In this document: piece by piece, positions 1 through 48,634 of the stretch
Numbering within the stretch: position 1 is the first letter of the stretch
Layout: each line of letters starts with the position of its first letter
Assembly (NCBI GenBank): GCA_026398135.1
Contig: JAPLTN010000022.1
Coordinates: 1 to 48,634, forward strand
Length of the DNA stretch: 48,634 bases
Origin: Verrucomicrobiota bacterium
GTDB lineage: Bacteria > Verrucomicrobiota > Verrucomicrobiia > Opitutales > Opitutaceae
Reading direction: 5' to 3'
The notes under the pieces: generated by a model
Seen by the model: the letters and a program-made list of their open reading frames with translations, nothing else
Told to the model about the DNA's origin: nothing
Database searches by the model: none
Made by a program: the position numbers and the translations under genes

Positions 1-1
1 G

Positions 2-1252
2 TGGAGCAACACCCCCGAACTCTGGACCGAGGGCAAACCCGCCGTCTTCCTGCCCGGCCACTGGAATTACCCCGCCGGCACCCGCAAGCCGATGTATGTC
101 TTCGTGAGCCCCGGCGTGGATAAGGTCGCCCTCCTGCTCAATGGCCAGCCGGTGCCCGCCGCTCCCGTGCGCAGCAACCTGTTCCTCTTCACCTTCCCCG
201 AGGTCGAATGGGCCCCCGGCAAGATCGAGGCCATCGGCTACGATGCGGCCGGTCGCGAACTCGCCCGCTGGTCCCACGAAACCGCCGGCGAGCCCGCCGC
301 CCTGCGCCTGAGCGTCATCCAAGGCCCCACCGGCTGGCGCGCCGATGGCTCGGATGTGGTGCTGGTTCAAACCGAGACGGTGGACGCCCAGGGCCGTCGC
401 TGCCCCCTGGCCCAGAACTTGGTCAACTACACCTACACCGGCCCGGTGGTCTGGCGCGGCGGCATCTGGGAGGAAAACGTCGCCAAATACGCGAACCAGA
501 CCGAACTGCCCGTGTTCAACGGCGTGCACCGCGTTTTCCTGCGTTCCACCGAGACCGCCGGCCGCGTGACCCTCACCGCGACCGCGCCCGGTCTGCCGCC
601 CGCCACCCTCACCCTCGACGCCCGCCCGGTCGCCATCGCCCACGGGGCGACGACCGAGATGCCCGCCATCGGCGCCCCGCTCTTCAAGACGGGTCCGGCG
701 CGCTACGGCCCCGACCTGCCGCCCCCGCCCGCGCCTCCGGCCGGCTGGGACGCACCCGACGCATCCACTGCGCGCTCGGCGGATGGCAAATTGGTCAACG
801 GCCTGAGCACCGCCTTCCCGCAAGGCGCGACCATCATCAGCGGCGGAGCCAAGGACGGCGCGACGATCTACAAAGACCGCCCCTGGACTTTTGCCGGCCT
901 GCCTCCCTACCTCGTGGGCGCGGATTACCTGCAAGTCGCCAACGACGACGCCGGCACCTCGGCGGGCGAAGGCGTGGTGTTTAAAATCGGCGCGTTCGGC
1001 CGGGTGTACGTGGCCTACGACGACGGCAACGTACAATTCCCCGTCGTCAGCAGCCCGACCCCGATCAGGAAAACCAAAGACCAAATCCTCATCAACGGCC
1101 GCCCGCACACGATCTACCGCAGCTACGACATGAACGGCGGCGAGCTGACCTACCTCGGCACCAACAGCTGGACCGAGCAGGCTCCCGCCGGGCTAAACAA
1201 CTACGTCGTATTCGTGGTGGCGGAGAAACCCAACACCGTGCCCCCGCCCTGA
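2..1252 (+). CDS. Glycoside hydrolase family 2 (beta-galactosidase-like), C-terminal part; 5' end outside window
   Basis: The reading frame is open from base 2 to the TGA at 1250-1252, so the gene starts left of the window and only about 416 C-terminal residues are visible. The first ~100 residues have the pattern of the DUF4982-type beta-sandwich that follows the catalytic barrel in GH2 enzymes: GHWNYPAGTRKPMYVF, then a VALLLNGQPV strand pair, a short stretch ending in an aromatic Pro-Glu, and a GKIEAIGYDAAGRE strand. A second Ig-like domain follows, with HRVFLRSTETAGRVTLTA. A proline-rich linker near base 710-760 leads to a last beta-rich domain of ~150 residues that I do not recognise. The catalytic domain is not in view, so substrate is unknown; a beta-galactosidase or related exo-glycosidase is the family expectation. 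The location next to uxuBA fits glycan use. Confidence 0.7.
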   Translation, partial: WSNTPELWTEGKPAVFLPGHWNYPAGTRKPMYVFVSPGVDKVALLLNGQPVPAAPVRSNLFLFTFPEVEWAPGKIEAIGYDAAGRELARWSHETAGEPAALRLSVIQGPTGWRADGSDVVLVQTETVDAQGRRCPLAQNLVNYTYTGPVVWRGGIWEENVAKYANQTELPVFNGVHRVFLRSTETAGRVTLTATAPGLPPATLTLDARPVAIAHGATTEMPAIGAPLFKTGPARYGPDLPPPPAPPAGWDAPDASTARSADGKLVNGLSTAFPQGATIISGGAKDGATIYKDRPWTFAGLPPYLVGADYLQVANDDAGTSAGEGVVFKIGAFGRVYVAYDDGNVQFPVVSSPTPIRKTKDQILINGRPHTIYRSYDMNGGELTYLGTNSWTEQAPAGLNNYVVFVVAEKPNTVPPP

Positions 1253-1490
1253 TTCCCCGTCGGCGGCCTCGCTATTCCATACATCTGCGCTCCGTAAAGC
1301 ACATGGCCTCAAACCTCACAACCGCCCGTCCTCCTGTGCCCCGCCCGCCGGAAGTCAGCGAACTGTCCCGGTCCAACCATCTCCGGGTGATCTGCGGCGG
1401 GGTCCTCGATTCGTTCATCGCGTCGGGGAACGTGACCCGGGGATACGGGGTGCTGTTCACTTGCGCGTCCCTCGCCGCCACCTCCCGCTA

Positions 1491-1520
1491 AGCCCGGCCA
1501 GCCGGGCCTCCTCTTTTTTT
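1491..1520 (+). terminator. Intrinsic-terminator-like hairpin abutting the uxuB start codon
   Basis: GCCCGGC (1492-1498), a two-base CA loop and GCCGGGC (1501-1507) form a perfect 7-bp stem, followed by CTCC and a run of seven T (1514-1520) that runs straight into the ATG of uxuB at 1521. It could terminate the upstream GH2 transcript or act as an attenuator in the uxuB leader. The two-base loop is tight, so the real loop would open one or two pairs. The 268-base gap before it (1253-1520) holds no other gene I can support. Confidence 0.45.
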
Positions 1521-2348
1521 ATGTCAAAACCGTCCTTATTTCAGCTCACCGGCAAGGTGATCGTCGTCACCGGTGCCACCGGCGCCCTGGCTGGCTCCGC
1601 CGCCGATTATCTCGCCGCCCAAGGCGCGCGCGTGGCCTACGTCGGCCGCACCCAAGCCAAACTCGACGCCGCGCTGGCCAAGGCCCGCGCCCTCGCCCCC
1701 GGCGCGGAGGTCCTCGGCCTCCTGGCCGATGTCAACGACCGCCCATCGCTGGAGCGCGCCCGCGACACCGTTCTGGCCCAGTGGGGCAGGGTGGACGCCC
1801 TTATCAACGGGGCCGGTGGCAACCAGCCCGGCGCCACCATTCCGCCCGACAAGTCCTTCACCGACCTGGATTATAACGCCTTCCGCGAAGTGATGGACCT
1901 GAACCTCGGGGGCACCGTGCTGCCCACGCTTGTGTTCACCCCGGCGCTCATTGCCGCCGGTTCGGCCAGCGTGATCAACTACTCGTCGGCCTCCGCCACC
2001 CGCGCCATCACCCGGGTGGTGGGCTACTCGGCGGCCAAGGCTGCGGTGGAAAATTTCACCCGCTGGCTGGCGGTGGACTTGGGACGTCGCACCTCCGGCG
2101 GGGTGCGCGTCAACGCCTTGGTGCCCGGCTTCTTCCTCGGCGAGCAAAACCGCCGCCTGCTCACCAACCCCGACGGCTCGCTCACCCCTCGGGGCGAAAC
2201 CATCATCCGCCAGACCCCCTACGGCCGCTTTGGCGAAGCCGACGAACTGCACGGCGCCATCCACTTCCTGCTGGCCGACGCCTCCCGCTTCGTCACCGGC
2301 ACGACCGTGGTGGTGGACGGCGGCTTCGGCGCCTTCTCCGGGGTGTAA
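1521..2348 (+). CDS. uxuB: SDR-type D-mannonate oxidoreductase (fructuronate reductase)
   Basis: A 275-residue short-chain dehydrogenase/reductase. It has a Rossmann start (VIVVTGATGALAG, ~residues 13-25), an NAGG-like NGAGGNQPGA element near residue 95, a catalytic Ser in INYSSASATRA and the Tyr-x-x-x-Lys pair in YSAAKAA (Tyr ~168, Lys ~172). The PGFFL stretch and the VVDGGFGAFSGV C-terminus match the Bacillus YjmF/UxuB branch of the family rather than generic 3-oxoacyl reductases. The expected reaction is NAD(H)-linked interconversion of D-fructuronate and D-mannonate in the cytoplasm. ATG 1521 was chosen because the longer frame from 1461 runs back through the hairpin and poly-T. There is no clear Shine-Dalgarno. 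uxuA, the next pathway step, starts 25 bases downstream, which strongly supports the assignment. Confidence 0.88.
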   Translation: MSKPSLFQLTGKVIVVTGATGALAGSAADYLAAQGARVAYVGRTQAKLDAALAKARALAPGAEVLGLLADVNDRPSLERARDTVLAQWGRVDALINGAGGNQPGATIPPDKSFTDLDYNAFREVMDLNLGGTVLPTLVFTPALIAAGSASVINYSSASATRAITRVVGYSAAKAAVENFTRWLAVDLGRRTSGGVRVNALVPGFFLGEQNRRLLTNPDGSLTPRGETIIRQTPYGRFGEADELHGAIHFLLADASRFVTGTTVVVDGGFGAFSGV

Positions 2349-2373
2349 CCGGTTCCCGATTCCGACCCCGCCC

Positions 2374-3585
2374 ATGAAAACCCGCCCGCTTCCGCTGCTC
2401 GAAGAATGCTTCCGCTGGTTTGGTCCGGCCGATCCGGTGCCGCTCGCTTTCGTGCGCCACGCCGGGGCCACCGCCGTGTTCACCTCGCTCCACGATATTC
2501 CCTACGGCGAAGTCTGGCCCCGCGCGGCCATTCGCGCCCGCCTCGACCAGCTCGCCGCCGCCGGCCTGCGCTGGACCGCCGTCGAGTCGGTGCCGGTGCA
2601 TGAAGACATCAAAACCGGCTCCGGCGATCTGGCCGGCCTGCTGGCCAACTACGCCACCACCCTGCGCAATCTCGCGGCCGAAGGCGTGACCACGGTGATT
2701 TACAACTTCATGCCCGTGCTCGACTGGGTACGCACCGACATGCGCCACGTCCTGCCCGACGGCACCGAATGCCTGCGCTACGACCCGGTGAAATTCGCCG
2801 CCTTCGAGCTCCACGCCCTCCGGCGCCCCGGCGCCGAGGCCGACTTCACTCCCGAGCAGATCGCCGCCGCCGGCCAGTGGTGGGGCGGCCTGGACGACGC
2901 CGCCCGCGCCGCCTTTATCCGCGACATCACCGACGTGTTTCCCGGCTGCAAACTCGGATTGAGTCTCGACGACATCCGCGCCCGCCTCGCCCGTTATGCC
3001 CGCATCGGCCCGGCCGAATTGCGCGCCAACCTCGCCCGTTTTCTCAACGCCGTCGTGCCGGTGGCGACCGAGCTTGGCGTGCGCCTCGCGGTGCATCCCG
3101 ACGACCCGCCCTTCCCGGTGCTCGGGCTGCCGCGGATCGTCTCCACCGCCGGGGACGTGGCCACGCTCTTCGCCCTGGCCGACGCCCCCGCCAATGGCCT
3201 GTGCTTTTGCTCCGGCTCCTTTGGCGCCCGTCCCGACAACGACCTGCTCGCGATGGTCCGCCGCTTCGCCCCGCGCATCCACGCCGTGCACCTGCGCGCC
3301 ACCCGCCGCGAAGCCTCGGGGGCCTTTTACGAAGCCGACCACCTCGACGGCGACGTGGATATGCCGGCCCTGCTGCGTGAATTGTTAAATGAACAAGACC
3401 GCCGCCAGGCCGCCGGCCGCGCCGACTGGCGTCTGCCGCTGCGCCCCGACCACGGGCACACCATGATGCAGGACCTCACTGATTATAAGCCGCTCACCCC
3501 GGGCTATTCCGCCATCGGGCGCATGCGCGGCCTGGCCGAACTGCGCGGCGTCATGCATGGCCTGCGCGCCGCCGGGCGCACTTGA
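2374..3585 (+). CDS. uxuA: Mannonate dehydratase
   Basis: A 403-residue protein (E. coli UxuA is slightly shorter, about 394). It removes water from D-mannonate to give 2-keto-3-deoxygluconate in hexuronate catabolism. Family signatures run along the whole length: an N-terminal RWFGPADPVPLAFVRHAGAT-type block, HDIPYGEVW, AVESVPVHEDIKTG, YNFMPVLDWVRTDM and RRPGAEADFTPEQI. The C-terminal half has the likely metal-binding region: a His in AVHPDDPPFP, a Cys in CFCSGSFGARPDND, a His in IHAVHLRAT and an Asp-His pair in RPDHGHTMM. ATG 2374 gives the conserved short N-terminus; the frame is open further upstream but that part overlaps uxuB. It is co-directional with uxuB and almost certainly co-transcribed with it. 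Confidence 0.93.
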   Translation: MKTRPLPLLEECFRWFGPADPVPLAFVRHAGATAVFTSLHDIPYGEVWPRAAIRARLDQLAAAGLRWTAVESVPVHEDIKTGSGDLAGLLANYATTLRNLAAEGVTTVIYNFMPVLDWVRTDMRHVLPDGTECLRYDPVKFAAFELHALRRPGAEADFTPEQIAAAGQWWGGLDDAARAAFIRDITDVFPGCKLGLSLDDIRARLARYARIGPAELRANLARFLNAVVPVATELGVRLAVHPDDPPFPVLGLPRIVSTAGDVATLFALADAPANGLCFCSGSFGARPDNDLLAMVRRFAPRIHAVHLRATRREASGAFYEADHLDGDVDMPALLRELLNEQDRRQAAGRADWRLPLRPDHGHTMMQDLTDYKPLTPGYSAIGRMRGLAELRGVMHGLRAAGRT

Positions 3586-3634
3586 TACCAATAGTCTCAA
3601 CTAATCGGACTTTAACCAGGAATTGCACAATTTT

Positions 3635-6028
3635 ATGAAATATATAAAAATCGTGCCGAATGGCAGGAACGCAGGAATACCCACGCCGGACCAATCCGGA
3701 TTTTATGCAAATTGCTTCTTGTTTTCCTTTTTTAATCAAAAAAACGTAAACACTTATGCAGAAACGGAAAATGACCATGAACGGATAAATTCATTCATTA
3801 ACCCTTGGCTTAGATACGTTCTCCTCAGCGGTATTTTCCTGACTGCACTTCTTTTAAACCAAACTGCCCGGGCTCAAGACCCCGCAGGGTACACACGGTG
3901 TGCGGATGAAGGCGAAACGTTCACGCTCCCCGCGAAAAGCCATGTGGCCTATGGAGCAAATGGCTACTATATCTATAAATTTAATCAGAGCGGTGCCGTC
4001 ACGTTCGACACCACTAATTTTGGTTCAGACCCGGTTTATGGCACACATAAATCAGGTTACTACAAACTGGCCGATGGCAGTGAATCAAGCGCAGCGCTAT
4101 CCGCTGCCATGGAAAAGATTAGAGCGCATTTAAGCGGTGCGAGCAGGCTAACGGCGATCCAGATTAATGAACAGACGGAGATCATTAAAAGTAATCTGTT
4201 TTTGATTGCCGACAATGACACCGTGCTGACCGCGGCCTTTGCCCTGGTTGACTATTATGAGGCAGCCAAAGGGCCGATCTTTATAAACTCTGCCACGAAG
4301 GGCGGGTTTCCCAACGCACCGGGAGCCACAGACGGGTTTGAGGCGGTACGGGCGGTTTTCATGGTGCAACAAGGTCTCCATGATTACGCGTTTACGCCGG
4401 AAAATGTTAATAAATTTCAGCGCCAGCTGAACGGAAGGAAATTTCTGACTTCCCGGCATTTCCCCGGCGCCGTGGCCAAACCCACCTACGCAGGCAAAAC
4501 GTACATCGCAAAAATCAACGCATCGGTTCCGAAAGATATAGGCTTGCGCACCGCTTTTTCACGATCACCGGCCAGAAGACCCACCGGATATTACCTGGCA
4601 CCCGGAAACATAGGTATTGTCTCTGTTCCCGAGTCCATGGTCAACAAGGGTTTTACGATTCTTGTCGGCGCGCACACCGTGGATAAAACCGGTTCAACGC
4701 CGGTAAGGCGTTTTTTCCGGGTGACCAATTCCTTTCCGATAACCAGTGCCGGCACCCGTATTGCCAATCCATTCGGGGGCGGAATATACATTGTCGCCCC
4801 CTACCTGGCTGATCTCGGCATAATCGATATAAAACTTGAAAACGTGGTGCCCGCCCCCTTTTTCTCGGCAACCAGTTTTCAAAAAACCACTTTACGGGAA
4901 TGGAAGGATGTTCAGCGCAAAAATCCCGCCCCCTGGGCCGATTTTGTGACCGATAAATTCATGATGCAGGTTCCATCGAACTGGATTTATAATTATGAGG
5001 ACCCGGTGGCGCTCATGCAGGACTGGGATAAACGTATGGATGGTGTTTCGGAATTAATCGGCAAGCCTCTGGTTAGAAACAATTATATTTTGTATGTTCA
5101 AATAGACACGGACATTATGTTTGGCGCGTACGGGATCGGCTATCCGCAGGTGAATAACACTTATGAACCCGGGGCCAAAACAAATGGAAAAGAGCCCCAC
5201 TGGTTTTTAAAAAGCGGTGCGGATTTTTCGGCCACCGAATTCCATGAACTCGGGCACGCACAGTTGTTTAGCGGATTTAACGGGGAAGGTGAAGCAGCGG
5301 TGAATGTCCCGGCTGCTTATATCTGGAATGTGAAATACGGGATGGATCTTGATTTGGCATTTGGTAAATCTTTCGATTTTCCCCAGATGAGCAGAGATCA
5401 AGCTGCCATCGCCTGGATGGTTACGCCCAATTTTAGAGCCGGAAAACCCATGGATATATCGAATACAACCCTTGACGAAGTTCGATATCAACATCGCGGA
5501 TATGCCAAATACATCGAAATAGCCGGTTTGTTTGGTTGGAGCAAGTTAGGCGACTTTTACAAGCAGGAGAATCTTGATTATCCTGACGGCGCTCCGGATG
5601 ATGATCCGCATGGCACTCCGGAAGACGGGCTCACGCGCAAGGATAACAGAATATTCAGAATGTCCAAGGCCGCCGGGGTTGATTTGCGTCCCTTGATTCA
5701 TTTCTGGGGAGTTCATCCCGATGATAATAATCTCCTCAAGGAAAGATTAACGGCTGCGGGCTTGTCGCCTTCCGGCAGGATACGTGACCGCCTTCTGCAC
5801 TATAAATCAATTATCCCGATGAATAAGGCCCAGTTTACGGCTCATGCGCGTATTTTATATCCGAATGAAATCACCATCGGTGAAAGTCCGGATTATGGCG
5901 AGGGCTGGTATCATGTCTGGCTTCCGAAATATAACAACTCCCACGGTCTTGCCGCGCAAGCGGCCATCCAGGATATTATTAACTTGTATTTTCCTGCAAG
6001 CGATGCAGGAAAAAACAAGGGCAAGTAG
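3635..6028 (+). CDS. M60-family (enhancin/mucin-type) zinc metallopeptidase, secreted
   Basis: About 797 residues from ATG 3635. The zinc motif HELGH (His 537, Glu 538, His 541 from this start) is followed by GEGEAAVN, which supplies the third Glu expected for M60-like peptidases (HExxH, then a Glu 8-28 residues on). Upstream APWADFV and VPSNW blocks also fit the family. M60 enzymes cut glycoproteins such as mucins. A signal-peptide-like core (RYVLLSGIFLTALLLN then QTARAQ) sits ~65 residues after ATG 3635, too far in for a normal signal. The true start may therefore be a non-ATG codon near 3780-3800, or the 5' end may be disturbed. Nearby ATGs at 3771 and 3777 are in another frame and stop at once. 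GC content is visibly lower than in neighbouring genes, which suggests transfer. Confidence 0.8.
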   Translation: MKYIKIVPNGRNAGIPTPDQSGFYANCFLFSFFNQKNVNTYAETENDHERINSFINPWLRYVLLSGIFLTALLLNQTARAQDPAGYTRCADEGETFTLPAKSHVAYGANGYYIYKFNQSGAVTFDTTNFGSDPVYGTHKSGYYKLADGSESSAALSAAMEKIRAHLSGASRLTAIQINEQTEIIKSNLFLIADNDTVLTAAFALVDYYEAAKGPIFINSATKGGFPNAPGATDGFEAVRAVFMVQQGLHDYAFTPENVNKFQRQLNGRKFLTSRHFPGAVAKPTYAGKTYIAKINASVPKDIGLRTAFSRSPARRPTGYYLAPGNIGIVSVPESMVNKGFTILVGAHTVDKTGSTPVRRFFRVTNSFPITSAGTRIANPFGGGIYIVAPYLADLGIIDIKLENVVPAPFFSATSFQKTTLREWKDVQRKNPAPWADFVTDKFMMQVPSNWIYNYEDPVALMQDWDKRMDGVSELIGKPLVRNNYILYVQIDTDIMFGAYGIGYPQVNNTYEPGAKTNGKEPHWFLKSGADFSATEFHELGHAQLFSGFNGEGEAAVNVPAAYIWNVKYGMDLDLAFGKSFDFPQMSRDQAAIAWMVTPNFRAGKPMDISNTTLDEVRYQHRGYAKYIEIAGLFGWSKLGDFYKQENLDYPDGAPDDDPHGTPEDGLTRKDNRIFRMSKAAGVDLRPLIHFWGVHPDDNNLLKERLTAAGLSPSGRIRDRLLHYKSIIPMNKAQFTAHARILYPNEITIGESPDYGEGWYHVWLPKYNNSHGLAAQAAIQDIINLYFPASDAGKNKGK

Positions 6029-6071
6029 CTTCCCCATTTTTAGTCCGTGCCCTTGACTCGCATGCCACCCC

Positions 6072-8042
6072 ATGAAAATCCGTTTGCCCCAAACATCTCT
6101 GCGCGCGCTTATTCCTTTACTATGCTTTGCCTTGTGCGCGCCTGCGCTTACCGGCCGTGCCGCTCAGTCTGCCGCCTCGCCGGTGGCGAGAGAGGCCGGC
6201 CCGCCTCCAGCGGGCGCCGATTGCGAGCCCGAGCTGCGCGCCCGCTTTGCCCGGCCCGCAGGCACTCCGCCTTATTCTGCTGACGCTCCGACCTATGCCA
6301 CGGCCTACACCGACGCCGAAATCGCGGAACAGCGTCAGCGCGGCACGGACTTTAGGCAGGGGCTGCTGTCCGCCATCGCCGCCAAACAAACCACGTATAC
6401 CGTCGCTCCCGGCGTTTACCGGCTGGCCGGCGGAGGGCTTCGACTCGATAAGGTGGAAAACCTCGTGATCGACTGCAAGGACGTGACGTTTATCACCGAG
6501 GATACGGGTAAAGGCATCGACCTAATCAGTTTTAACGCGTGCAAAGACATCACCCTGCGCGGTCCGGCGGTTTGGGATACCGCCCACCTGCCTTTCAGCC
6601 AGGGCCGCGTGCTTGCCGTCGATCCCGCAGGCTTAAGTTTTGATCTGGACATGCCCCCCGGCTACGCACTCTCCGCCCAGAAACAGGGCCCATCCCGTTA
6701 CCACGTCTTCGATGCCGGCGGCCGTTTGCTGACCTGGGCGCAACAAAGCTTTCAAAGCATCGCCCTGCTTAAAGACCGCACCCTGCGCGTTTCGCTAAAA
6801 AGGCCCTCCCTGGTGCCGCTCACTCCCGGGCAAGTCGTCGCCTTGGAAGTCGGCAAAGGTAGTCTGGCTTCTTATAATAATTGCGAAAACATGACCGTGG
6901 CTGATTTCACCATCCATACCGGCGTGGCCCATCTTTACGAACGCGGCACCCGCGGGTATAGCAAGCAGCTCAACATTCGCTGCGTCACCCCGGCCGGCAC
7001 CAACCGGCTCATTGCCGGCCAGCCGATCCAGCATACGTTCCGAAACGGCACCCTGATCTATGATGGCTGCGAGTTTGGCGTGGGCTGGGACGATGGCATC
7101 AATTTATTGGGCAAATTTTATCTCGTCGCGCGCCAGGTATCGCCGCGTGAACTGATTGTCACCCAAGGCATCGACCAAGGGAGCGAGCTCCTTTTTTATG
7201 GTTTTGATAGTTTCGATCCGCTTGGGGGGGCCAGGGTGGTGCAACAATCCGAAGAAGTGGATAGCCGCGCGGAGGAAGAGCTGCTGTCTTTTGTAAGGAA
7301 GCAGCGCATGCATAAGTTCGATAGGTTGAAACTCAGCCGTATTCTTTTGGACCGCGATGTGCAGGTGCCGCCCTATACGGTGATTGATTGCTCCACCGCC
7401 AGGGCCAATGAAGTGATCGTGCGCAACTGCTACTTCCACGACGCCAATGCCCAGATTCTCCTGCTCCAGGGGGCGAAGAAAGGCCTGGTGGAAAACAATC
7501 TTCTCGAACGCAGCGCCGGTGCAGCCATCCAGGTGGGCTTCAGTATGTATTGGCTGGAAGGTCCGATCCCGGGGGATTTTGTCATTCGAAACAACGTGAT
7601 TCGGGATAACCCGGTTAATCTTCCCACCCCGCGCGGCAGCCCCGGATCGATCTGCATCGTCGGGGGCACGGTTAAGCCGACGAAGAATCGTTTTATTCAC
7701 AACATCGTCATCGAAAATAATACGATTTATAATCCATCCTGCGCCGGTATCTATGCGCGAAACGCGAGTAATGTGATTATTCGCAACAACCTCGTTATTC
7801 GCACCGTCGATCCCCAGCTTGTCGGGGAACGAGGCCGGGGCTTGCCCTCCGCCCCGATAGATTTGGACTCCGTTTCGCATGCGACCGTGGAAAACAACAC
7901 GGTTGTCATGGATCCCTTATGGGCGGCCAAGCCCGTCGCGTGGGGCGCGGACGTGGATTCAGTCATCGTGACGAATAATCGGGTGCATCCGCCGGCAAAG
8001 CCACTTGGAAATACTCCGCCAGAGAAGAGTCGTAAACCCTGA
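6072..8042 (+). CDS. Exported right-handed parallel beta-helix protein, possible GH110-like glycosidase
   Basis: A 656-residue protein with a signal peptide (KIRLPQTS, hydrophobic core, cleavage near ALTGRAA). The body shows the periodic Asn/Val/Ile ladder of a beta-helix: repeated units such as ENLVIDCKDVTF, NEVIVRNCYFHDA, GLVENNLLERS, DFVIRNNVIRDN, NIVIENNTIYN, NVIIRNNLVIR and HATVENNTVVMD. A motif CEFGVGWDDGINLLGKF near residue 337 resembles the acidic DD(A/G)xN block I associate with GH110 alpha-1,3-galactosidases, but I cannot confirm this. Pectate-lyase-like or NosD-like roles remain possible. The position 43 bases after an M60 peptidase and near a GH2 enzyme suggests glycoprotein or polysaccharide breakdown in the periplasm or outside the cell. 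Confidence 0.6.
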   Translation: MKIRLPQTSLRALIPLLCFALCAPALTGRAAQSAASPVAREAGPPPAGADCEPELRARFARPAGTPPYSADAPTYATAYTDAEIAEQRQRGTDFRQGLLSAIAAKQTTYTVAPGVYRLAGGGLRLDKVENLVIDCKDVTFITEDTGKGIDLISFNACKDITLRGPAVWDTAHLPFSQGRVLAVDPAGLSFDLDMPPGYALSAQKQGPSRYHVFDAGGRLLTWAQQSFQSIALLKDRTLRVSLKRPSLVPLTPGQVVALEVGKGSLASYNNCENMTVADFTIHTGVAHLYERGTRGYSKQLNIRCVTPAGTNRLIAGQPIQHTFRNGTLIYDGCEFGVGWDDGINLLGKFYLVARQVSPRELIVTQGIDQGSELLFYGFDSFDPLGGARVVQQSEEVDSRAEEELLSFVRKQRMHKFDRLKLSRILLDRDVQVPPYTVIDCSTARANEVIVRNCYFHDANAQILLLQGAKKGLVENNLLERSAGAAIQVGFSMYWLEGPIPGDFVIRNNVIRDNPVNLPTPRGSPGSICIVGGTVKPTKNRFIHNIVIENNTIYNPSCAGIYARNASNVIIRNNLVIRTVDPQLVGERGRGLPSAPIDLDSVSHATVENNTVVMDPLWAAKPVAWGADVDSVIVTNNRVHPPAKPLGNTPPEKSRKP

Positions 8043-8097
8043 GAAATGCAGTGCATTTCTCTCCTTTATACTAATCTTTAGAATCGCACTTATATCC

Positions 8098-11000
8098 ATG
8101 CGTAATCGTAACCAAAGCTGTCGGGGTTTTGCTTTGTTAATCACCGTGGTGCTCACTGCGTTCCTGGTGCTTATCCTCGTATCGCTGGCCTCCTTTACCC
8201 GCGTGGAAACTCAAGTGGCGGGCAACAGCCAGAAACTGCAACAAGCCCGGCAAAACGCCCTTTTCGGCCTGCAAGTGGCGCTGGGCCAGCTGCAAAAGTA
8301 CGCCGGCCCCGATCAACGTGTGACCGCCCGTGCCGACCTTACCGCCACCGCGACCAATCCTGCGACCAATCCTTATTATACCGGAGTTTGGGATGCCGCC
8401 GCCGCCGCCACCGCGGCTGGCGATGCCCGCACTCGTACCGCCACGGAGGAAGCCAACGGCAAGCTCAACCCGGTTTTACCGCTGGCCTGGCTGGTAAGTG
8501 GCAACGAAATTGCTAGCCTCTCTCCTGTATTTATCGATCACAGCACGGCGAGTACGGACATGACAAAAGATCGAGCTAAAGAACTGAGTGGCCCCGTTAC
8601 CTTGGTCAAAGCCACCGCCGCCGGAGCTGGTGATGCGGTCATCGTGCCGAAAGTGGAAATCACCAGTGATCAGATGACCGGTTTCTCCGGAGCGCAACCG
8701 ATCGGTAATTATGCCTACTGGGTGGGTGACGAGGGTGTGAAAGCCAAACTCAACGTGGTCGATCCTTACACTCCCCGGCCCGCAGCCGGCAACGCCGCCG
8801 CCTTCAACCCCACCAGCCTGCAATCTTACTATCGCGGGGTATCCGCCCAACGCTTCGGCTTGGAAACTGTGGATGATGCGGCGACCGCTTCGAGCAAACT
8901 GAGTGTATTGTACAACCCCACGGCCAACACCGTGGATTCCGCCATTTTACTACAGAATTTAAATAAAATCATCCCGTATCCTTCAGCCAGATTAGCCGGG
9001 TTTGACGGGGCCACCCTGACCGCCCGATTTCACGATCTCACCGCCTATAGCAACGGCCTGCTCACCAACACTGCGGCGGGGGGCCTGCGCAGCGACCTCA
9101 GCTGGCACTTCGCCCAGCCCGACGCCACCGACGGTCTGGATAAAGCCAGCATGCTGGATTTACTCGAACAGGCTACGTATCCAGTAAAAATAAAAGACTC
9201 AACGAATCCCAAATGGCAGGCCTTGAAGGCCTTTTATAATACTCCGGTAAGCAACGGAACGACGGATATTGTCCTGCCCTCACCGGATAACACCACAAAT
9301 CCTATCTTCCCCATTTTTTTACAGGCGCGGTTTTTCTTTGGCTGCAGTTCCGACGCATCAGGCACTTATCTCAATGCGCGAGTGGCTTTTGTTTTTGCCA
9401 ATCCCTATAATGTTACACTCAATGTTCAACCAATTCGTGTTAGGTTGTATGCCCGTGGTGCTCCAATTACTATTACTGCGACGCCGGGAACTCAGACACC
9501 AGTATTGAAAAACGTTTTAACATTATACGCTGACAATAACACACCTAAAAATAAGGATGATGATCCACTCTTAGACACCTACGTAACACCAGCCTTTACA
9601 CTGGCGCCAGGCAAGGCGAAGGTATTCTCTCTAAAAAATAACACGAACGGAGGCATCCCCGATGTTGAGCTTACAGAAGGCTTGGAAAATGATAAAACCG
9701 TCAGTGTGAAGTTAACTAACGTAGAATATAACCCAGGCTCAAACAATACTTGGGTTCTCAAGAGTGCCGTACAACAGTATCATTTTAAAGCGGAGGATGT
9801 AAATACCCAACGTGAAATCGTTTTCCTCGGTATTCTTGGCATGCAGAATTTTACATATTCGAATTCTGATAAATCGTTTTACGGTTGTGGGTATACGCTA
9901 CATTTTAAATTGCCCTCGGAATTCCTTCCCCCTAATCAGCAAAATCAGCAAATACGCTGGCTTCAGGATATGAATCCGCGAACCAACAGGCAAGGTCAAC
10001 CCGCCACAGCAAATGTCAGCGGGCAAGGAATAAATACTAGTATTACTTATCTCACTAAGTACAATAATCTTAAAGAAGAATTTAGCAGCAGTCTAGGCAG
10101 CGCAGACATACCTTGGGGCGGGGCGGTTTCCGGGGACCCAGAAAAAGGCAAAACCCAGGCGATACTTTTTAACCTTCCCGTGTCACCAATGGGATCGGCT
10201 CCCGGCTGGCCTGCCATTATTTCGCTGGGGCAACTGCAACACGCCAACATAAGCACACGCGCGTGGCAACCTACTTACCCCATTGGTAACAGCTATGCCT
10301 CGCTCTTTACGAAGCGCGATGAAACCCTATCGCTGCAGTCCGTTCCGTCTAATCTTACCCGCGACGATAAATACTATGATATTTCTTATCTTTTGAATGA
10401 AAAACTTTGGGATAAATATTATTTTTCCAGCGTGCCGCAAACTCCCGGTATCTATAATCCCGCCACCGATACTCTGCCCAATAGTCGCTACTATCCGCTT
10501 ACCCGGCCCGGTGGGGTTCTTCCTGCTCAAAACGAACTAACCGAAAATGGATTGGCCGCCGCTTCACGCCTGCTTGTCAATGGAGCCTTTAATGTAAACT
10601 CCACGTCCGTGCAAGCTTGGCGAGCTTTGTTCACGTCTTTCCGCGGACTTGCTTATAATAGCGAAAGCAATCTGAGCGGTCCCTTTCCCCGCACTCCTTA
10701 CCAAAGTGGTGCCAGTTCTAACGCGCAAACGGTCACGGATGATAATGCCTGGTCCGGTTTCCGGAACCTCACCGACGCCAATATCAACGCGTTGGCCACC
10801 CAAATGGTTAAACAAGTACGCCTGCGAGGACCTTTCCGTTCCTTGGGCGATTTTGTAAATCGCCGACTCATGGACCCCGCCGCTGACCTTGGCAACTTGG
10901 GTTTACGCGGTGCCTTGCAAGCGGCGATCGACACGGCTGGACTTAATGATGAATTCAACGACACGGCAAATTCCACTGCCTTTAATGCGTTTTCCCCCTC

Positions 11001-11319
11001 CAACGTAGTCACCAGCCGTTCGACCGCGGCCCCGGGCTGGTTACTACAAGGTGACCTTCTACAGGGTTTGGCACCCATATTAAGTGCGCGTTCCGATACC
11101 TTTATCATTCGTGCTTACGGGGACAGCACCGACCCGATCAGCACCGCCAATGGCGCCACCCCGCCCCGGGTTTACTGTGAGGCGGTGGTGCAGCGCCTGC
11201 CGGATTTTGTCAGTACAGCCGACGCCGCCGATGCCACCACCCTCAATGCAACCAACGCCCAGTTCGGACGCCGCTTTGTGATTACTCATTTCCGCTGGCT
11301 GACCGAAAGTGATCTTTAA
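8098..11319 (+). CDS. Large protein with type IV pilin/PilX-like N-terminus (Verrucomicrobial cassette type)
   Basis: A 1073-residue protein. After a short basic leader, RGFALLITVVLTAFLVLILVS forms one N-terminal membrane helix, as in prepilin-like and PilX-like proteins. The next block (NSQKLQQARQNALFGLQVALGQLQKYAGPD) looks like the amphipathic helix continuing from it. The long remainder is a large predicted extracytoplasmic domain without a motif I recognise. Size and N-terminus resemble proteins of the Verrucomicrobial 'Verru_Chthon cassette A' kind, but that identification is tentative. ATG 8098 was preferred over the longer frame from 8005 because it places the basic residues directly before the helix. 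The middle (about 9170-10100) is more AT-rich than either end. A small exported protein follows after three bases, so the two are probably co-expressed. Confidence 0.6.
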   Translation: MRNRNQSCRGFALLITVVLTAFLVLILVSLASFTRVETQVAGNSQKLQQARQNALFGLQVALGQLQKYAGPDQRVTARADLTATATNPATNPYYTGVWDAAAAATAAGDARTRTATEEANGKLNPVLPLAWLVSGNEIASLSPVFIDHSTASTDMTKDRAKELSGPVTLVKATAAGAGDAVIVPKVEITSDQMTGFSGAQPIGNYAYWVGDEGVKAKLNVVDPYTPRPAAGNAAAFNPTSLQSYYRGVSAQRFGLETVDDAATASSKLSVLYNPTANTVDSAILLQNLNKIIPYPSARLAGFDGATLTARFHDLTAYSNGLLTNTAAGGLRSDLSWHFAQPDATDGLDKASMLDLLEQATYPVKIKDSTNPKWQALKAFYNTPVSNGTTDIVLPSPDNTTNPIFPIFLQARFFFGCSSDASGTYLNARVAFVFANPYNVTLNVQPIRVRLYARGAPITITATPGTQTPVLKNVLTLYADNNTPKNKDDDPLLDTYVTPAFTLAPGKAKVFSLKNNTNGGIPDVELTEGLENDKTVSVKLTNVEYNPGSNNTWVLKSAVQQYHFKAEDVNTQREIVFLGILGMQNFTYSNSDKSFYGCGYTLHFKLPSEFLPPNQQNQQIRWLQDMNPRTNRQGQPATANVSGQGINTSITYLTKYNNLKEEFSSSLGSADIPWGGAVSGDPEKGKTQAILFNLPVSPMGSAPGWPAIISLGQLQHANISTRAWQPTYPIGNSYASLFTKRDETLSLQSVPSNLTRDDKYYDISYLLNEKLWDKYYFSSVPQTPGIYNPATDTLPNSRYYPLTRPGGVLPAQNELTENGLAAASRLLVNGAFNVNSTSVQAWRALFTSFRGLAYNSESNLSGPFPRTPYQSGASSNAQTVTDDNAWSGFRNLTDANINALATQMVKQVRLRGPFRSLGDFVNRRLMDPAADLGNLGLRGALQAAIDTAGLNDEFNDTANSTAFNAFSPSNVVTSRSTAAPGWLLQGDLLQGLAPILSARSDTFIIRAYGDSTDPISTANGATPPRVYCEAVVQRLPDFVSTADAADATTLNATNAQFGRRFVITHFRWLTESDL

Positions 11320-11322
11320 CCT

Positions 11323-12078
11323 ATGCACGCTCCGTTTAAATCCTTGGTTTTCGCCCTTGCCTCGTTAACCGCCAGCCTGGCTTGGGCGCAAACCCCGAAC
11401 CCGGACCCCAATCTGGAGCGCACGGTGGACTTCAAATGGTGCGGCGTGTTTTTTGGCGATAACCAGCCGGAGCTTTATATAAAAACAAACGGGCAGCCGG
11501 AAAAACTCGATATTCCGCCCTTTCAACTCTCCGCCGTTGTTCGTTATCGCGGGAAAAACCCGATGGTGATCTATACCAAACGCAAAGGGGAAAGTCCGGG
11601 CAAGCCTGATGAACTGGAGCCGATCGGTAGTTACCTGCTGGATGCGGATTGGTCGCAGGTTTTGTTATTTTTCTACCCCAAAGGGGCGGGTCAGATCGGG
11701 GTGAGTCCGGTGAAGGATGATCCCACAGTTTATAAACAAGGGAAACTGCGTATTATCAATGTGACCACCGCAGATCTCGGACTGAGTGTGAACGAGGACC
11801 TCAGCCAGATAAAATCAGGGGAGATTAAATACTTTGACTTGCCGGCGGCTAAGAAGCAGGTGCCTGTTCGCTACGCAATCATCGATGCGGACAAATGGCG
11901 TTGGAAGGGGAGTAATATATTCAGCCTTCCGCCGCAGGCAAGGGTTACCGTGGTTATAGCCAAGACGGATGCCAATACATTCAAAGCCGTGGACGAGTTT
12001 GGCGAGCGCTACGCGAATGGCGAATTACAAGTCTTCTCCTTTGAACAAACCGACGAGCCCCAGCCCAAGAATAACTAA
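11323..12078 (+). CDS. Exported protein of unknown function, partner of the pilin-like protein
   Basis: A 251-residue protein with a clear signal peptide (FKSLVFALASLTASLAWA, cleavage after the Ala before QTPN). The mature part is soluble and beta-rich, with no catalytic motif I can name. It contains a repeated strand pattern (PVRYAIIDADKWRWKGSNIF, ARVTVVIAKTDAN) and a charged C-terminus (EQTDEPQPKNN). It starts three bases after the stop of the large pilin-like gene, so translation coupling is likely and the two may form one surface or secretion component. Its stop codon is directly overlapped by the first base of a palindromic element at 12078. Confidence 0.6.
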   Translation: MHAPFKSLVFALASLTASLAWAQTPNPDPNLERTVDFKWCGVFFGDNQPELYIKTNGQPEKLDIPPFQLSAVVRYRGKNPMVIYTKRKGESPGKPDELEPIGSYLLDADWSQVLLFFYPKGAGQIGVSPVKDDPTVYKQGKLRIINVTTADLGLSVNEDLSQIKSGEIKYFDLPAAKKQVPVRYAIIDADKWRWKGSNIFSLPPQARVTVVIAKTDANTFKAVDEFGERYANGELQVFSFEQTDEPQPKNN

Positions 12079-12219
12079 TACCAAGTCCCGATGAATTTAG
12101 ACTTTGTCACAATGTAGAACCGGTCGGTGACCGGTTCCGCCCTCTAAACCGTACCGGTCAGCGACCGGTGCCACACCCATTATCGTTTCATAAGTCTAAA
12201 ACCATGGGGGAATTGGTAT
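12078..12219. repeat. Palindromic element A (142 bp)
   Basis: The ends are imperfect inverted repeats: ATACCAAGTCCC...TTTAGACT (12078-12103) pairs with AGTCTAAA...GGGAATTGGTAT (12193-12219). Inside are two hairpins built on ACCGGT: AACCGGTC-GGT-GACCGGTT (~12119-12137), and a second ACCGGTC-AGC-GACCGGT (~12154-12170). It begins on the last base of the preceding stop codon and abuts element B. It has a MITE- or REP-like architecture without a transposase. Confidence 0.6.
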
Positions 12220-12220
12220 C

Positions 12221-12393
12221 ATACCATTTCGCGTTCAAACGTATAAAAACGGAGTGATGCCCAATTCCGATTGTAGGGACGTCGCTCGCCGACGTCCGCG
12301 CTCGCCCAGCGCAAATCGCACGGCACGGCATTCGCGAGCGAACGCCGTGCGGGAGATAATGAGTTTTTTATATTATAGAATGCGAAATGGTAT
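12221..12393. repeat. Palindromic element B (173 bp)
   Basis: The ATACCATTTCGCG left end (12221-12233) is inverted at 12381-12393 (TGCGAAATGGTAT), and the similarity continues inward through AT-rich stretches (GTATAAAAAC versus GTTTTTTATA). Internal hairpins are GGACGTCG-CTCGC-CGACGTCC near 12277-12297 and a CACGGC...GCCGTG structure whose 27-base core (12325-12351) reappears inside hrpA at 14806-14832 with three mismatches. It abuts elements A and C. Confidence 0.6.
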
Positions 12394-12394
12394 A

Positions 12395-12648
12395 AATTCT
12401 CCGGCGGGGTCTGCGTTGAGGGCCAAACGGCAGGTCGCAAGGCGGGGAGGCGGGGGGGATCCCCGGAGGGGCTATCCCCCGCCTCCCCAACGCAACGGAG
12501 GCCGGAATCGCCCTCAACCCGCAGGGCGGGCGGGAAATACGCCTGGGCCGGCGTTGGACGCGGCGGGACATACCTTCCAAGTATGCCCGCGCCGCACCCG
12601 ACTTGGCCGAGTCGCATTTCCCCCCCGCGCAGACCCCGCCGGAGAATT
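12395..12648. repeat. Palindromic element C (254 bp) with perfect 21-bp terminal inverted repeats
   Basis: The arms at 12395-12415 and 12628-12648 are perfect reverse complements (AATTCTCCGGCGGGGTCTGC plus one G). Nested inside are TTGAGGGC (12416-12423) with GCCCTCAA (12510-12517), a G-rich arm 12444-12456 with its complement 12476-12488, a GCGGC...GCCGC hairpin near 12560-12595, and GGGAAATACG with CGCATTTCCC (one mismatch) closing the second branch. Folded, this gives a multi-branched, cloverleaf-like structure. No coding region is evident in it. Confidence 0.65.
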
Positions 12649-12857
12649 CAGGACCTCCCTTAAATAAACACCGGCTCGCCGGGCTAAAGTAGCAGAGCAC
12701 TGCGCAACCGGTATAAACGGCCGTGAAAATCAAGATAAAAATAACCATTAATTGAATACAAATTGCCCCTCAATCATACCCGGTCACGACCCAGGCTAAG
12801 GTGGCTGGGTTAGGTGCGGGTCAATTCCGGGCCCTCCTCACTTCTGGAAGATACTCA
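12649..12857. other. Intergenic stretch between palindromic array and tRNA-Leu
   Basis: About 210 bases with no supported gene. The stretch near 12720-12770 is AT-rich. Weak dyads such as CCGGCTCGCCGGG (12671-12683) are present, but nothing I would call a terminator or promoter with confidence. Confidence 0.4.
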
Positions 12858-12942
12858 TGGTGCCCGGGAGCGGACTCGAACCGCTACACCTTTCGGCACA
12901 GGCTTCTGAGACCTGCGTGTCTACCAATTCCACCACCCGGGC
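12858..12942 (-). tRNA. tRNA-Leu(CAG)
   Basis: The reverse strand reads GCCCGGG at the 5' end (base 12942), a D-arm with AATTGGTAGA, an anticodon stem CAGGT/GCCTG enclosing the loop CTCAGAA (anticodon CAG), a long variable arm typical of Leu tRNAs, a T-arm with GGTTCGAGTCC, and CCCGGGC-A-CCA at the 3' end. CCA is encoded. Total 85 bases. Confidence 0.95.
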
Positions 12943-13023
12943 AGGGAGGGATGGCAAAAGCACTCGGCATGGGCTTCGCAGGCAAGCCCGATTTTAGCAG
13001 GGTTTAGCCGGGGGATCGTAACT

Positions 13024-13302
13024 TCAGCCGTTAAACGCCGCCATGTCGCTGCGCGCGTGCTGCATTTCGGCCAAAATAACGTCCGTATGGTGCAACAACT
13101 GACGCCCCGCCGCCGTGATCGTCACCATGCGGCCCATGCGGTCAAATAGCCGGCAGCCCAAATCTCGCTCCAAGGCCTTGATCGCGTGGCTCACGGCGGA
13201 TTGTGTAAGCCCCATCTCTTTCGCGGCCTGCGTAAAGCTGCTCACGCGGGCCAGAGTGGAGAAGGCGAGGAGTTTGCGGCTATCGAGAATGGCGGGCGAC
13301 AT
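13024..13302 (-). CDS. Standalone LysR-type helix-turn-helix protein
   Basis: About 92 residues from ATG 13302. It contains only the N-terminal winged helix of LysR regulators: LDSRKLLAFSTLARVSSFTQ, then AAKEMGLTQSAVSHAIKALE, then a wing with GCRLFDRMGRMVTITAAGRQ, followed by the start of the linker helix. The ~200-residue effector domain is missing; the frame ends at a TGA (13024-13026). It could be a functional mini-regulator or the leftover of a truncated gene next to a tRNA. An in-frame ATG at 13341 would add 13 residues that do not look like a LysR start. It is divergent from hrpA. Confidence 0.6.
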   Translation of the reverse strand: MSPAILDSRKLLAFSTLARVSSFTQAAKEMGLTQSAVSHAIKALERDLGCRLFDRMGRMVTITAAGRQLLHHTDVILAEMQHARSDMAAFNG

Positions 13303-13447
13303 GGAAAAGGCGACGAGTTGCGAGGAGGTTGCCATGAGCACGATTCAAGCCACCGCCGCCGCAGAGGCTTAGCATGAGTCGATTTCATGCCATTGCTTCC
13401 GCGCGAGGGCTCGTTTCCGATGCGCAGGTCTCACTTCTGCGACCCGC

Positions 13448-16400
13448 ATGTCCGAATCCCAATCGTCTCCTAATCACACCGTTCCGGCCCCGCGTTTCCG
13501 CATCGAGTTTCCCGTCGATTTGCCGATCAGCGCGCGGGCTCCGGAGATCGTGGAATTGCTGGGGCGTCATCAGGTTTTGATTTTGGCCGGCGAGACGGGG
13601 TCGGGCAAAACCACCCAGATTCCCAAGATGTGTCTGGCGGCCGGCGGGGGCACGCGGGGCCAGATCGCCTGCACCCAGCCTCGACGCGTGGCGGCGCTTT
13701 CGGTTTCGCGGCGGGTGGCGGAGGAGCTCAACGTGACCTGGGGGCGCGAGGTGGGCTGCAAGATCCGTTTCGATGACCGCACCGGGCGCGACACGGTGGT
13801 CAAATTTATGACCGACGGCATGTTGCTCGCCGAGGTCCAGTCCGACCCTCTGTTGCGCGCCTACGACACCATCATTTTGGACGAGGCGCACGAGCGCTCG
13901 CTCAACATCGATTTCCTGCTCGGACATTTGCGCAACCTGCGGTTCAAGCGGCCCGAGCTGCGCATCGTGGTAACCTCGGCCACGATCGATACCGAGGTGT
14001 TTTCCAAGGCCTTCGACGACGCGCCTATCGTGCAAGTCTCGGGGCGCACGTTTCCGGTGGAGGTGATTTACGCGCCCTTGGATCAGCTCGGTTCGGATTC
14101 GGCCGAAGGCGATGAACCCGAGGCGCGGGCCGAGGCGCTGCATTATGTGGATGGCGCGGTGGAGGCGGTGGAACGCATCCTTTCCGACCGCGAGGCAAGC
14201 GGAGACATTCTCGTTTTTATGCCGGCGGAGCGGGACATCCGGGAAGCCTGCGAGCTGCTGGAGGGGCGGCATCGCCAGGCCGAGGTGATCCCGCTTTTCG
14301 GCCGCCTCTCGCAGGCGGAGCAGCAGCGGATTTTTGCCACTTCGCAGCGGCGCAAAATCATCGTCGCGACCAATATCGCCGAGACCTCGCTCACCCTGCC
14401 GGGCATCCGCTTCGTGGTCGATACGGGGCTGGCGCGGGTGAGTCGCTACGTGCCCGCCGCGCGCACCCGACGGCTGCCCATCGAGGCGGTGGCCCAGTCG
14501 AGCTGCGACCAGCGCAAGGGCCGCGCCGGACGCGTGGCCGAGGGCGTGTGCATCCGGCTCTACTCGGAGGAGGATTACAACGCGCGCCCGCGCTTCGCCC
14601 AACCCGAGATCCAGCGCGCCAATCTGGCGGACGTTATCCTGCGCATGAAGGCCTTCGGTCTGGGCGACATCGAGCGCTTCCCCTTCATCAACATGCCGGC
14701 GGTGAAATCGATCCGCGCCGGTTACGCGTTGCTGGAAGAGCTGGGGGCGATCGTAGGGTCCTCGCCTGCCGACGACCGCGCAGGGGTGGAGGTCCCGGCT
14801 CCGGAACGGCATTCGCAAGAGAACGCCCTGCGTTCCGGTGCCAGCCAAGCGAACGAGCTGACCCCGCTGGGGCGCGAGCTGGCCCGTCTGCCGGTCGATC
14901 CCACGGTGGGGCGCATGATTTTTCAGGCGCGCGAGGAGCGGGCCTTGCACGAGGTGCTGGTCATCGCGGCCGGGCTTTCGATTCAGGACCCGCGCGAGCG
15001 CCCGATGGATGCCCGCGAAAAAGCCGACGCCGCGCACCGGCGCTTCGTGCACCCGGATTCGGACTTCCTGACCTTGCTCGCCATCTGGGAGACCTTTCAC
15101 GACGAACTGGAGCGGTTGTCCCAGGCGCGCCTGCGGCGGTTTTGTCGCGACCACTTTTTGAGCTACACCCGCATCCGCGAGTGGCGCGACATCTACGCGC
15201 AATTGCTCGATGTGCTGGTGACGCGGAAGGATTTTAAGATGAGCTCGGTGTTCGACGGCGTGGCACCGGCTGATCGGACTCCGGATAAAATCGCCTCGGG
15301 CTCGCCCGGCTACCGCGCCATTCATCGCAGCATTCTTTCCGGACTTTTGGGCAACATCGCCGCGCGCGACGAGGAGGCGGGCGGTTTCCGCGCCAGCCAT
15401 GACCGACGCATCGCGATGTTTCCCGGCTCCGCACTGCACGTGCGCGACGAGCCGAGGAAAAAGCCCGCCGATGCCCGCCAAGGTGCGGCCAAGGCGGCCG
15501 CAGCCAAAGCGCCGCGCTGGATCATGGCGGCCGAGATCATGGAGACCTCGCGGCTGTATGCGCGCACCGCGGCGCGGCTCGACCCGGCCTGGGCGCTCGA
15601 ACTGGGGCGTCACCTGTTGAAGGTTTCGCACAGCGAGCCGTTTTGGAATGTCGATGCCGGCCGCGTGATGGTGAAGCAGCGCACCCGGCTCTACGGGCTG
15701 GAGATGGAGAACCGCGCCGTGTCCTACGGGAAAATCAACCCGGCCCACGCCACCGAGATTTTTATCCGCGAGGCGCTGGTGAACGACGTGATCACCTGGC
15801 CGCTCGATTTTCTCGCCCACAACCGCGAGGTGCGCGACGAATTGGAGCATCTGCTCACCCGCGCGCGCGACACCGGATTCCTGAATCTGGACGAAGCGTT
15901 GTATCGGTTTTATGCCGACCGTCTTCAACCCGGGCGCGCCTCCGATGCCCCGGAGGACGGCGTCTCGGCGGTGCAGGATCTGGTCGCGCTGGTGCGGGAG
16001 CGGCGGGGCAGGTTTCCGCGTTTTCTCATGCTCGCCCCCGAGGATTTGCGCGACCCGGCCAGCATCCCGGTGGACGAGGTGGCGTTTCCCGCCGCGCTGC
16101 CGCTCGGCCAGAGCGCGCTGCCGCTTAGTTACACCTATCGCCCCGGCCAGCCGGACGACGGCGTGACGCTCGACATCTCGCCGGCCGATGCGGCGCGGCT
16201 TACTCCAATCGCGCTCGATTGGGCGGTGCCGGGGCACCTCGCGTTGAAGGTCGAGCATTACCTCTCGTCGTTGCCCAAGGAGGCGCGCCGCCTGTTCGTG
16301 CCGCTGGCGGAAACGGTGAAGCAGCTTGCCGCCGCCGTCGCTGCGCGTGACCGCCTGACCGACCGCCGCGAGGCCTTGCCCGACGCGCTCGCCGCGTGCC

Positions 16401-17575
16401 TGAACGAACGATTCCCCTTGCGGGTGGATCCTTCGGCGTGGGCGCAAAAACCACTGCCGGCCCACCTTTGTGTGCGTATCCGGGTGGTGGATGAAAAGGG
16501 CCGCGAGCTCTTCGCCGCGCGCGAGCTTGATGAGTTGGCGCGCTTGCTCGCCGATTATCAGCGTGCGGCCAGCGCCAAGGTGGCGCAGGATGCGCCGACC
16601 GCGTGGAGCCGGGCGCGGGAGAAGTGGGAAAAGCCGGACCAGATGGCTTGGACCTTTGGGGAAAAACTGCCCGAGCGCGTGGAGGTGTGCGTGCAAAACG
16701 GACTGACGATCTACGCGTATCCCGCGTTGAAAATCGGGACCTCCGGCGTGGCGCTGCGGCTCGCCCGCGACGTTGAGGAAGCGGCGGCGCAAACGCGGCT
16801 TGGGCTGGGGCGTTTGTTGGAGTTGGAGCTGCGTCACGAGCTGGCGTTTTTGCACAAAGAGTTGCGCGGCCTGCGCGAGCTGGGGGCTTTGCTCGCGACC
16901 TACTGTTCGTTGAACCAGCTTACGGAGGACGTGTCGGGGCTGTTTCAACGCTGGCTGTGCGCGCCGGAACGGGTGGCCGCACCGACCCAGACCGCGTTTT
17001 CCGCTGCCGTCGCGCAGGCCAGGCACGAGCTGCGCACTGCGGGTCCGAAGCTGTGCACAACGCTGCGGGAGGTTTTCACCCTGCGGGCGGCGCTGGAGGC
17101 ACACCCCGCGCCCTACCCGACGCTGGCGAGCGACCTGGCCCAGTTATTGCCGAAGACCTTGTTGCGCGAAATCGATTATGCGCGCCTCCAACACCTGCCG
17201 CGTTACTTGAAGGCGCTGAAACTGCGGGCCGAGCGCTGGCGGCAAAGCCCGGCGAAAGAGGCCGAGCGCAGCCGTGCGCTGGCTCCCTGGTTGGCACGGC
17301 AACGGGCACTGCCACGCAGCGATGCGCGCTACTGGCTGGTGGAAGAGTATCGGGTGAGTCTTTTTGCGCAGGAGCTGGGGACCGCCGAGGCCGTTAGCCC
17401 GCAGCGGTTGGAACGTGAATTTTCCCAGGCGGGCGGGGTGGCCGTCTCATCCAGCGCAGCTCCGATCGCGCCGCCCAAGTCCCCCGCGCCCCCGATATCG
17501 GTGCTCCCGGTCTCGGTCAAAAAAGGCGCGCCGCTCAAGTCGTTGGGTGCGCTGGGGGATTTGTTTCGGAAGTAG
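13448..17575 (+). CDS. hrpA: ATP-dependent RNA helicase, DEAH type
   Basis: A 1375-residue protein, slightly longer than E. coli HrpA (~1300). The Walker A motif GETGSGKTTQIPK lies near residue 50, the DEAH box in LDEAHERSLNIDF near residue 145, the SAT motif in VVTSATIDTEVF near 175, and motifs V and VI in ATNIAETSLTLPG and QRKGRAGRVAEG. The long C-terminal half (with VMVKQRTRLYGLEM and an RPGQPDDGVTLDI stretch) matches the HrpA-specific C-terminal region. It is a cytoplasmic 3'-5' RNA helicase involved in ribosome and mRNA handling. An unusual ~35-residue insertion (about residues 437-471), between the LLEELGAIVG and LTPLGRELARL blocks, is encoded by a palindromic repeat. The last ~40 bases overlap the convergent GntR gene. 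Confidence 0.92.
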   Translation: MSESQSSPNHTVPAPRFRIEFPVDLPISARAPEIVELLGRHQVLILAGETGSGKTTQIPKMCLAAGGGTRGQIACTQPRRVAALSVSRRVAEELNVTWGREVGCKIRFDDRTGRDTVVKFMTDGMLLAEVQSDPLLRAYDTIILDEAHERSLNIDFLLGHLRNLRFKRPELRIVVTSATIDTEVFSKAFDDAPIVQVSGRTFPVEVIYAPLDQLGSDSAEGDEPEARAEALHYVDGAVEAVERILSDREASGDILVFMPAERDIREACELLEGRHRQAEVIPLFGRLSQAEQQRIFATSQRRKIIVATNIAETSLTLPGIRFVVDTGLARVSRYVPAARTRRLPIEAVAQSSCDQRKGRAGRVAEGVCIRLYSEEDYNARPRFAQPEIQRANLADVILRMKAFGLGDIERFPFINMPAVKSIRAGYALLEELGAIVGSSPADDRAGVEVPAPERHSQENALRSGASQANELTPLGRELARLPVDPTVGRMIFQAREERALHEVLVIAAGLSIQDPRERPMDAREKADAAHRRFVHPDSDFLTLLAIWETFHDELERLSQARLRRFCRDHFLSYTRIREWRDIYAQLLDVLVTRKDFKMSSVFDGVAPADRTPDKIASGSPGYRAIHRSILSGLLGNIAARDEEAGGFRASHDRRIAMFPGSALHVRDEPRKKPADARQGAAKAAAAKAPRWIMAAEIMETSRLYARTAARLDPAWALELGRHLLKVSHSEPFWNVDAGRVMVKQRTRLYGLEMENRAVSYGKINPAHATEIFIREALVNDVITWPLDFLAHNREVRDELEHLLTRARDTGFLNLDEALYRFYADRLQPGRASDAPEDGVSAVQDLVALVRERRGRFPRFLMLAPEDLRDPASIPVDEVAFPAALPLGQSALPLSYTYRPGQPDDGVTLDISPADAARLTPIALDWAVPGHLALKVEHYLSSLPKEARRLFVPLAETVKQLAAAVAARDRLTDRREALPDALAACLNERFPLRVDPSAWAQKPLPAHLCVRIRVVDEKGRELFAARELDELARLLADYQRAASAKVAQDAPTAWSRAREKWEKPDQMAWTFGEKLPERVEVCVQNGLTIYAYPALKIGTSGVALRLARDVEEAAAQTRLGLGRLLELELRHELAFLHKELRGLRELGALLATYCSLNQLTEDVSGLFQRWLCAPERVAAPTQTAFSAAVAQARHELRTAGPKLCTTLREVFTLRAALEAHPAPYPTLASDLAQLLPKTLLREIDYARLQHLPRYLKALKLRAERWRQSPAKEAERSRALAPWLARQRALPRSDARYWLVEEYRVSLFAQELGTAEAVSPQRLEREFSQAGGVAVSSSAAPIAPPKSPAPPISVLPVSVKKGAPLKSLGALGDLFRK
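14797..14846. repeat. Palindromic repeat inserted in frame in hrpA
   Basis: CCGGAACG (14801-14808) pairs with CGTTCCGG (14831-14838), and GGCT (14797-14800) with AGCC (14843-14846). The core at 14806-14832 matches the core of intergenic element B (12325-12351) at 24 of 27 positions. It falls between conserved helicase blocks that are normally closer together, and the reading frame is kept. Confidence 0.6.
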
Positions 17576-18374
17576 CGGCGGCGGGCGCGCGGAAAGGGTT
17601 TTCCAAGGGTTCGTCGGTCGGATTCGGCGAACGTTGCCCGTGCGCGCGGCTGAGTGCTTGGGAAATGGCGATTTCGATCTGGTTGCGGGCGTGGTGGAGG
17701 TTTTGCCGGATCGCCCGGCGCGCCGCCTCGGTATCGCGTTGGGCGATGGCATCCAGAATCGCCAGATGTTCGCCTGCGGTGGTTTGAATACGGTGGGGCG
17801 TGGTGACGACGACGAGGCGAACGAAGCGCAGGCGGTCGTTGATATCGCGCATCGAGTCCACGATGTAGGGGTTGCCCAGCGCGCGGGCCATCGCGACGTG
17901 GAATTGCTCGTCCATGCGCACCAGCAGTTCGCCATCGACCGGAGCGTCGGCCCGAATGTTTAACCACGGCTCCCAGTGGGCGCGTTCCTGGGTCAGCCAC
18001 TCGGACGGCAGCCCCGCACGAGCCAGGCGCTCAACCACGAATAATTCGAGAGCCAGGCGAAGATCGTATAAGTGATGGGTGGCTTGGGCGTCGGGTTGAC
18101 GGACAAAACAGCCCTGATTAGGGACTTTTTCGACCAGGCCTTGCTCGACCAAGGCGCGCAAAGCCTCCCTCACCGGAACACGGCTGGCGGCGAATTCTTC
18201 ACTCAGTTCGGGTTCGCCCAAATGATGGCCCGGCGGGTAACTCCAATTTAGAATACGCTGGCGAATCTGTTGTAGAATCCTATGCCCCAGTTGATTAGGG
18301 GAAACATCACCTGTGGCGGAAAACGTCGGTGCGATCGAGGGGGTGCGTCGCGAACGGGACATCCAACCAATCAA
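17535..18374 (-). CDS. GntR-family transcriptional regulator (FadR/FCD subfamily)
   Basis: A 279-residue protein. The N-terminal winged helix (about residues 28-95) has the GntR pattern: LGHRILQQIRQRILNWSYPP, a second helix ELSEEFAASRVPVREALRAL and a wing with GLVEKVPNQGCFV. The following all-helical region (RLALELFVVERLA, DEQFHVAMARALGNP, EHLAILDAIAQRDTEAARRA) is the FCD ligand-binding domain, which usually senses a small carboxylic acid. It is divergent from the TonB receptor/AtzE operon and very likely controls it. Palindromes with GTATAC half-sites lie 34-65 bases upstream. The start may be ATG 18374 or ATG 18362. The 3' end overlaps hrpA by 41 bases tail to tail, and the last ~25 residues are low-complexity. 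Confidence 0.85.
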   Translation of the reverse strand: MIGWMSRSRRTPSIAPTFSATGDVSPNQLGHRILQQIRQRILNWSYPPGHHLGEPELSEEFAASRVPVREALRALVEQGLVEKVPNQGCFVRQPDAQATHHLYDLRLALELFVVERLARAGLPSEWLTQERAHWEPWLNIRADAPVDGELLVRMDEQFHVAMARALGNPYIVDSMRDINDRLRFVRLVVVTTPHRIQTTAGEHLAILDAIAQRDTEAARRAIRQNLHHARNQIEIAISQALSRAHGQRSPNPTDEPLENPFRAPAAATSETNPPAHPTT

Positions 18375-18407
18375 TGCCAGCGTATTGCCGATGGCAAGAA
18401 TCCATCA

Positions 18408-18439
18408 AAGTATACGTGTATACTTAAGTGTATCCACTT
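18408..18439. promoter_or_regulatory. Twin palindromic operator candidate between gntR and TonB receptor
   Basis: Two adjacent dyads: AAGTATACGTGTATACTT (18408-18425; arms of eight with a GT centre) and AAGTGTATCCACTT (18426-18439; arms AAGTG/CACTT). GTATAC cores are typical of operators of the FadR-type GntR family. The sites lie 33 bases from the regulator start and 58 from the receptor start, well placed for control of both. Confidence 0.6.
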
Positions 18440-18497
18440 TGGCATAAGGGCTGCTAAAAAGAGCTTAAGGTCATTTTTAACCACCTGTTTTCCACCT

Positions 18498-20960
18498 ATG
18501 CATTCCTCCCGTTCACATCGCGCCCGCCTAGCCGCCCTTACTCGTCCGCTTTGGCGTTCCGCCGTGGTTTTACCCGGCGCTTTTCTGGTTTTGGGTTCCG
18601 CCTCGTCCGTGCGCGCGCAAGCGACTGCCGCGCCGGTTAGCGGAGAGGTGGTTACTTTGGAGGCGATGACTACCACCGCCGCCGAGGCCGATCTTTACTC
18701 GGTATTGCCCACCCGGCCGACCAGCAGTGTTTTTGGAACCGAGCGCAGTTTGTTGGACACGCCGCGCTCCGTCACCTTGATCGAGGGTTCGCTGACCGAT
18801 CTTTACGGTATCCGTAACGTCAACGATTTCGTTTCCGTCACGTCCGGCACCTATACGGGCAACTATTTCGGCGTGCCGGGGGCGCTGACGGTTCGTGGCG
18901 CGTCGGCGGATAACTTTTTCCGTGGTTTTCGCCGGGTGGAAAACCGCGGAAACTATCCCACGGTGATCGGAGGCACGGACTATGTGGAGATTATCAAGGG
19001 GCCGCCGCCCCCGGTGTACGGCGGGGGCAAGGTGGGCGGTATTTTGAACTTCATTCCCAAGACCGCGAAGAGCAAAACCGCTCAGTATATCGACAAGCCC
19101 ACCGGAGAGGTGGTCGCCACGGTGGGGACTTACGACAAGAAGGTCGGCTCCATTGAATATGGCATGCCCTTCACCCTGCTCGGCAAAAAATCCGGGGCCT
19201 ACCTCTTCATTCAGGGCGAAGATTCCAAGAGCTACTACGATAACATTTATAACAAGAACCAGCTCTACCAAGTTTCGATCGATACCGAGTTAAACGACAC
19301 CACCCGGCTCGAATACGGCGGGATGGCGCAGATTTCCGACCTCAATCAAAGTCTCGGTTGGAACCGCGTCACACAGCGCATGATCGACACCGACGGCGAA
19401 TACCTCTCGGGCCGCCCGGCTAATATCAATACCAACGGCGACGCCTACCTGAGCCCAAGTGAGATCACCGCCGCAGGGGGCGGACTCATCCAGTTTACCT
19501 TCGCGCCGTCGGGCTTTCCTTATCAAGGAATCGTAAACCCCAAGATCTTCAATCTGGATCCTGCCACCGTGCGCACGGTGAAGTTGAGCCGCCACACGGT
19601 GCAGGCCGAAAAGATCGACTTCTCCAAATCCGCCACGATCACCGGATTCTTCGATATCATTAAGGACATCTCCCCCGACGCCACGTTGAAGAATCAGTCG
19701 TTCTACGACACGATGGATCATACCAAGTATTCGAGTTACGGCTTCGCCGCCGACTATCAGGCGACGGTTTTGGAAAATAAAACGACTTTTGACATTAAAA
19801 CCGAGCCCACTGACAGCATTCAGGTTAGCTATATTGCCGGGGGTTCTCTTCGTTATACGGACGGCTTTGAAAAAGAGTATCGCAGTAACGATCACCAAGC
19901 GCTCGATCGTCGCGATATCTCGGTTGGCGCAACCGGTAACGACCGGTTTCCCCGGCCCTTCCAGTTTGGCGCCGGCGACTATGAATGGCAGCAAAAGAGC
20001 AGTTTCACCGACACCGGTGCGTTCCTCGCGGTGGACTCCACGGTGCAGGAAAAACTCAACCTGCTCCTGAGCGGACGTATCGACAGCTACGATGTCTCGA
20101 ACACGGGCACCGCCGCCGTCCCCAGCCCGCTCACCGCCAGCAAGCAGAGCGATGTCGCCACCACCTACACCGGCAGCATCAGCTACAAGGTGACCCCCGG
20201 CCTCACTCCGTATTACACGCACTCCAAGGCCTCGTTCCTCGAACTTGGACAGGGCGGCATGGTTGCCAGCAGTAACTTGTTGAACGATTCCATCGTGCAG
20301 AAATCCACCCTCGACGAGGTAGGGATTAAAACCAGCGCTTTCGGTGGCCGACTCTTCGGCACCCTTGCGGTGTATAACCAGGAGAAGACGGGCTTTGATA
20401 CCAACGCCAACCTCGGCGATGGGATTAATACCTACACTTCCAAGGGACTTGAGATTGAGGTGCGCTATGCCCCCACCAAACAGTGGAGTTTCACGGCCGC
20501 CGCCACCGCTCAGGAAACCACGGTTGAAAAAGCCCCCATACTTCTTGGCGTATCTCCGGGCTACCTGGGCCTCGACCCCGCGCTCAACTACGGCGGTCGC
20601 TATTTTGGCCCCGGCGGCTCTCCCACGGGCCTCGGCCTGCCGGGTAAGCTAACCGTTCCCATACCGTCCGAAGTGTATTCCCTCGGCGTCACCTACACCA
20701 ATCCGAGCGGCTGGGGTGCTTACTTGGGTGAGACCTACGTGTCCGAGATGTACTCCGGTTACCTCAAACAGATCATGCTGCCGGAATACTTCGTCACCAA
20801 CGCGGCTTTGTTTTACAACTATAAGTCTTGGTCCGTGCGTCTGAACGCGAAGAACATCCTCGATACGAAATACTACACGCCGCAGGCTCTTTTCGAGGAG
20901 ACGTTTATCAGCCCCAGCCAAGGCCCGACCGCCGAGCTGACCGTCGCCTACAAGTTCTGA
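18498..20960 (+). CDS. TonB-dependent outer-membrane receptor
   Basis: An 820-residue protein. The signal peptide has a basic start (HSSRSHRARLAALTRPLWR), a hydrophobic core and cleavage near SVRA-QA. A short linker leads to a plug domain beginning SLLDTPRSVTLIEGS, with NFFRGFRRVEN, then DYVEIIKGPPPPVYGGGKVGG near residue 160, the hallmark end of the plug. The remainder is a beta-barrel rich in alternating aromatic strands and ends with LTVAYKF, a proper C-terminal Phe. It lacks an N-terminal carboxypeptidase-like or STN domain. It would bring a ligand across the outer membrane using TonB energy. Its place at the head of an amidase/hydrolase/permease operon implies a nitrogen-rich substrate rather than a siderophore, though this is inference. 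Confidence 0.88.
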   Translation: MHSSRSHRARLAALTRPLWRSAVVLPGAFLVLGSASSVRAQATAAPVSGEVVTLEAMTTTAAEADLYSVLPTRPTSSVFGTERSLLDTPRSVTLIEGSLTDLYGIRNVNDFVSVTSGTYTGNYFGVPGALTVRGASADNFFRGFRRVENRGNYPTVIGGTDYVEIIKGPPPPVYGGGKVGGILNFIPKTAKSKTAQYIDKPTGEVVATVGTYDKKVGSIEYGMPFTLLGKKSGAYLFIQGEDSKSYYDNIYNKNQLYQVSIDTELNDTTRLEYGGMAQISDLNQSLGWNRVTQRMIDTDGEYLSGRPANINTNGDAYLSPSEITAAGGGLIQFTFAPSGFPYQGIVNPKIFNLDPATVRTVKLSRHTVQAEKIDFSKSATITGFFDIIKDISPDATLKNQSFYDTMDHTKYSSYGFAADYQATVLENKTTFDIKTEPTDSIQVSYIAGGSLRYTDGFEKEYRSNDHQALDRRDISVGATGNDRFPRPFQFGAGDYEWQQKSSFTDTGAFLAVDSTVQEKLNLLLSGRIDSYDVSNTGTAAVPSPLTASKQSDVATTYTGSISYKVTPGLTPYYTHSKASFLELGQGGMVASSNLLNDSIVQKSTLDEVGIKTSAFGGRLFGTLAVYNQEKTGFDTNANLGDGINTYTSKGLEIEVRYAPTKQWSFTAAATAQETTVEKAPILLGVSPGYLGLDPALNYGGRYFGPGGSPTGLGLPGKLTVPIPSEVYSLGVTYTNPSGWGAYLGETYVSEMYSGYLKQIMLPEYFVTNAALFYNYKSWSVRLNAKNILDTKYYTPQALFEETFISPSQGPTAELTVAYKF

Positions 20961-20987
20961 GCTTTAGCACTGCTTCAATGGTTTCGC

Positions 20988-21013
20988 GCCGCCACCCGGT
21001 TCGGGTCGGCGGC
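20988..21013 (+). promoter_or_regulatory. Intra-operon GC hairpin between receptor and atzH-like gene
   Basis: GCCGCC (20988-20993) pairs with GGCGGC (21008-21013), with CCCG/CGGG inside. No T-run follows, so it is not a standard terminator. It may lower expression of the downstream genes relative to the receptor, or stabilise mRNA ends. Confidence 0.35.
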
Positions 21014-21057
21014 CCGAACTTTGCTAGGGCTGTTCCCCTGTTTGCCCTCCGCTTCCT

Positions 21058-21639
21058 ATGTTTCTGAACGATCCGAACCTCGTGCTCTCTCTGGCTGCAC
21101 TGCATGACGCGTATGAACGCGCCTTGGCGGCGAACGACGTGGCGGCGCTGACCGCGTTTTTTTGGAACTCCCCGCAGGTCGTGCGCTACGGCCCGGCGGA
21201 GCAACTCTACGGCGCGGATTCTGTGCAGGTTTATCGGCAAAATCATACTCCGGCCTATTCCGCCCGCCGCCTGATTAAGCGTGAAATCGCAACCTTCGGC
21301 CCCGACTTCGCGACGATCATGTCGGAGATAGCGTTGATCATCGACGGAGGCACTCGTTTGAACCGGCAGTCGCAAACCTGGGTCAACCTGCCCGGACTGG
21401 GCTGGCGCATCGTGGCCGCGCATGTATCGGTGCCAGCGGTTCCGGTCGCGGCCGAGCCCGCCGCCACCGGTTGGCAGGCCTATATCGATCTCATGGCGCT
21501 CACGCTTCAGCTGCCGTCCGCCGTGATTTATCGCGCCGGGGTTGCAGCTAACCTCGAACGCACGGCGGCACTCGCCGCTCCCTTGCTTTCGTTCCCGCTA
21601 TCAGACGAGGCCGAGCCGGCGCCGGTTTTTTCCGCATGA
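21058..21639 (+). CDS. AtzH-like (DUF3225/HpxZ) protein fused to an AtzG-like (DUF4089) tail
   Basis: A 193-residue protein. Residues 1-~125 match the SnoaL-fold AtzH/HpxZ family: AYERALAANDVAALTAFFW, VVRYGPAEQLYG, a TFGPDFATI strand, and RQSQTWVNLPGLGWRIVAAH. Residues ~138-193 resemble AtzG/HpxX: a YIDLMALTLQLP helix, then NLERTAALAAPLLSFPL and EAEPAPVF. In cyanuric-acid degraders AtzG is a separate small subunit that clamps AtzE, and AtzH acts on the dicarboxyurea product. Here the two are one chain. Its stop overlaps the start of the AtzE-like gene (ATGA), so the fusion protein and amidase are made together. The same family pair occurs in oxalurate (Hpx) clusters, so the substrate is not settled. 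Confidence 0.78.
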   Translation: MFLNDPNLVLSLAALHDAYERALAANDVAALTAFFWNSPQVVRYGPAEQLYGADSVQVYRQNHTPAYSARRLIKREIATFGPDFATIMSEIALIIDGGTRLNRQSQTWVNLPGLGWRIVAAHVSVPAVPVAAEPAATGWQAYIDLMALTLQLPSAVIYRAGVAANLERTAALAAPLLSFPLSDEAEPAPVFSA

Positions 21640-23045
21640 GCGCCGATCCCTGTTCTCCCCATGCCAGCGCCAGGGAAATCGCCGCAGCGGTGCGATCCCG
21701 GGTGGTTTCTGCGACGCAGGTGACCGCCGCCGCCTTGTCGCGGGTGGAGCGCACGCACGGACGCTTGAACGCATTCACCACCGTCACCGCCGAGCGTGCC
21801 CGACGCGAGGCGGCTGCGGTGGATGAGGCGCTGGCGGTCGGTCGCGATCTCGGCCCGCTCGCCGGGGTGCCTTACGCGGTTAAAGACCTTTTCGACCTCG
21901 CGGGCACAGTGACTTTTGCGGGCTCGAAAATCCTGCGGGAAAATCCACCTGCCGCGCACGACGCCACCGCCGTGACCCGCTTGCGCGTGGCGGGCGCGGT
22001 ATGCCTCGGCGCGGTAAACATGGGTGAGTTTGCCTATGACTTTGTGACCGAAAACGCCCACGCCGGAGCGACTCGGAATCCGCGCGATCTCAGCCGCTCC
22101 GCCGGAGGTTCTTCAGGCGGTTCGGCGGCGGCGGTTGCGGCCGGCCTGGTGCCGTTTTCTCTCGGCACCGATACCAACGGGTCAATTCGGGTGCCGTCTT
22201 CGTTTTGCGGGCTTTGGGGTTTGAAGCCGACCTATGGGCGTTTGTCGCGCGCGGGGACGTTTCCCTTTGTTTCCAGCTTGGATCATATCGGTCCTTTTGC
22301 GCGGGGCGTGGCGGACCTGGCACTCGCCTACGATGTGATGCAGGGCGCGGACCCGTTGGACCCGGCTTGCTCGGTGCGTCCGGTTGAGCTGGCCGGCCCC
22401 GTGCTCGGGGCGGGCATGGCCGGATTGCGCGTGGGGGTGCTGGGCGGGTATTTCGCGCAAGGGGGCGATCCCGCCGCGCATGCCGCCGTGAACACCGTCG
22501 CGTCCGCGCTCCGGGCGAGTCGTCGGGTGGAGTTGCCCGAGGTCGCCAGCGCTCGGGCCGCCGCGTTTGTGATCAGCGCCAGCGAAGGCGGACGCTTGCA
22601 TCTGGAGCGCCTGCGGACCCGCGCCGCCGATTTCGATCCGGCCTGTCGCGACCGCTTGCTGTCCGGGGCGATGCTGCCCGCCTCGTGGTATGTCCAGGCG
22701 CAGAAATTCCGCGCCTGGTGGCGCGGGCAGGTGCACGCGGTGTTTCGCGATTTCGACGTGTTGCTGGCTCCCGCCACACCCGTGCCCGCGACCCGGCTCG
22801 GACAGGAAACGATGACGCTGGACGGACGCGAACTGCCGGTGCGGCCGAACCTCGGGCTTTTCACTCAACCGATCAGTTTCATCGGTCTGCCGGTGGTGGC
22901 CGCGCCGATTCAACGGGCGGCGGGGGCTTTGCCACTGGCGGTGCAGTTGATCGGCGCGCCGTGGGCGGAGGCGACTTTGTTGCGGGTGGCGCGGCATTTG
23001 GAGCTCGCCGGGTGCTGTTCCGCTCCGGCCGCGCCCTTGGATTGA
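21636..23045 (+). CDS. AtzE/HpxY-family amidase (amidase-signature enzyme)
   Basis: A 469-residue amidase-signature protein. The Ser-cisSer-Lys triad is visible: Lys in [14 protein letters not shown] (~residue 79), the glycine/serine loop [16 protein letters not shown] with the cis-Ser (~155), and the nucleophile Ser in [15 protein letters not shown] (~180). The TFAGSKIL and [12 protein letters not shown] blocks are those of the AtzE branch, whose known members hydrolyse 1-carboxybiuret (AtzE) or are linked to oxalurate use (HpxY). It is cytoplasmic. It overlaps the upstream AtzH-AtzG fusion by four bases and is followed after seven bases by the biuret-hydrolase-like gene, so it is tightly operonic. 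Confidence 0.85.
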
Positions 23046-23052
23046 TTTTCTT

Positions 23053-23724
23053 ATGCCGACCATCGCCGCCGATCCTTATCCCTTCGCGTTTGAACCCACG
23101 GCGTGCGCCTTGCTGATCATTGATATGCAGCGCGATTTTCTGGAGCCGGGAGGCTTCGGTGCTGCGCTGGGCAACGACGTTGCGCAGTTGCGGCGCGCCA
23201 TCGGGCCCAACGTGCGCCTGCTGGCCGCCTGGCGCGCGGCGGGTTTGCCGGTGCTGCATACGCGGGAGGGGCATCCGCCCGATCTGGGCGATTTGCCGCC
23301 CAGCAAACATACACGCGCGCCGGAGGGCGGCCTGCGCATCGGCGATGCCGGCCCGATGGGGCGAATCTTGGTGCAAGGCGAGCCGGGCCATGCGTTGATC
23401 CCGGAACTGGCGCCGCGCCCCGGAGAAACGGTAATAGACAAGCCCGGCAAGGGTGCCTTTTACGCCACCGCGCTGGATGCCTGCTTACGGGAGCTGGGCG
23501 TGCGCCAACTTGTGGTGACCGGCGTGACGACCGAGATCTGCGTCCAGTCCACGGTTCGCGAGGCCAACGACCGGGGTTACGACTGTCTGGTGCCGTCCGA
23601 CTGCACCGCGTCCTATTTTCCGCATTTCCACACTGCCGCCCTCGCGATGATTGCCGCCCAAGGCGGTATTCTCGGGTGGGTGACGCATTCCGACCATCTG
23701 CTGCCCGCGCTTGAAAGCCTATGA
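23053..23724 (+). CDS. biuH: Isochorismatase-fold cysteine hydrolase, biuret amidohydrolase-like
   Basis: A 223-residue protein. The catalytic set of the isochorismatase-like hydrolases is present: Asp in [11 protein letters not shown], Lys in [13 protein letters not shown], a cis-peptide at [11 protein letters not shown] and the nucleophilic Cys in that same EICVQST block. Long stretches agree with the biuret hydrolase BiuH of Rhizobium as I remember it: ADPYPF near the start, [38 protein letters not shown] and [11 protein letters not shown]. BiuH converts biuret to allophanate plus ammonia. Ureidoacrylate (RutB) hydrolases are the main alternative. It overlaps the permease start by four bases. 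No allophanate hydrolase (AtzF) is present in the window, so further breakdown must be encoded elsewhere. Confidence 0.75.
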
Positions 23725-25310
23725 ACACCACCGCTGCCTCTTCCGTTGCCGCCACGCCGATTCGCCCCCGCCTTTGGGTGTCGGGAGATTGGAACGCCTT
23801 CTTCGGCTTCGGCACCAATATTCTCGTCAACCTGCTCACGCTCACCGCCCTCCTGCGCTTCGTGCTCGGGTTTCCCGACGAATTGGTCTTTGGCCGCATC
23901 CTGCCGGCGGTCGGTCTTATGCTCTGCTTATCGACCGGTTACTACGCTTGGCTGGCTTATGATTTGGCCCGGAAGACCGGACGAAGCGACGTCTGCGCGC
24001 TGCCTTCCGGTCCCGGCGTCGGGCACATGTTCATCGTGGTGTTTGCGGTGATGCTGCCGATCAAACTTCAGACCGGGGATCCGGTCAAAGCGTGGGAGGC
24101 CGGCCTTACGTGGGTGGTCATCCAGAGCTTCGTGCTGATGCTGGGCGGCTTTATCGGACCCTGGGTGCGGCGGGTGACGCCGCGCGCGGCCTTGCTCGGA
24201 ACTTTGGCGGGGGTGTCGATCACGTTTATCTCGATGCGGCCCGCGCTGCAAATGCTGCTCACCCCGGTGATCGGCCTGGTGTGCTTCGCAATACTGTTGG
24301 TCAACTGGTTCGGGGGCGTGCGTTTTTTTCGCGGATTGCCGGCCGGGTTGGTTGCGTTGCTGACGGGAACGGTGATCGCCTGGGGTTCTACGTATTTCGA
24401 TCTTAATTACGGAGGGCTTTCGTTGGCCGGACTGGGCGCGGCGTTTTCCCGGTTCGGGTTTAGTCTGCCTCTGCCTGTTATCGGGCATGTTTTTTCCGGC
24501 TTCGAGTTTTTGGGTCTGTTGTTGGTCACGGCGATTCCCTTCGGCCTCTACGACTTGATCGAGGCGCTGGACAACGTGGAGAGCGCGGCGGTGGCGGGGG
24601 ACAGTTTTCCGACCACGCGGGTTTTGTGCGCGGATGGCGCGGTCAGCTTGATCGGTGCGATAGTCGGCTGTCCTTTCATGCTCGCGGTGTATATCGGGCA
24701 TCCGGGTTGGAAGGCGATGGGCGGCCGTATCGGCTATTCCTTGGCCACCGGAGGCATGGTCATTGTGCTGTGCTGGTTGGGCATCGTGCCTGCCCTGCTC
24801 GCCCTGGTACCGGTCGTGGCGATTTTGCCCATTCTGCTTTATATCGGCATGTTGATCGGGTCGCAGGCGTTTCAGGAGACGCCGCATCGGCATGCACCTG
24901 CGGTGATTTTGGCCATGGTGCCGCATCTCGCGGCTTGGGCGCTGGGGCAGGTAAACGGGGCGCTGGCGGCGGCCGGTGCGGCGCGTACTCCGGAACTTGT
25001 CGCGAATTTGGAGAATCAGGGCGTGTTGCTGCACGGTTTGGAGATTCTCGGAGGCGGCGCGGCCCTGTCGGGTATCGTTTTTGCGGCGATCACCGTTTTC
25101 GTAATTGAACACAAACTGCGCCATGCGGCGGCCTTCGCGATCGCAGGAGCCCTGTTTACCCTGTTCGGGTTGATGCACGGTGAACGGGTCGGTTTAACCC
25201 CGCATCCCGGCGTGGCGGTGGGGTATTTGTTGGTGGCGGCGTTTCTTGCGGTGTGTGATCGCTACTCGCCTCGTGGCGAACGCAGTGAGCCGCAGCATAA
25301 CCAGGATTGA
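23721..25310 (+). CDS. NCS2/AGZA-like purine-pyrimidine-type permease
   Basis: A 529-residue membrane protein with about 12-13 hydrophobic segments. It starts with [19 protein letters not shown], and a short polar motif [12 protein letters not shown] sits near residue 95 where NCS2 and AGZA permeases place their substrate loop. The second half has the inverted-repeat-like region [20 protein letters not shown]. Such permeases carry uracil, xanthine, adenine or related heterocycles across the inner membrane, usually with protons. As last gene of the operon it is the natural inner-membrane partner of the TonB receptor. The C-terminal tail ([14 protein letters not shown]) has the look of translated REP-like repeat DNA rather than protein sequence under selection. 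Confidence 0.75.
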
Positions 25311-25424
25311 GCCGCCTTGGCGCGGTCCCGTGAGTTTGTGGCGCATTTTCTTCCACGGATGGAGGCGTTTCGCTAGGTAAACACCCCGTTGTTTAGTGGC
25401 GCGGGCTATGCGAGGGTGGGGGCC

Positions 25425-28016
25425 ATGGATCTTAATCAACTTACCCAGATGTCCCGCCAGGCCGTGACCGATGCGCAAGCCGAGGCTCGCCGCCGCGGGC
25501 ACAACGAAGTCGAGACGTGGCATTTGCTCCACGCGCTGCTCGCTCAGCAGAGCGGCATCGTGCCGGCCTTGGTCGAGAAGCTCGGGCTCACCACCAGCGC
25601 CCTGCAACTCGCCGCCGAGCGCGAGTTGGAGCGGCTGCCATCGGTGTCAGGCAGCGTCGATGCGTCAAAGGTTTACGTCACCCAGGCGGCCAACGAGGCC
25701 CTGACCCGCGCCGAGGCCGAGGCGAAGTCGCTCAAGGATGAATTCGTCTCGGTGGAGCACGTGTTTCTCGGCCTGCTCGACGTCGCCAAACCCGATGCGA
25801 TGGCCAAGTATTTCAAATCTTTCGGTATCGACCGCGCGAAGACGCTCGCCGCCTTGAAAACCCTGCGCGGGGCCCAACGCGTCACCACCGACAACCCGGA
25901 GTCCACTTACGCCGCCTTGCAGAAATACGGCATCGATCTGGTGGAGTTGGCCAAGAAAGGGAAAATGGACCCCGTGATCGGCCGCGACGACGAGATCCGC
26001 CGCACCGTGCGCATCCTGTCGCGCAAGACCAAGAACAACCCCGTGCTCATCGGCGAACCCGGCGTGGGCAAAACCGCCATCGTCGAGGGCCTGGCCCAGC
26101 GCATCGTGCGCGGCGACGTGCCCGAGGGGCTGAAGGACAAAACCATTTTCTCCCTCGATATGGGCGCTTTGGTCGCGGGCGCCAAGTATCGCGGCGAGTT
26201 CGAGGAACGCCTCAAGGCCGTGCTCAACGAGGTGAAGCAGGCCGAGGGGCGCATCATTCTCTTTATCGACGAGCTGCACACCATCGTGGGCGCGGGCAAG
26301 AGCGAGGGCGCGATGGACGCCGGCAATCTGCTCAAGCCCATGCTGGCGCGCGGCGAGTTGCACTGCATCGGCGCGACCACGCTCGATGAATACCGCAAAC
26401 ACATCGAAAAGGACGCCGCGCTCGAGCGGCGTTTTCAGCCGGTGCTGGTCGAGCCGCCCTCGGTCGAGGACGCCATTTCGATCCTGCGCGGCATCCGCGA
26501 GCGCTTCGAGCTGCACCACGGCGTGCGCATTCAGGACAACGCGCTGGTGGCCGCCGTCACCCTCTCGAATCGCTACATCAGCGACCGCTTCCTGCCCGAC
26601 AAGGCCATCGATCTGGTGGATGAAGCCTGCGCCATGATCCGCACCGAGATGGACTCGGCCCCGCAGGAACTGGACGCGCTCCAGCGCCGCGTGCTTCAGC
26701 TCGAAATCGAGGAGGCGGCGCTGCGCCTGGAGAAAGACGACGCGTCCAAACACCGGCTGGAAACCCTGCGCAAAGAGCTGGGCGACGCCCGCTCGCAAGC
26801 CACCGCGCTGCGCGCCAAGTGGGAAAAAGAAAAAGCCTCGGTCGATGCGGTGCGCAAAGTCCGCGAGGAGCTCGACGCCGCCCGCATCGAGTTGGAAAAA
26901 GCCGAGCGCGCCTACGACCTCAACAAACTCGCCGAGCTGCGCCACGGCCGCATCCCGCACTTGGAGGCGGAACTGAAAAAATCGGAAACCACCGCAGCCA
27001 AGACCGAGCTGTTCAAAGAAGAAGTCTCCGCCGAAGAAATCGCCGAAGTGGTGGCCAAGTGGAGCGGCGTGCCCGTTACCCGCCTGATCGAAAGCGAAAA
27101 GGCGAAATTGCTGCGCCTCGGCGAAGTGTTGCACGAACGTGTGATCGGACAGGATGAAGCGGTGCAGCTCACGGTGGACGCCATCCTGCGCGCCCGCGCC
27201 GGGATCAAGGACCCGCGCCGGCCGGTGGGCAGCTTTCTGTTTCTCGGGCCGACCGGCGTGGGCAAAACCGAACTGGCCAAGACGCTCGCCGAAACCCTCT
27301 TCGACAGCGAGGCCGCCTTGGTGCGCCTCGATATGTCGGAGTACATGGAGAAACACTCCGTCTCGCGGCTGGTCGGCGCGCCTCCCGGCTACGTCGGCTA
27401 CGACGAGGGCGGCCAGTTGACCGAAGCCATCCGGCGCAAGCCCTACGCGGTCGTGCTTTTCGATGAAATTGAGAAAGCGCACCCCGACGTGTTCAATATC
27501 TTGTTACAAGTGCTGGACGACGGCCGCATCACCGACTCGCAGGGGCGCACGGTGGATTTTAAAAACACCGTCATCATCCTGACCTCGAACCTCGGCTCGC
27601 GCCACCTGCTCGAAGGCGTGACCGGCGACACCATCCCGGAAAGCGTGCGCGAGAGCGTGATGGCCGAGCTGCGCCACGCCTTTCGCCCCGAGTTCCTGAA
27701 CCGCATTGACGAGACCGTGCTTTTCAAGCCGCTGACCCTTGAGGAAATCACTCGCATCGTGGACCTGCTACTGACCGATCTGAACAAACGTCTGGCTGAA
27801 CGCCGTGTCACGGTGGAGCTCGACGCCAAGGCCCGCGAATGGGCGGCGGAGAAGGGTTACGACCCGGTTTTCGGCGCGCGTCCGCTTAAACGCTTTCTGC
27901 AACGCCAGGTGGAGACCCGTCTTGCTCGCGCCCTTGTCGCTGGTGAAATTTCCGACGGAAGCACGGTTAAATTCAGTGTTTCCAAGGGAGAATTGATTAT
28001 GAATGGGAAAAATTAA
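25425..28016 (+). CDS. clpB: ATP-dependent disaggregase ClpB
   Basis: An 863-residue Hsp100 protein (E. coli ClpB 857). The N-domain ([14 protein letters not shown]...) is followed by AAA-1 with Walker [14 protein letters not shown] (~residue 210) and Walker [14 protein letters not shown] coiled-coil middle domain (about 400-525; alternating Glu/Lys/Leu) follows, then AAA-2 with Walker [14 protein letters not shown] (~608) and Walker [16 protein letters not shown] conserved pore loop, [12 protein letters not shown], lies downstream of the first Walker A. The protein solubilises aggregates with DnaK. ATG 25425 matches the family start; a GAGGG stretch lies just upstream. The ClpP-binding IGF loop was not sought, but the middle domain marks ClpB. 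No obvious heat-shock element (CIRCE) was noticed upstream. Confidence 0.96.
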
Positions 28017-28060
28017 AGGAAAAGCTTGCAGGTTTTTAGGGAAAAGTCATATTTCGCGTG

Positions 28061-28264
28061 ATGAAAATCACGGTAGAATTAGATGATGCCACCATGAACG
28101 AACTGATGGCGGTGACCAACGAGCACAAAAAAGGGCCTGCGGTTGCGCAGGCCGTCAGCGAGTTTTTGAAGCGCAAAAAGGCCAAGGAGTTTGGGCGCTT
28201 GTTGATGGAAGGGGCCTTTGATTATCCGGCGCCGACGGCCGAGACTGAGCGCCAAGGTTACTGA
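28061..28264 (+). CDS. vapB: VapB-like antitoxin
   Basis: A 67-residue protein beginning MKITVELDDATMNELM, the beta-strand plus helix of a short ribbon-helix-helix/VapB-type DNA-binding domain. The middle is basic (KRKKAKEF) and the C-terminus acidic with FDYPAPTAETERQGY, which probably wraps the toxin. A GTG codon directly before the ATG could also serve. The PIN-domain toxin gene starts 11 bases downstream, the usual antitoxin-first order. Confidence 0.8.
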   Translation: MKITVELDDATMNELMAVTNEHKKGPAVAQAVSEFLKRKKAKEFGRLLMEGAFDYPAPTAETERQGY

Positions 28265-28275
28265 GGATACGCCCG

Positions 28276-28701
28276 ATGGTATTGGTGGATTCCTCGATTT
28301 GGATAGAGGCGGCGCGGCGTCAGGGAGACCTTGCGACCAAGGTCGCCCTGCGCGCCTTGCTGGATGAATACGAGGCGGCGTGGTGTTCGCCGGTGAAATT
28401 GGAAGTGCTGGGCGGCGCGAGACGTGAAGAGCGGAGGGCCTTGGAGCTGTTTTTCGGGGTTATACCGTATGCGGAGTGTCGCGAAGCGGAATGGGAGGCG
28501 GCGAAGGCGCTGGCTTGGCGGGCGCGGGATGCAGGGCATACGGTGCCTTGGAACGACTTTTTGATCTCGGCCACGGCAGCGGCGCGCGGTTGGCGGGTTT
28601 ATGCGAAGGACGCGCATTTCGCCACCTTGGCCGCACTGGGCGGCGCGCCGCTTTACCGTCCTGGTTATGGAGGCAGTTATCAGCCTGAGCCGGAAGAGTA
28701 G
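28276..28701 (+). CDS. vapC: PIN-domain ribonuclease toxin VapC
   Basis: A 141-residue protein. PIN-domain acidic residues are visible: Asp 5 in MVLVDSSIWIEAAR, Glu in SPVKLEVLGGARREE (~residue 43), Asp in TVPWNDFLISATAAA (~94) and Asp in YAKDAHFATLA (~112). Such toxins cut tRNA or rRNA in a Mg-dependent way and are held inactive by VapB. The last ~10 residues (SYQPEPEE) are unstructured. The pair stands alone between clpB and an empty stretch; there is no sign of transposase genes. Confidence 0.85.
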   Translation: MVLVDSSIWIEAARRQGDLATKVALRALLDEYEAAWCSPVKLEVLGGARREERRALELFFGVIPYAECREAEWEAAKALAWRARDAGHTVPWNDFLISATAAARGWRVYAKDAHFATLAALGGAPLYRPGYGGSYQPEPEE

Positions 28702-29052
28702 TTGGTTCTTTGGATCGAAATCATAGGTCAAACCAGTAAGTGCTGCGGGCGGCTTCGGCTCCCGGGACAAGGCAAGGAGTCAGGGGGCCAAGGTTTGTTA
28801 CGCAGGGCAAAAGCTCCGGAGCCAAGTTTGTGATCAGGAAGTCATTGCTGGGCGTGGGTTGGGTCGCGACGGGCGGGAGCTCGCTCGCCGACGGTGCGAA
28901 GGGCCAAGCGCGAGGCATCGGGCGATTTTGACGAGGACGACCCAAAGCCATGGCGATGGGGGGGAATTCGGGCGATTTCATGGGTGGTGGCGGTTGATTT
29001 GGCTTGGGCCACCCCTTCCGGCTTTTTTCCGGAGGCTGCGAGTTGTTGTCCT
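28702..29052. other. Intergenic stretch downstream of vapC
   Basis: About 350 bases with no gene I can support. A possible minus-strand frame (28721-28981) has no recognisable content. The stretch GGGAGCTCGCTCGCCGACGG (28873-28892) loosely resembles the GCTCGCCGACG hairpin of palindromic element B. Confidence 0.4.
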
Positions 29053-29089
29053 AAAAACAAAAACCCCCTCCGGTTGGCACCGGAGGGGG
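29053..29089 (-). terminator. Strong intrinsic terminator for minus-strand transcripts
   Basis: Read on the minus strand: CCCCCTCCGGT, a TGCC-type four-base loop, ACCGGAGGGGG, then TTTTTGTTTTT. On the plus strand the arms are 29064-29074 and 29079-29089, and the A-run is 29053-29063. An 11-bp GC-rich stem plus near-perfect U-tract makes this the clearest terminator in the window. It ends either the ABC ATPase transcript or a short leader RNA. Confidence 0.85.
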
Positions 29090-29108
29090 CGGAAAGTGGG
29101 TTGCTTTC

Positions 29109-29213
29109 TTAGCGTCCTCGCGGTGTGCCCGTAACGGACACGGATACGGCCACGACCACGGATACCACGTGGGCGGAGGCGTAAGCGGAGGAATGAGAGG
29201 AAGCGTTGAGCAC
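29109..29213 (-). CDS. Possible valine-rich leader peptide
   Basis: A 34-codon frame starting at GTG (29213) on the minus strand and ending TAA (29109-29111). Eight of twelve consecutive codons (residues 16-27, VVSVVVAVSVSV) are valine, using all four Val codons. The stop is followed 20 bases later by the strong terminator at 29053-29089. This is the arrangement of branched-chain amino acid attenuators (ivbL/ilvL type), but no ilv gene follows on the minus strand. There is no Shine-Dalgarno, and the frame is open further upstream. It could also be chance in GTG-rich repetitive DNA. Confidence 0.3.
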   Translation of the reverse strand: MLNASSHSSAYASAHVVSVVVAVSVSVTGTPRGR

Positions 29214-29273
29214 AGAAATTAGAAATGTAGTTAGCGCCGATGTTTTCTCCGGCGTCAAGCCGGGAGGCGGCGG

Positions 29274-30239
29274 CTACGCGGCGGCTTTGGCGTTGGTGGC
29301 GGCGAGGAAGACTTCTTCCAGCGTGTGCCGGGTGCGGGTGAGGCCGCGCAGGCGGAAACGGGGGTCGCGGCCGAGCGCGCTGGCGAGGGCTTCGCGCAGG
29401 TCGGGCGCGCCGTGGTCGGCGGCGAGGCGCACGAGGTGGAAACCTTCTCCGGCCGGGCGGGTGTCGGCAAAGGCCAGGGTGGGGTCCACCGGCGAGAGCA
29501 AGGCGGGCAGGATGTCGAGCGGGCCGGCGATTTCGAGTTCGTAGTAACCCGGACCGAAGAGCTCCCGGCGTAGCTCGTCGGGCGCTCCGGCGGCGACCAC
29601 GCGACCTTGGTTGATGATTATGACCCGGTCGCAGGTCATTTCGATCTCGGGCAGGATGTGCGAGCTGATGAGCACGGTCATGCGGCCGCGCAGGCCGGCG
29701 ATGAGGTCGCGCACGGCGAGGATCTGGTGCGGGTCCAGGCCGATGGTGGGCTCGTCCATGATGATGACCGGCGGTTCGGCCAGAATGGCGTCGGCGATGC
29801 CGACGCGCTGGCGGTAGCCCTTGGAAAGTTTTCCAATGATGCGGTCGCGCACGCGGCCCAAGTCGCAAAGATGAACCACCTCGTCGAGGCGCGGGGCGAG
29901 TTTGCGCCGGGTCAGGCCTTTGAGCCGTCCGCGCAGGTGCAGGTATTCGCGCACACGAAGGTCGTCCGGCAGGGGGTTGTTTTCCGGCATGTAGCCGAGG
30001 AGCTTTTTAACGTCTTCGGGCCGGGTGGCGACGTCCACCCCGCAGACCGTCACCTGACCCGAGGTGGCCGGGAGGTAGCCGGTGAGGATGCGGAGGGTGG
30101 TGGATTTACCCGCGCCGTTGGGTCCGAGCAGGCCGATGATTTCGCCTTTGGCTACGTCGAAGCTGACGCCGCGCACCGCAGGGTGGCCCGAGTAGGTTTT
30201 TACGAGGTTGCGGACTTGGATGGCGGGTTCGGCGGACAT
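29274..30239 (-). CDS. ABC transporter ATP-binding protein (ABC-2/GldA-like)
   Basis: A 321-residue protein. It has Walker A GLLGPNGAGKSTTLRILTG (~residue 38), a Q-loop region GYMPENNPLPDDLRV, the signature KLSKGYRQRVGIADA (~135), Walker B PPVIIMDEPTIGLDP and a switch His in VLISSHILPE. The final ~90 residues form a small C-terminal domain ending GLTRTRHTLEEVFLAAT, typical of exporters of the CcmA/NatA/GldA class. Such ATPases normally pair with an ABC-2 permease encoded next door. None is present: upstream is a divergent phosphoesterase gene and downstream only a leader-like region and a terminator. The permease must lie elsewhere, or the gene is orphaned. Confidence 0.88.
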   Translation of the reverse strand: MSAEPAIQVRNLVKTYSGHPAVRGVSFDVAKGEIIGLLGPNGAGKSTTLRILTGYLPATSGQVTVCGVDVATRPEDVKKLLGYMPENNPLPDDLRVREYLHLRGRLKGLTRRKLAPRLDEVVHLCDLGRVRDRIIGKLSKGYRQRVGIADAILAEPPVIIMDEPTIGLDPHQILAVRDLIAGLRGRMTVLISSHILPEIEMTCDRVIIINQGRVVAAGAPDELRRELFGPGYYELEIAGPLDILPALLSPVDPTLAFADTRPAGEGFHLVRLAADHGAPDLREALASALGRDPRFRLRGLTRTRHTLEEVFLAATNAKAAA

Positions 30240-30534
30240 GATGAAACGGCGGGATCGGAAACGATGAAGCCGCCAGCTTTACGCGGACCGGGCCGGGGCA
30301 CACGCACAAAGACGAGGCTTTGTGAGGCACGAAATCCCACGTGGACCGGCGCAGCTTGGTGCCCAAACGGCTCCGCCGCAGGGCGTGCGTTGTTTACTCC
30401 GTGCGCAGACGGCGAGCTACAAGAGCCGTGGCCATGCCGAGTTATGTCATGGTTTTTTCACCGCCTAAACTAGGCAGATGGGTTTTATGCAGAGCCGGGC
30501 TTGGCGGCGTGCGGTTTGCCGACAAAGTGTCGAT
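30240..30534. promoter_or_regulatory. Divergent intergenic region between ABC ATPase and EEP gene
   Basis: About 295 bases that should contain both divergent promoters. One hairpin is visible: CACAAAG (30305-30311) with CTTTGTG (30318-30324). I see no clear -35/-10 pair and no coding region. Confidence 0.35.
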
Positions 30535-32085
30535 ATGCGCGTAAACGATGTTTTTGGACCGAAAGCTCGGCGTTGTCTGTTGGTGTTGTCTGCCTTGGGC
30601 GCACCGCTGGCCGCTGCTCCCGCAGTGTCGTCCGAGCGTACGTTCTCGGTCGTGGTTTACAATGTGGAGAACCTGCACGACGTGGACGGCATCGCTCTCT
30701 ACGACGATTATCAGTCTGCTGAATACACGCCGGCGCACCTGGCTGTGAAGGCGGGGAACATCGCCAAAGTGCTGGCCCGGGTCGATGGCGGGGCTGGTCC
30801 GGCCGTGATAGTTTTTAACGAAATCGAACTCGATCAGACGCCCGAGTCCACCGTGGGCGATTACGACCGATGGCTGGCGAGTTTGGCGAATAAGCCGCTC
30901 GCGCAGGTGCTCGCTACGCGGCCGCTGCCGGTGGCGCTTGCCGGGGCCCCCGCCGAGGCCTGGCTGCTCAAGGCCTGCGTGGATGCCGGCCTGAAGGGCT
31001 ACCACGTGGCCGTTACCAACGAGCGCCCGTCTCTGCATGCCGATGGGCACGGGCAGGCGGTTCGCAACGTGGTGTTTTCCCGGTTCCCGGTGCGCACCGT
31101 GAAAACATTTCCGATTCTCAACGCCCGGGCCATTCTGGAGGTGACGCTCGACGTGGATGGCGTGCCGTTCACCGTGCTGGCCAACCATTGGAAGTCCGGC
31201 GCAAGCGACGTCGCCACCGAAGACACCCGCCGGCAAAACGCCCGGGTGTTGCGGGCTAGGATCGATGCGTTGTTGGCGGACGATCCAAGGGCCGACGTGC
31301 TCGTGGCCGGAGATTTGAATTCCCAATACAATCAGCGGCAGCGTTACCGTGCGATGGGCCCGACTGCGATCAACGACATCCTCGGTTCGCAAGGCAACGA
31401 ACTCGCCCTGCGCGGCAAGGATCGCGATCTCTACAATCTGTGGTTCGAGCTGCCTTCCGACCAGCGGGGTTCAGATATCTTCCGCGAGGAGTGGGGCACG
31501 CTCATGCATCTGATCGTCACTTGCGGCCTCTATGACCAGCGTGGGATTCAGTATGTGGACGGTTCATTCTCGGTCTTGAAATTCCCCGGGTTGAACGCCG
31601 ATGTTTTTGGCCGGCCGGTGCGGTGGTCACGGGGGCGCGAGCCGGCCGGGTTTTCCGACCATTTCCCGATCTATGCGCGGTTCCGGGTCGTGCCGGCGGC
31701 GGAAGTCTCGGACAAATGGATGCCCTTGGTGCGGCCCAGTCGCACGGACGAGGGCCCGGCTGAGGCCGTGTTGGTGCAGGTTGCCACGGTGGATCTATTC
31801 GCTGCCGCGATCGACCCGCAGGGTCTGGCTCCCGAAAAGGATATCCGTGACGGCAGCTATACCGGCCGGATTTTCCGCCTCGAGGCGCCGGCGCGGGTGG
31901 ATGAGCGCGGCTATGTCACGGTCGAGGTGCGAGGCGCCACTTACGATGTGTTTACCCATGACAAGGACCTGCGGCCGCGCATAAAGGCGCAAGCGGACCA
32001 AGGAAAACTGCGGTGTTATGGTGAACTCGGCCAGTATCGTGGCCGGTGGCAGTTTGTTTTGCTAGGCAAGGAATGGCTGCGCTGA
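30535..32085 (+). CDS. Exported endonuclease/exonuclease/phosphatase (EEP) family protein
   Basis: About 516 residues from ATG 30535, with a signal peptide ending near PLAAAPAVSS. EEP-fold motifs: the first strand FSVVVYNVENLHDVD, the metal-binding Glu in VIVFNEIELDQ, ANHWKSG, the Asp/Asn pair in VLVAGDLNSQYN and the C-terminal catalytic FSDHFPIYAR. The family cleaves phosphodiester bonds in nucleic acids, phospholipids or inositol phosphates. Because the protein is exported, an extracellular nuclease or phosphoesterase is likely. About 140 extra residues follow the EEP core and carry no motif I know. An ATG at 30478 would add 19 residues before the signal peptide and is less likely. The gene is convergent with hisA. 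Confidence 0.78.
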   Translation: MRVNDVFGPKARRCLLVLSALGAPLAAAPAVSSERTFSVVVYNVENLHDVDGIALYDDYQSAEYTPAHLAVKAGNIAKVLARVDGGAGPAVIVFNEIELDQTPESTVGDYDRWLASLANKPLAQVLATRPLPVALAGAPAEAWLLKACVDAGLKGYHVAVTNERPSLHADGHGQAVRNVVFSRFPVRTVKTFPILNARAILEVTLDVDGVPFTVLANHWKSGASDVATEDTRRQNARVLRARIDALLADDPRADVLVAGDLNSQYNQRQRYRAMGPTAINDILGSQGNELALRGKDRDLYNLWFELPSDQRGSDIFREEWGTLMHLIVTCGLYDQRGIQYVDGSFSVLKFPGLNADVFGRPVRWSRGREPAGFSDHFPIYARFRVVPAAEVSDKWMPLVRPSRTDEGPAEAVLVQVATVDLFAAAIDPQGLAPEKDIRDGSYTGRIFRLEAPARVDERGYVTVEVRGATYDVFTHDKDLRPRIKAQADQGKLRCYGELGQYRGRWQFVLLGKEWLR

Positions 32086-32115
32086 GCCCGCCCAAACGAG
32101 GGAGGAGTATTCGGA

Positions 32116-32880
32116 TTACCGGCGGTTCCACGCGACGAGTTCGTCATAGCGCACCCCGCTCCCGCCGAAAATGTCCAGCGCACTGCCCACGGTGAGGTCG
32201 AGAGCGCCCTGGCCCAGGGTCTCGACGCGGCGCACGTCCTCCATGTTGGCGACGCCCCCGGCATAGGTCATAGGGCAGCCGGCCCAGGCCCCGAGCAGCG
32301 CGACCAGATCGGTTTCGATGCCCTTGCACAAACCCTCGACATCGGCGGCATGGATGAGGAACTCCGCGCAACTGCCCGCCAGTGCGTCCAGAGTGGCGGG
32401 GGTGATTTGCAGGTCGGTGAGGGTTTGCCAGCGATTCATCGCCACCGTCCAGCCGGTTGTGGTGCGGCGACAGCTCAAATCGATAACGAGCCGCTCTGCG
32501 CCGATACGGGAGCGAAGGGTGTCGAGCCGGTCGGGTAGAAAATGGCCCTGCGCATCAAATAGCCATGAGGTGACGATTACGTGACTGGCACCGGCTGAAA
32601 GCCAGCCCTCGGCATTGTCGCCGGTGATGCCGCCGCCCAGATGGAGCCCGCCCGGCCAGGCGGCGAGGGCGGCGAGGGCTGCTTCGTCGTTACCTGGACC
32701 GAGCTTGATGACGTGGCCGCCGGTCAAGCCATCGGCGCGATAACGTGCGGCAAAATCGCCGGCGCTGAGCGTGCTGACAAAGTTTTCCCGCAGCCCGGCG
32801 CCATCGTCGCGCAGGCTGCCGCCGACAATCTGCTTCACCTTGCCCTCATGGAGGTCGATGCACGGACGAAACTTGGTCAT
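32116..32880 (-). CDS. hisA: HisA-type isomerase of the eukaryotic (HIS6) kind
   Basis: A 254-residue TIM-barrel protein: 1-(5-phosphoribosyl)-5-[(5-phosphoribosylamino)methylideneamino]imidazole-4-carboxamide isomerase, fourth step of histidine synthesis. The motifs are those of plant and fungal HIS6 rather than standard bacterial HisA: KFRPCIDLHEGKVKQIVGGS, DGLTGGHVIKLGPGND, WPGGLHLGGGI, GASHVIVTSWLFD, ERLVIDLSCRRTT, the Asp in HAADVEGLCKGIETDLVALL and MTYAGGVANMEDV then VGSALDIFGG. The catalytic Asp of the first strand is present in PCIDLHEG. It stands alone rather than in a his operon. The ATG at 32880 matches the family start. tRNA-Pro lies upstream. Confidence 0.88.
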   Translation of the reverse strand: MTKFRPCIDLHEGKVKQIVGGSLRDDGAGLRENFVSTLSAGDFAARYRADGLTGGHVIKLGPGNDEAALAALAAWPGGLHLGGGITGDNAEGWLSAGASHVIVTSWLFDAQGHFLPDRLDTLRSRIGAERLVIDLSCRRTTTGWTVAMNRWQTLTDLQITPATLDALAGSCAEFLIHAADVEGLCKGIETDLVALLGAWAGCPMTYAGGVANMEDVRRVETLGQGALDLTVGSALDIFGGSGVRYDELVAWNRR

Positions 32881-32948
32881 AAAACCGCCCAAGCTAGGTG
32901 TCTCCGGGTATCACGCAACCCACAACCGGTCGCACGCGGTCCTGAAAC

Positions 32949-33025
32949 TGGTCGGGGTGGCGAGATTCGAACTCGCGGCCTCTACGTCCCGAACGTAGCG
33001 CTCTACCAGGCTAAGCTACACCCCG
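32949..33025 (-). tRNA. tRNA-Pro(CGG)
   Basis: The reverse strand starts CGGGGTG at 33025 and ends CACCCCG-A-CCA at 32949. The D-arm contains AGCCTGGTAGAGC, the anticodon stem CTACG/CGTAG encloses TTCGGGA (anticodon CGG), and the T-arm is GCGAGTTCGAATCTCGC. Total 77 bases, CCA encoded. Confidence 0.96.
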
Positions 33026-33277
33026 CTGGAAGTATTCATTTGGCATGAGCTGTTGGCTTTATGAGAGTTTCATATAGCCAGAACAACTCGGTATCTTCAT
33101 CAAAAAGACACCGGTTCATGCATGTAATGCCGGGCTCTGCGATCAAGGCGAAAAATGCCGCGCATATTGTTTGATAATGCCCGCTTCGCGGTCTTCCGAA
33201 AAAAAGACTAAATTGTGTTCCGTGGCGCACGGTTTGCGTTGTTCCGGTTTCTCCCAAGCTTGGCATTTCCGTCTCGC

Positions 33278-34186
33278 ATGCACTCCCGCCTTTACGAATG
33301 CAGCATCATGCACGCCCGCCTTCATCCGCAGGCGCATCGCTTCGCGTATCGTATTTTCCTGCTCGCGCTCGATCTCGACGAACTCCCGGCCCTGTCACGC
33401 CGACTTCGCCTGCTCGGCATCGACCGCGGCGGCCTGCTCTCCTTCCGCCAACGCGACTACCTGCCCACCCACGAAACCGCTTGCAACCCGTCCGCCGCCA
33501 CCTCCGTTAACGCACCTGTTCCCGCCCCCGGCACCACCCCCAACTCCGAAGCCCCGCTCAAAACCCGCCTGCTCGCCACCTTGGCTGAACGTGGCATCGA
33601 CCCCGGCCCGGGATCACGCGTGCTCCTGCTAACTCTTCCCCGCGTGCTGGGTTACCAGTTCAACCCGGTCTCCTTCTACTTCGTGCATGCCGCCGACGGT
33701 CGCCCCGTGGCCAGTGTGGCCGAGGTGACCAACACTTTTCGCGAGACCAAACCTTTTTTTCTCGGGCCGGATACCCTCGCCAATCCGCCCGCTGGCACCC
33801 CCGCGTTTCGCCTCCGCGTAACGAAAAACTTTTATGTCTCGCCCTTCTCGGATGTGGATGTGGCCTTCGATTTCATGCTGCGCCCGCCAGGCGAACACCT
33901 GGCCCTGCAAATCGATGACTACGCCGGCCCGCGCCGAACGCTTATCACCACGGTCAACGAGTTGAACCCGCCGCGCCCGCTCACCGACCGCGCCCTGGCC
34001 TGGTTCTCGCTCAAATACCCGCTCGTCACCCTGAAGGTTATCGCCGCGATACATTGGGAGGCTTTTCGCCTTTTTCTAAAACGTGTGCCTTGGTTCGCCA
34101 AAGCCGCTCGCGCCTCCGACCAACGCGACCTCTACCATCCGCACTCTTCCCTCGCCCCCCGCCAACCCGAACCGCCTGCACTATGA
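33278..34186 (+). CDS. DUF1365 family protein (lipid-modification partner of CFA synthase)
   Basis: A 302-residue protein. It begins MHSRLYECSIMHARLHPQAH, and the blocks FAYRIFLLALDLDELP, LLTLPRVLGYQFNPVSFYFVH and VTNTFRETKPFFLG are typical of DUF1365. Biochemical role is unknown; in many bacteria the family is encoded beside cyclopropane-fatty-acyl synthases and an FAD-dependent oxidoreductase, pointing to fatty acyl modification. Here the next gene is such a synthase and starts four bases before this stop (ATGA overlap). A longer frame from 33215 adds 21 residues that do not fit the family start. The 250 bases before it (33026-33277) have no supported gene. Confidence 0.82.
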   Translation: MHSRLYECSIMHARLHPQAHRFAYRIFLLALDLDELPALSRRLRLLGIDRGGLLSFRQRDYLPTHETACNPSAATSVNAPVPAPGTTPNSEAPLKTRLLATLAERGIDPGPGSRVLLLTLPRVLGYQFNPVSFYFVHAADGRPVASVAEVTNTFRETKPFFLGPDTLANPPAGTPAFRLRVTKNFYVSPFSDVDVAFDFMLRPPGEHLALQIDDYAGPRRTLITTVNELNPPRPLTDRALAWFSLKYPLVTLKVIAAIHWEAFRLFLKRVPWFAKAARASDQRDLYHPHSSLAPRQPEPPAL

Positions 34187-35520
34187 GCGACGATACCTCC
34201 GCCCCTGGCGTTCTCAGCGCCACCACCCGCGCCGCCCTCGCAGCCGACGACGTGGCCGCGCATGCCGGCTCTTTCTACCGCCGGGGCGTCTTGCGTGCCT
34301 TTCGTGATATGCAACAGGGCCACCTTCGCCTCGAACTGCCCGATGGGAACGCGGTCGAATTCGGTTCCCACGCCCAAGCTCTCGCCACCCGCCTGCCCTG
34401 CGGACTGCGCGCCGAAGTGACGATCCGCGTTCGCCGCGAAGCCTTTTTCAAGAAATGCGTTCTGGCCGGCGATATCGGCTTTGCCGAATCCTACCTCGAT
34501 GGGGATTGGGATACGCCCGGCCTCTCCGATCTCATCGCCTGGTTCGTGCTCAACGTCGAACACGCCCCCACGCTCTCCGGCTCCTCCAAAAAACACGGAC
34601 AAGTCTTTTTCCTCAACGCCCTGCGTTTCGCCAACCGCCTCGGCCATCTGCTCCGGCCCAACTCCCGCGCCACCGCCCGGCGCAACATCGCGGAGCACTA
34701 CGATCTCTCCAACGATTTCTTCCAACTGTTCCTCGACCCCACGTTGATGTACTCCAGCGCCCGCTGGCCGGCCGACGCACCCGACCTCTCGCTCGAAGAC
34801 GCCCAGCGCGAGAAAAACGACGCCCTCTGCCGCTCGCTCCGTCTCAAGCCCGCCGACCGTGTGCTCGAAATCGGCACCGGCTGGGGCGGCTGGAGTATCC
34901 AGGCGGCCGGCACCTACGGCTGCCGCGTCACCACCCTCACCATTTCCCGCCAGCAATACGACCTCGCCCTCCAGCGCGTGCAGGCCGCCGGCCTCGCCCA
35001 CCTCGTGGACGTCCGCCTCGAGGACTACCGCGACCACACCGGCGATTACGATAAAATCGTCTCGATCGAGATGATGGAGGCCCTCGGCCACGATTACCTC
35101 CCGGTTTATTGCGACACGCTCGCCGCCCGCTTGAAACCCGAGGGCCTGCTCGCGCTCCAGTTTATCACCTGCCCGGATGACCGTTACGCCGAGCTGCGCC
35201 GGGGCGTGGACTTTATCCAGAAACACATTTTCCCCGGCTCGCTGCTGCTCTCGCTCAACCGCGTAAACCAACAGCTCGCCCGCGCGGGAGGCTTCATGTT
35301 GCACCGCATTGAGGACTTTGGGCAGGACTACGCCCGCACCCTGCGCCTCTGGCACGACACCTTCCAGGACCGTCGCGAACAGGTGCTGGCGCTCGGCTTT
35401 GACGAACGCTTCCTGCGCAAGTGGAGCTACTATCTCTGCTACTGCGAAGCCGCCTTCGCCATGCGCAACATATCCGTCGTTCAGACGCTGCATACTCGCG
35501 CCAACAACCTCGCGCTCTGA
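34183..35520 (+). CDS. Cyclopropane-fatty-acyl-phospholipid synthase family methyltransferase
   Basis: A 445-residue protein. The N-terminal lipid-binding half has FFKKCVLAGDIGFAESYLDG. The methyltransferase half has EHYDLSNDFFQLFLDP, MYSSARW, the SAM motif VLEIGTGWGGWSIQAA (~residue 226), VTTLTISRQQYDLA, IVSIEMMEALGHDYL and HIFPGSLL. These are the CFA-synthase blocks. In E. coli Cfa the stretch after MQYS has a Cys (Cys139); here it reads YSSAR, so that residue is Ser. The enzyme should use SAM to modify unsaturated acyl chains in membrane phospholipids, although a related modification (methylation, furan fatty acid route) is possible given the DUF1365 partner. The start overlaps the DUF1365 stop. 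Confidence 0.87.
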   Translation: MSDDTSAPGVLSATTRAALAADDVAAHAGSFYRRGVLRAFRDMQQGHLRLELPDGNAVEFGSHAQALATRLPCGLRAEVTIRVRREAFFKKCVLAGDIGFAESYLDGDWDTPGLSDLIAWFVLNVEHAPTLSGSSKKHGQVFFLNALRFANRLGHLLRPNSRATARRNIAEHYDLSNDFFQLFLDPTLMYSSARWPADAPDLSLEDAQREKNDALCRSLRLKPADRVLEIGTGWGGWSIQAAGTYGCRVTTLTISRQQYDLALQRVQAAGLAHLVDVRLEDYRDHTGDYDKIVSIEMMEALGHDYLPVYCDTLAARLKPEGLLALQFITCPDDRYAELRRGVDFIQKHIFPGSLLLSLNRVNQQLARAGGFMLHRIEDFGQDYARTLRLWHDTFQDRREQVLALGFDERFLRKWSYYLCYCEAAFAMRNISVVQTLHTRANNLAL

Positions 35521-35629
35521 CGCCTTAAGGCGAGATTCTAGAGCCCATGTAGAGTGCGGCGACCCCGCCCTACAGTTTCCGGCTATGGTAGTTTACCACT
35601 CGAAAAACGTCTGGTCTGCGCGCGACAGC

Positions 35630-36094
35630 TCAATGGCCGCAGATGCAGGCGTATTCGGGTTTCGAGCAGTCGGAACAGATCGCCATGTTCAGGTTAAAGC
35701 GCTCGACCACCGCTTTCGACTCGGGCGTGAGCTTGATTTGCACGACAGTCGGGAAGTCGTTGCCCGCCGGCAAAGCGACGTCGGAAACGAGCACGTTGCC
35801 CGTTTTCTCGAAACTGAGTTTGGTCGGGGCGGCGCGATCACCGGCAATGGCCGTCACGATCTGTGTGGCCGGCGCGATGGCGGTGCCGCTGGCGTCCACG
35901 AAAGTGATCTGCACTTTGCGCTCGGCGGTGACAAAAAATTCGGCGCGGGGCTCGATCTTGGTGAGCAAGCGACCCCCATTCGGGCCGCTAGTTTTCCTGG
36001 TGTGGGAGTGGGCGGGACCGGCTTGGGCGACGAAGAGCGGCTGGCAAAGCGTGAACGTGCCGATTAGGAGGAGGGCGATGGATTTTAGTTTCAT
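35630..36094 (-). CDS. Exported protein with C-terminal Cys motif, last gene of RND efflux operon
   Basis: A 154-residue protein with a signal peptide (KLKSIALLLIGTFTLCQPL, cleavage near AQA-GPAHS). The mature N-terminus has His residues (GPAHSHTRKT). The middle is a beta-rich domain, and the chain ends NMAICSDCSKPEYACICGH, with four Cys plus a His in the last 15 residues, a plausible metal site. It lies ~100 bases downstream of the RND pump gene and in the same direction. A periplasmic metal-binding accessory role is inferred. ATG 36094 was chosen to place the signal peptide at the N-terminus. Confidence 0.65.
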   Translation of the reverse strand: MKLKSIALLLIGTFTLCQPLFVAQAGPAHSHTRKTSGPNGGRLLTKIEPRAEFFVTAERKVQITFVDASGTAIAPATQIVTAIAGDRAAPTKLSFEKTGNVLVSDVALPAGNDFPTVVQIKLTPESKAVVERFNLNMAICSDCSKPEYACICGH

Positions 36095-36191
36095 GGATTT
36101 GGGATTTTTTACGGACAAGGGATTGGGTGGCTTGTGGTGAGGTCGAATAATCCGGCCTGCGGCGCCAACCCGCGCCGCAAGCCGGAAAGGG

Positions 36192-39100
36192 TCATTGCGC
36201 CGCGGCTGCGTTGCGCGCGAGGGCTTGCTCGGCCGCTTTGCGTCCGAAGGTGTAGAAGATCAGCGGGGTGATGAGAAAATCCAGCAGGGTGGATGAGAAG
36301 AGGCCGCCCACGATGACGACCGCGACCGGGTGCAGGATCTCCTTGCCCGGCTGGTCGCCCGCGAGCACGAGCGGAATCAGCGCGATACCCGCCGCCAGGG
36401 CAGTCATGAGCACGGGCACCATTCGCTCCAAGGTGCCGCGCTCGATCATGGCACGGGTGAAGCCCTCGCCCTCGTGTTTCATGAGGTGCAGGTAATGCGA
36501 GATCATCATGATTCCGTTGCGCGCGGCCACGCCGCCGACCGCGATGAAACCGACCAGCGTGGCGATGCTGATGTTGTCGATTTTCAGCCACGTGAAAACC
36601 AGTCCGCCGACCAGCGCCAGCGGGATGTTGAGCATAACCTGCAGGGCCAGCGACCAACTCTGAAAATATCCGTGGAGCAGAAAAACGATTACGACAAAGA
36701 CCACGGCGCTGAAAACCACGATGCGCTGGGTGGCCTCTTTCTGCGCCTGAAACTCACCCTCGTAGGTGATGAAGTAGCCTTCCGGCAAACGCACCGTGGT
36801 CTTCACTTCCGTCTGGAGTCTCTGAACGAGAGCGCCCACGTCCCGCACCGTCGGTTTGATCGCGATGGTGAAGCGGCGCTGACTGTTTTCGCGAAAGATG
36901 ACGTTGGGGCCCCTGGCCTCGCGCACGTCGGCCACGACGGAGAGCGGGATGCGTTGCCCGGTTGTTGTTTCCACGGGGAGCTGGGCGATTTTTTCGGGTG
37001 AGTCGCGCCAGGCCAGGGGCAGACGAAGCACGAGGTTGATGGCCCGCTGACCATCGCGCAGCTCGGCGATTTCTTTGCCACCGATCAGCGCGCCGAGTTG
37101 TTCGTTGAGCACGCCAGGCGTCACGCCGTAGGCGGTGGCCCGGTTGCGGTCGGCTTCGATGCGGAGCTGAGGAATCGAGGATTGTTGATCGAGTTTGGCG
37201 TCCTCGAAACCGGGGATCGTTTTGGCGACCATCTGCACTTCGGTGCCGATACGGCGAAGGGTGTCGAGATCGGGTCCGAAGACCTTGATCGCGACCGGAG
37301 CGGATACCCCGCTGAGCATGTGGCCGATGCGGTCGGCCAGCGGACCACCGACGACGGCGAAAATGCCCGGCACGGTTTTGAGGCGGCGGTTGAGCTCGGC
37401 AATAATCTCGGCGCGGGGGCGGGCGGGAGTGCGTTCGTGTCCGGAGTAGTCACGGAAATCCACGTCGAACTCGGCGGTGGAAACGGGCACGACATGGTCT
37501 CCGCGTTCGGCCCGACCGAGACGGCGACCGACTTTCCGGACTTCGGGCACAGCGAGAATCTGCGCCTCGATCACGTCGGAGATTCGGTTCATCTCCTCCA
37601 GCGAGGTGCCGGGCGCGGAGGTCACGGCGATGAGCGCGGTTTCCTCACGAAATGCGGGCAGGAAATCTTTGCCCATTTTGGGGTAAAGCAGGAAGACCGC
37701 CGTCATGCCGATCGCTACCATGCCAAGCACGGGGATAGGATAATCCAGACCGAAGCGGAGCAGTGTGCCGCGTAGCAGGCGCTTCATGCGGCTGACCAGC
37801 CAGCCGTCTTGGTGCGCGTAACCGATTTTTGGATTTAGCAGGAAGGAGCAGAGGACCGGGATAAGCGTCAGTGAAACGACAAACGAGGCCAGCATGCTGA
37901 GGATCGTCGCGATGGCGATGGGAGCGAAGAGCTTGCCCTCGACTCCGCTCAGGCCGAGCAAAGGCAGGAATACGAGCACGATGAGCACCGTGGCGTAGAG
38001 GATGGAGTTTCGCACCTCGCCGGATGCGGTCGCGATGACATGAAGTTTCGGTCGGGGCGCGGCGAGCGCGGCGTTTTCGTGGAGACGGCGAAAGACGTTT
38101 TCCACGTCCACGATGGCGTCATCCACCACCATGCCAATGGCCACGGCGAGGCCGCCGAGCGTCATGGAGTTTACGGAAATTCCGAAGTGCTGGAACGTAA
38201 GCAGGGTGATCGCAAAGCTCATGGGCATCGCCATGAGAGTGATGAACGTGGTGCGGAAATTCAGGAGGAAGAGAAACAGCACAACGGTCACCATGATCGC
38301 GCCGTCGCGAATGGCCTCCTTCAGATTGCCGATGGCGTGGTCGATGAAATCCTTTTGCTGAAACAGGGGCACCGTCTCCACGCCGCTTGGCAGACCGGGC
38401 TGCAATTCATCAAGTGCCGCTTTGATTTGCGCGGTGAGCGCGCGGGTGTCGAAACCGGGCGACTTGGTGATCGACATGATTACGCCGTAAGTCGGCGTTT
38501 TTTCCGGTGCCACGCTCACGGTGGCGTCGCCACGCATCGGTTCTATGCCCCAGGTAACGGTCGCGACATCGGCGAGGGTGATCGCCCGGTCCTTGACCTG
38601 TTTGATGACGGTCTGTCCGAGTTCGCCCAGATCGGTCGTCATGGCGAGATTGCGCACCATGATTTCGGTCGGGCCGGTGTTGATAAAACCGCCGGTGGTG
38701 GTGCTGGCGGCTTGGGCGACGGCCTGCTCCAACTCGGCGAAACTCACGTCGTGAGCTTGCATGCGGTAGGGGTCGGGCTGCACCTCGATCTGCTTCACCC
38801 CGCCGCCCATGTTCAGGATTTCAGCGATGCCGGGGATGCTTTGCAGGCGACGCTTGATCGTCCAATCGGCGAGCGAACGCACTTCGCTGGGTGGCAGGTA
38901 GCCGGGCTGTCCCTCCGGCATGGTGGAGCGCACGCCGACCAGCAAGATTTCACCCATGAGCGAGGCCACCGGCGTCATGAAGGGCTGCACGCCCTCGGGT
39001 AGAATTTCGCGCGCGGATTGCAGACGTTCCTGCACGAGCATGCGGGCCTGATAAAGGTCGGTCGCCCAGCCAAACTCGGCATAGACGAGCGAGAGTGAGA

Positions 39101-39362
39101 CGTCCGAATTGGAGCGTAAACGCGTGAGTCCGGCCACGCCTATGAGTGCGCTTTCGAGCGGCTGGGTGACGCGGGTCTCGACTTCCTCGGGTGCGAGGCC
39201 CGGGGCCTCGGTGAGGATGATTACGGTAGGCTTGGTGAGGTCGGGTAAAACTTCGACCGGGAGGCGCATACCCGACTGCAAGCCGAGCACCAGAACGATC
39301 AAGGAGAGGCCGAGGATGATCGCGCGGTGGGCGAGCGACCATTGGATGAGGCGGTTAAGCAT
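36192..39362 (-). CDS. Heavy-metal efflux RND transporter permease (CusA/CzcA family)
   Basis: A 1056-residue inner-membrane pump. It has the RND layout: an N-terminal helix (NRLIQWSLAHRAIILGLSL), a large periplasmic loop with LPVEVLPDLTKPTV and EAPGLAPEEVE, a helix bundle with VNSMTLGGLAVAIGMVVDDA then IVDVENVFRRLHE, a second loop and a second bundle ending near FITPLIFYTFGR. The transmembrane proton-relay region reads AIGMVVDDA, without the Asp-Phe-Gly seen in CzcA, so Zn/Co/Cd specificity cannot be assumed; Cu/Ag or another metal remains open. It assembles with the adaptor and TolC-like protein encoded upstream. Gap to the adaptor stop is 10 bases. Confidence 0.93.
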   Translation of the reverse strand: MLNRLIQWSLAHRAIILGLSLIVLVLGLQSGMRLPVEVLPDLTKPTVIILTEAPGLAPEEVETRVTQPLESALIGVAGLTRLRSNSDVSLSLVYAEFGWATDLYQARMLVQERLQSAREILPEGVQPFMTPVASLMGEILLVGVRSTMPEGQPGYLPPSEVRSLADWTIKRRLQSIPGIAEILNMGGGVKQIEVQPDPYRMQAHDVSFAELEQAVAQAASTTTGGFINTGPTEIMVRNLAMTTDLGELGQTVIKQVKDRAITLADVATVTWGIEPMRGDATVSVAPEKTPTYGVIMSITKSPGFDTRALTAQIKAALDELQPGLPSGVETVPLFQQKDFIDHAIGNLKEAIRDGAIMVTVVLFLFLLNFRTTFITLMAMPMSFAITLLTFQHFGISVNSMTLGGLAVAIGMVVDDAIVDVENVFRRLHENAALAAPRPKLHVIATASGEVRNSILYATVLIVLVFLPLLGLSGVEGKLFAPIAIATILSMLASFVVSLTLIPVLCSFLLNPKIGYAHQDGWLVSRMKRLLRGTLLRFGLDYPIPVLGMVAIGMTAVFLLYPKMGKDFLPAFREETALIAVTSAPGTSLEEMNRISDVIEAQILAVPEVRKVGRRLGRAERGDHVVPVSTAEFDVDFRDYSGHERTPARPRAEIIAELNRRLKTVPGIFAVVGGPLADRIGHMLSGVSAPVAIKVFGPDLDTLRRIGTEVQMVAKTIPGFEDAKLDQQSSIPQLRIEADRNRATAYGVTPGVLNEQLGALIGGKEIAELRDGQRAINLVLRLPLAWRDSPEKIAQLPVETTTGQRIPLSVVADVREARGPNVIFRENSQRRFTIAIKPTVRDVGALVQRLQTEVKTTVRLPEGYFITYEGEFQAQKEATQRIVVFSAVVFVVIVFLLHGYFQSWSLALQVMLNIPLALVGGLVFTWLKIDNISIATLVGFIAVGGVAARNGIMMISHYLHLMKHEGEGFTRAMIERGTLERMVPVLMTALAAGIALIPLVLAGDQPGKEILHPVAVVIVGGLFSSTLLDFLITPLIFYTFGRKAAEQALARNAAAAQ

Positions 39363-39372
39363 AGGTAGGGCC

Positions 39373-40512
39373 TCAGTTTTCGTTCATGACCGCGCCGGTC
39401 TTTTTGCGGAAACCGACAAACAGAAGCGCGATAAACAGAACCCCGCTGACGATCATCCAAAACGGGTTCTCGTGCGCATGGCCGTGATCGTGCGCGTCTT
39501 CGCCTTCGCTCGCGGGGGCGCCGGAATTTTTCTTATTCGCATCGGTTATTTCCGAGCCGTCCGCATTGTGCTCATGCCCGTGGGCGGCATCGAGCGCCTC
39601 TTTGAGCGAGACACTGCCGCCACCCGCGAAAGCCAGCGAGTAAGCGCCCTGCGTAACGACTTCATCGGCGGGCAGCAGGCCGCTGATGATTTCAACGAAG
39701 CGGTCGTTGCTCTGCCCCACGACAACCGGCGATTTCACGAAGGCGTTGGGTAGATCGAAATCCTTCACGTAAACAAAGCGACCGGCCTGCGTTCCTTGCA
39801 GGGCGCCGCGGGGAACGCTGGTCACGTCGGTGCGCCTCGCGGTGACGATGGAAAACTCGCAACGCATGCCGGGCCGGATCGCTCCGTCCGGATTTGAGAG
39901 GATAAAAAGGGCGTCCAGGGTGCCGCTGGCCTGATCGACCGCCGTGCCCATGCGCAGCAGGCGACCGGTGAGTTTTGCCTCGGGCAGGGCGGAGATGGCG
40001 ATATGGGCGAGGGCACCGGCTTTGATTCGTCCCGCGAGGTTTTCCGGGACGCGGGCGACTGCGACCACTTCGCTGAGATCGGTGATTTCGAGCAAGGCGC
40101 GATCCGGCTCCACCGGGTCGCCGAGCCGCACGTCCAGTCTGGTGAGCACGCCGGTCGATGGCGCGCGCGTTACGATGACCGGCGAGGGATTGCCTACCTG
40201 ACGGCTTTCGACCTTCAACACTTCGGCATCGGCTGCAACGCGATCACCGGGCAGCACGGAGAGCGCGACCACCCGCCCGGAAATGCGGCTGGTGACGGCG
40301 GCGACGCTGCCAGGCTTGGCCTCGATGCGACCAAGGGTAAAAATGGTTTCCTCAAAATCACCGGGTTCGACGACCGCAGTTTGAATGCGGAGATTTTGCA
40401 CGCCGGTGGAGTCGAGCACGACGGTGTTGTTGCTGCGCTTGGCTGCATCCGCCGCCGAAAGCGGCGTGAGCAGACAAAGGCTAAACAAAAACGAAAGGGG
40501 ATGAATCTTCAT
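39373..40512 (-). CDS. RND efflux periplasmic adaptor (membrane fusion protein)
   Basis: A 379-residue protein with a signal peptide (KIHPLSFLFSLCLLTPLSA). The barrel-sandwich and beta-barrel pattern of CusB/CzcB proteins is present: GRIEAKPGSVAAVTSRISGR, VVALSVLPGDRVAADAEVLK, PSTGVLTRLDVRLGDPVEP and the LEITDLSEVVAVARVPEN strand. Near the C-terminus there is a His-rich stretch (AAHGHEHNADG, then DAHDHGHAHENP) followed by a membrane helix (FWMIVSGVLFIALLFVGF), unusual for an adaptor and suggestive of metal capture near the inner membrane. The start overlaps the stop of the TolC-like gene by four bases. Confidence 0.88.
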   Translation of the reverse strand: MKIHPLSFLFSLCLLTPLSAADAAKRSNNTVVLDSTGVQNLRIQTAVVEPGDFEETIFTLGRIEAKPGSVAAVTSRISGRVVALSVLPGDRVAADAEVLKVESRQVGNPSPVIVTRAPSTGVLTRLDVRLGDPVEPDRALLEITDLSEVVAVARVPENLAGRIKAGALAHIAISALPEAKLTGRLLRMGTAVDQASGTLDALFILSNPDGAIRPGMRCEFSIVTARRTDVTSVPRGALQGTQAGRFVYVKDFDLPNAFVKSPVVVGQSNDRFVEIISGLLPADEVVTQGAYSLAFAGGGSVSLKEALDAAHGHEHNADGSEITDANKKNSGAPASEGEDAHDHGHAHENPFWMIVSGVLFIALLFVGFRKKTGAVMNEN

Positions 40513-41801
40513 GGAGACGAAAACAGTTGGGGAGTTGAGGTGAAGGCGGGATCGGTGAGCGCCTGGGCCCGGATGAGCGCGTTGAAAAAGTCGGTATCGG
40601 CGTCGAGGATTTCGCGGCGGAGCGCGGCGAGTTCGCGCTGGGCATCGAGCACGTCGATCAAGGGCAACTGGCCTGCTTCGTAGGCGAGCCGCACGCTGGC
40701 ATGCGCCTCTTCGGTGGCGGGCAGGGCGTCGCCCCGGAGGTTTTTCGCGGCAGTATGCGCTACCTGCAAATCCCGCCACGCGGCACCCAACGCGACGCGC
40801 AACTCGAGCTCGACCGCGCGCACCGATTGCTCCGCCCCGGCGAGGGTGGCGCGAGCGGCGCGGATGTTGCCCTGGTTCTGATTACGAACGGGGAGCGGTA
40901 TGGAAACGCCCGCGACAAACGCGGCGTCGCTCCCCTCGCGCAGGAAGCGCACGCCGCCGCTGGCGGTCACATCCTGCGCGGCCTGCGCCCGCTCCAGATC
41001 GAGGGCGGCGCGGCGACTGGCGATGATCGCCTGTTGGTATTCGATGCGCGGATGACGTGAAAGTTTGGTTAACAGGCTTTCTTCGCTTGGCAGTGTTTCC
41101 GGGAGACGAAGGACGCCGGCTAGATCACCCACCTCGCCGGCGTCGCCGCCCCAATTTGCGGCCAACGCCGCGCGGGCGTTGGCGAGGCTGGCCTGCGCCC
41201 GGGCAAATTCGGCTTGAGCGGAGGCGAGGGCGGCGCGAGCGCGGGCGGGCTCGGCCGGGGAAGCCGCCCCGGCCTTGAAGCGGGACTCGGAGGCGGCGAG
41301 GGTCTCGCGGGCGAGATCCAGCGTTGCGGCGGCGAGGCGGAGGCGAGCCTGCGCGGCGTGCGTGGCGACGTAGTCAGCTGCGGTGGCGGCGAGCACCTCG
41401 GCGCGGTGCACGGCATAAGCGGCGGCGGCGATTTCGCGGTCGCGGCCGGCCAGCGCGACGCGTTTGGATCGTTTATCTCCGCGCTCGATGACCTGGCTTA
41501 CGCCCACCGTGGCTTCGAGGCCATTCACACCGCGCAATGCGCCGGTGCCGATGAAATTTTCCAGCGACACGTCGAGCGTGGGATTGGTGCGGACGCCGGC
41601 TTGCTCGATCAAAGCGGCGGCGGCGCGTTCGGAGTAACCTTGCGCGACGAGGTTTGGGTTTTGTTCAACGGCGCGTTGCAGTGCCGCGTTCAGTGAAAGC
41701 GTCGGCGCTTTGGTCTCTTGAGCGGGCACCCCCACGGCGGAGATCAGAAGTGCAAGGCCGAGCGATGGGTAGGGACGGAAAAAATGGGCAAACGGGGACA
41801 T
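40509..41801 (-). CDS. TolC/CusC-family outer-membrane efflux protein
   Basis: A 430-residue protein with a signal peptide (FRPYPSLGLALLISAVGVPA). The two repeated alpha-hairpin halves are rich in Ala, Glu and Arg (LSLNAALQRAVEQNPNLVAQ, a long AEFARAQASLANARAALAAN helix), with LPLIDVLDAQRELAALRREI at the second turn. This is the outer-membrane channel for the RND pump encoded downstream. ATG 41801 was chosen; a longer frame from 41828 adds residues before the signal. Confidence 0.88.
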   Translation of the reverse strand: MSPFAHFFRPYPSLGLALLISAVGVPAQETKAPTLSLNAALQRAVEQNPNLVAQGYSERAAAALIEQAGVRTNPTLDVSLENFIGTGALRGVNGLEATVGVSQVIERGDKRSKRVALAGRDREIAAAAYAVHRAEVLAATAADYVATHAAQARLRLAAATLDLARETLAASESRFKAGAASPAEPARARAALASAQAEFARAQASLANARAALAANWGGDAGEVGDLAGVLRLPETLPSEESLLTKLSRHPRIEYQQAIIASRRAALDLERAQAAQDVTASGGVRFLREGSDAAFVAGVSIPLPVRNQNQGNIRAARATLAGAEQSVRAVELELRVALGAAWRDLQVAHTAAKNLRGDALPATEEAHASVRLAYEAGQLPLIDVLDAQRELAALRREILDADTDFFNALIRAQALTDPAFTSTPQLFSSP

Positions 41802-41911
41802 GGTGAGCTTGGAGGAGACAACGAACACGGGGGGGCAAAATGGCCGCAGCCGACGCGCGCAGGCGTCACCAGGCCAGACTCAGGCGAAGATTCCGTCCGC
41901 GCAGGGACGGC

Positions 41912-42316
41912 TCAGACCACAAACGAGGGCGCACGCGAAATGGGCGCGGCACGACGAATAAACTGCCACGTCGGCACCCAGTCTCTGGGCGACTCCATGG
42001 CTCCGACCGGCACGACCAACTTTTCTTGAAAAACGGGAGCGCTTAAACGCGCGCAAAGAAAACCCAGGAAGGCCACGAAATCCGGGGCCGGAACCTTGAG
42101 TCCGTTAACGAAAGACTTGTATGGGCTGTGCTCAACCGTCTGGCAGGCCACATGGGGACAAGGCGTCACGGTCTCGCAACACGACGCCGATTCATGGTGT
42201 CCCGTATCGACTGAGAGCAATCCCGCGCCTTCCAACCCGCAATGTTGAGTCGCGGGCAACCACAGACACATAATCAACAAGGTTAAAATGCGATAAAGTA
42301 AACGCACGGGTAGCAC
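41912..42316 (-). CDS. Small Cys-rich exported protein heading the efflux operon
   Basis: About 134 residues if GTG 42316 is the start. A hydrophobic N-terminus (RLLYRILTLLIMCLWLP) is followed by a Cys/His-rich segment: TQHCGLEG, HHESASCCETVTPCPHVAC and HSP. The C-terminus is WVPTWQFIRRAAPISRAP. Cys spacing suggests metal binding. It lies 110 bases before the TolC-like gene, in the same direction, so it is the likely first gene of the efflux operon. The frame is open to ATG 42385, but those first residues are encoded by the direct repeat at 42354-42415, so the shorter start is preferred. GTG 42307 is an alternative. Confidence 0.5.
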   Translation of the reverse strand: MLPVRLLYRILTLLIMCLWLPATQHCGLEGAGLLSVDTGHHESASCCETVTPCPHVACQTVEHSPYKSFVNGLKVPAPDFVAFLGFLCARLSAPVFQEKLVVPVGAMESPRDWVPTWQFIRRAAPISRAPSFVV

Positions 42317-42353
42317 ACGAAAACCACAAGCCTCCCGCCATATGCTCAAGGCC

Positions 42354-42416
42354 AAAAAATGCGCGGACCAGAAACGCGAAGCCAATCAGCTTAACCGGTA
42401 AACTTTGCGCATCCTG
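42354..42416. repeat. Direct repeat copy 1 (between efflux operon and cstA)
   Basis: It contains CAAAAAATGCGCGGAC (42354-42369), a spacer, and GCTTAACCGGTAAACTTTGC followed by GCATCCTGGTTG. The same two blocks occur at 44381-44432. On the minus strand, the ATGCGC/GCGCAT pair followed by TTTTTT forms a stem with a long loop, placed just downstream of cstA and just upstream of the efflux operon. Confidence 0.6.
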
Positions 42417-42459
42417 GTTGTTTTTCGCCGCCCCTTGTCTGCCCGATCAAACCCTTGAC

Positions 42460-44211
42460 TCAAACGGCACTTGCCGTCGCAGGCGCACTGGTAAACGGGC
42501 GGCGTAGCGAACGGGTGATTACGAGCGCCTCGATGACCAGCCACCCCGCCAGCACAACCAGCAGGGCGGCCACGCCTGCTTCGATATGCTGCACCATCGC
42601 CACCGGAGCCGTGCCGCGCAGGCGGTCGAGGTGGGTTTGCAGCACCAGGCCGAGGCTCCAGAGCGAGACACTCAGCATGAGTACCGCTGGACCGAGGGTG
42701 AACCAAGCACCGCGCCCGCGGCGATAAAGCCAGACCGTCAGGCCGAGCAGAGTGAGCGCGGCGAGCAACTGGTTGGACGAGCCAAAGAGGCCCCAAAATA
42801 CACGCCAAAGCGGGAGGGTTTTGCCTTCTAATTCGGCCGGCGGCAGCAAGGCGAGCACCAGCGGACCGGCGAGGGTGAGCGCCGTGGCGATCAGGGCGCG
42901 GGTGGCGCCTTCCCACCCAAGGAGCTCCATGAGCACGTAGCGGGCGAGCCGCGTGCAGGCATCGAGGGTATCGAAGATGAACGTCGCGAAGCACAGGAGC
43001 GCGAAGCCATGCGCCACCCCCACGGGCAGGAGCCCGAAAGTCGCGTGGTGGAGAAACAGCGCCACGCCGTTGGCAAACACCGCATCCGGCCGGCCCGAGG
43101 GCTGCGCCAGGATCATCACCGCCGCCAGGCTGATGCAGGCGAAGAAGGCCTCCAGTAACATGCCGCCGTAAGCGACCGGGCGCGCATCGCGCAGGTGGTT
43201 GAGCTGCTTGGCCGTGGTGCCGCTGGCCACGATGGCGTGAAACCCCGAGCAAGCTCCGCAGGCGATGGTGATGAACAAAATCGGAAACAGCGGAGGCAGC
43301 GCGCCCCCGGTGGCGAGCAGCGGCGCCGCGCCCCAGGCCGGTGCGGCGATTTCTAGCTCACCACTCAGGCCGCCGACGATCGCACCGACGACCCCGGCGA
43401 GGGTGATGATGTAGAGAAAGTACCCGCCCAGCGCCCCGCGCGGTTGCATAAGCAACCAAAGCGGAATCAACGCGGCGACGAAGCAGTAACCCAAAAGCGC
43501 GATGTTCCAGGCGGTCGTGGCGCTCATTCCCGACGGCAGCCAGGGCGCGAGGTCGAGCGGCAACAAGGGACCGGCGGCGATGGCGACCAGCACCAAGGGC
43601 AGGAAAACAAGCTGCGCCTTGCCCTCTCCCCAGCCGCGTTTGCGCATGAGCCAACCCATCGCCAGGGCCAGGCCGAGGTAGAGCAGGGAGGAGGTCGCGA
43701 CGGCCGGCCCGGGCGCCGCGCCGTCCGCGGCGGAGGCGGCCTGGGTAAAGGCGCCGGCGGTGACGTCCGCGAAGGCGACGATCACGTAGACCAAGGTGAC
43801 CCAAACGAAGGCGAGAAAGAGCAGGTGACAGCGGCCGTTCATGTGTTGCCGCACGACCTCGGCGATGGATTTGCCGCCGTGCCGCACGGACGCGACCAGG
43901 GTGAAGAAATCGTGCACCCCGCCGATTACGATCGAGCCTGCGATGATCCAAATCCAGGCGGGCAGCCACCCGAACCAAGTCGCGGCGAGAATGGGTCCGA
44001 CGATGGGACCGGCGGCGGCGATGGCGGAGAAGTGTTGCGGCAGGAGCCAGGTCCACCTCGCAGGCTCGAAGTCCTTGCCGTCGCGCTGGGTGTGGGCGGG
44101 CGTGGTTTCGGTGTTTTCGAGCCCGGCGGCGCGGACGAGGACACGCCCCATCCAGCGGTAGGCCAGGCCGAGGATCAGAGCGGAGAGGGCGAGAAAAAGG
44201 ATCAGATTCAC
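42460..44211 (-). CDS. cstA: Carbon starvation protein A family transporter
   Basis: A 583-residue membrane protein with 14 or more hydrophobic segments. Family blocks: TWLLPQHFSAIAAAGPIVGP, ILAATWFGWLPAWIWII, GGVHDFFTLVASVRHGGKSI, ACGACSGFHAIVASGTTAKQ and WGLFGSSNQLLAALTLLGLT. It is shorter than E. coli CstA (~700). Known members import peptides or pyruvate. The start is GTG at 44211; no clear Shine-Dalgarno is seen, although a TAGGAGGGATAGG stretch runs on the opposite strand. It is transcribed alone on the minus strand and flanked on both sides by copies of one repeat. Confidence 0.9.
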   Translation of the reverse strand: MNLILFLALSALILGLAYRWMGRVLVRAAGLENTETTPAHTQRDGKDFEPARWTWLLPQHFSAIAAAGPIVGPILAATWFGWLPAWIWIIAGSIVIGGVHDFFTLVASVRHGGKSIAEVVRQHMNGRCHLLFLAFVWVTLVYVIVAFADVTAGAFTQAASAADGAAPGPAVATSSLLYLGLALAMGWLMRKRGWGEGKAQLVFLPLVLVAIAAGPLLPLDLAPWLPSGMSATTAWNIALLGYCFVAALIPLWLLMQPRGALGGYFLYIITLAGVVGAIVGGLSGELEIAAPAWGAAPLLATGGALPPLFPILFITIACGACSGFHAIVASGTTAKQLNHLRDARPVAYGGMLLEAFFACISLAAVMILAQPSGRPDAVFANGVALFLHHATFGLLPVGVAHGFALLCFATFIFDTLDACTRLARYVLMELLGWEGATRALIATALTLAGPLVLALLPPAELEGKTLPLWRVFWGLFGSSNQLLAALTLLGLTVWLYRRGRGAWFTLGPAVLMLSVSLWSLGLVLQTHLDRLRGTAPVAMVQHIEAGVAALLVVLAGWLVIEALVITRSLRRPFTSAPATASAV

Positions 44212-44484
44212 GATACTTTATTAGGAGGGATAGGAAATGGGACGCAGCTCCGAAGCACGGACCATGCAAGGGCTCATGCCTAGCATAAGATTCATGCCCC
44301 CAAAAAACAGGAAATGAGCCATCCGGGACTTTTCATAGTAATTAGAGGAGAAGGGCTGCATTCCCCGGATCTGATTCGTGCAAAAAATGCGCGGACAACT
44401 GGCTTAATCAGTAAACCTTGCGCATTCTGGTGGCTTTAAACCGTCTCCAAGCCTGCCTGGCTAAAAAACTAACCTAACCCCGCC
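44212..44484. other. Divergent intergenic region between cstA and DUF1475 gene
   Basis: 273 bases without a supported gene. It contains direct repeat copy 2 (44381-44432). Very short minus-strand frames (for example from an ATG near 44337) are too short to support. Confidence 0.4.
44381..44432. repeat. Direct repeat copy 2 (upstream of cstA)
   Basis: CAAAAAATGCGCGGAC (16 of 16 identical to copy 1), then a four-base spacer, and GCTTAATCAGTAAACCTTGC plus GCATTCTGGTGG (27 of 32 identical to the matching block of copy 1). Same orientation as copy 1, 2.03 kb away. Confidence 0.6.
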
Positions 44485-44901
44485 ATGACCACCCTTCGTA
44501 TTTGGTATGTCTTTGTCCTCGTCGCCATGCTCGGGGTCATCACCTGGGCCAGCAGCCGTTGCGCGCTCTTCGATATTCCGCGTGAGGTCTTTACCCATCC
44601 GTGGTTTATCGCCACCCTGCTTGACGCCTATTTCGCCTTCGTCGCCTTCTGGGTCTGGGTCGCGTGGAAGGAAGGTACCCTCGCCGCCCGCGTGCTCTGG
44701 CTCGTAACCATTCTGCTCTGGGGCAACCCTGCCGTGGCCGGTTACATGCTCCTGGAACTCGCCCGGGTAAAACGCGCAGGCGGCAGCCTCGACGCTGTCT
44801 TCACCACCAAGCGACCCGGTGCCATCGCGCTACCCGGGGTGCTCACCGTATTAGGTATCGCCGTTTACGTCTTGGGGGCCAAGAATGTGCTCTTCCCCTG
44901 A
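44485..44901 (+). CDS. DUF1475 family membrane protein
   Basis: A 138-residue protein with four hydrophobic helices: IWYVFVLVAMLGVITWASS, FIATLLDAYFAFVAFWVWVAW, VLWLVTILLWGNPAVAGYML and a last helix near VLTVLGIAVYVLGAK. The pattern matches DUF1475, a family of uncharacterised inner-membrane proteins often found near lipid-modification genes. It is followed after nine bases by the DUF2062 gene, so the two are probably co-transcribed. Function unknown. Confidence 0.65.
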   Translation: MTTLRIWYVFVLVAMLGVITWASSRCALFDIPREVFTHPWFIATLLDAYFAFVAFWVWVAWKEGTLAARVLWLVTILLWGNPAVAGYMLLELARVKRAGGSLDAVFTTKRPGAIALPGVLTVLGIAVYVLGAKNVLFP

Positions 44902-44910
44902 TCCCGCACC

Positions 44911-45429
44911 TTGAGCATCGCACCGTCCCTGATTCCCAAACCCAGCTTCTGGCAGCGCCGCGTGCGCGACCCGCTGATGGCGCTGCTCACCGCAGGAGCG
45001 ACGCCCGATAAACTCGCCGCCGCCATCGCTTGGAGCTTCGTCTGCTCCTTGTTACCTTTTTTCGGCTTTACCACCGTGCTCAACGCCGGAGTGGCCTACT
45101 GGCGAAAACTCAATCAGCCGCTCATGCAGGCGCTCAACTACGCGCTGAGTCCGCTGCACCTCGCCATGATTCTCGTCTATGTGCGGCTCGGCGAAGGTAT
45201 CTGGCGCGCACAGGGAGAACGCTTCTCAATCACGGAAATGCTCACCTCGTTTCGCGACCTCAGCCTGGGCGATTTTTTCCAAAAATTCGGCTGGGCGGGC
45301 ATCCACGCCTTCACCGCCTGGGTGCTCACCGCGCCACTGCTTTTCGTAGTCGTTTATTATCCGGCCCGCGCCGCCCTGCTGCGCCTCGCCCGCCTGCGCC
45401 AGGTCACGCAGATAGTGCCCGCTAAGTAG
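44911..45429 (+). CDS. DUF2062 family membrane protein
   Basis: A 172-residue protein starting at TTG 44911. It contains LLTAGATPDKLAAAIAWSF, a glycine/proline helix LLPFFGFTTVLNAGVAYW, LNYALSPLHLAMILVYVRLG and a C-terminal helix AWVLTAPLLFVVVYYP. This matches DUF2062, small inner-membrane proteins of unknown role, sometimes joined to glycosyltransferases. The TTG start is supported by the short gap after DUF1475 and because the next in-frame ATG would remove the conserved N-terminus. Confidence 0.7.
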   Translation: MSIAPSLIPKPSFWQRRVRDPLMALLTAGATPDKLAAAIAWSFVCSLLPFFGFTTVLNAGVAYWRKLNQPLMQALNYALSPLHLAMILVYVRLGEGIWRAQGERFSITEMLTSFRDLSLGDFFQKFGWAGIHAFTAWVLTAPLLFVVVYYPARAALLRLARLRQVTQIVPAK

Positions 45430-45578
45430 CTGGCCTGATAGCGGACAAAATCCGCCGGTCGCAGCCGTGCGGCCCCTTATCTTTTCCAGTAGCCGCCGCG
45501 TTTTCCGCGACGGCTTCGCGCCCGGCACTCGACGCCCGCTCGGTCCGTCGGCACAGCTCGCGTTGGTCCTTTTTTCCT

Positions 45579-46226
45579 ATGGCAAACCCATCCGCCTCCG
45601 GTCCCAAGCTCTGTAATCCCGCTGTCGTCGGCCTCGCCGGCTTCGGCCTCACCACGCTTGTGCTGCAATTGCACAATCTCGGCTTGGTCGGCCTCGGGCC
45701 CGTAATCTGGCTCGGCCTGATCTTCGGCGGCCTCGCCCAGATGATCGCAGGCCTGCAGGAAATGAAAACAGGCAACAACTTCGGCTACTGCGCCTTCACT
45801 TCCTATGGCGCGTTCTGGATCGCGCTTTGCCTGATGCTGCTCGCCGGCAATTACGGCCTCTTCAAGGCCAGCGGCACCGATGTCGGCTGGTTCCTCGTCG
45901 CCTGGACGCTTTTCACCGTGATCCTCTGGATTGGTGCCCTGCGTATTCACGGCGCGATGGCCACCACGTTTACCCTGCTCTTGATTGGCTTCGTCTTGCT
46001 CGACCTCGCGCACTTCGGCTTTCCCGCCCTCACTGCTCCGGCCGCCTACGTGTTGATCGCCTGCGCCCTGGGCGCTTGGTACATGATGGCGCGCATCCTT
46101 ATCAATGAAATCTACGGCTACGAGATGTTGCCCGCCGGCCAGGCTTGGATCAGAGCCTCAGCCGCCAAGCCCGTCGCCTGCGAAATGCCCATGAACGGCT
46201 CGAACATCGCTGGCCAACGCGGCTAA
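45579..46226 (+). CDS. satP: GPR1/FUN34/YaaH-type acetate transporter
   Basis: A 215-residue protein with six transmembrane helices. The family signature NPA(V)xGLxxFG appears as NPAVVGLAGFGLTTLVLQLH near the start. Further blocks are GLIFGGLAQMIAGLQEMKTG, NNFGYCAFTSYGAFWIAL, LLAGNYGLFKASG, and LINEIYGYEMLPAG at the end of the core. It imports acetate or succinate with protons. An extra ~25-residue tail (SAAKPVACEMPMNGSN...) follows. It ends 35 bases before a strong terminator at 46262. Confidence 0.88.
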   Translation: MANPSASGPKLCNPAVVGLAGFGLTTLVLQLHNLGLVGLGPVIWLGLIFGGLAQMIAGLQEMKTGNNFGYCAFTSYGAFWIALCLMLLAGNYGLFKASGTDVGWFLVAWTLFTVILWIGALRIHGAMATTFTLLLIGFVLLDLAHFGFPALTAPAAYVLIACALGAWYMMARILINEIYGYEMLPAGQAWIRASAAKPVACEMPMNGSNIAGQRG

Positions 46227-46261
46227 ACCCGGCGCATTCCAAAACGCCTCCGTCCCTCCAT

Positions 46262-46298
46262 AAAACGGCGCGGCGCCTTTGCGTTCCGCGCCGTTTTT
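46262..46298. terminator. Bidirectional-looking terminator after satP
   Basis: AAAACGGCGCGG (46262-46273) is the exact complement of CCGCGCCGTTTT (46286-46297), with a 12-base loop and one more T at 46298. A-run on one side and T-run on the other allow termination in both directions. Confidence 0.8.
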
Positions 46299-46338
46299 GC
46301 GTTTGTGCGGCCAGTGCTTTAGCAAAGCCTCGCCGCCC

Positions 46339-47127
46339 ATGCCTCCGCTTCTTCTCGCTCTCCTCGCCCTCGCGCTCTGCTGCGCCGGCTTCATCGGCGT
46401 GCTCAGGCTCGCCCGCCGCCTCGATAACTACGGCATCGTGGACATCGCCTGGAGTTATGCGTTCGCCCCTGTCGCCGTGCTCTACGCCGCCCTTGCCGCT
46501 GGCTGGGCCCCGCGCCGTTGGCTGGTCGCCGCCCTCGTCGTCGCTTGGAGCGCGCGTCTCGGCACCTACCTCTACCGCCGCGTGATGGGGCACCACCCCG
46601 TGGAGGACGGTCGATACGTCGAAATGCGCACCCGTTGGGCCGCCGATTTCCCGCGCCAGATGTTTCGTTTTTATCAACTTCAGGCCGTCTCCGTTGTCAT
46701 TCTCGCGACGCCCTTTCTGCTCGCCCTCGGCCGGGCCGAGCCGGGTTTCACCGCCCTTGATTACACCGCACTCGCGCTCCTCGTAGTCGCCCTTCTCGGC
46801 GAAACTTTAGCCGATGCGCAACTCGCCGCTTTTAAGAAAAACCCGGCCAACCATGGCCAGGTCTGCGCTGCGGGTCTCTGGTCGGTGAGCCGCCACCCGA
46901 ACTACTTTTTCGTCTGGTTGAGCTGGGTAAGCTTCGCGCTCTTCGCGCTGCCTGCCGCCTGGGGCTGGCTCGGCCTGATCGCCCCCGCCAGTATTCTCTA
47001 CCTGCTGCTTTTTGTGACCGGCATCCCGATGACGGAGGAGCAGGCGGTGCGCACCAAAGGCGACGCCTACCGCGCCTACCAGCGTCGCGTCTCCGCCTTC
47101 GTGCCGTGGTTCCCGAAAACGAATTAA
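46339..47127 (+). CDS. DUF1295 (steroid 5-alpha-reductase-like) membrane protein
   Basis: A 262-residue protein with several hydrophobic helices: PLLLALLALALCCAGFIGVL, GIVDIAWSYAFAPVAVLYAA and LVAALVVAWSARLGTYLYRR. The characteristic DUF1295 C-terminal block is present: ADAQLAAFKKNPANHGQVC, then GLWSVSRHPNYFFVWLSWVS and a terminal EEQAVRTKGDAYRAYQRRVS. The family is related to NAD(P)H-dependent membrane reductases and methyltransferases acting on lipids. It precedes a CFA-like methyltransferase, a pairing common in bacteria. Start ATG 46339; the longer frame from 46279 begins inside the terminator. Confidence 0.82.
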   Translation: MPPLLLALLALALCCAGFIGVLRLARRLDNYGIVDIAWSYAFAPVAVLYAALAAGWAPRRWLVAALVVAWSARLGTYLYRRVMGHHPVEDGRYVEMRTRWAADFPRQMFRFYQLQAVSVVILATPFLLALGRAEPGFTALDYTALALLVVALLGETLADAQLAAFKKNPANHGQVCAAGLWSVSRHPNYFFVWLSWVSFALFALPAAWGWLGLIAPASILYLLLFVTGIPMTEEQAVRTKGDAYRAYQRRVSAFVPWFPKTN

Positions 47128-47196
47128 CCACTAATTTCCACTAATAGACTCTAATCCCAGGCCATCTAATCCGGCATTAGTGCCCATTAGTGGTTA
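47125..47196. repeat. Imperfect 21-bp inverted repeat between DUF1295 and methyltransferase genes
   Basis: The left arm 47125-47145 (TAACCACTAATTTCCACTAA...) and the right arm 47176-47196 (ATTAGTGCCCATTAGTGGTT...) are reverse complements apart from a few bases in the middle. The CACTAAT motif is repeated within each arm. The left arm starts on the TAA stop codon of the DUF1295 gene. No T-run follows, so a terminator role is doubtful. Confidence 0.6.
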
Positions 47197-47208
47197 AAGA
47201 CTTCCGTC

Positions 47209-48219
47209 ATGCTCGACTCCCTTCTCGAAAAAAACCTTCTCCCCGACTGGCTCATCCGCATCGGCATTCGCCGTCTGCTCGCCCAGCGTGTCCGCGAGGA
47301 AGCCACCCGCTACGACCGCGCTGCCTACGTGGCCGACCTCAAGACCCGCGCGCTCGCCGAGCAGACCGCCGCCGCCAACGCGCAACACTACGAGGTGCCG
47401 ACGTCGTTCTACCAATACTGCCTCGGTAAACGCCTCAAATACTCCGGCTGCCTCTACCCCACCGGTAAGGAGACCCTCGACGAGGCGGAGGAACACATGC
47501 TCACCCTCTACGCCGAGCGCGCCCAGCTCGCCGACGGCCAGCACATCCTCGAACTCGGCTGCGGCTGGGGCTCCCTCTGCCTCTACAATGCCTCCCGCTT
47601 CCCAGGTGCCCGAATCACCGCCATCTCCAACTCGCGCACTCAAAAGGAGCACATCGACGCCGAGGCGAAAAAGCGCGGCCTCACCAATCTCCGCATCATC
47701 ACCTGCGACATCAACGCCTTCGACATCGCCCCCGCCCAGTTCGACCGCGTCGTTTCGGTCGAGATGTTCGAGCACCTCAAAAACTACGAACTCCTCTTCC
47801 GCAACATTGCCCGCTGGCTCAAGCCCGGCGGCCTGCTCTTCACCCATATTTTCACCCACAGCCGGTTTAGCTACCACTTCATCGCCCGCGACGAGACCGA
47901 CTGGATGAGCCGCTACTTTTTCACCGGAGGCCAGATGCCCGCCCACGACCTCTTCCTGCAGTTCCAGGACGACCTCAAACACGTCCAGGACTGGAAGGTA
48001 AACGGCCGCCACTACCAGCAGACCGCCGAACACTGGCTGCAAAACATGGACGCCCACCGCGCCGAGATCATGCCGCTGTTTCGCGAGACCTACGGCGCCG
48101 ATCAGGCCACCAAATGGTGGGCCTACTGGCGCGTTTTCTATCTCTCTTGCGCCGAACTCTGGGGCTTCAAAAACGGCGAGGAGTGGCTCGTCAGCCACTA
48201 CCTCTTCCGTAAGCCTTGA
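47209..48219 (+). CDS. CFA-like SAM-dependent methyltransferase
   Basis: A 336-residue protein lacking the long N-terminal lipid-binding domain of true CFA synthases. Blocks: NAQHYEVPTSFYQYCLGKRL, KYSGCLYPTGKETLDEAEE, the SAM motif ILELGCGWGSLCLYNASRF, AISNSRTQKEHIDAEA, FDRVVSVEMFEHLKNYELLF and LKPGGLLFTHIFTH. This is the short branch of the CFA/mycolic methyltransferase family, which includes plant and bacterial members of unclear substrate (lipids or amines). Its neighbour DUF1295 supports a lipid role. The first ATG 47209 follows the inverted repeat by 12 bases. It ends seven bases before the palindrome at 48226. Confidence 0.8.
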   Translation: MLDSLLEKNLLPDWLIRIGIRRLLAQRVREEATRYDRAAYVADLKTRALAEQTAAANAQHYEVPTSFYQYCLGKRLKYSGCLYPTGKETLDEAEEHMLTLYAERAQLADGQHILELGCGWGSLCLYNASRFPGARITAISNSRTQKEHIDAEAKKRGLTNLRIITCDINAFDIAPAQFDRVVSVEMFEHLKNYELLFRNIARWLKPGGLLFTHIFTHSRFSYHFIARDETDWMSRYFFTGGQMPAHDLFLQFQDDLKHVQDWKVNGRHYQQTAEHWLQNMDAHRAEIMPLFRETYGADQATKWWAYWRVFYLSCAELWGFKNGEEWLVSHYLFRKP

Positions 48220-48225
48220 TGCTTG

Positions 48226-48270
48226 AATCAGTCATATTTGTTATATCAAATATAACAAATATGACTGATT
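48226..48270. promoter_or_regulatory. Perfect palindrome (21-bp arms) overlapping an HTH gene start
   Basis: Arms 48226-48246 and 48250-48270 are exact reverse complements around a CAA centre; the core reads TTTGTTATATCAAATATAAC. The arms are AT-rich in a GC-rich setting. The ATG at 48261 lies inside the right arm. This is the position expected for an autoregulatory operator of the HTH protein or for an mRNA hairpin hiding the start. Confidence 0.7.
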
Positions 48271-48634
48271 TCGACCCCGCCAGCCTCCTCCCCGCCCTCC
48301 GTCAGCGCCAAGGCTGGAGCCAAGAACAACTCGCCGCCCGCCTCGGCGTCTCCTTCGCCACCGTAAACCGCTGGGAAGGCGGCAAATCCACCCCCCAGCG
48401 CGCCCAGCGCGAGGCCATCGCCGCCCTCGCCGCCGAACTCGGCCTCGCCACCGACGCCACCGCCTCCTCCCCCCTGGGAACGCCGGGCTCCCGCCCGGCC
48501 TTTTCCGTCTCCGATTCCGACGAAATCATAAATCATCAATCTGAAATCATAAATGCGGGCCCCGCCCGCCCCCGCCGCGGCCTCGCCCGCTCCACCGTCC
48601 TCGGCAACAAATCCATGGAGCAGATGCTCTGGGA
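48261..48634 (+). CDS. XRE-type HTH protein, probably N-terminus of an HTH-fused type I DNA methylase (HsdM); 3' end outside window
   Basis: The frame from ATG 48261 stays open to the window edge (124 residues seen). Residues ~8-65 are a Cro/C1-type HTH: LLPALRQRQGWSQEQLAARL, GVSFATVNRWEGGKSTPQ and REAIAALAAEL. A ~40-residue low-complexity linker follows, containing a twice-repeated AAATCATAAAT stretch. The visible end, STVLGNKSMEQMLWD, resembles the first helix of HsdM-type N6-adenine methylases, where a similar MExxLWDAA block opens the protein. If right, this is a type I restriction-modification subunit with a fused regulator. The HTH call is firm; the methylase part rests on about 12 residues. 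Confidence 0.6.
   Translation, partial: MTDFDPASLLPALRQRQGWSQEQLAARLGVSFATVNRWEGGKSTPQRAQREAIAALAAELGLATDATASSPLGTPGSRPAFSVSDSDEIINHQSEIINAGPARPRRGLARSTVLGNKSMEQMLW

Follow-up and report, generated by a model that had tools for sequence, protein, structure and literature searches.

Gene content, conservation and promoter region

The window analysed here, a 48,634-nucleotide stretch of DNA from a Verrucomicrobiota bacterium, carries at positions 17535-25310 a GntR/FCD transcriptional regulator, a TonB-dependent outer-membrane receptor, an AtzH-AtzG fusion, an AtzE-family amidase, a cysteine hydrolase and a permease. All six genes had been named in an earlier note on this DNA, and all are present. 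The regulator gene (17535..18362, minus strand) matched PF00392 at 58.9 bits and PF07729 at 80.9 bits. It is divergent from the five remaining genes, which lie on the plus strand. The receptor and fusion genes are 97 bp apart, the fusion and amidase genes overlap by 4 bp, the amidase and hydrolase genes are 7 bp apart and the hydrolase and permease genes overlap by 4 bp, bearing out the tight spacing previously described for three of the four. ATG 18362 is the likely start of the regulator gene, because the MSRSRR start is common to the ortholog in locus L031; the open reading frame can be extended to TTG 18374.

The receptor gene (18498..20960, plus strand) encodes 820 amino acids with a Plug domain (PF07715, 26.0 bits; cut-off 23.9) and an N-terminus that, judged by eye, resembles a signal peptide. 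Its start is ATG 18498 rather than 18282. Comparison with the PDB gave weak matches to the receptors 9rvq and 3qlb, the C-terminal part matching 9rvq at 49.5 bits, and the barrel model PF00593 gave no report at 0.001. The fusion gene (21058..21639, plus strand) joins AtzH (PF11533, 133.7 bits; about 21064-21432) to AtzG (PF13318, 52.3 bits; about 21481-21630). Both domains were in a single open frame in 8/8 verrucomicrobial loci examined, and the AtzH domain matched AtzH 6bjt at 97.3 bits. The amidase gene (21636..23045, plus strand) passed the cut-offs of TIGR02715 (686.5 bits; cut-off 425.75) and NF006631 (705.3 bits; cut-off 461), with AtzE 6c62 as its best PDB match (518.7 bits, versus 245.6 for GatA). 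The original AtzE, AtzG and AtzH assignments are upheld by these matches; AtzG, the partner of AtzE, is present in the fusion, and the amidase is predicted to be a subunit of 1-carboxybiuret hydrolase.

Eleven other distinct loci keep the order regulator-receptor-AtzHG-AtzE, and in 10 of them the hydrolase and permease genes come next (the G006 contig stops within the hydrolase gene). Two entries are not independent: L045 duplicates the contig of G005/L030, and L044 comes from a genome that appears to be that of G006 (identical place and score of AtzE). Receptor orthologs were 55-67% identical in each of the 11 other distinct AtzE-type verrucomicrobial loci, and regulator orthologs, 56-84% identical, occupied the same divergent position in L030-L033. 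The six-gene unit is far from a chance association, and the pairing of receptor with AtzE, on which the earlier note had staked its reading, is kept in relatives.

Between the regulator and receptor genes lie operator-like half-sites (18410..18435, plus strand: GTATAC at 18410-18415, GTATAC at 18418-18423 and GTATCC at 18430-18435) and a predicted sigma-54-like -24/-12 promoter at 18440..18455 on the plus strand (TGGCATAAGGGCTGCT, a match to the pattern GG-N10-GC). The half-sites at 18418 and 18430 start 22 and 10 bp before the -24 element. A GTATMC site whose start precedes the TGGC element by 10 and/or 22 bp was found in 12/12 GntR/TonB intergenic regions (GTATAC background frequency, 0.036 per kb), and the sigma-54-like pattern, which was picked after these sequences had been viewed, matched in all 12 orthologous regions (background, 0.068 per kb per strand). 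The genome contains rpoN (PF04552, 197.9 bits); genome-wide the sigma-54 pattern was weak, with 22 matches versus 12 for the reversed control. A genome search that allowed up to 2 mismatches in the operator pattern returned one site, so it revealed no wider GntR regulon. The operator-like repeats and the sigma-54-like promoter that precede the receptor gene in 12/12 loci fit nitrogen-starvation control; we infer promoter activity, as well as the direction in which GntR acts.

Identity of the cysteine hydrolase

The isochorismatase-like cysteine hydrolase (23053..23724, plus strand) had been described as BiuH-like. The data point instead to a TrtA-type enzyme, a predicted triuret hydrolase; the kinetics of Herbaspirillum TrtA are orders of magnitude lower with biuret than with triuret. 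Its best PDB match was TrtA 6xix (269.7 bits; also 6xj4), versus 223.3 bits for BiuH 6azo. The TrtA catalytic triad Asp24, Lys129 and Cys162 is present as D24, K130 and C163, and the TrtA substrate residues Glu72, Lys132 and Gln202 as E72, K133 and Q203. At the six positions described as TrtA-specific (F35, N41, A134, E160, Y187 and I205; PMC7948467), the window hydrolase has the TrtA state in 6/6 (F35, N41, A135, E161, Y188 and I206) and the BiuH state (Y, Y, S, D, T, V) in 0/6. With TrtA and BiuH labels in the locus survey assigned by the better BLAST match, FNAEYI occurred in 80/85 TrtA-type rows and 0/32 BiuH-type rows. Against the NCBIfam BiuH model (NF050097, cut-off 370) the window hydrolase scored 262.1 bits, 108 below the cut-off; all four BiuH-type proteins scored 416-428, and all six TrtA-type proteins, the window's included, scored 246-275.

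It is quite unlikely, we consider, that the locus is a biuret operon in which a divergent biuret hydrolase would yield allophanate directly and AtzE, AtzG and AtzH would handle another compound or clear away carboxybiuret. The hydrolase is 53% identical to a BiuH-type protein, no NCBIfam model other than that of BiuH matches it under 1e-40, and the catalytic residues are common to TrtA and BiuH, all of which would suit a biuret substrate. Opposed to this are the shortfall against the BiuH cut-off, the TrtA-type residues at every discriminating position and the presence of both gene types in 31/80 permease loci (best 80 of 476), so that the TrtA-type gene is no BiuH stand-in there. No BiuH-type gene was found in the window's genome, where a BiuH query at E 1e-20 was answered only by the TrtA-type gene, and genomes G005, G006, G018 and G027 gave the same result.

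Phylogenetic analysis covered 78 of the 120 rows (every reference and early locus, nine hand-chosen loci, and a random 30 TrtA-type and 16 BiuH-type rows). In this tree, with a very long outgroup and a bootstrap that had not settled, one branch (98/85) separated the TrtA-type rows, 6XIX, the window hydrolase and the Rhizobium leguminosarum gene in the TrtA position from BiuH-type proteins and RutB, and another (95/83) placed 6XIX and four kin on the BiuH/RutB side, apart from the window's larger group. Two of these four kin (L084 and L112) are themselves permease-linked. The window's group could be a third kind of enzyme. Because the hydrolase is TrtA-type and not BiuH, triuret would be the entry compound and 1-carboxybiuret an internal intermediate, not an imported compound. 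Triuret is the best-fitting candidate entry substrate of the hydrolase and the operon, and the entry of biuret or oxalurate, or the import of carboxybiuret, as proposed earlier, is not supported.

The permease and the receptor in related loci

The last gene (23721..25310, plus strand) encodes an inner-membrane permease of an unnamed family, assigned the UraA/UapA/SVCT/SLC26 fold from its predicted structure. Its AlphaFold2 model (pLDDT 78.8) aligned to UapA 5i6c with a VIA-align Z of 26.8 and to UraA 8omz with 25.0, the range being 21-27 among the 50 rows shown. None of 42 family members had a Pfam match at 0.01, PF00860 included, and the permease profile gave one weak match to PDB sequences, an unrelated 96-residue chain. 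The gene had been called NCS2-like, which stands for its NCS2/SLC23/SLC26 fold but not for a Pfam family match. Thus, the predicted model resembles NCS2 (UraA, UapA) and SLC26 transporters in fold, whereas the family differs from them in lacking PF00860 or other Pfam matches and in its linkage to polyurea hydrolases. Its members number in the hundreds and are annotated 'regulator' or 'xanthine permease'.

Among the best 80 of 476 permease relatives, a TrtA-type gene lay within 700 bp of the permease in 75/80 loci. In this same set BiuH was present at 31 loci, AtzE at 12, both at none and neither at 37, with less than 5 kb of flank on one side in 10/31 BiuH, 6/12 AtzE and 16/37 'neither' loci. 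A cupin gene (candidate TrtB) accompanied 23/31 BiuH loci, 0/12 AtzE loci and 3/37 others. Genome-wide, AtzE was found in 26/37 'neither' genomes versus 0/16 BiuH-type genomes (Fisher p 1.2e-6), these 16 having been hand-chosen, not drawn at random, from the 31 BiuH-type loci. After correction for relatedness the alternation of BiuH and AtzE was not significant (median p 1), in a test of low power with 3 supported independent pairs, never in the same direction. Two observations count against our main reading, a triuret route through AtzE: 11/37 'neither' genomes had no AtzE match, and Azospirillum L042 holds TrtA-type, BiuH, AtzE and AtzH genes together, without the permease.

Triuret, a small urea polymer of about 146 Da, would be expected to diffuse through ordinary porins, which leaves no obvious need for a TonB receptor. 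The receptor suggests a scarce or bulky ligand, and there is a small but appreciable chance that the same chemistry serves another or larger entry compound (a purine-oxidation product, guanylurea, a longer polyurea or a complexed ureide) that is trimmed to carboxybiuret or allophanate. Such a compound would be consistent with the nearest other receptor seen (L037, 33% identical), which adjoins a ring-opening amidohydrolase and a PF00860 permease, with the placement of guanylurea hydrolases in the same protein family (PMC9800807) and with the supported branch that parts the window's hydrolase group from crystallised TrtA. However, Herbaspirillum TrtA is ultraspecific, with tetrauret and pentauret activity undetected (PMC7948467), the operon has no extra trimming enzyme, and TrtA-permease pairs in L038 and L059 have ABC genes alongside and no TonB gene seen. 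In a triuret operon, the ligands of both receptor and permease would be polyurea.

A predicted triuret pathway

TrtA makes 1-carboxybiuret, the compound on which AtzEG acts (PMC7948467), so the operon can be read as TrtA, AtzEG, AtzH and AtzF in succession. We think it probable that the operon is a triuret nitrogen-scavenging route that bypasses biuret, with enzyme activities as predicted for each protein. Under nitrogen limitation the five genes would be switched on from the sigma-54 promoter, with the divergent GntR/FCD regulator as its gate, and polyurea would cross the outer membrane via the TonB receptor and the inner membrane via the UraA-fold permease. The TrtA-type hydrolase would convert triuret to 1-carboxybiuret and ammonia, and AtzE with AtzG would convert this unstable compound to 1,3-dicarboxyurea and a second ammonia before it could decarboxylate to biuret. 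AtzH, which probably turns 1,3-dicarboxyurea into allophanate (PMC6219798), would supply allophanate hydrolase (AtzF), encoded elsewhere in the genome, for release of the last two ammonia. In the AtzH domain the equivalents of the catalytic Tyr22 and Arg46 are retained as Y19 and R43, but at three pocket positions His, Ile and Leu take the place of Arg66, Phe94 and Arg96, which counts against this pathway.

Both AtzF and AtzD had been described as missing. The absence of AtzF holds within the window and is rejected for the genome, in which contig C3 carries the gene (819 bits; cut-off 511) next to an apparent urea carboxylase gene; in four sister operons (L048, L049, L051 and L057) full-length AtzF directly follows the permease. 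A search of the genome for the AtzD family gave 0 matches to PF09663, versus 2 in the positive control G033.

The AtzE-family models also cover oxalurate enzymes, a point against the triuret reading, and enterobacterial hpxWXYZ oxalurate clusters encode related AtzE, AtzG and AtzH family proteins. In an oxalurate operon AtzE, AtzG and AtzH would be HpxY, HpxX and HpxZ and the hydrolase would act on a related ureide, an arrangement that we regard as very improbable. Among NCBIfam names, HpxZ and HpxX fit the two AtzHG domains best, and Proteobacteria commonly carry AtzG-AtzE-AtzH clusters that lack AtzD and AtzF (PMC6219798). Unlike hpxWXYZ, the present locus missed both equivalog cut-offs (HpxZ, 115.9 of 135 bits; HpxX, 34.1 of 70), has a TrtA-type hydrolase and a permease, and has no HpxW-like or allantoate gene among its six genes; AtzF in sister operons and BiuH replacing AtzE in related clusters point to allophanate. 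Overall, a TonB-receptor-led operon for a small nitrogen compound, as first proposed, is supported along with its Atz assignments and its receptor-AtzE pairing, while the biuret or oxalurate entry and the BiuH identity are not.

The known triuret pathway of Herbaspirillum sp. BH-1 and R. leguminosarum proceeds through TrtA, TrtB, BiuH and AtzF with biuret as an intermediate (PMC7948467). The predicted route begins in the same way, with a TrtA-type enzyme that carries identical specificity residues, and likewise ends in allophanate and AtzF, whereas AtzE, AtzG and AtzH would here replace decarboxylation and BiuH, so that a biuret intermediate is not needed. For transport, R. leguminosarum has BMP-type ABC genes, in contrast to the TonB receptor and unnamed permease found here. 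The atzDGEHF cyanuric acid operon of Pseudomonas sp. ADP (PMC6219798) takes 1-carboxybiuret to ammonia by the same AtzE, AtzG, AtzH and AtzF steps; there AtzD makes carboxybiuret from cyanuric acid, whereas here the TrtA-type hydrolase would make it from triuret, AtzH and AtzG are fused and AtzF lies on another contig.

More tentatively, and with somewhat more doubt than belief, we suggest that at least two phyla, Verrucomicrobiota and Pseudomonadota, possess a second triuret pathway that avoids biuret (TrtA, AtzEG, AtzH, AtzF), that Opitutaceae-like Verrucomicrobiota couple it to an energised TonB importer dedicated to a small polyurea and to a permease founding a UraA-fold polyurea-transporter family, and that AtzG-AtzE-AtzH is in part a triuret module predating s-triazine herbicides. 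The role of AtzG-AtzE-AtzH clusters in the many genomes without AtzD is left open in PMC6219798; the adjacent TrtA-type enzyme would be their missing source of 1-carboxybiuret, which makes the question testable with one substrate. If true, the pathway would be a new branch on the known triuret pathway and would explain AtzE in TrtA-type genomes without BiuH. It would also give a function to a permease family of hundreds and suggest that triuret occurs as a natural source of nitrogen for which an active receptor in the outer membrane is worthwhile.

Gene order and conservation of the unit

The six-gene arrangement described in the earlier note was recovered in full by gene calls and domain matches, every gene being present and in place: a GntR/FCD regulator on the reverse strand (start most likely at 18362), then a TonB receptor (start at 18498), an AtzH-AtzG fusion, an AtzE amidase, an isochorismatase-like cysteine hydrolase and a permease. 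Within the operon, 97 bp separate the receptor gene from the fusion gene and 7 bp separate the amidase gene from the hydrolase gene; the fusion and amidase genes overlap by 4 bp, as do the hydrolase and permease genes. The window makes up a single contig of the draft genome (3.39 Mb, completeness 99.86%), and at 28058-28701 it also carries an ordinary toxin-antitoxin pair, VapB (PF09957) with a VapC-like PIN-domain protein (PF01850).

Of the 56 relatives searched besides the window's own genome, five have an AtzE ortholog with 55% identity or more. Four of them (G005, G006, G018 and G027) have the regulator, receptor, AtzH-AtzG fusion and AtzE in the same order, and in three of the four the hydrolase and permease come next, the G006 contig stopping within the hydrolase. 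In the fifth (G033), an AtzD-family gene adjoins AtzH and AtzE instead. A permease-alignment pattern scan of an 84,980-species collection supplied 80 permease loci, the best 80 of 476 relatives, and among these were seven further distinct loci with the same build (L046, L047, L048, L049, L051, L052 and L057). Receptor identity is 55-67% across all eleven other loci with this build, and in all eight such loci examined a single open frame encodes both the AtzH and the AtzG domain.

Assignment of the hydrolase

The best solved match of the hydrolase was the triuret hydrolase TrtA (6xix, 269.7 bits), with two biuret hydrolases lower (253.9 and 223.3 bits). Six positions distinguish TrtA from the biuret hydrolase BiuH (PMC7948467), and at each of them the window protein matches TrtA. 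The full TrtA state (FNAEYI) was found in 80 of 85 TrtA-type rows and YYSDTV in 29 of 32 BiuH-type rows, none of which has the TrtA pattern; this split is partly built in, because the rows were labelled by their better BLAST match, but the residue pattern is nonetheless clean. The NCBIfam BiuH model (cut-off 370) scored four BiuH-type proteins at 416-428 and six TrtA-type proteins, the window's among them, at 246-275. In a tree of 78 of the 120 rows, with a very long outgroup and an unsettled bootstrap, one branch (98/85) sets the window protein and the crystallised TrtA apart from BiuH and RutB. Because a second supported branch (95/83) splits 6XIX and four kin, two of which (L084 and L112) are likewise permease-linked, from the window's larger group, the latter may represent a third enzyme type. 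Judged by its sequence, the window hydrolase is TrtA-type: the structure match, the six residues and the BiuH model correct the biuret reading of the earlier note to triuret.

Predicted route from triuret to ammonia

TrtA yields ammonia and 1-carboxybiuret, which decays to biuret (half-life close to 20 minutes; PMC7948467). 1-Carboxybiuret is deaminated by AtzEG, and the resulting 1,3-dicarboxyurea is converted to allophanate, probably by AtzH (PMC6219798). The ability of AtzEG to act on the TrtA product has been remarked in the context of cyanuric acid (PMC7948467), and trtA, trtB, biuH and atzF have been described in nitrifiers (PMC12625717, 2025); among the literature matches listed, comprising titles and abstract openings with most subscription literature outside their scope, none announced TrtA clustered with AtzEGH, or uptake of biuret or triuret by a TonB receptor.

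The window AtzE scored 518.7 bits against AtzE 6c62, the next family being GatA (245.6). The AtzH domain retains the putative catalytic pair Tyr22 and Arg46, plus Arg63, Arg73, Gln106 and Gln108, while Arg66, Phe94 and Arg96 are changed. An allophanate hydrolase (AtzF) gene lies on contig C3 of the same genome (819 bits), and it is preceded by a 1201-aa gene and by ABC-transporter genes, which on inspection by eye look like urea carboxylase and the urea type, respectively. A search of this genome for a urease alpha subunit gave no match; four control genomes were positive. Full-length AtzF directly follows the permease in L048, L049, L051 and L057. The predicted chemistry of the operon and AtzF forms a closed route from triuret.

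AtzE was nearby in three of four plasmid loci whose permease is at least 60% identical. On the Terrarubrum flagellatum plasmid, ABC genes are followed by consecutive genes for the TrtA-type hydrolase, permease, AtzF, AtzG, AtzE and AtzH; the Paroceanicella profunda locus comprises AtzH, hydrolase, permease, AtzG and AtzE, that of Microvirga ossetica AtzH, hydrolase, permease and AtzE, and that of Methylobacterium bullatum hydrolase and permease only. A clean TrtA-AtzE pairing outside Verrucomicrobiota is seen in a betaproteobacterial locus (L112, 2858-6883), with a TrtA gene (66% identical to the crystallised TrtA), AtzE and the permease in that order. On a Peptoclostridium acidaminophilum plasmid (L043, 5655-14417), a TrtA-like hydrolase is flanked by two distant permeases (40-41%), accompanied by DUF2877, FdrA, DUF1116 and carbamate kinase genes, an arrangement that might break down ureides by way of carbamoyl transfer.

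Among the 80 permease loci (best 80 of 476), a TrtA-type gene lies within 700 bp of the permease in 75; of the other five, L112 has AtzE between the two, and no TrtA-type gene was seen in L056, L069, L080 or L087. The second-step gene in the available flanks, many of them short, was BiuH in 31 loci, AtzE in 12, both in none and neither in 37. Under random placement, with relatedness ignored, zero overlap has a p of 0.0015; with relatedness allowed for, the alternation had no significance, there being three supported independent pairs only. Genome-wide, AtzE at E 1e-100 or better was found in none of 16 BiuH-type genomes, chosen by hand from the 31, versus 26 of 37 'neither' genomes (Fisher p 1.2e-6), the other 11 having no AtzE match. 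Seven 'neither' genomes of Afipia, Tardiphaga and Bradyrhizobium (L089, L098, L099, L103, L108, L110 and L123) have TrtA-type, permease and AtzF genes in a row and AtzE elsewhere in the genome; a BiuH-type gene was not found in them, the BiuH query matching the TrtA-type gene (50-51%) and distant proteins (29-33%). A cupin gene, a candidate TrtB, occurs in 23 of 31 BiuH-type loci, in 3 of the 37 loci with neither gene and in no AtzE-type locus (0 of 12). Against alternation counts an Azospirillum sp. B510 plasmid (L042, 1-8663), the single locus seen with both second steps, where TrtA-type, BiuH, AtzE and AtzH genes lie within 8.7 kb without the permease.

Uptake and control

None of 42 permease members matched a Pfam family. 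The AlphaFold2 model (pLDDT 78.8) matched, among the matches listed, UapA, UraA, SVCT1, AZG and SLC26 structures (Z 21-27). Permease-family genes of NZ_CP091852 and NZ_CP040819 are annotated 'regulator' in the plasmid records, probably a naming error because the model is that of a membrane protein. A permease relative, 37% identical and mostly annotated hypothetical protein, occurs on Escherichia coli and Klebsiella plasmids (plasmid matches H7-H40).

The operon's TonB receptor was found in 8 of the 80 permease loci (best 80 of 476), all eight AtzE-type and verrucomicrobial. In 8 of 31 BiuH-type loci there is a BMP-type ABC gene (its name assigned by eye in L059), and the annotated R. leguminosarum cluster has one too. 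Among the other receptors seen, the closest (33% identical) is encoded in G033, next to genes for an AtzD-family protein and a PF00860 permease; such neighbours would fit a group of receptors that take up ureides and nitrogen heterocycles. G033 has two clusters (L034, 8404-11484; L037, 999-8939) of AtzD-family ring-opening amidohydrolases with AtzE or another amidase, one including AtzH and the other the PF00860 permease and this receptor; both resemble clusters for heterocycle breakdown with TonB uptake within the same family. A molecule as small as triuret might call for a TonB receptor because it is poorly soluble (about 1 mM; PMC7948467) and scarce.

All 12 GntR/TonB intergenic regions contain a YGGCAY-N6-TGCT element, with a GTATMC half-site beginning exactly 10 and/or 22 bp upstream of it; both patterns were picked after sight of these same sequences, and the element's background frequency is 0.068 per kb per strand, that of GTATAC 0.036 per kb. 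The element has the GG-N10-GC form of the sigma-54 promoter consensus, and in the window it reads TGGCATAAGGGCTGCT (18440-18455). Sigma-54, which is linked to nitrogen limitation, is encoded in the same genome. Genome-wide, the promoter pattern gave 22 matches versus 12 in the control, which is uninformative by itself; its weight rests on the conserved place. With a single genomic occurrence of the operator pattern, the regulator looks local. A further sigma-54-like site (C78:46750-46765, reverse strand) falls within a region (L036 1-16001; C78:40000-56000) with an adenine-deaminase-like gene (PF13382), an amidase-family gene and two genes that by eye encode an amidohydrolase and a RidA-like protein; the region may be another nitrogen-scavenging cluster of this genome.

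We are less sure of triuret as the receptor's ligand than of the pathway as a whole, which we consider fairly likely to be a recombined triuret pathway equipped with uptake and control of its own.
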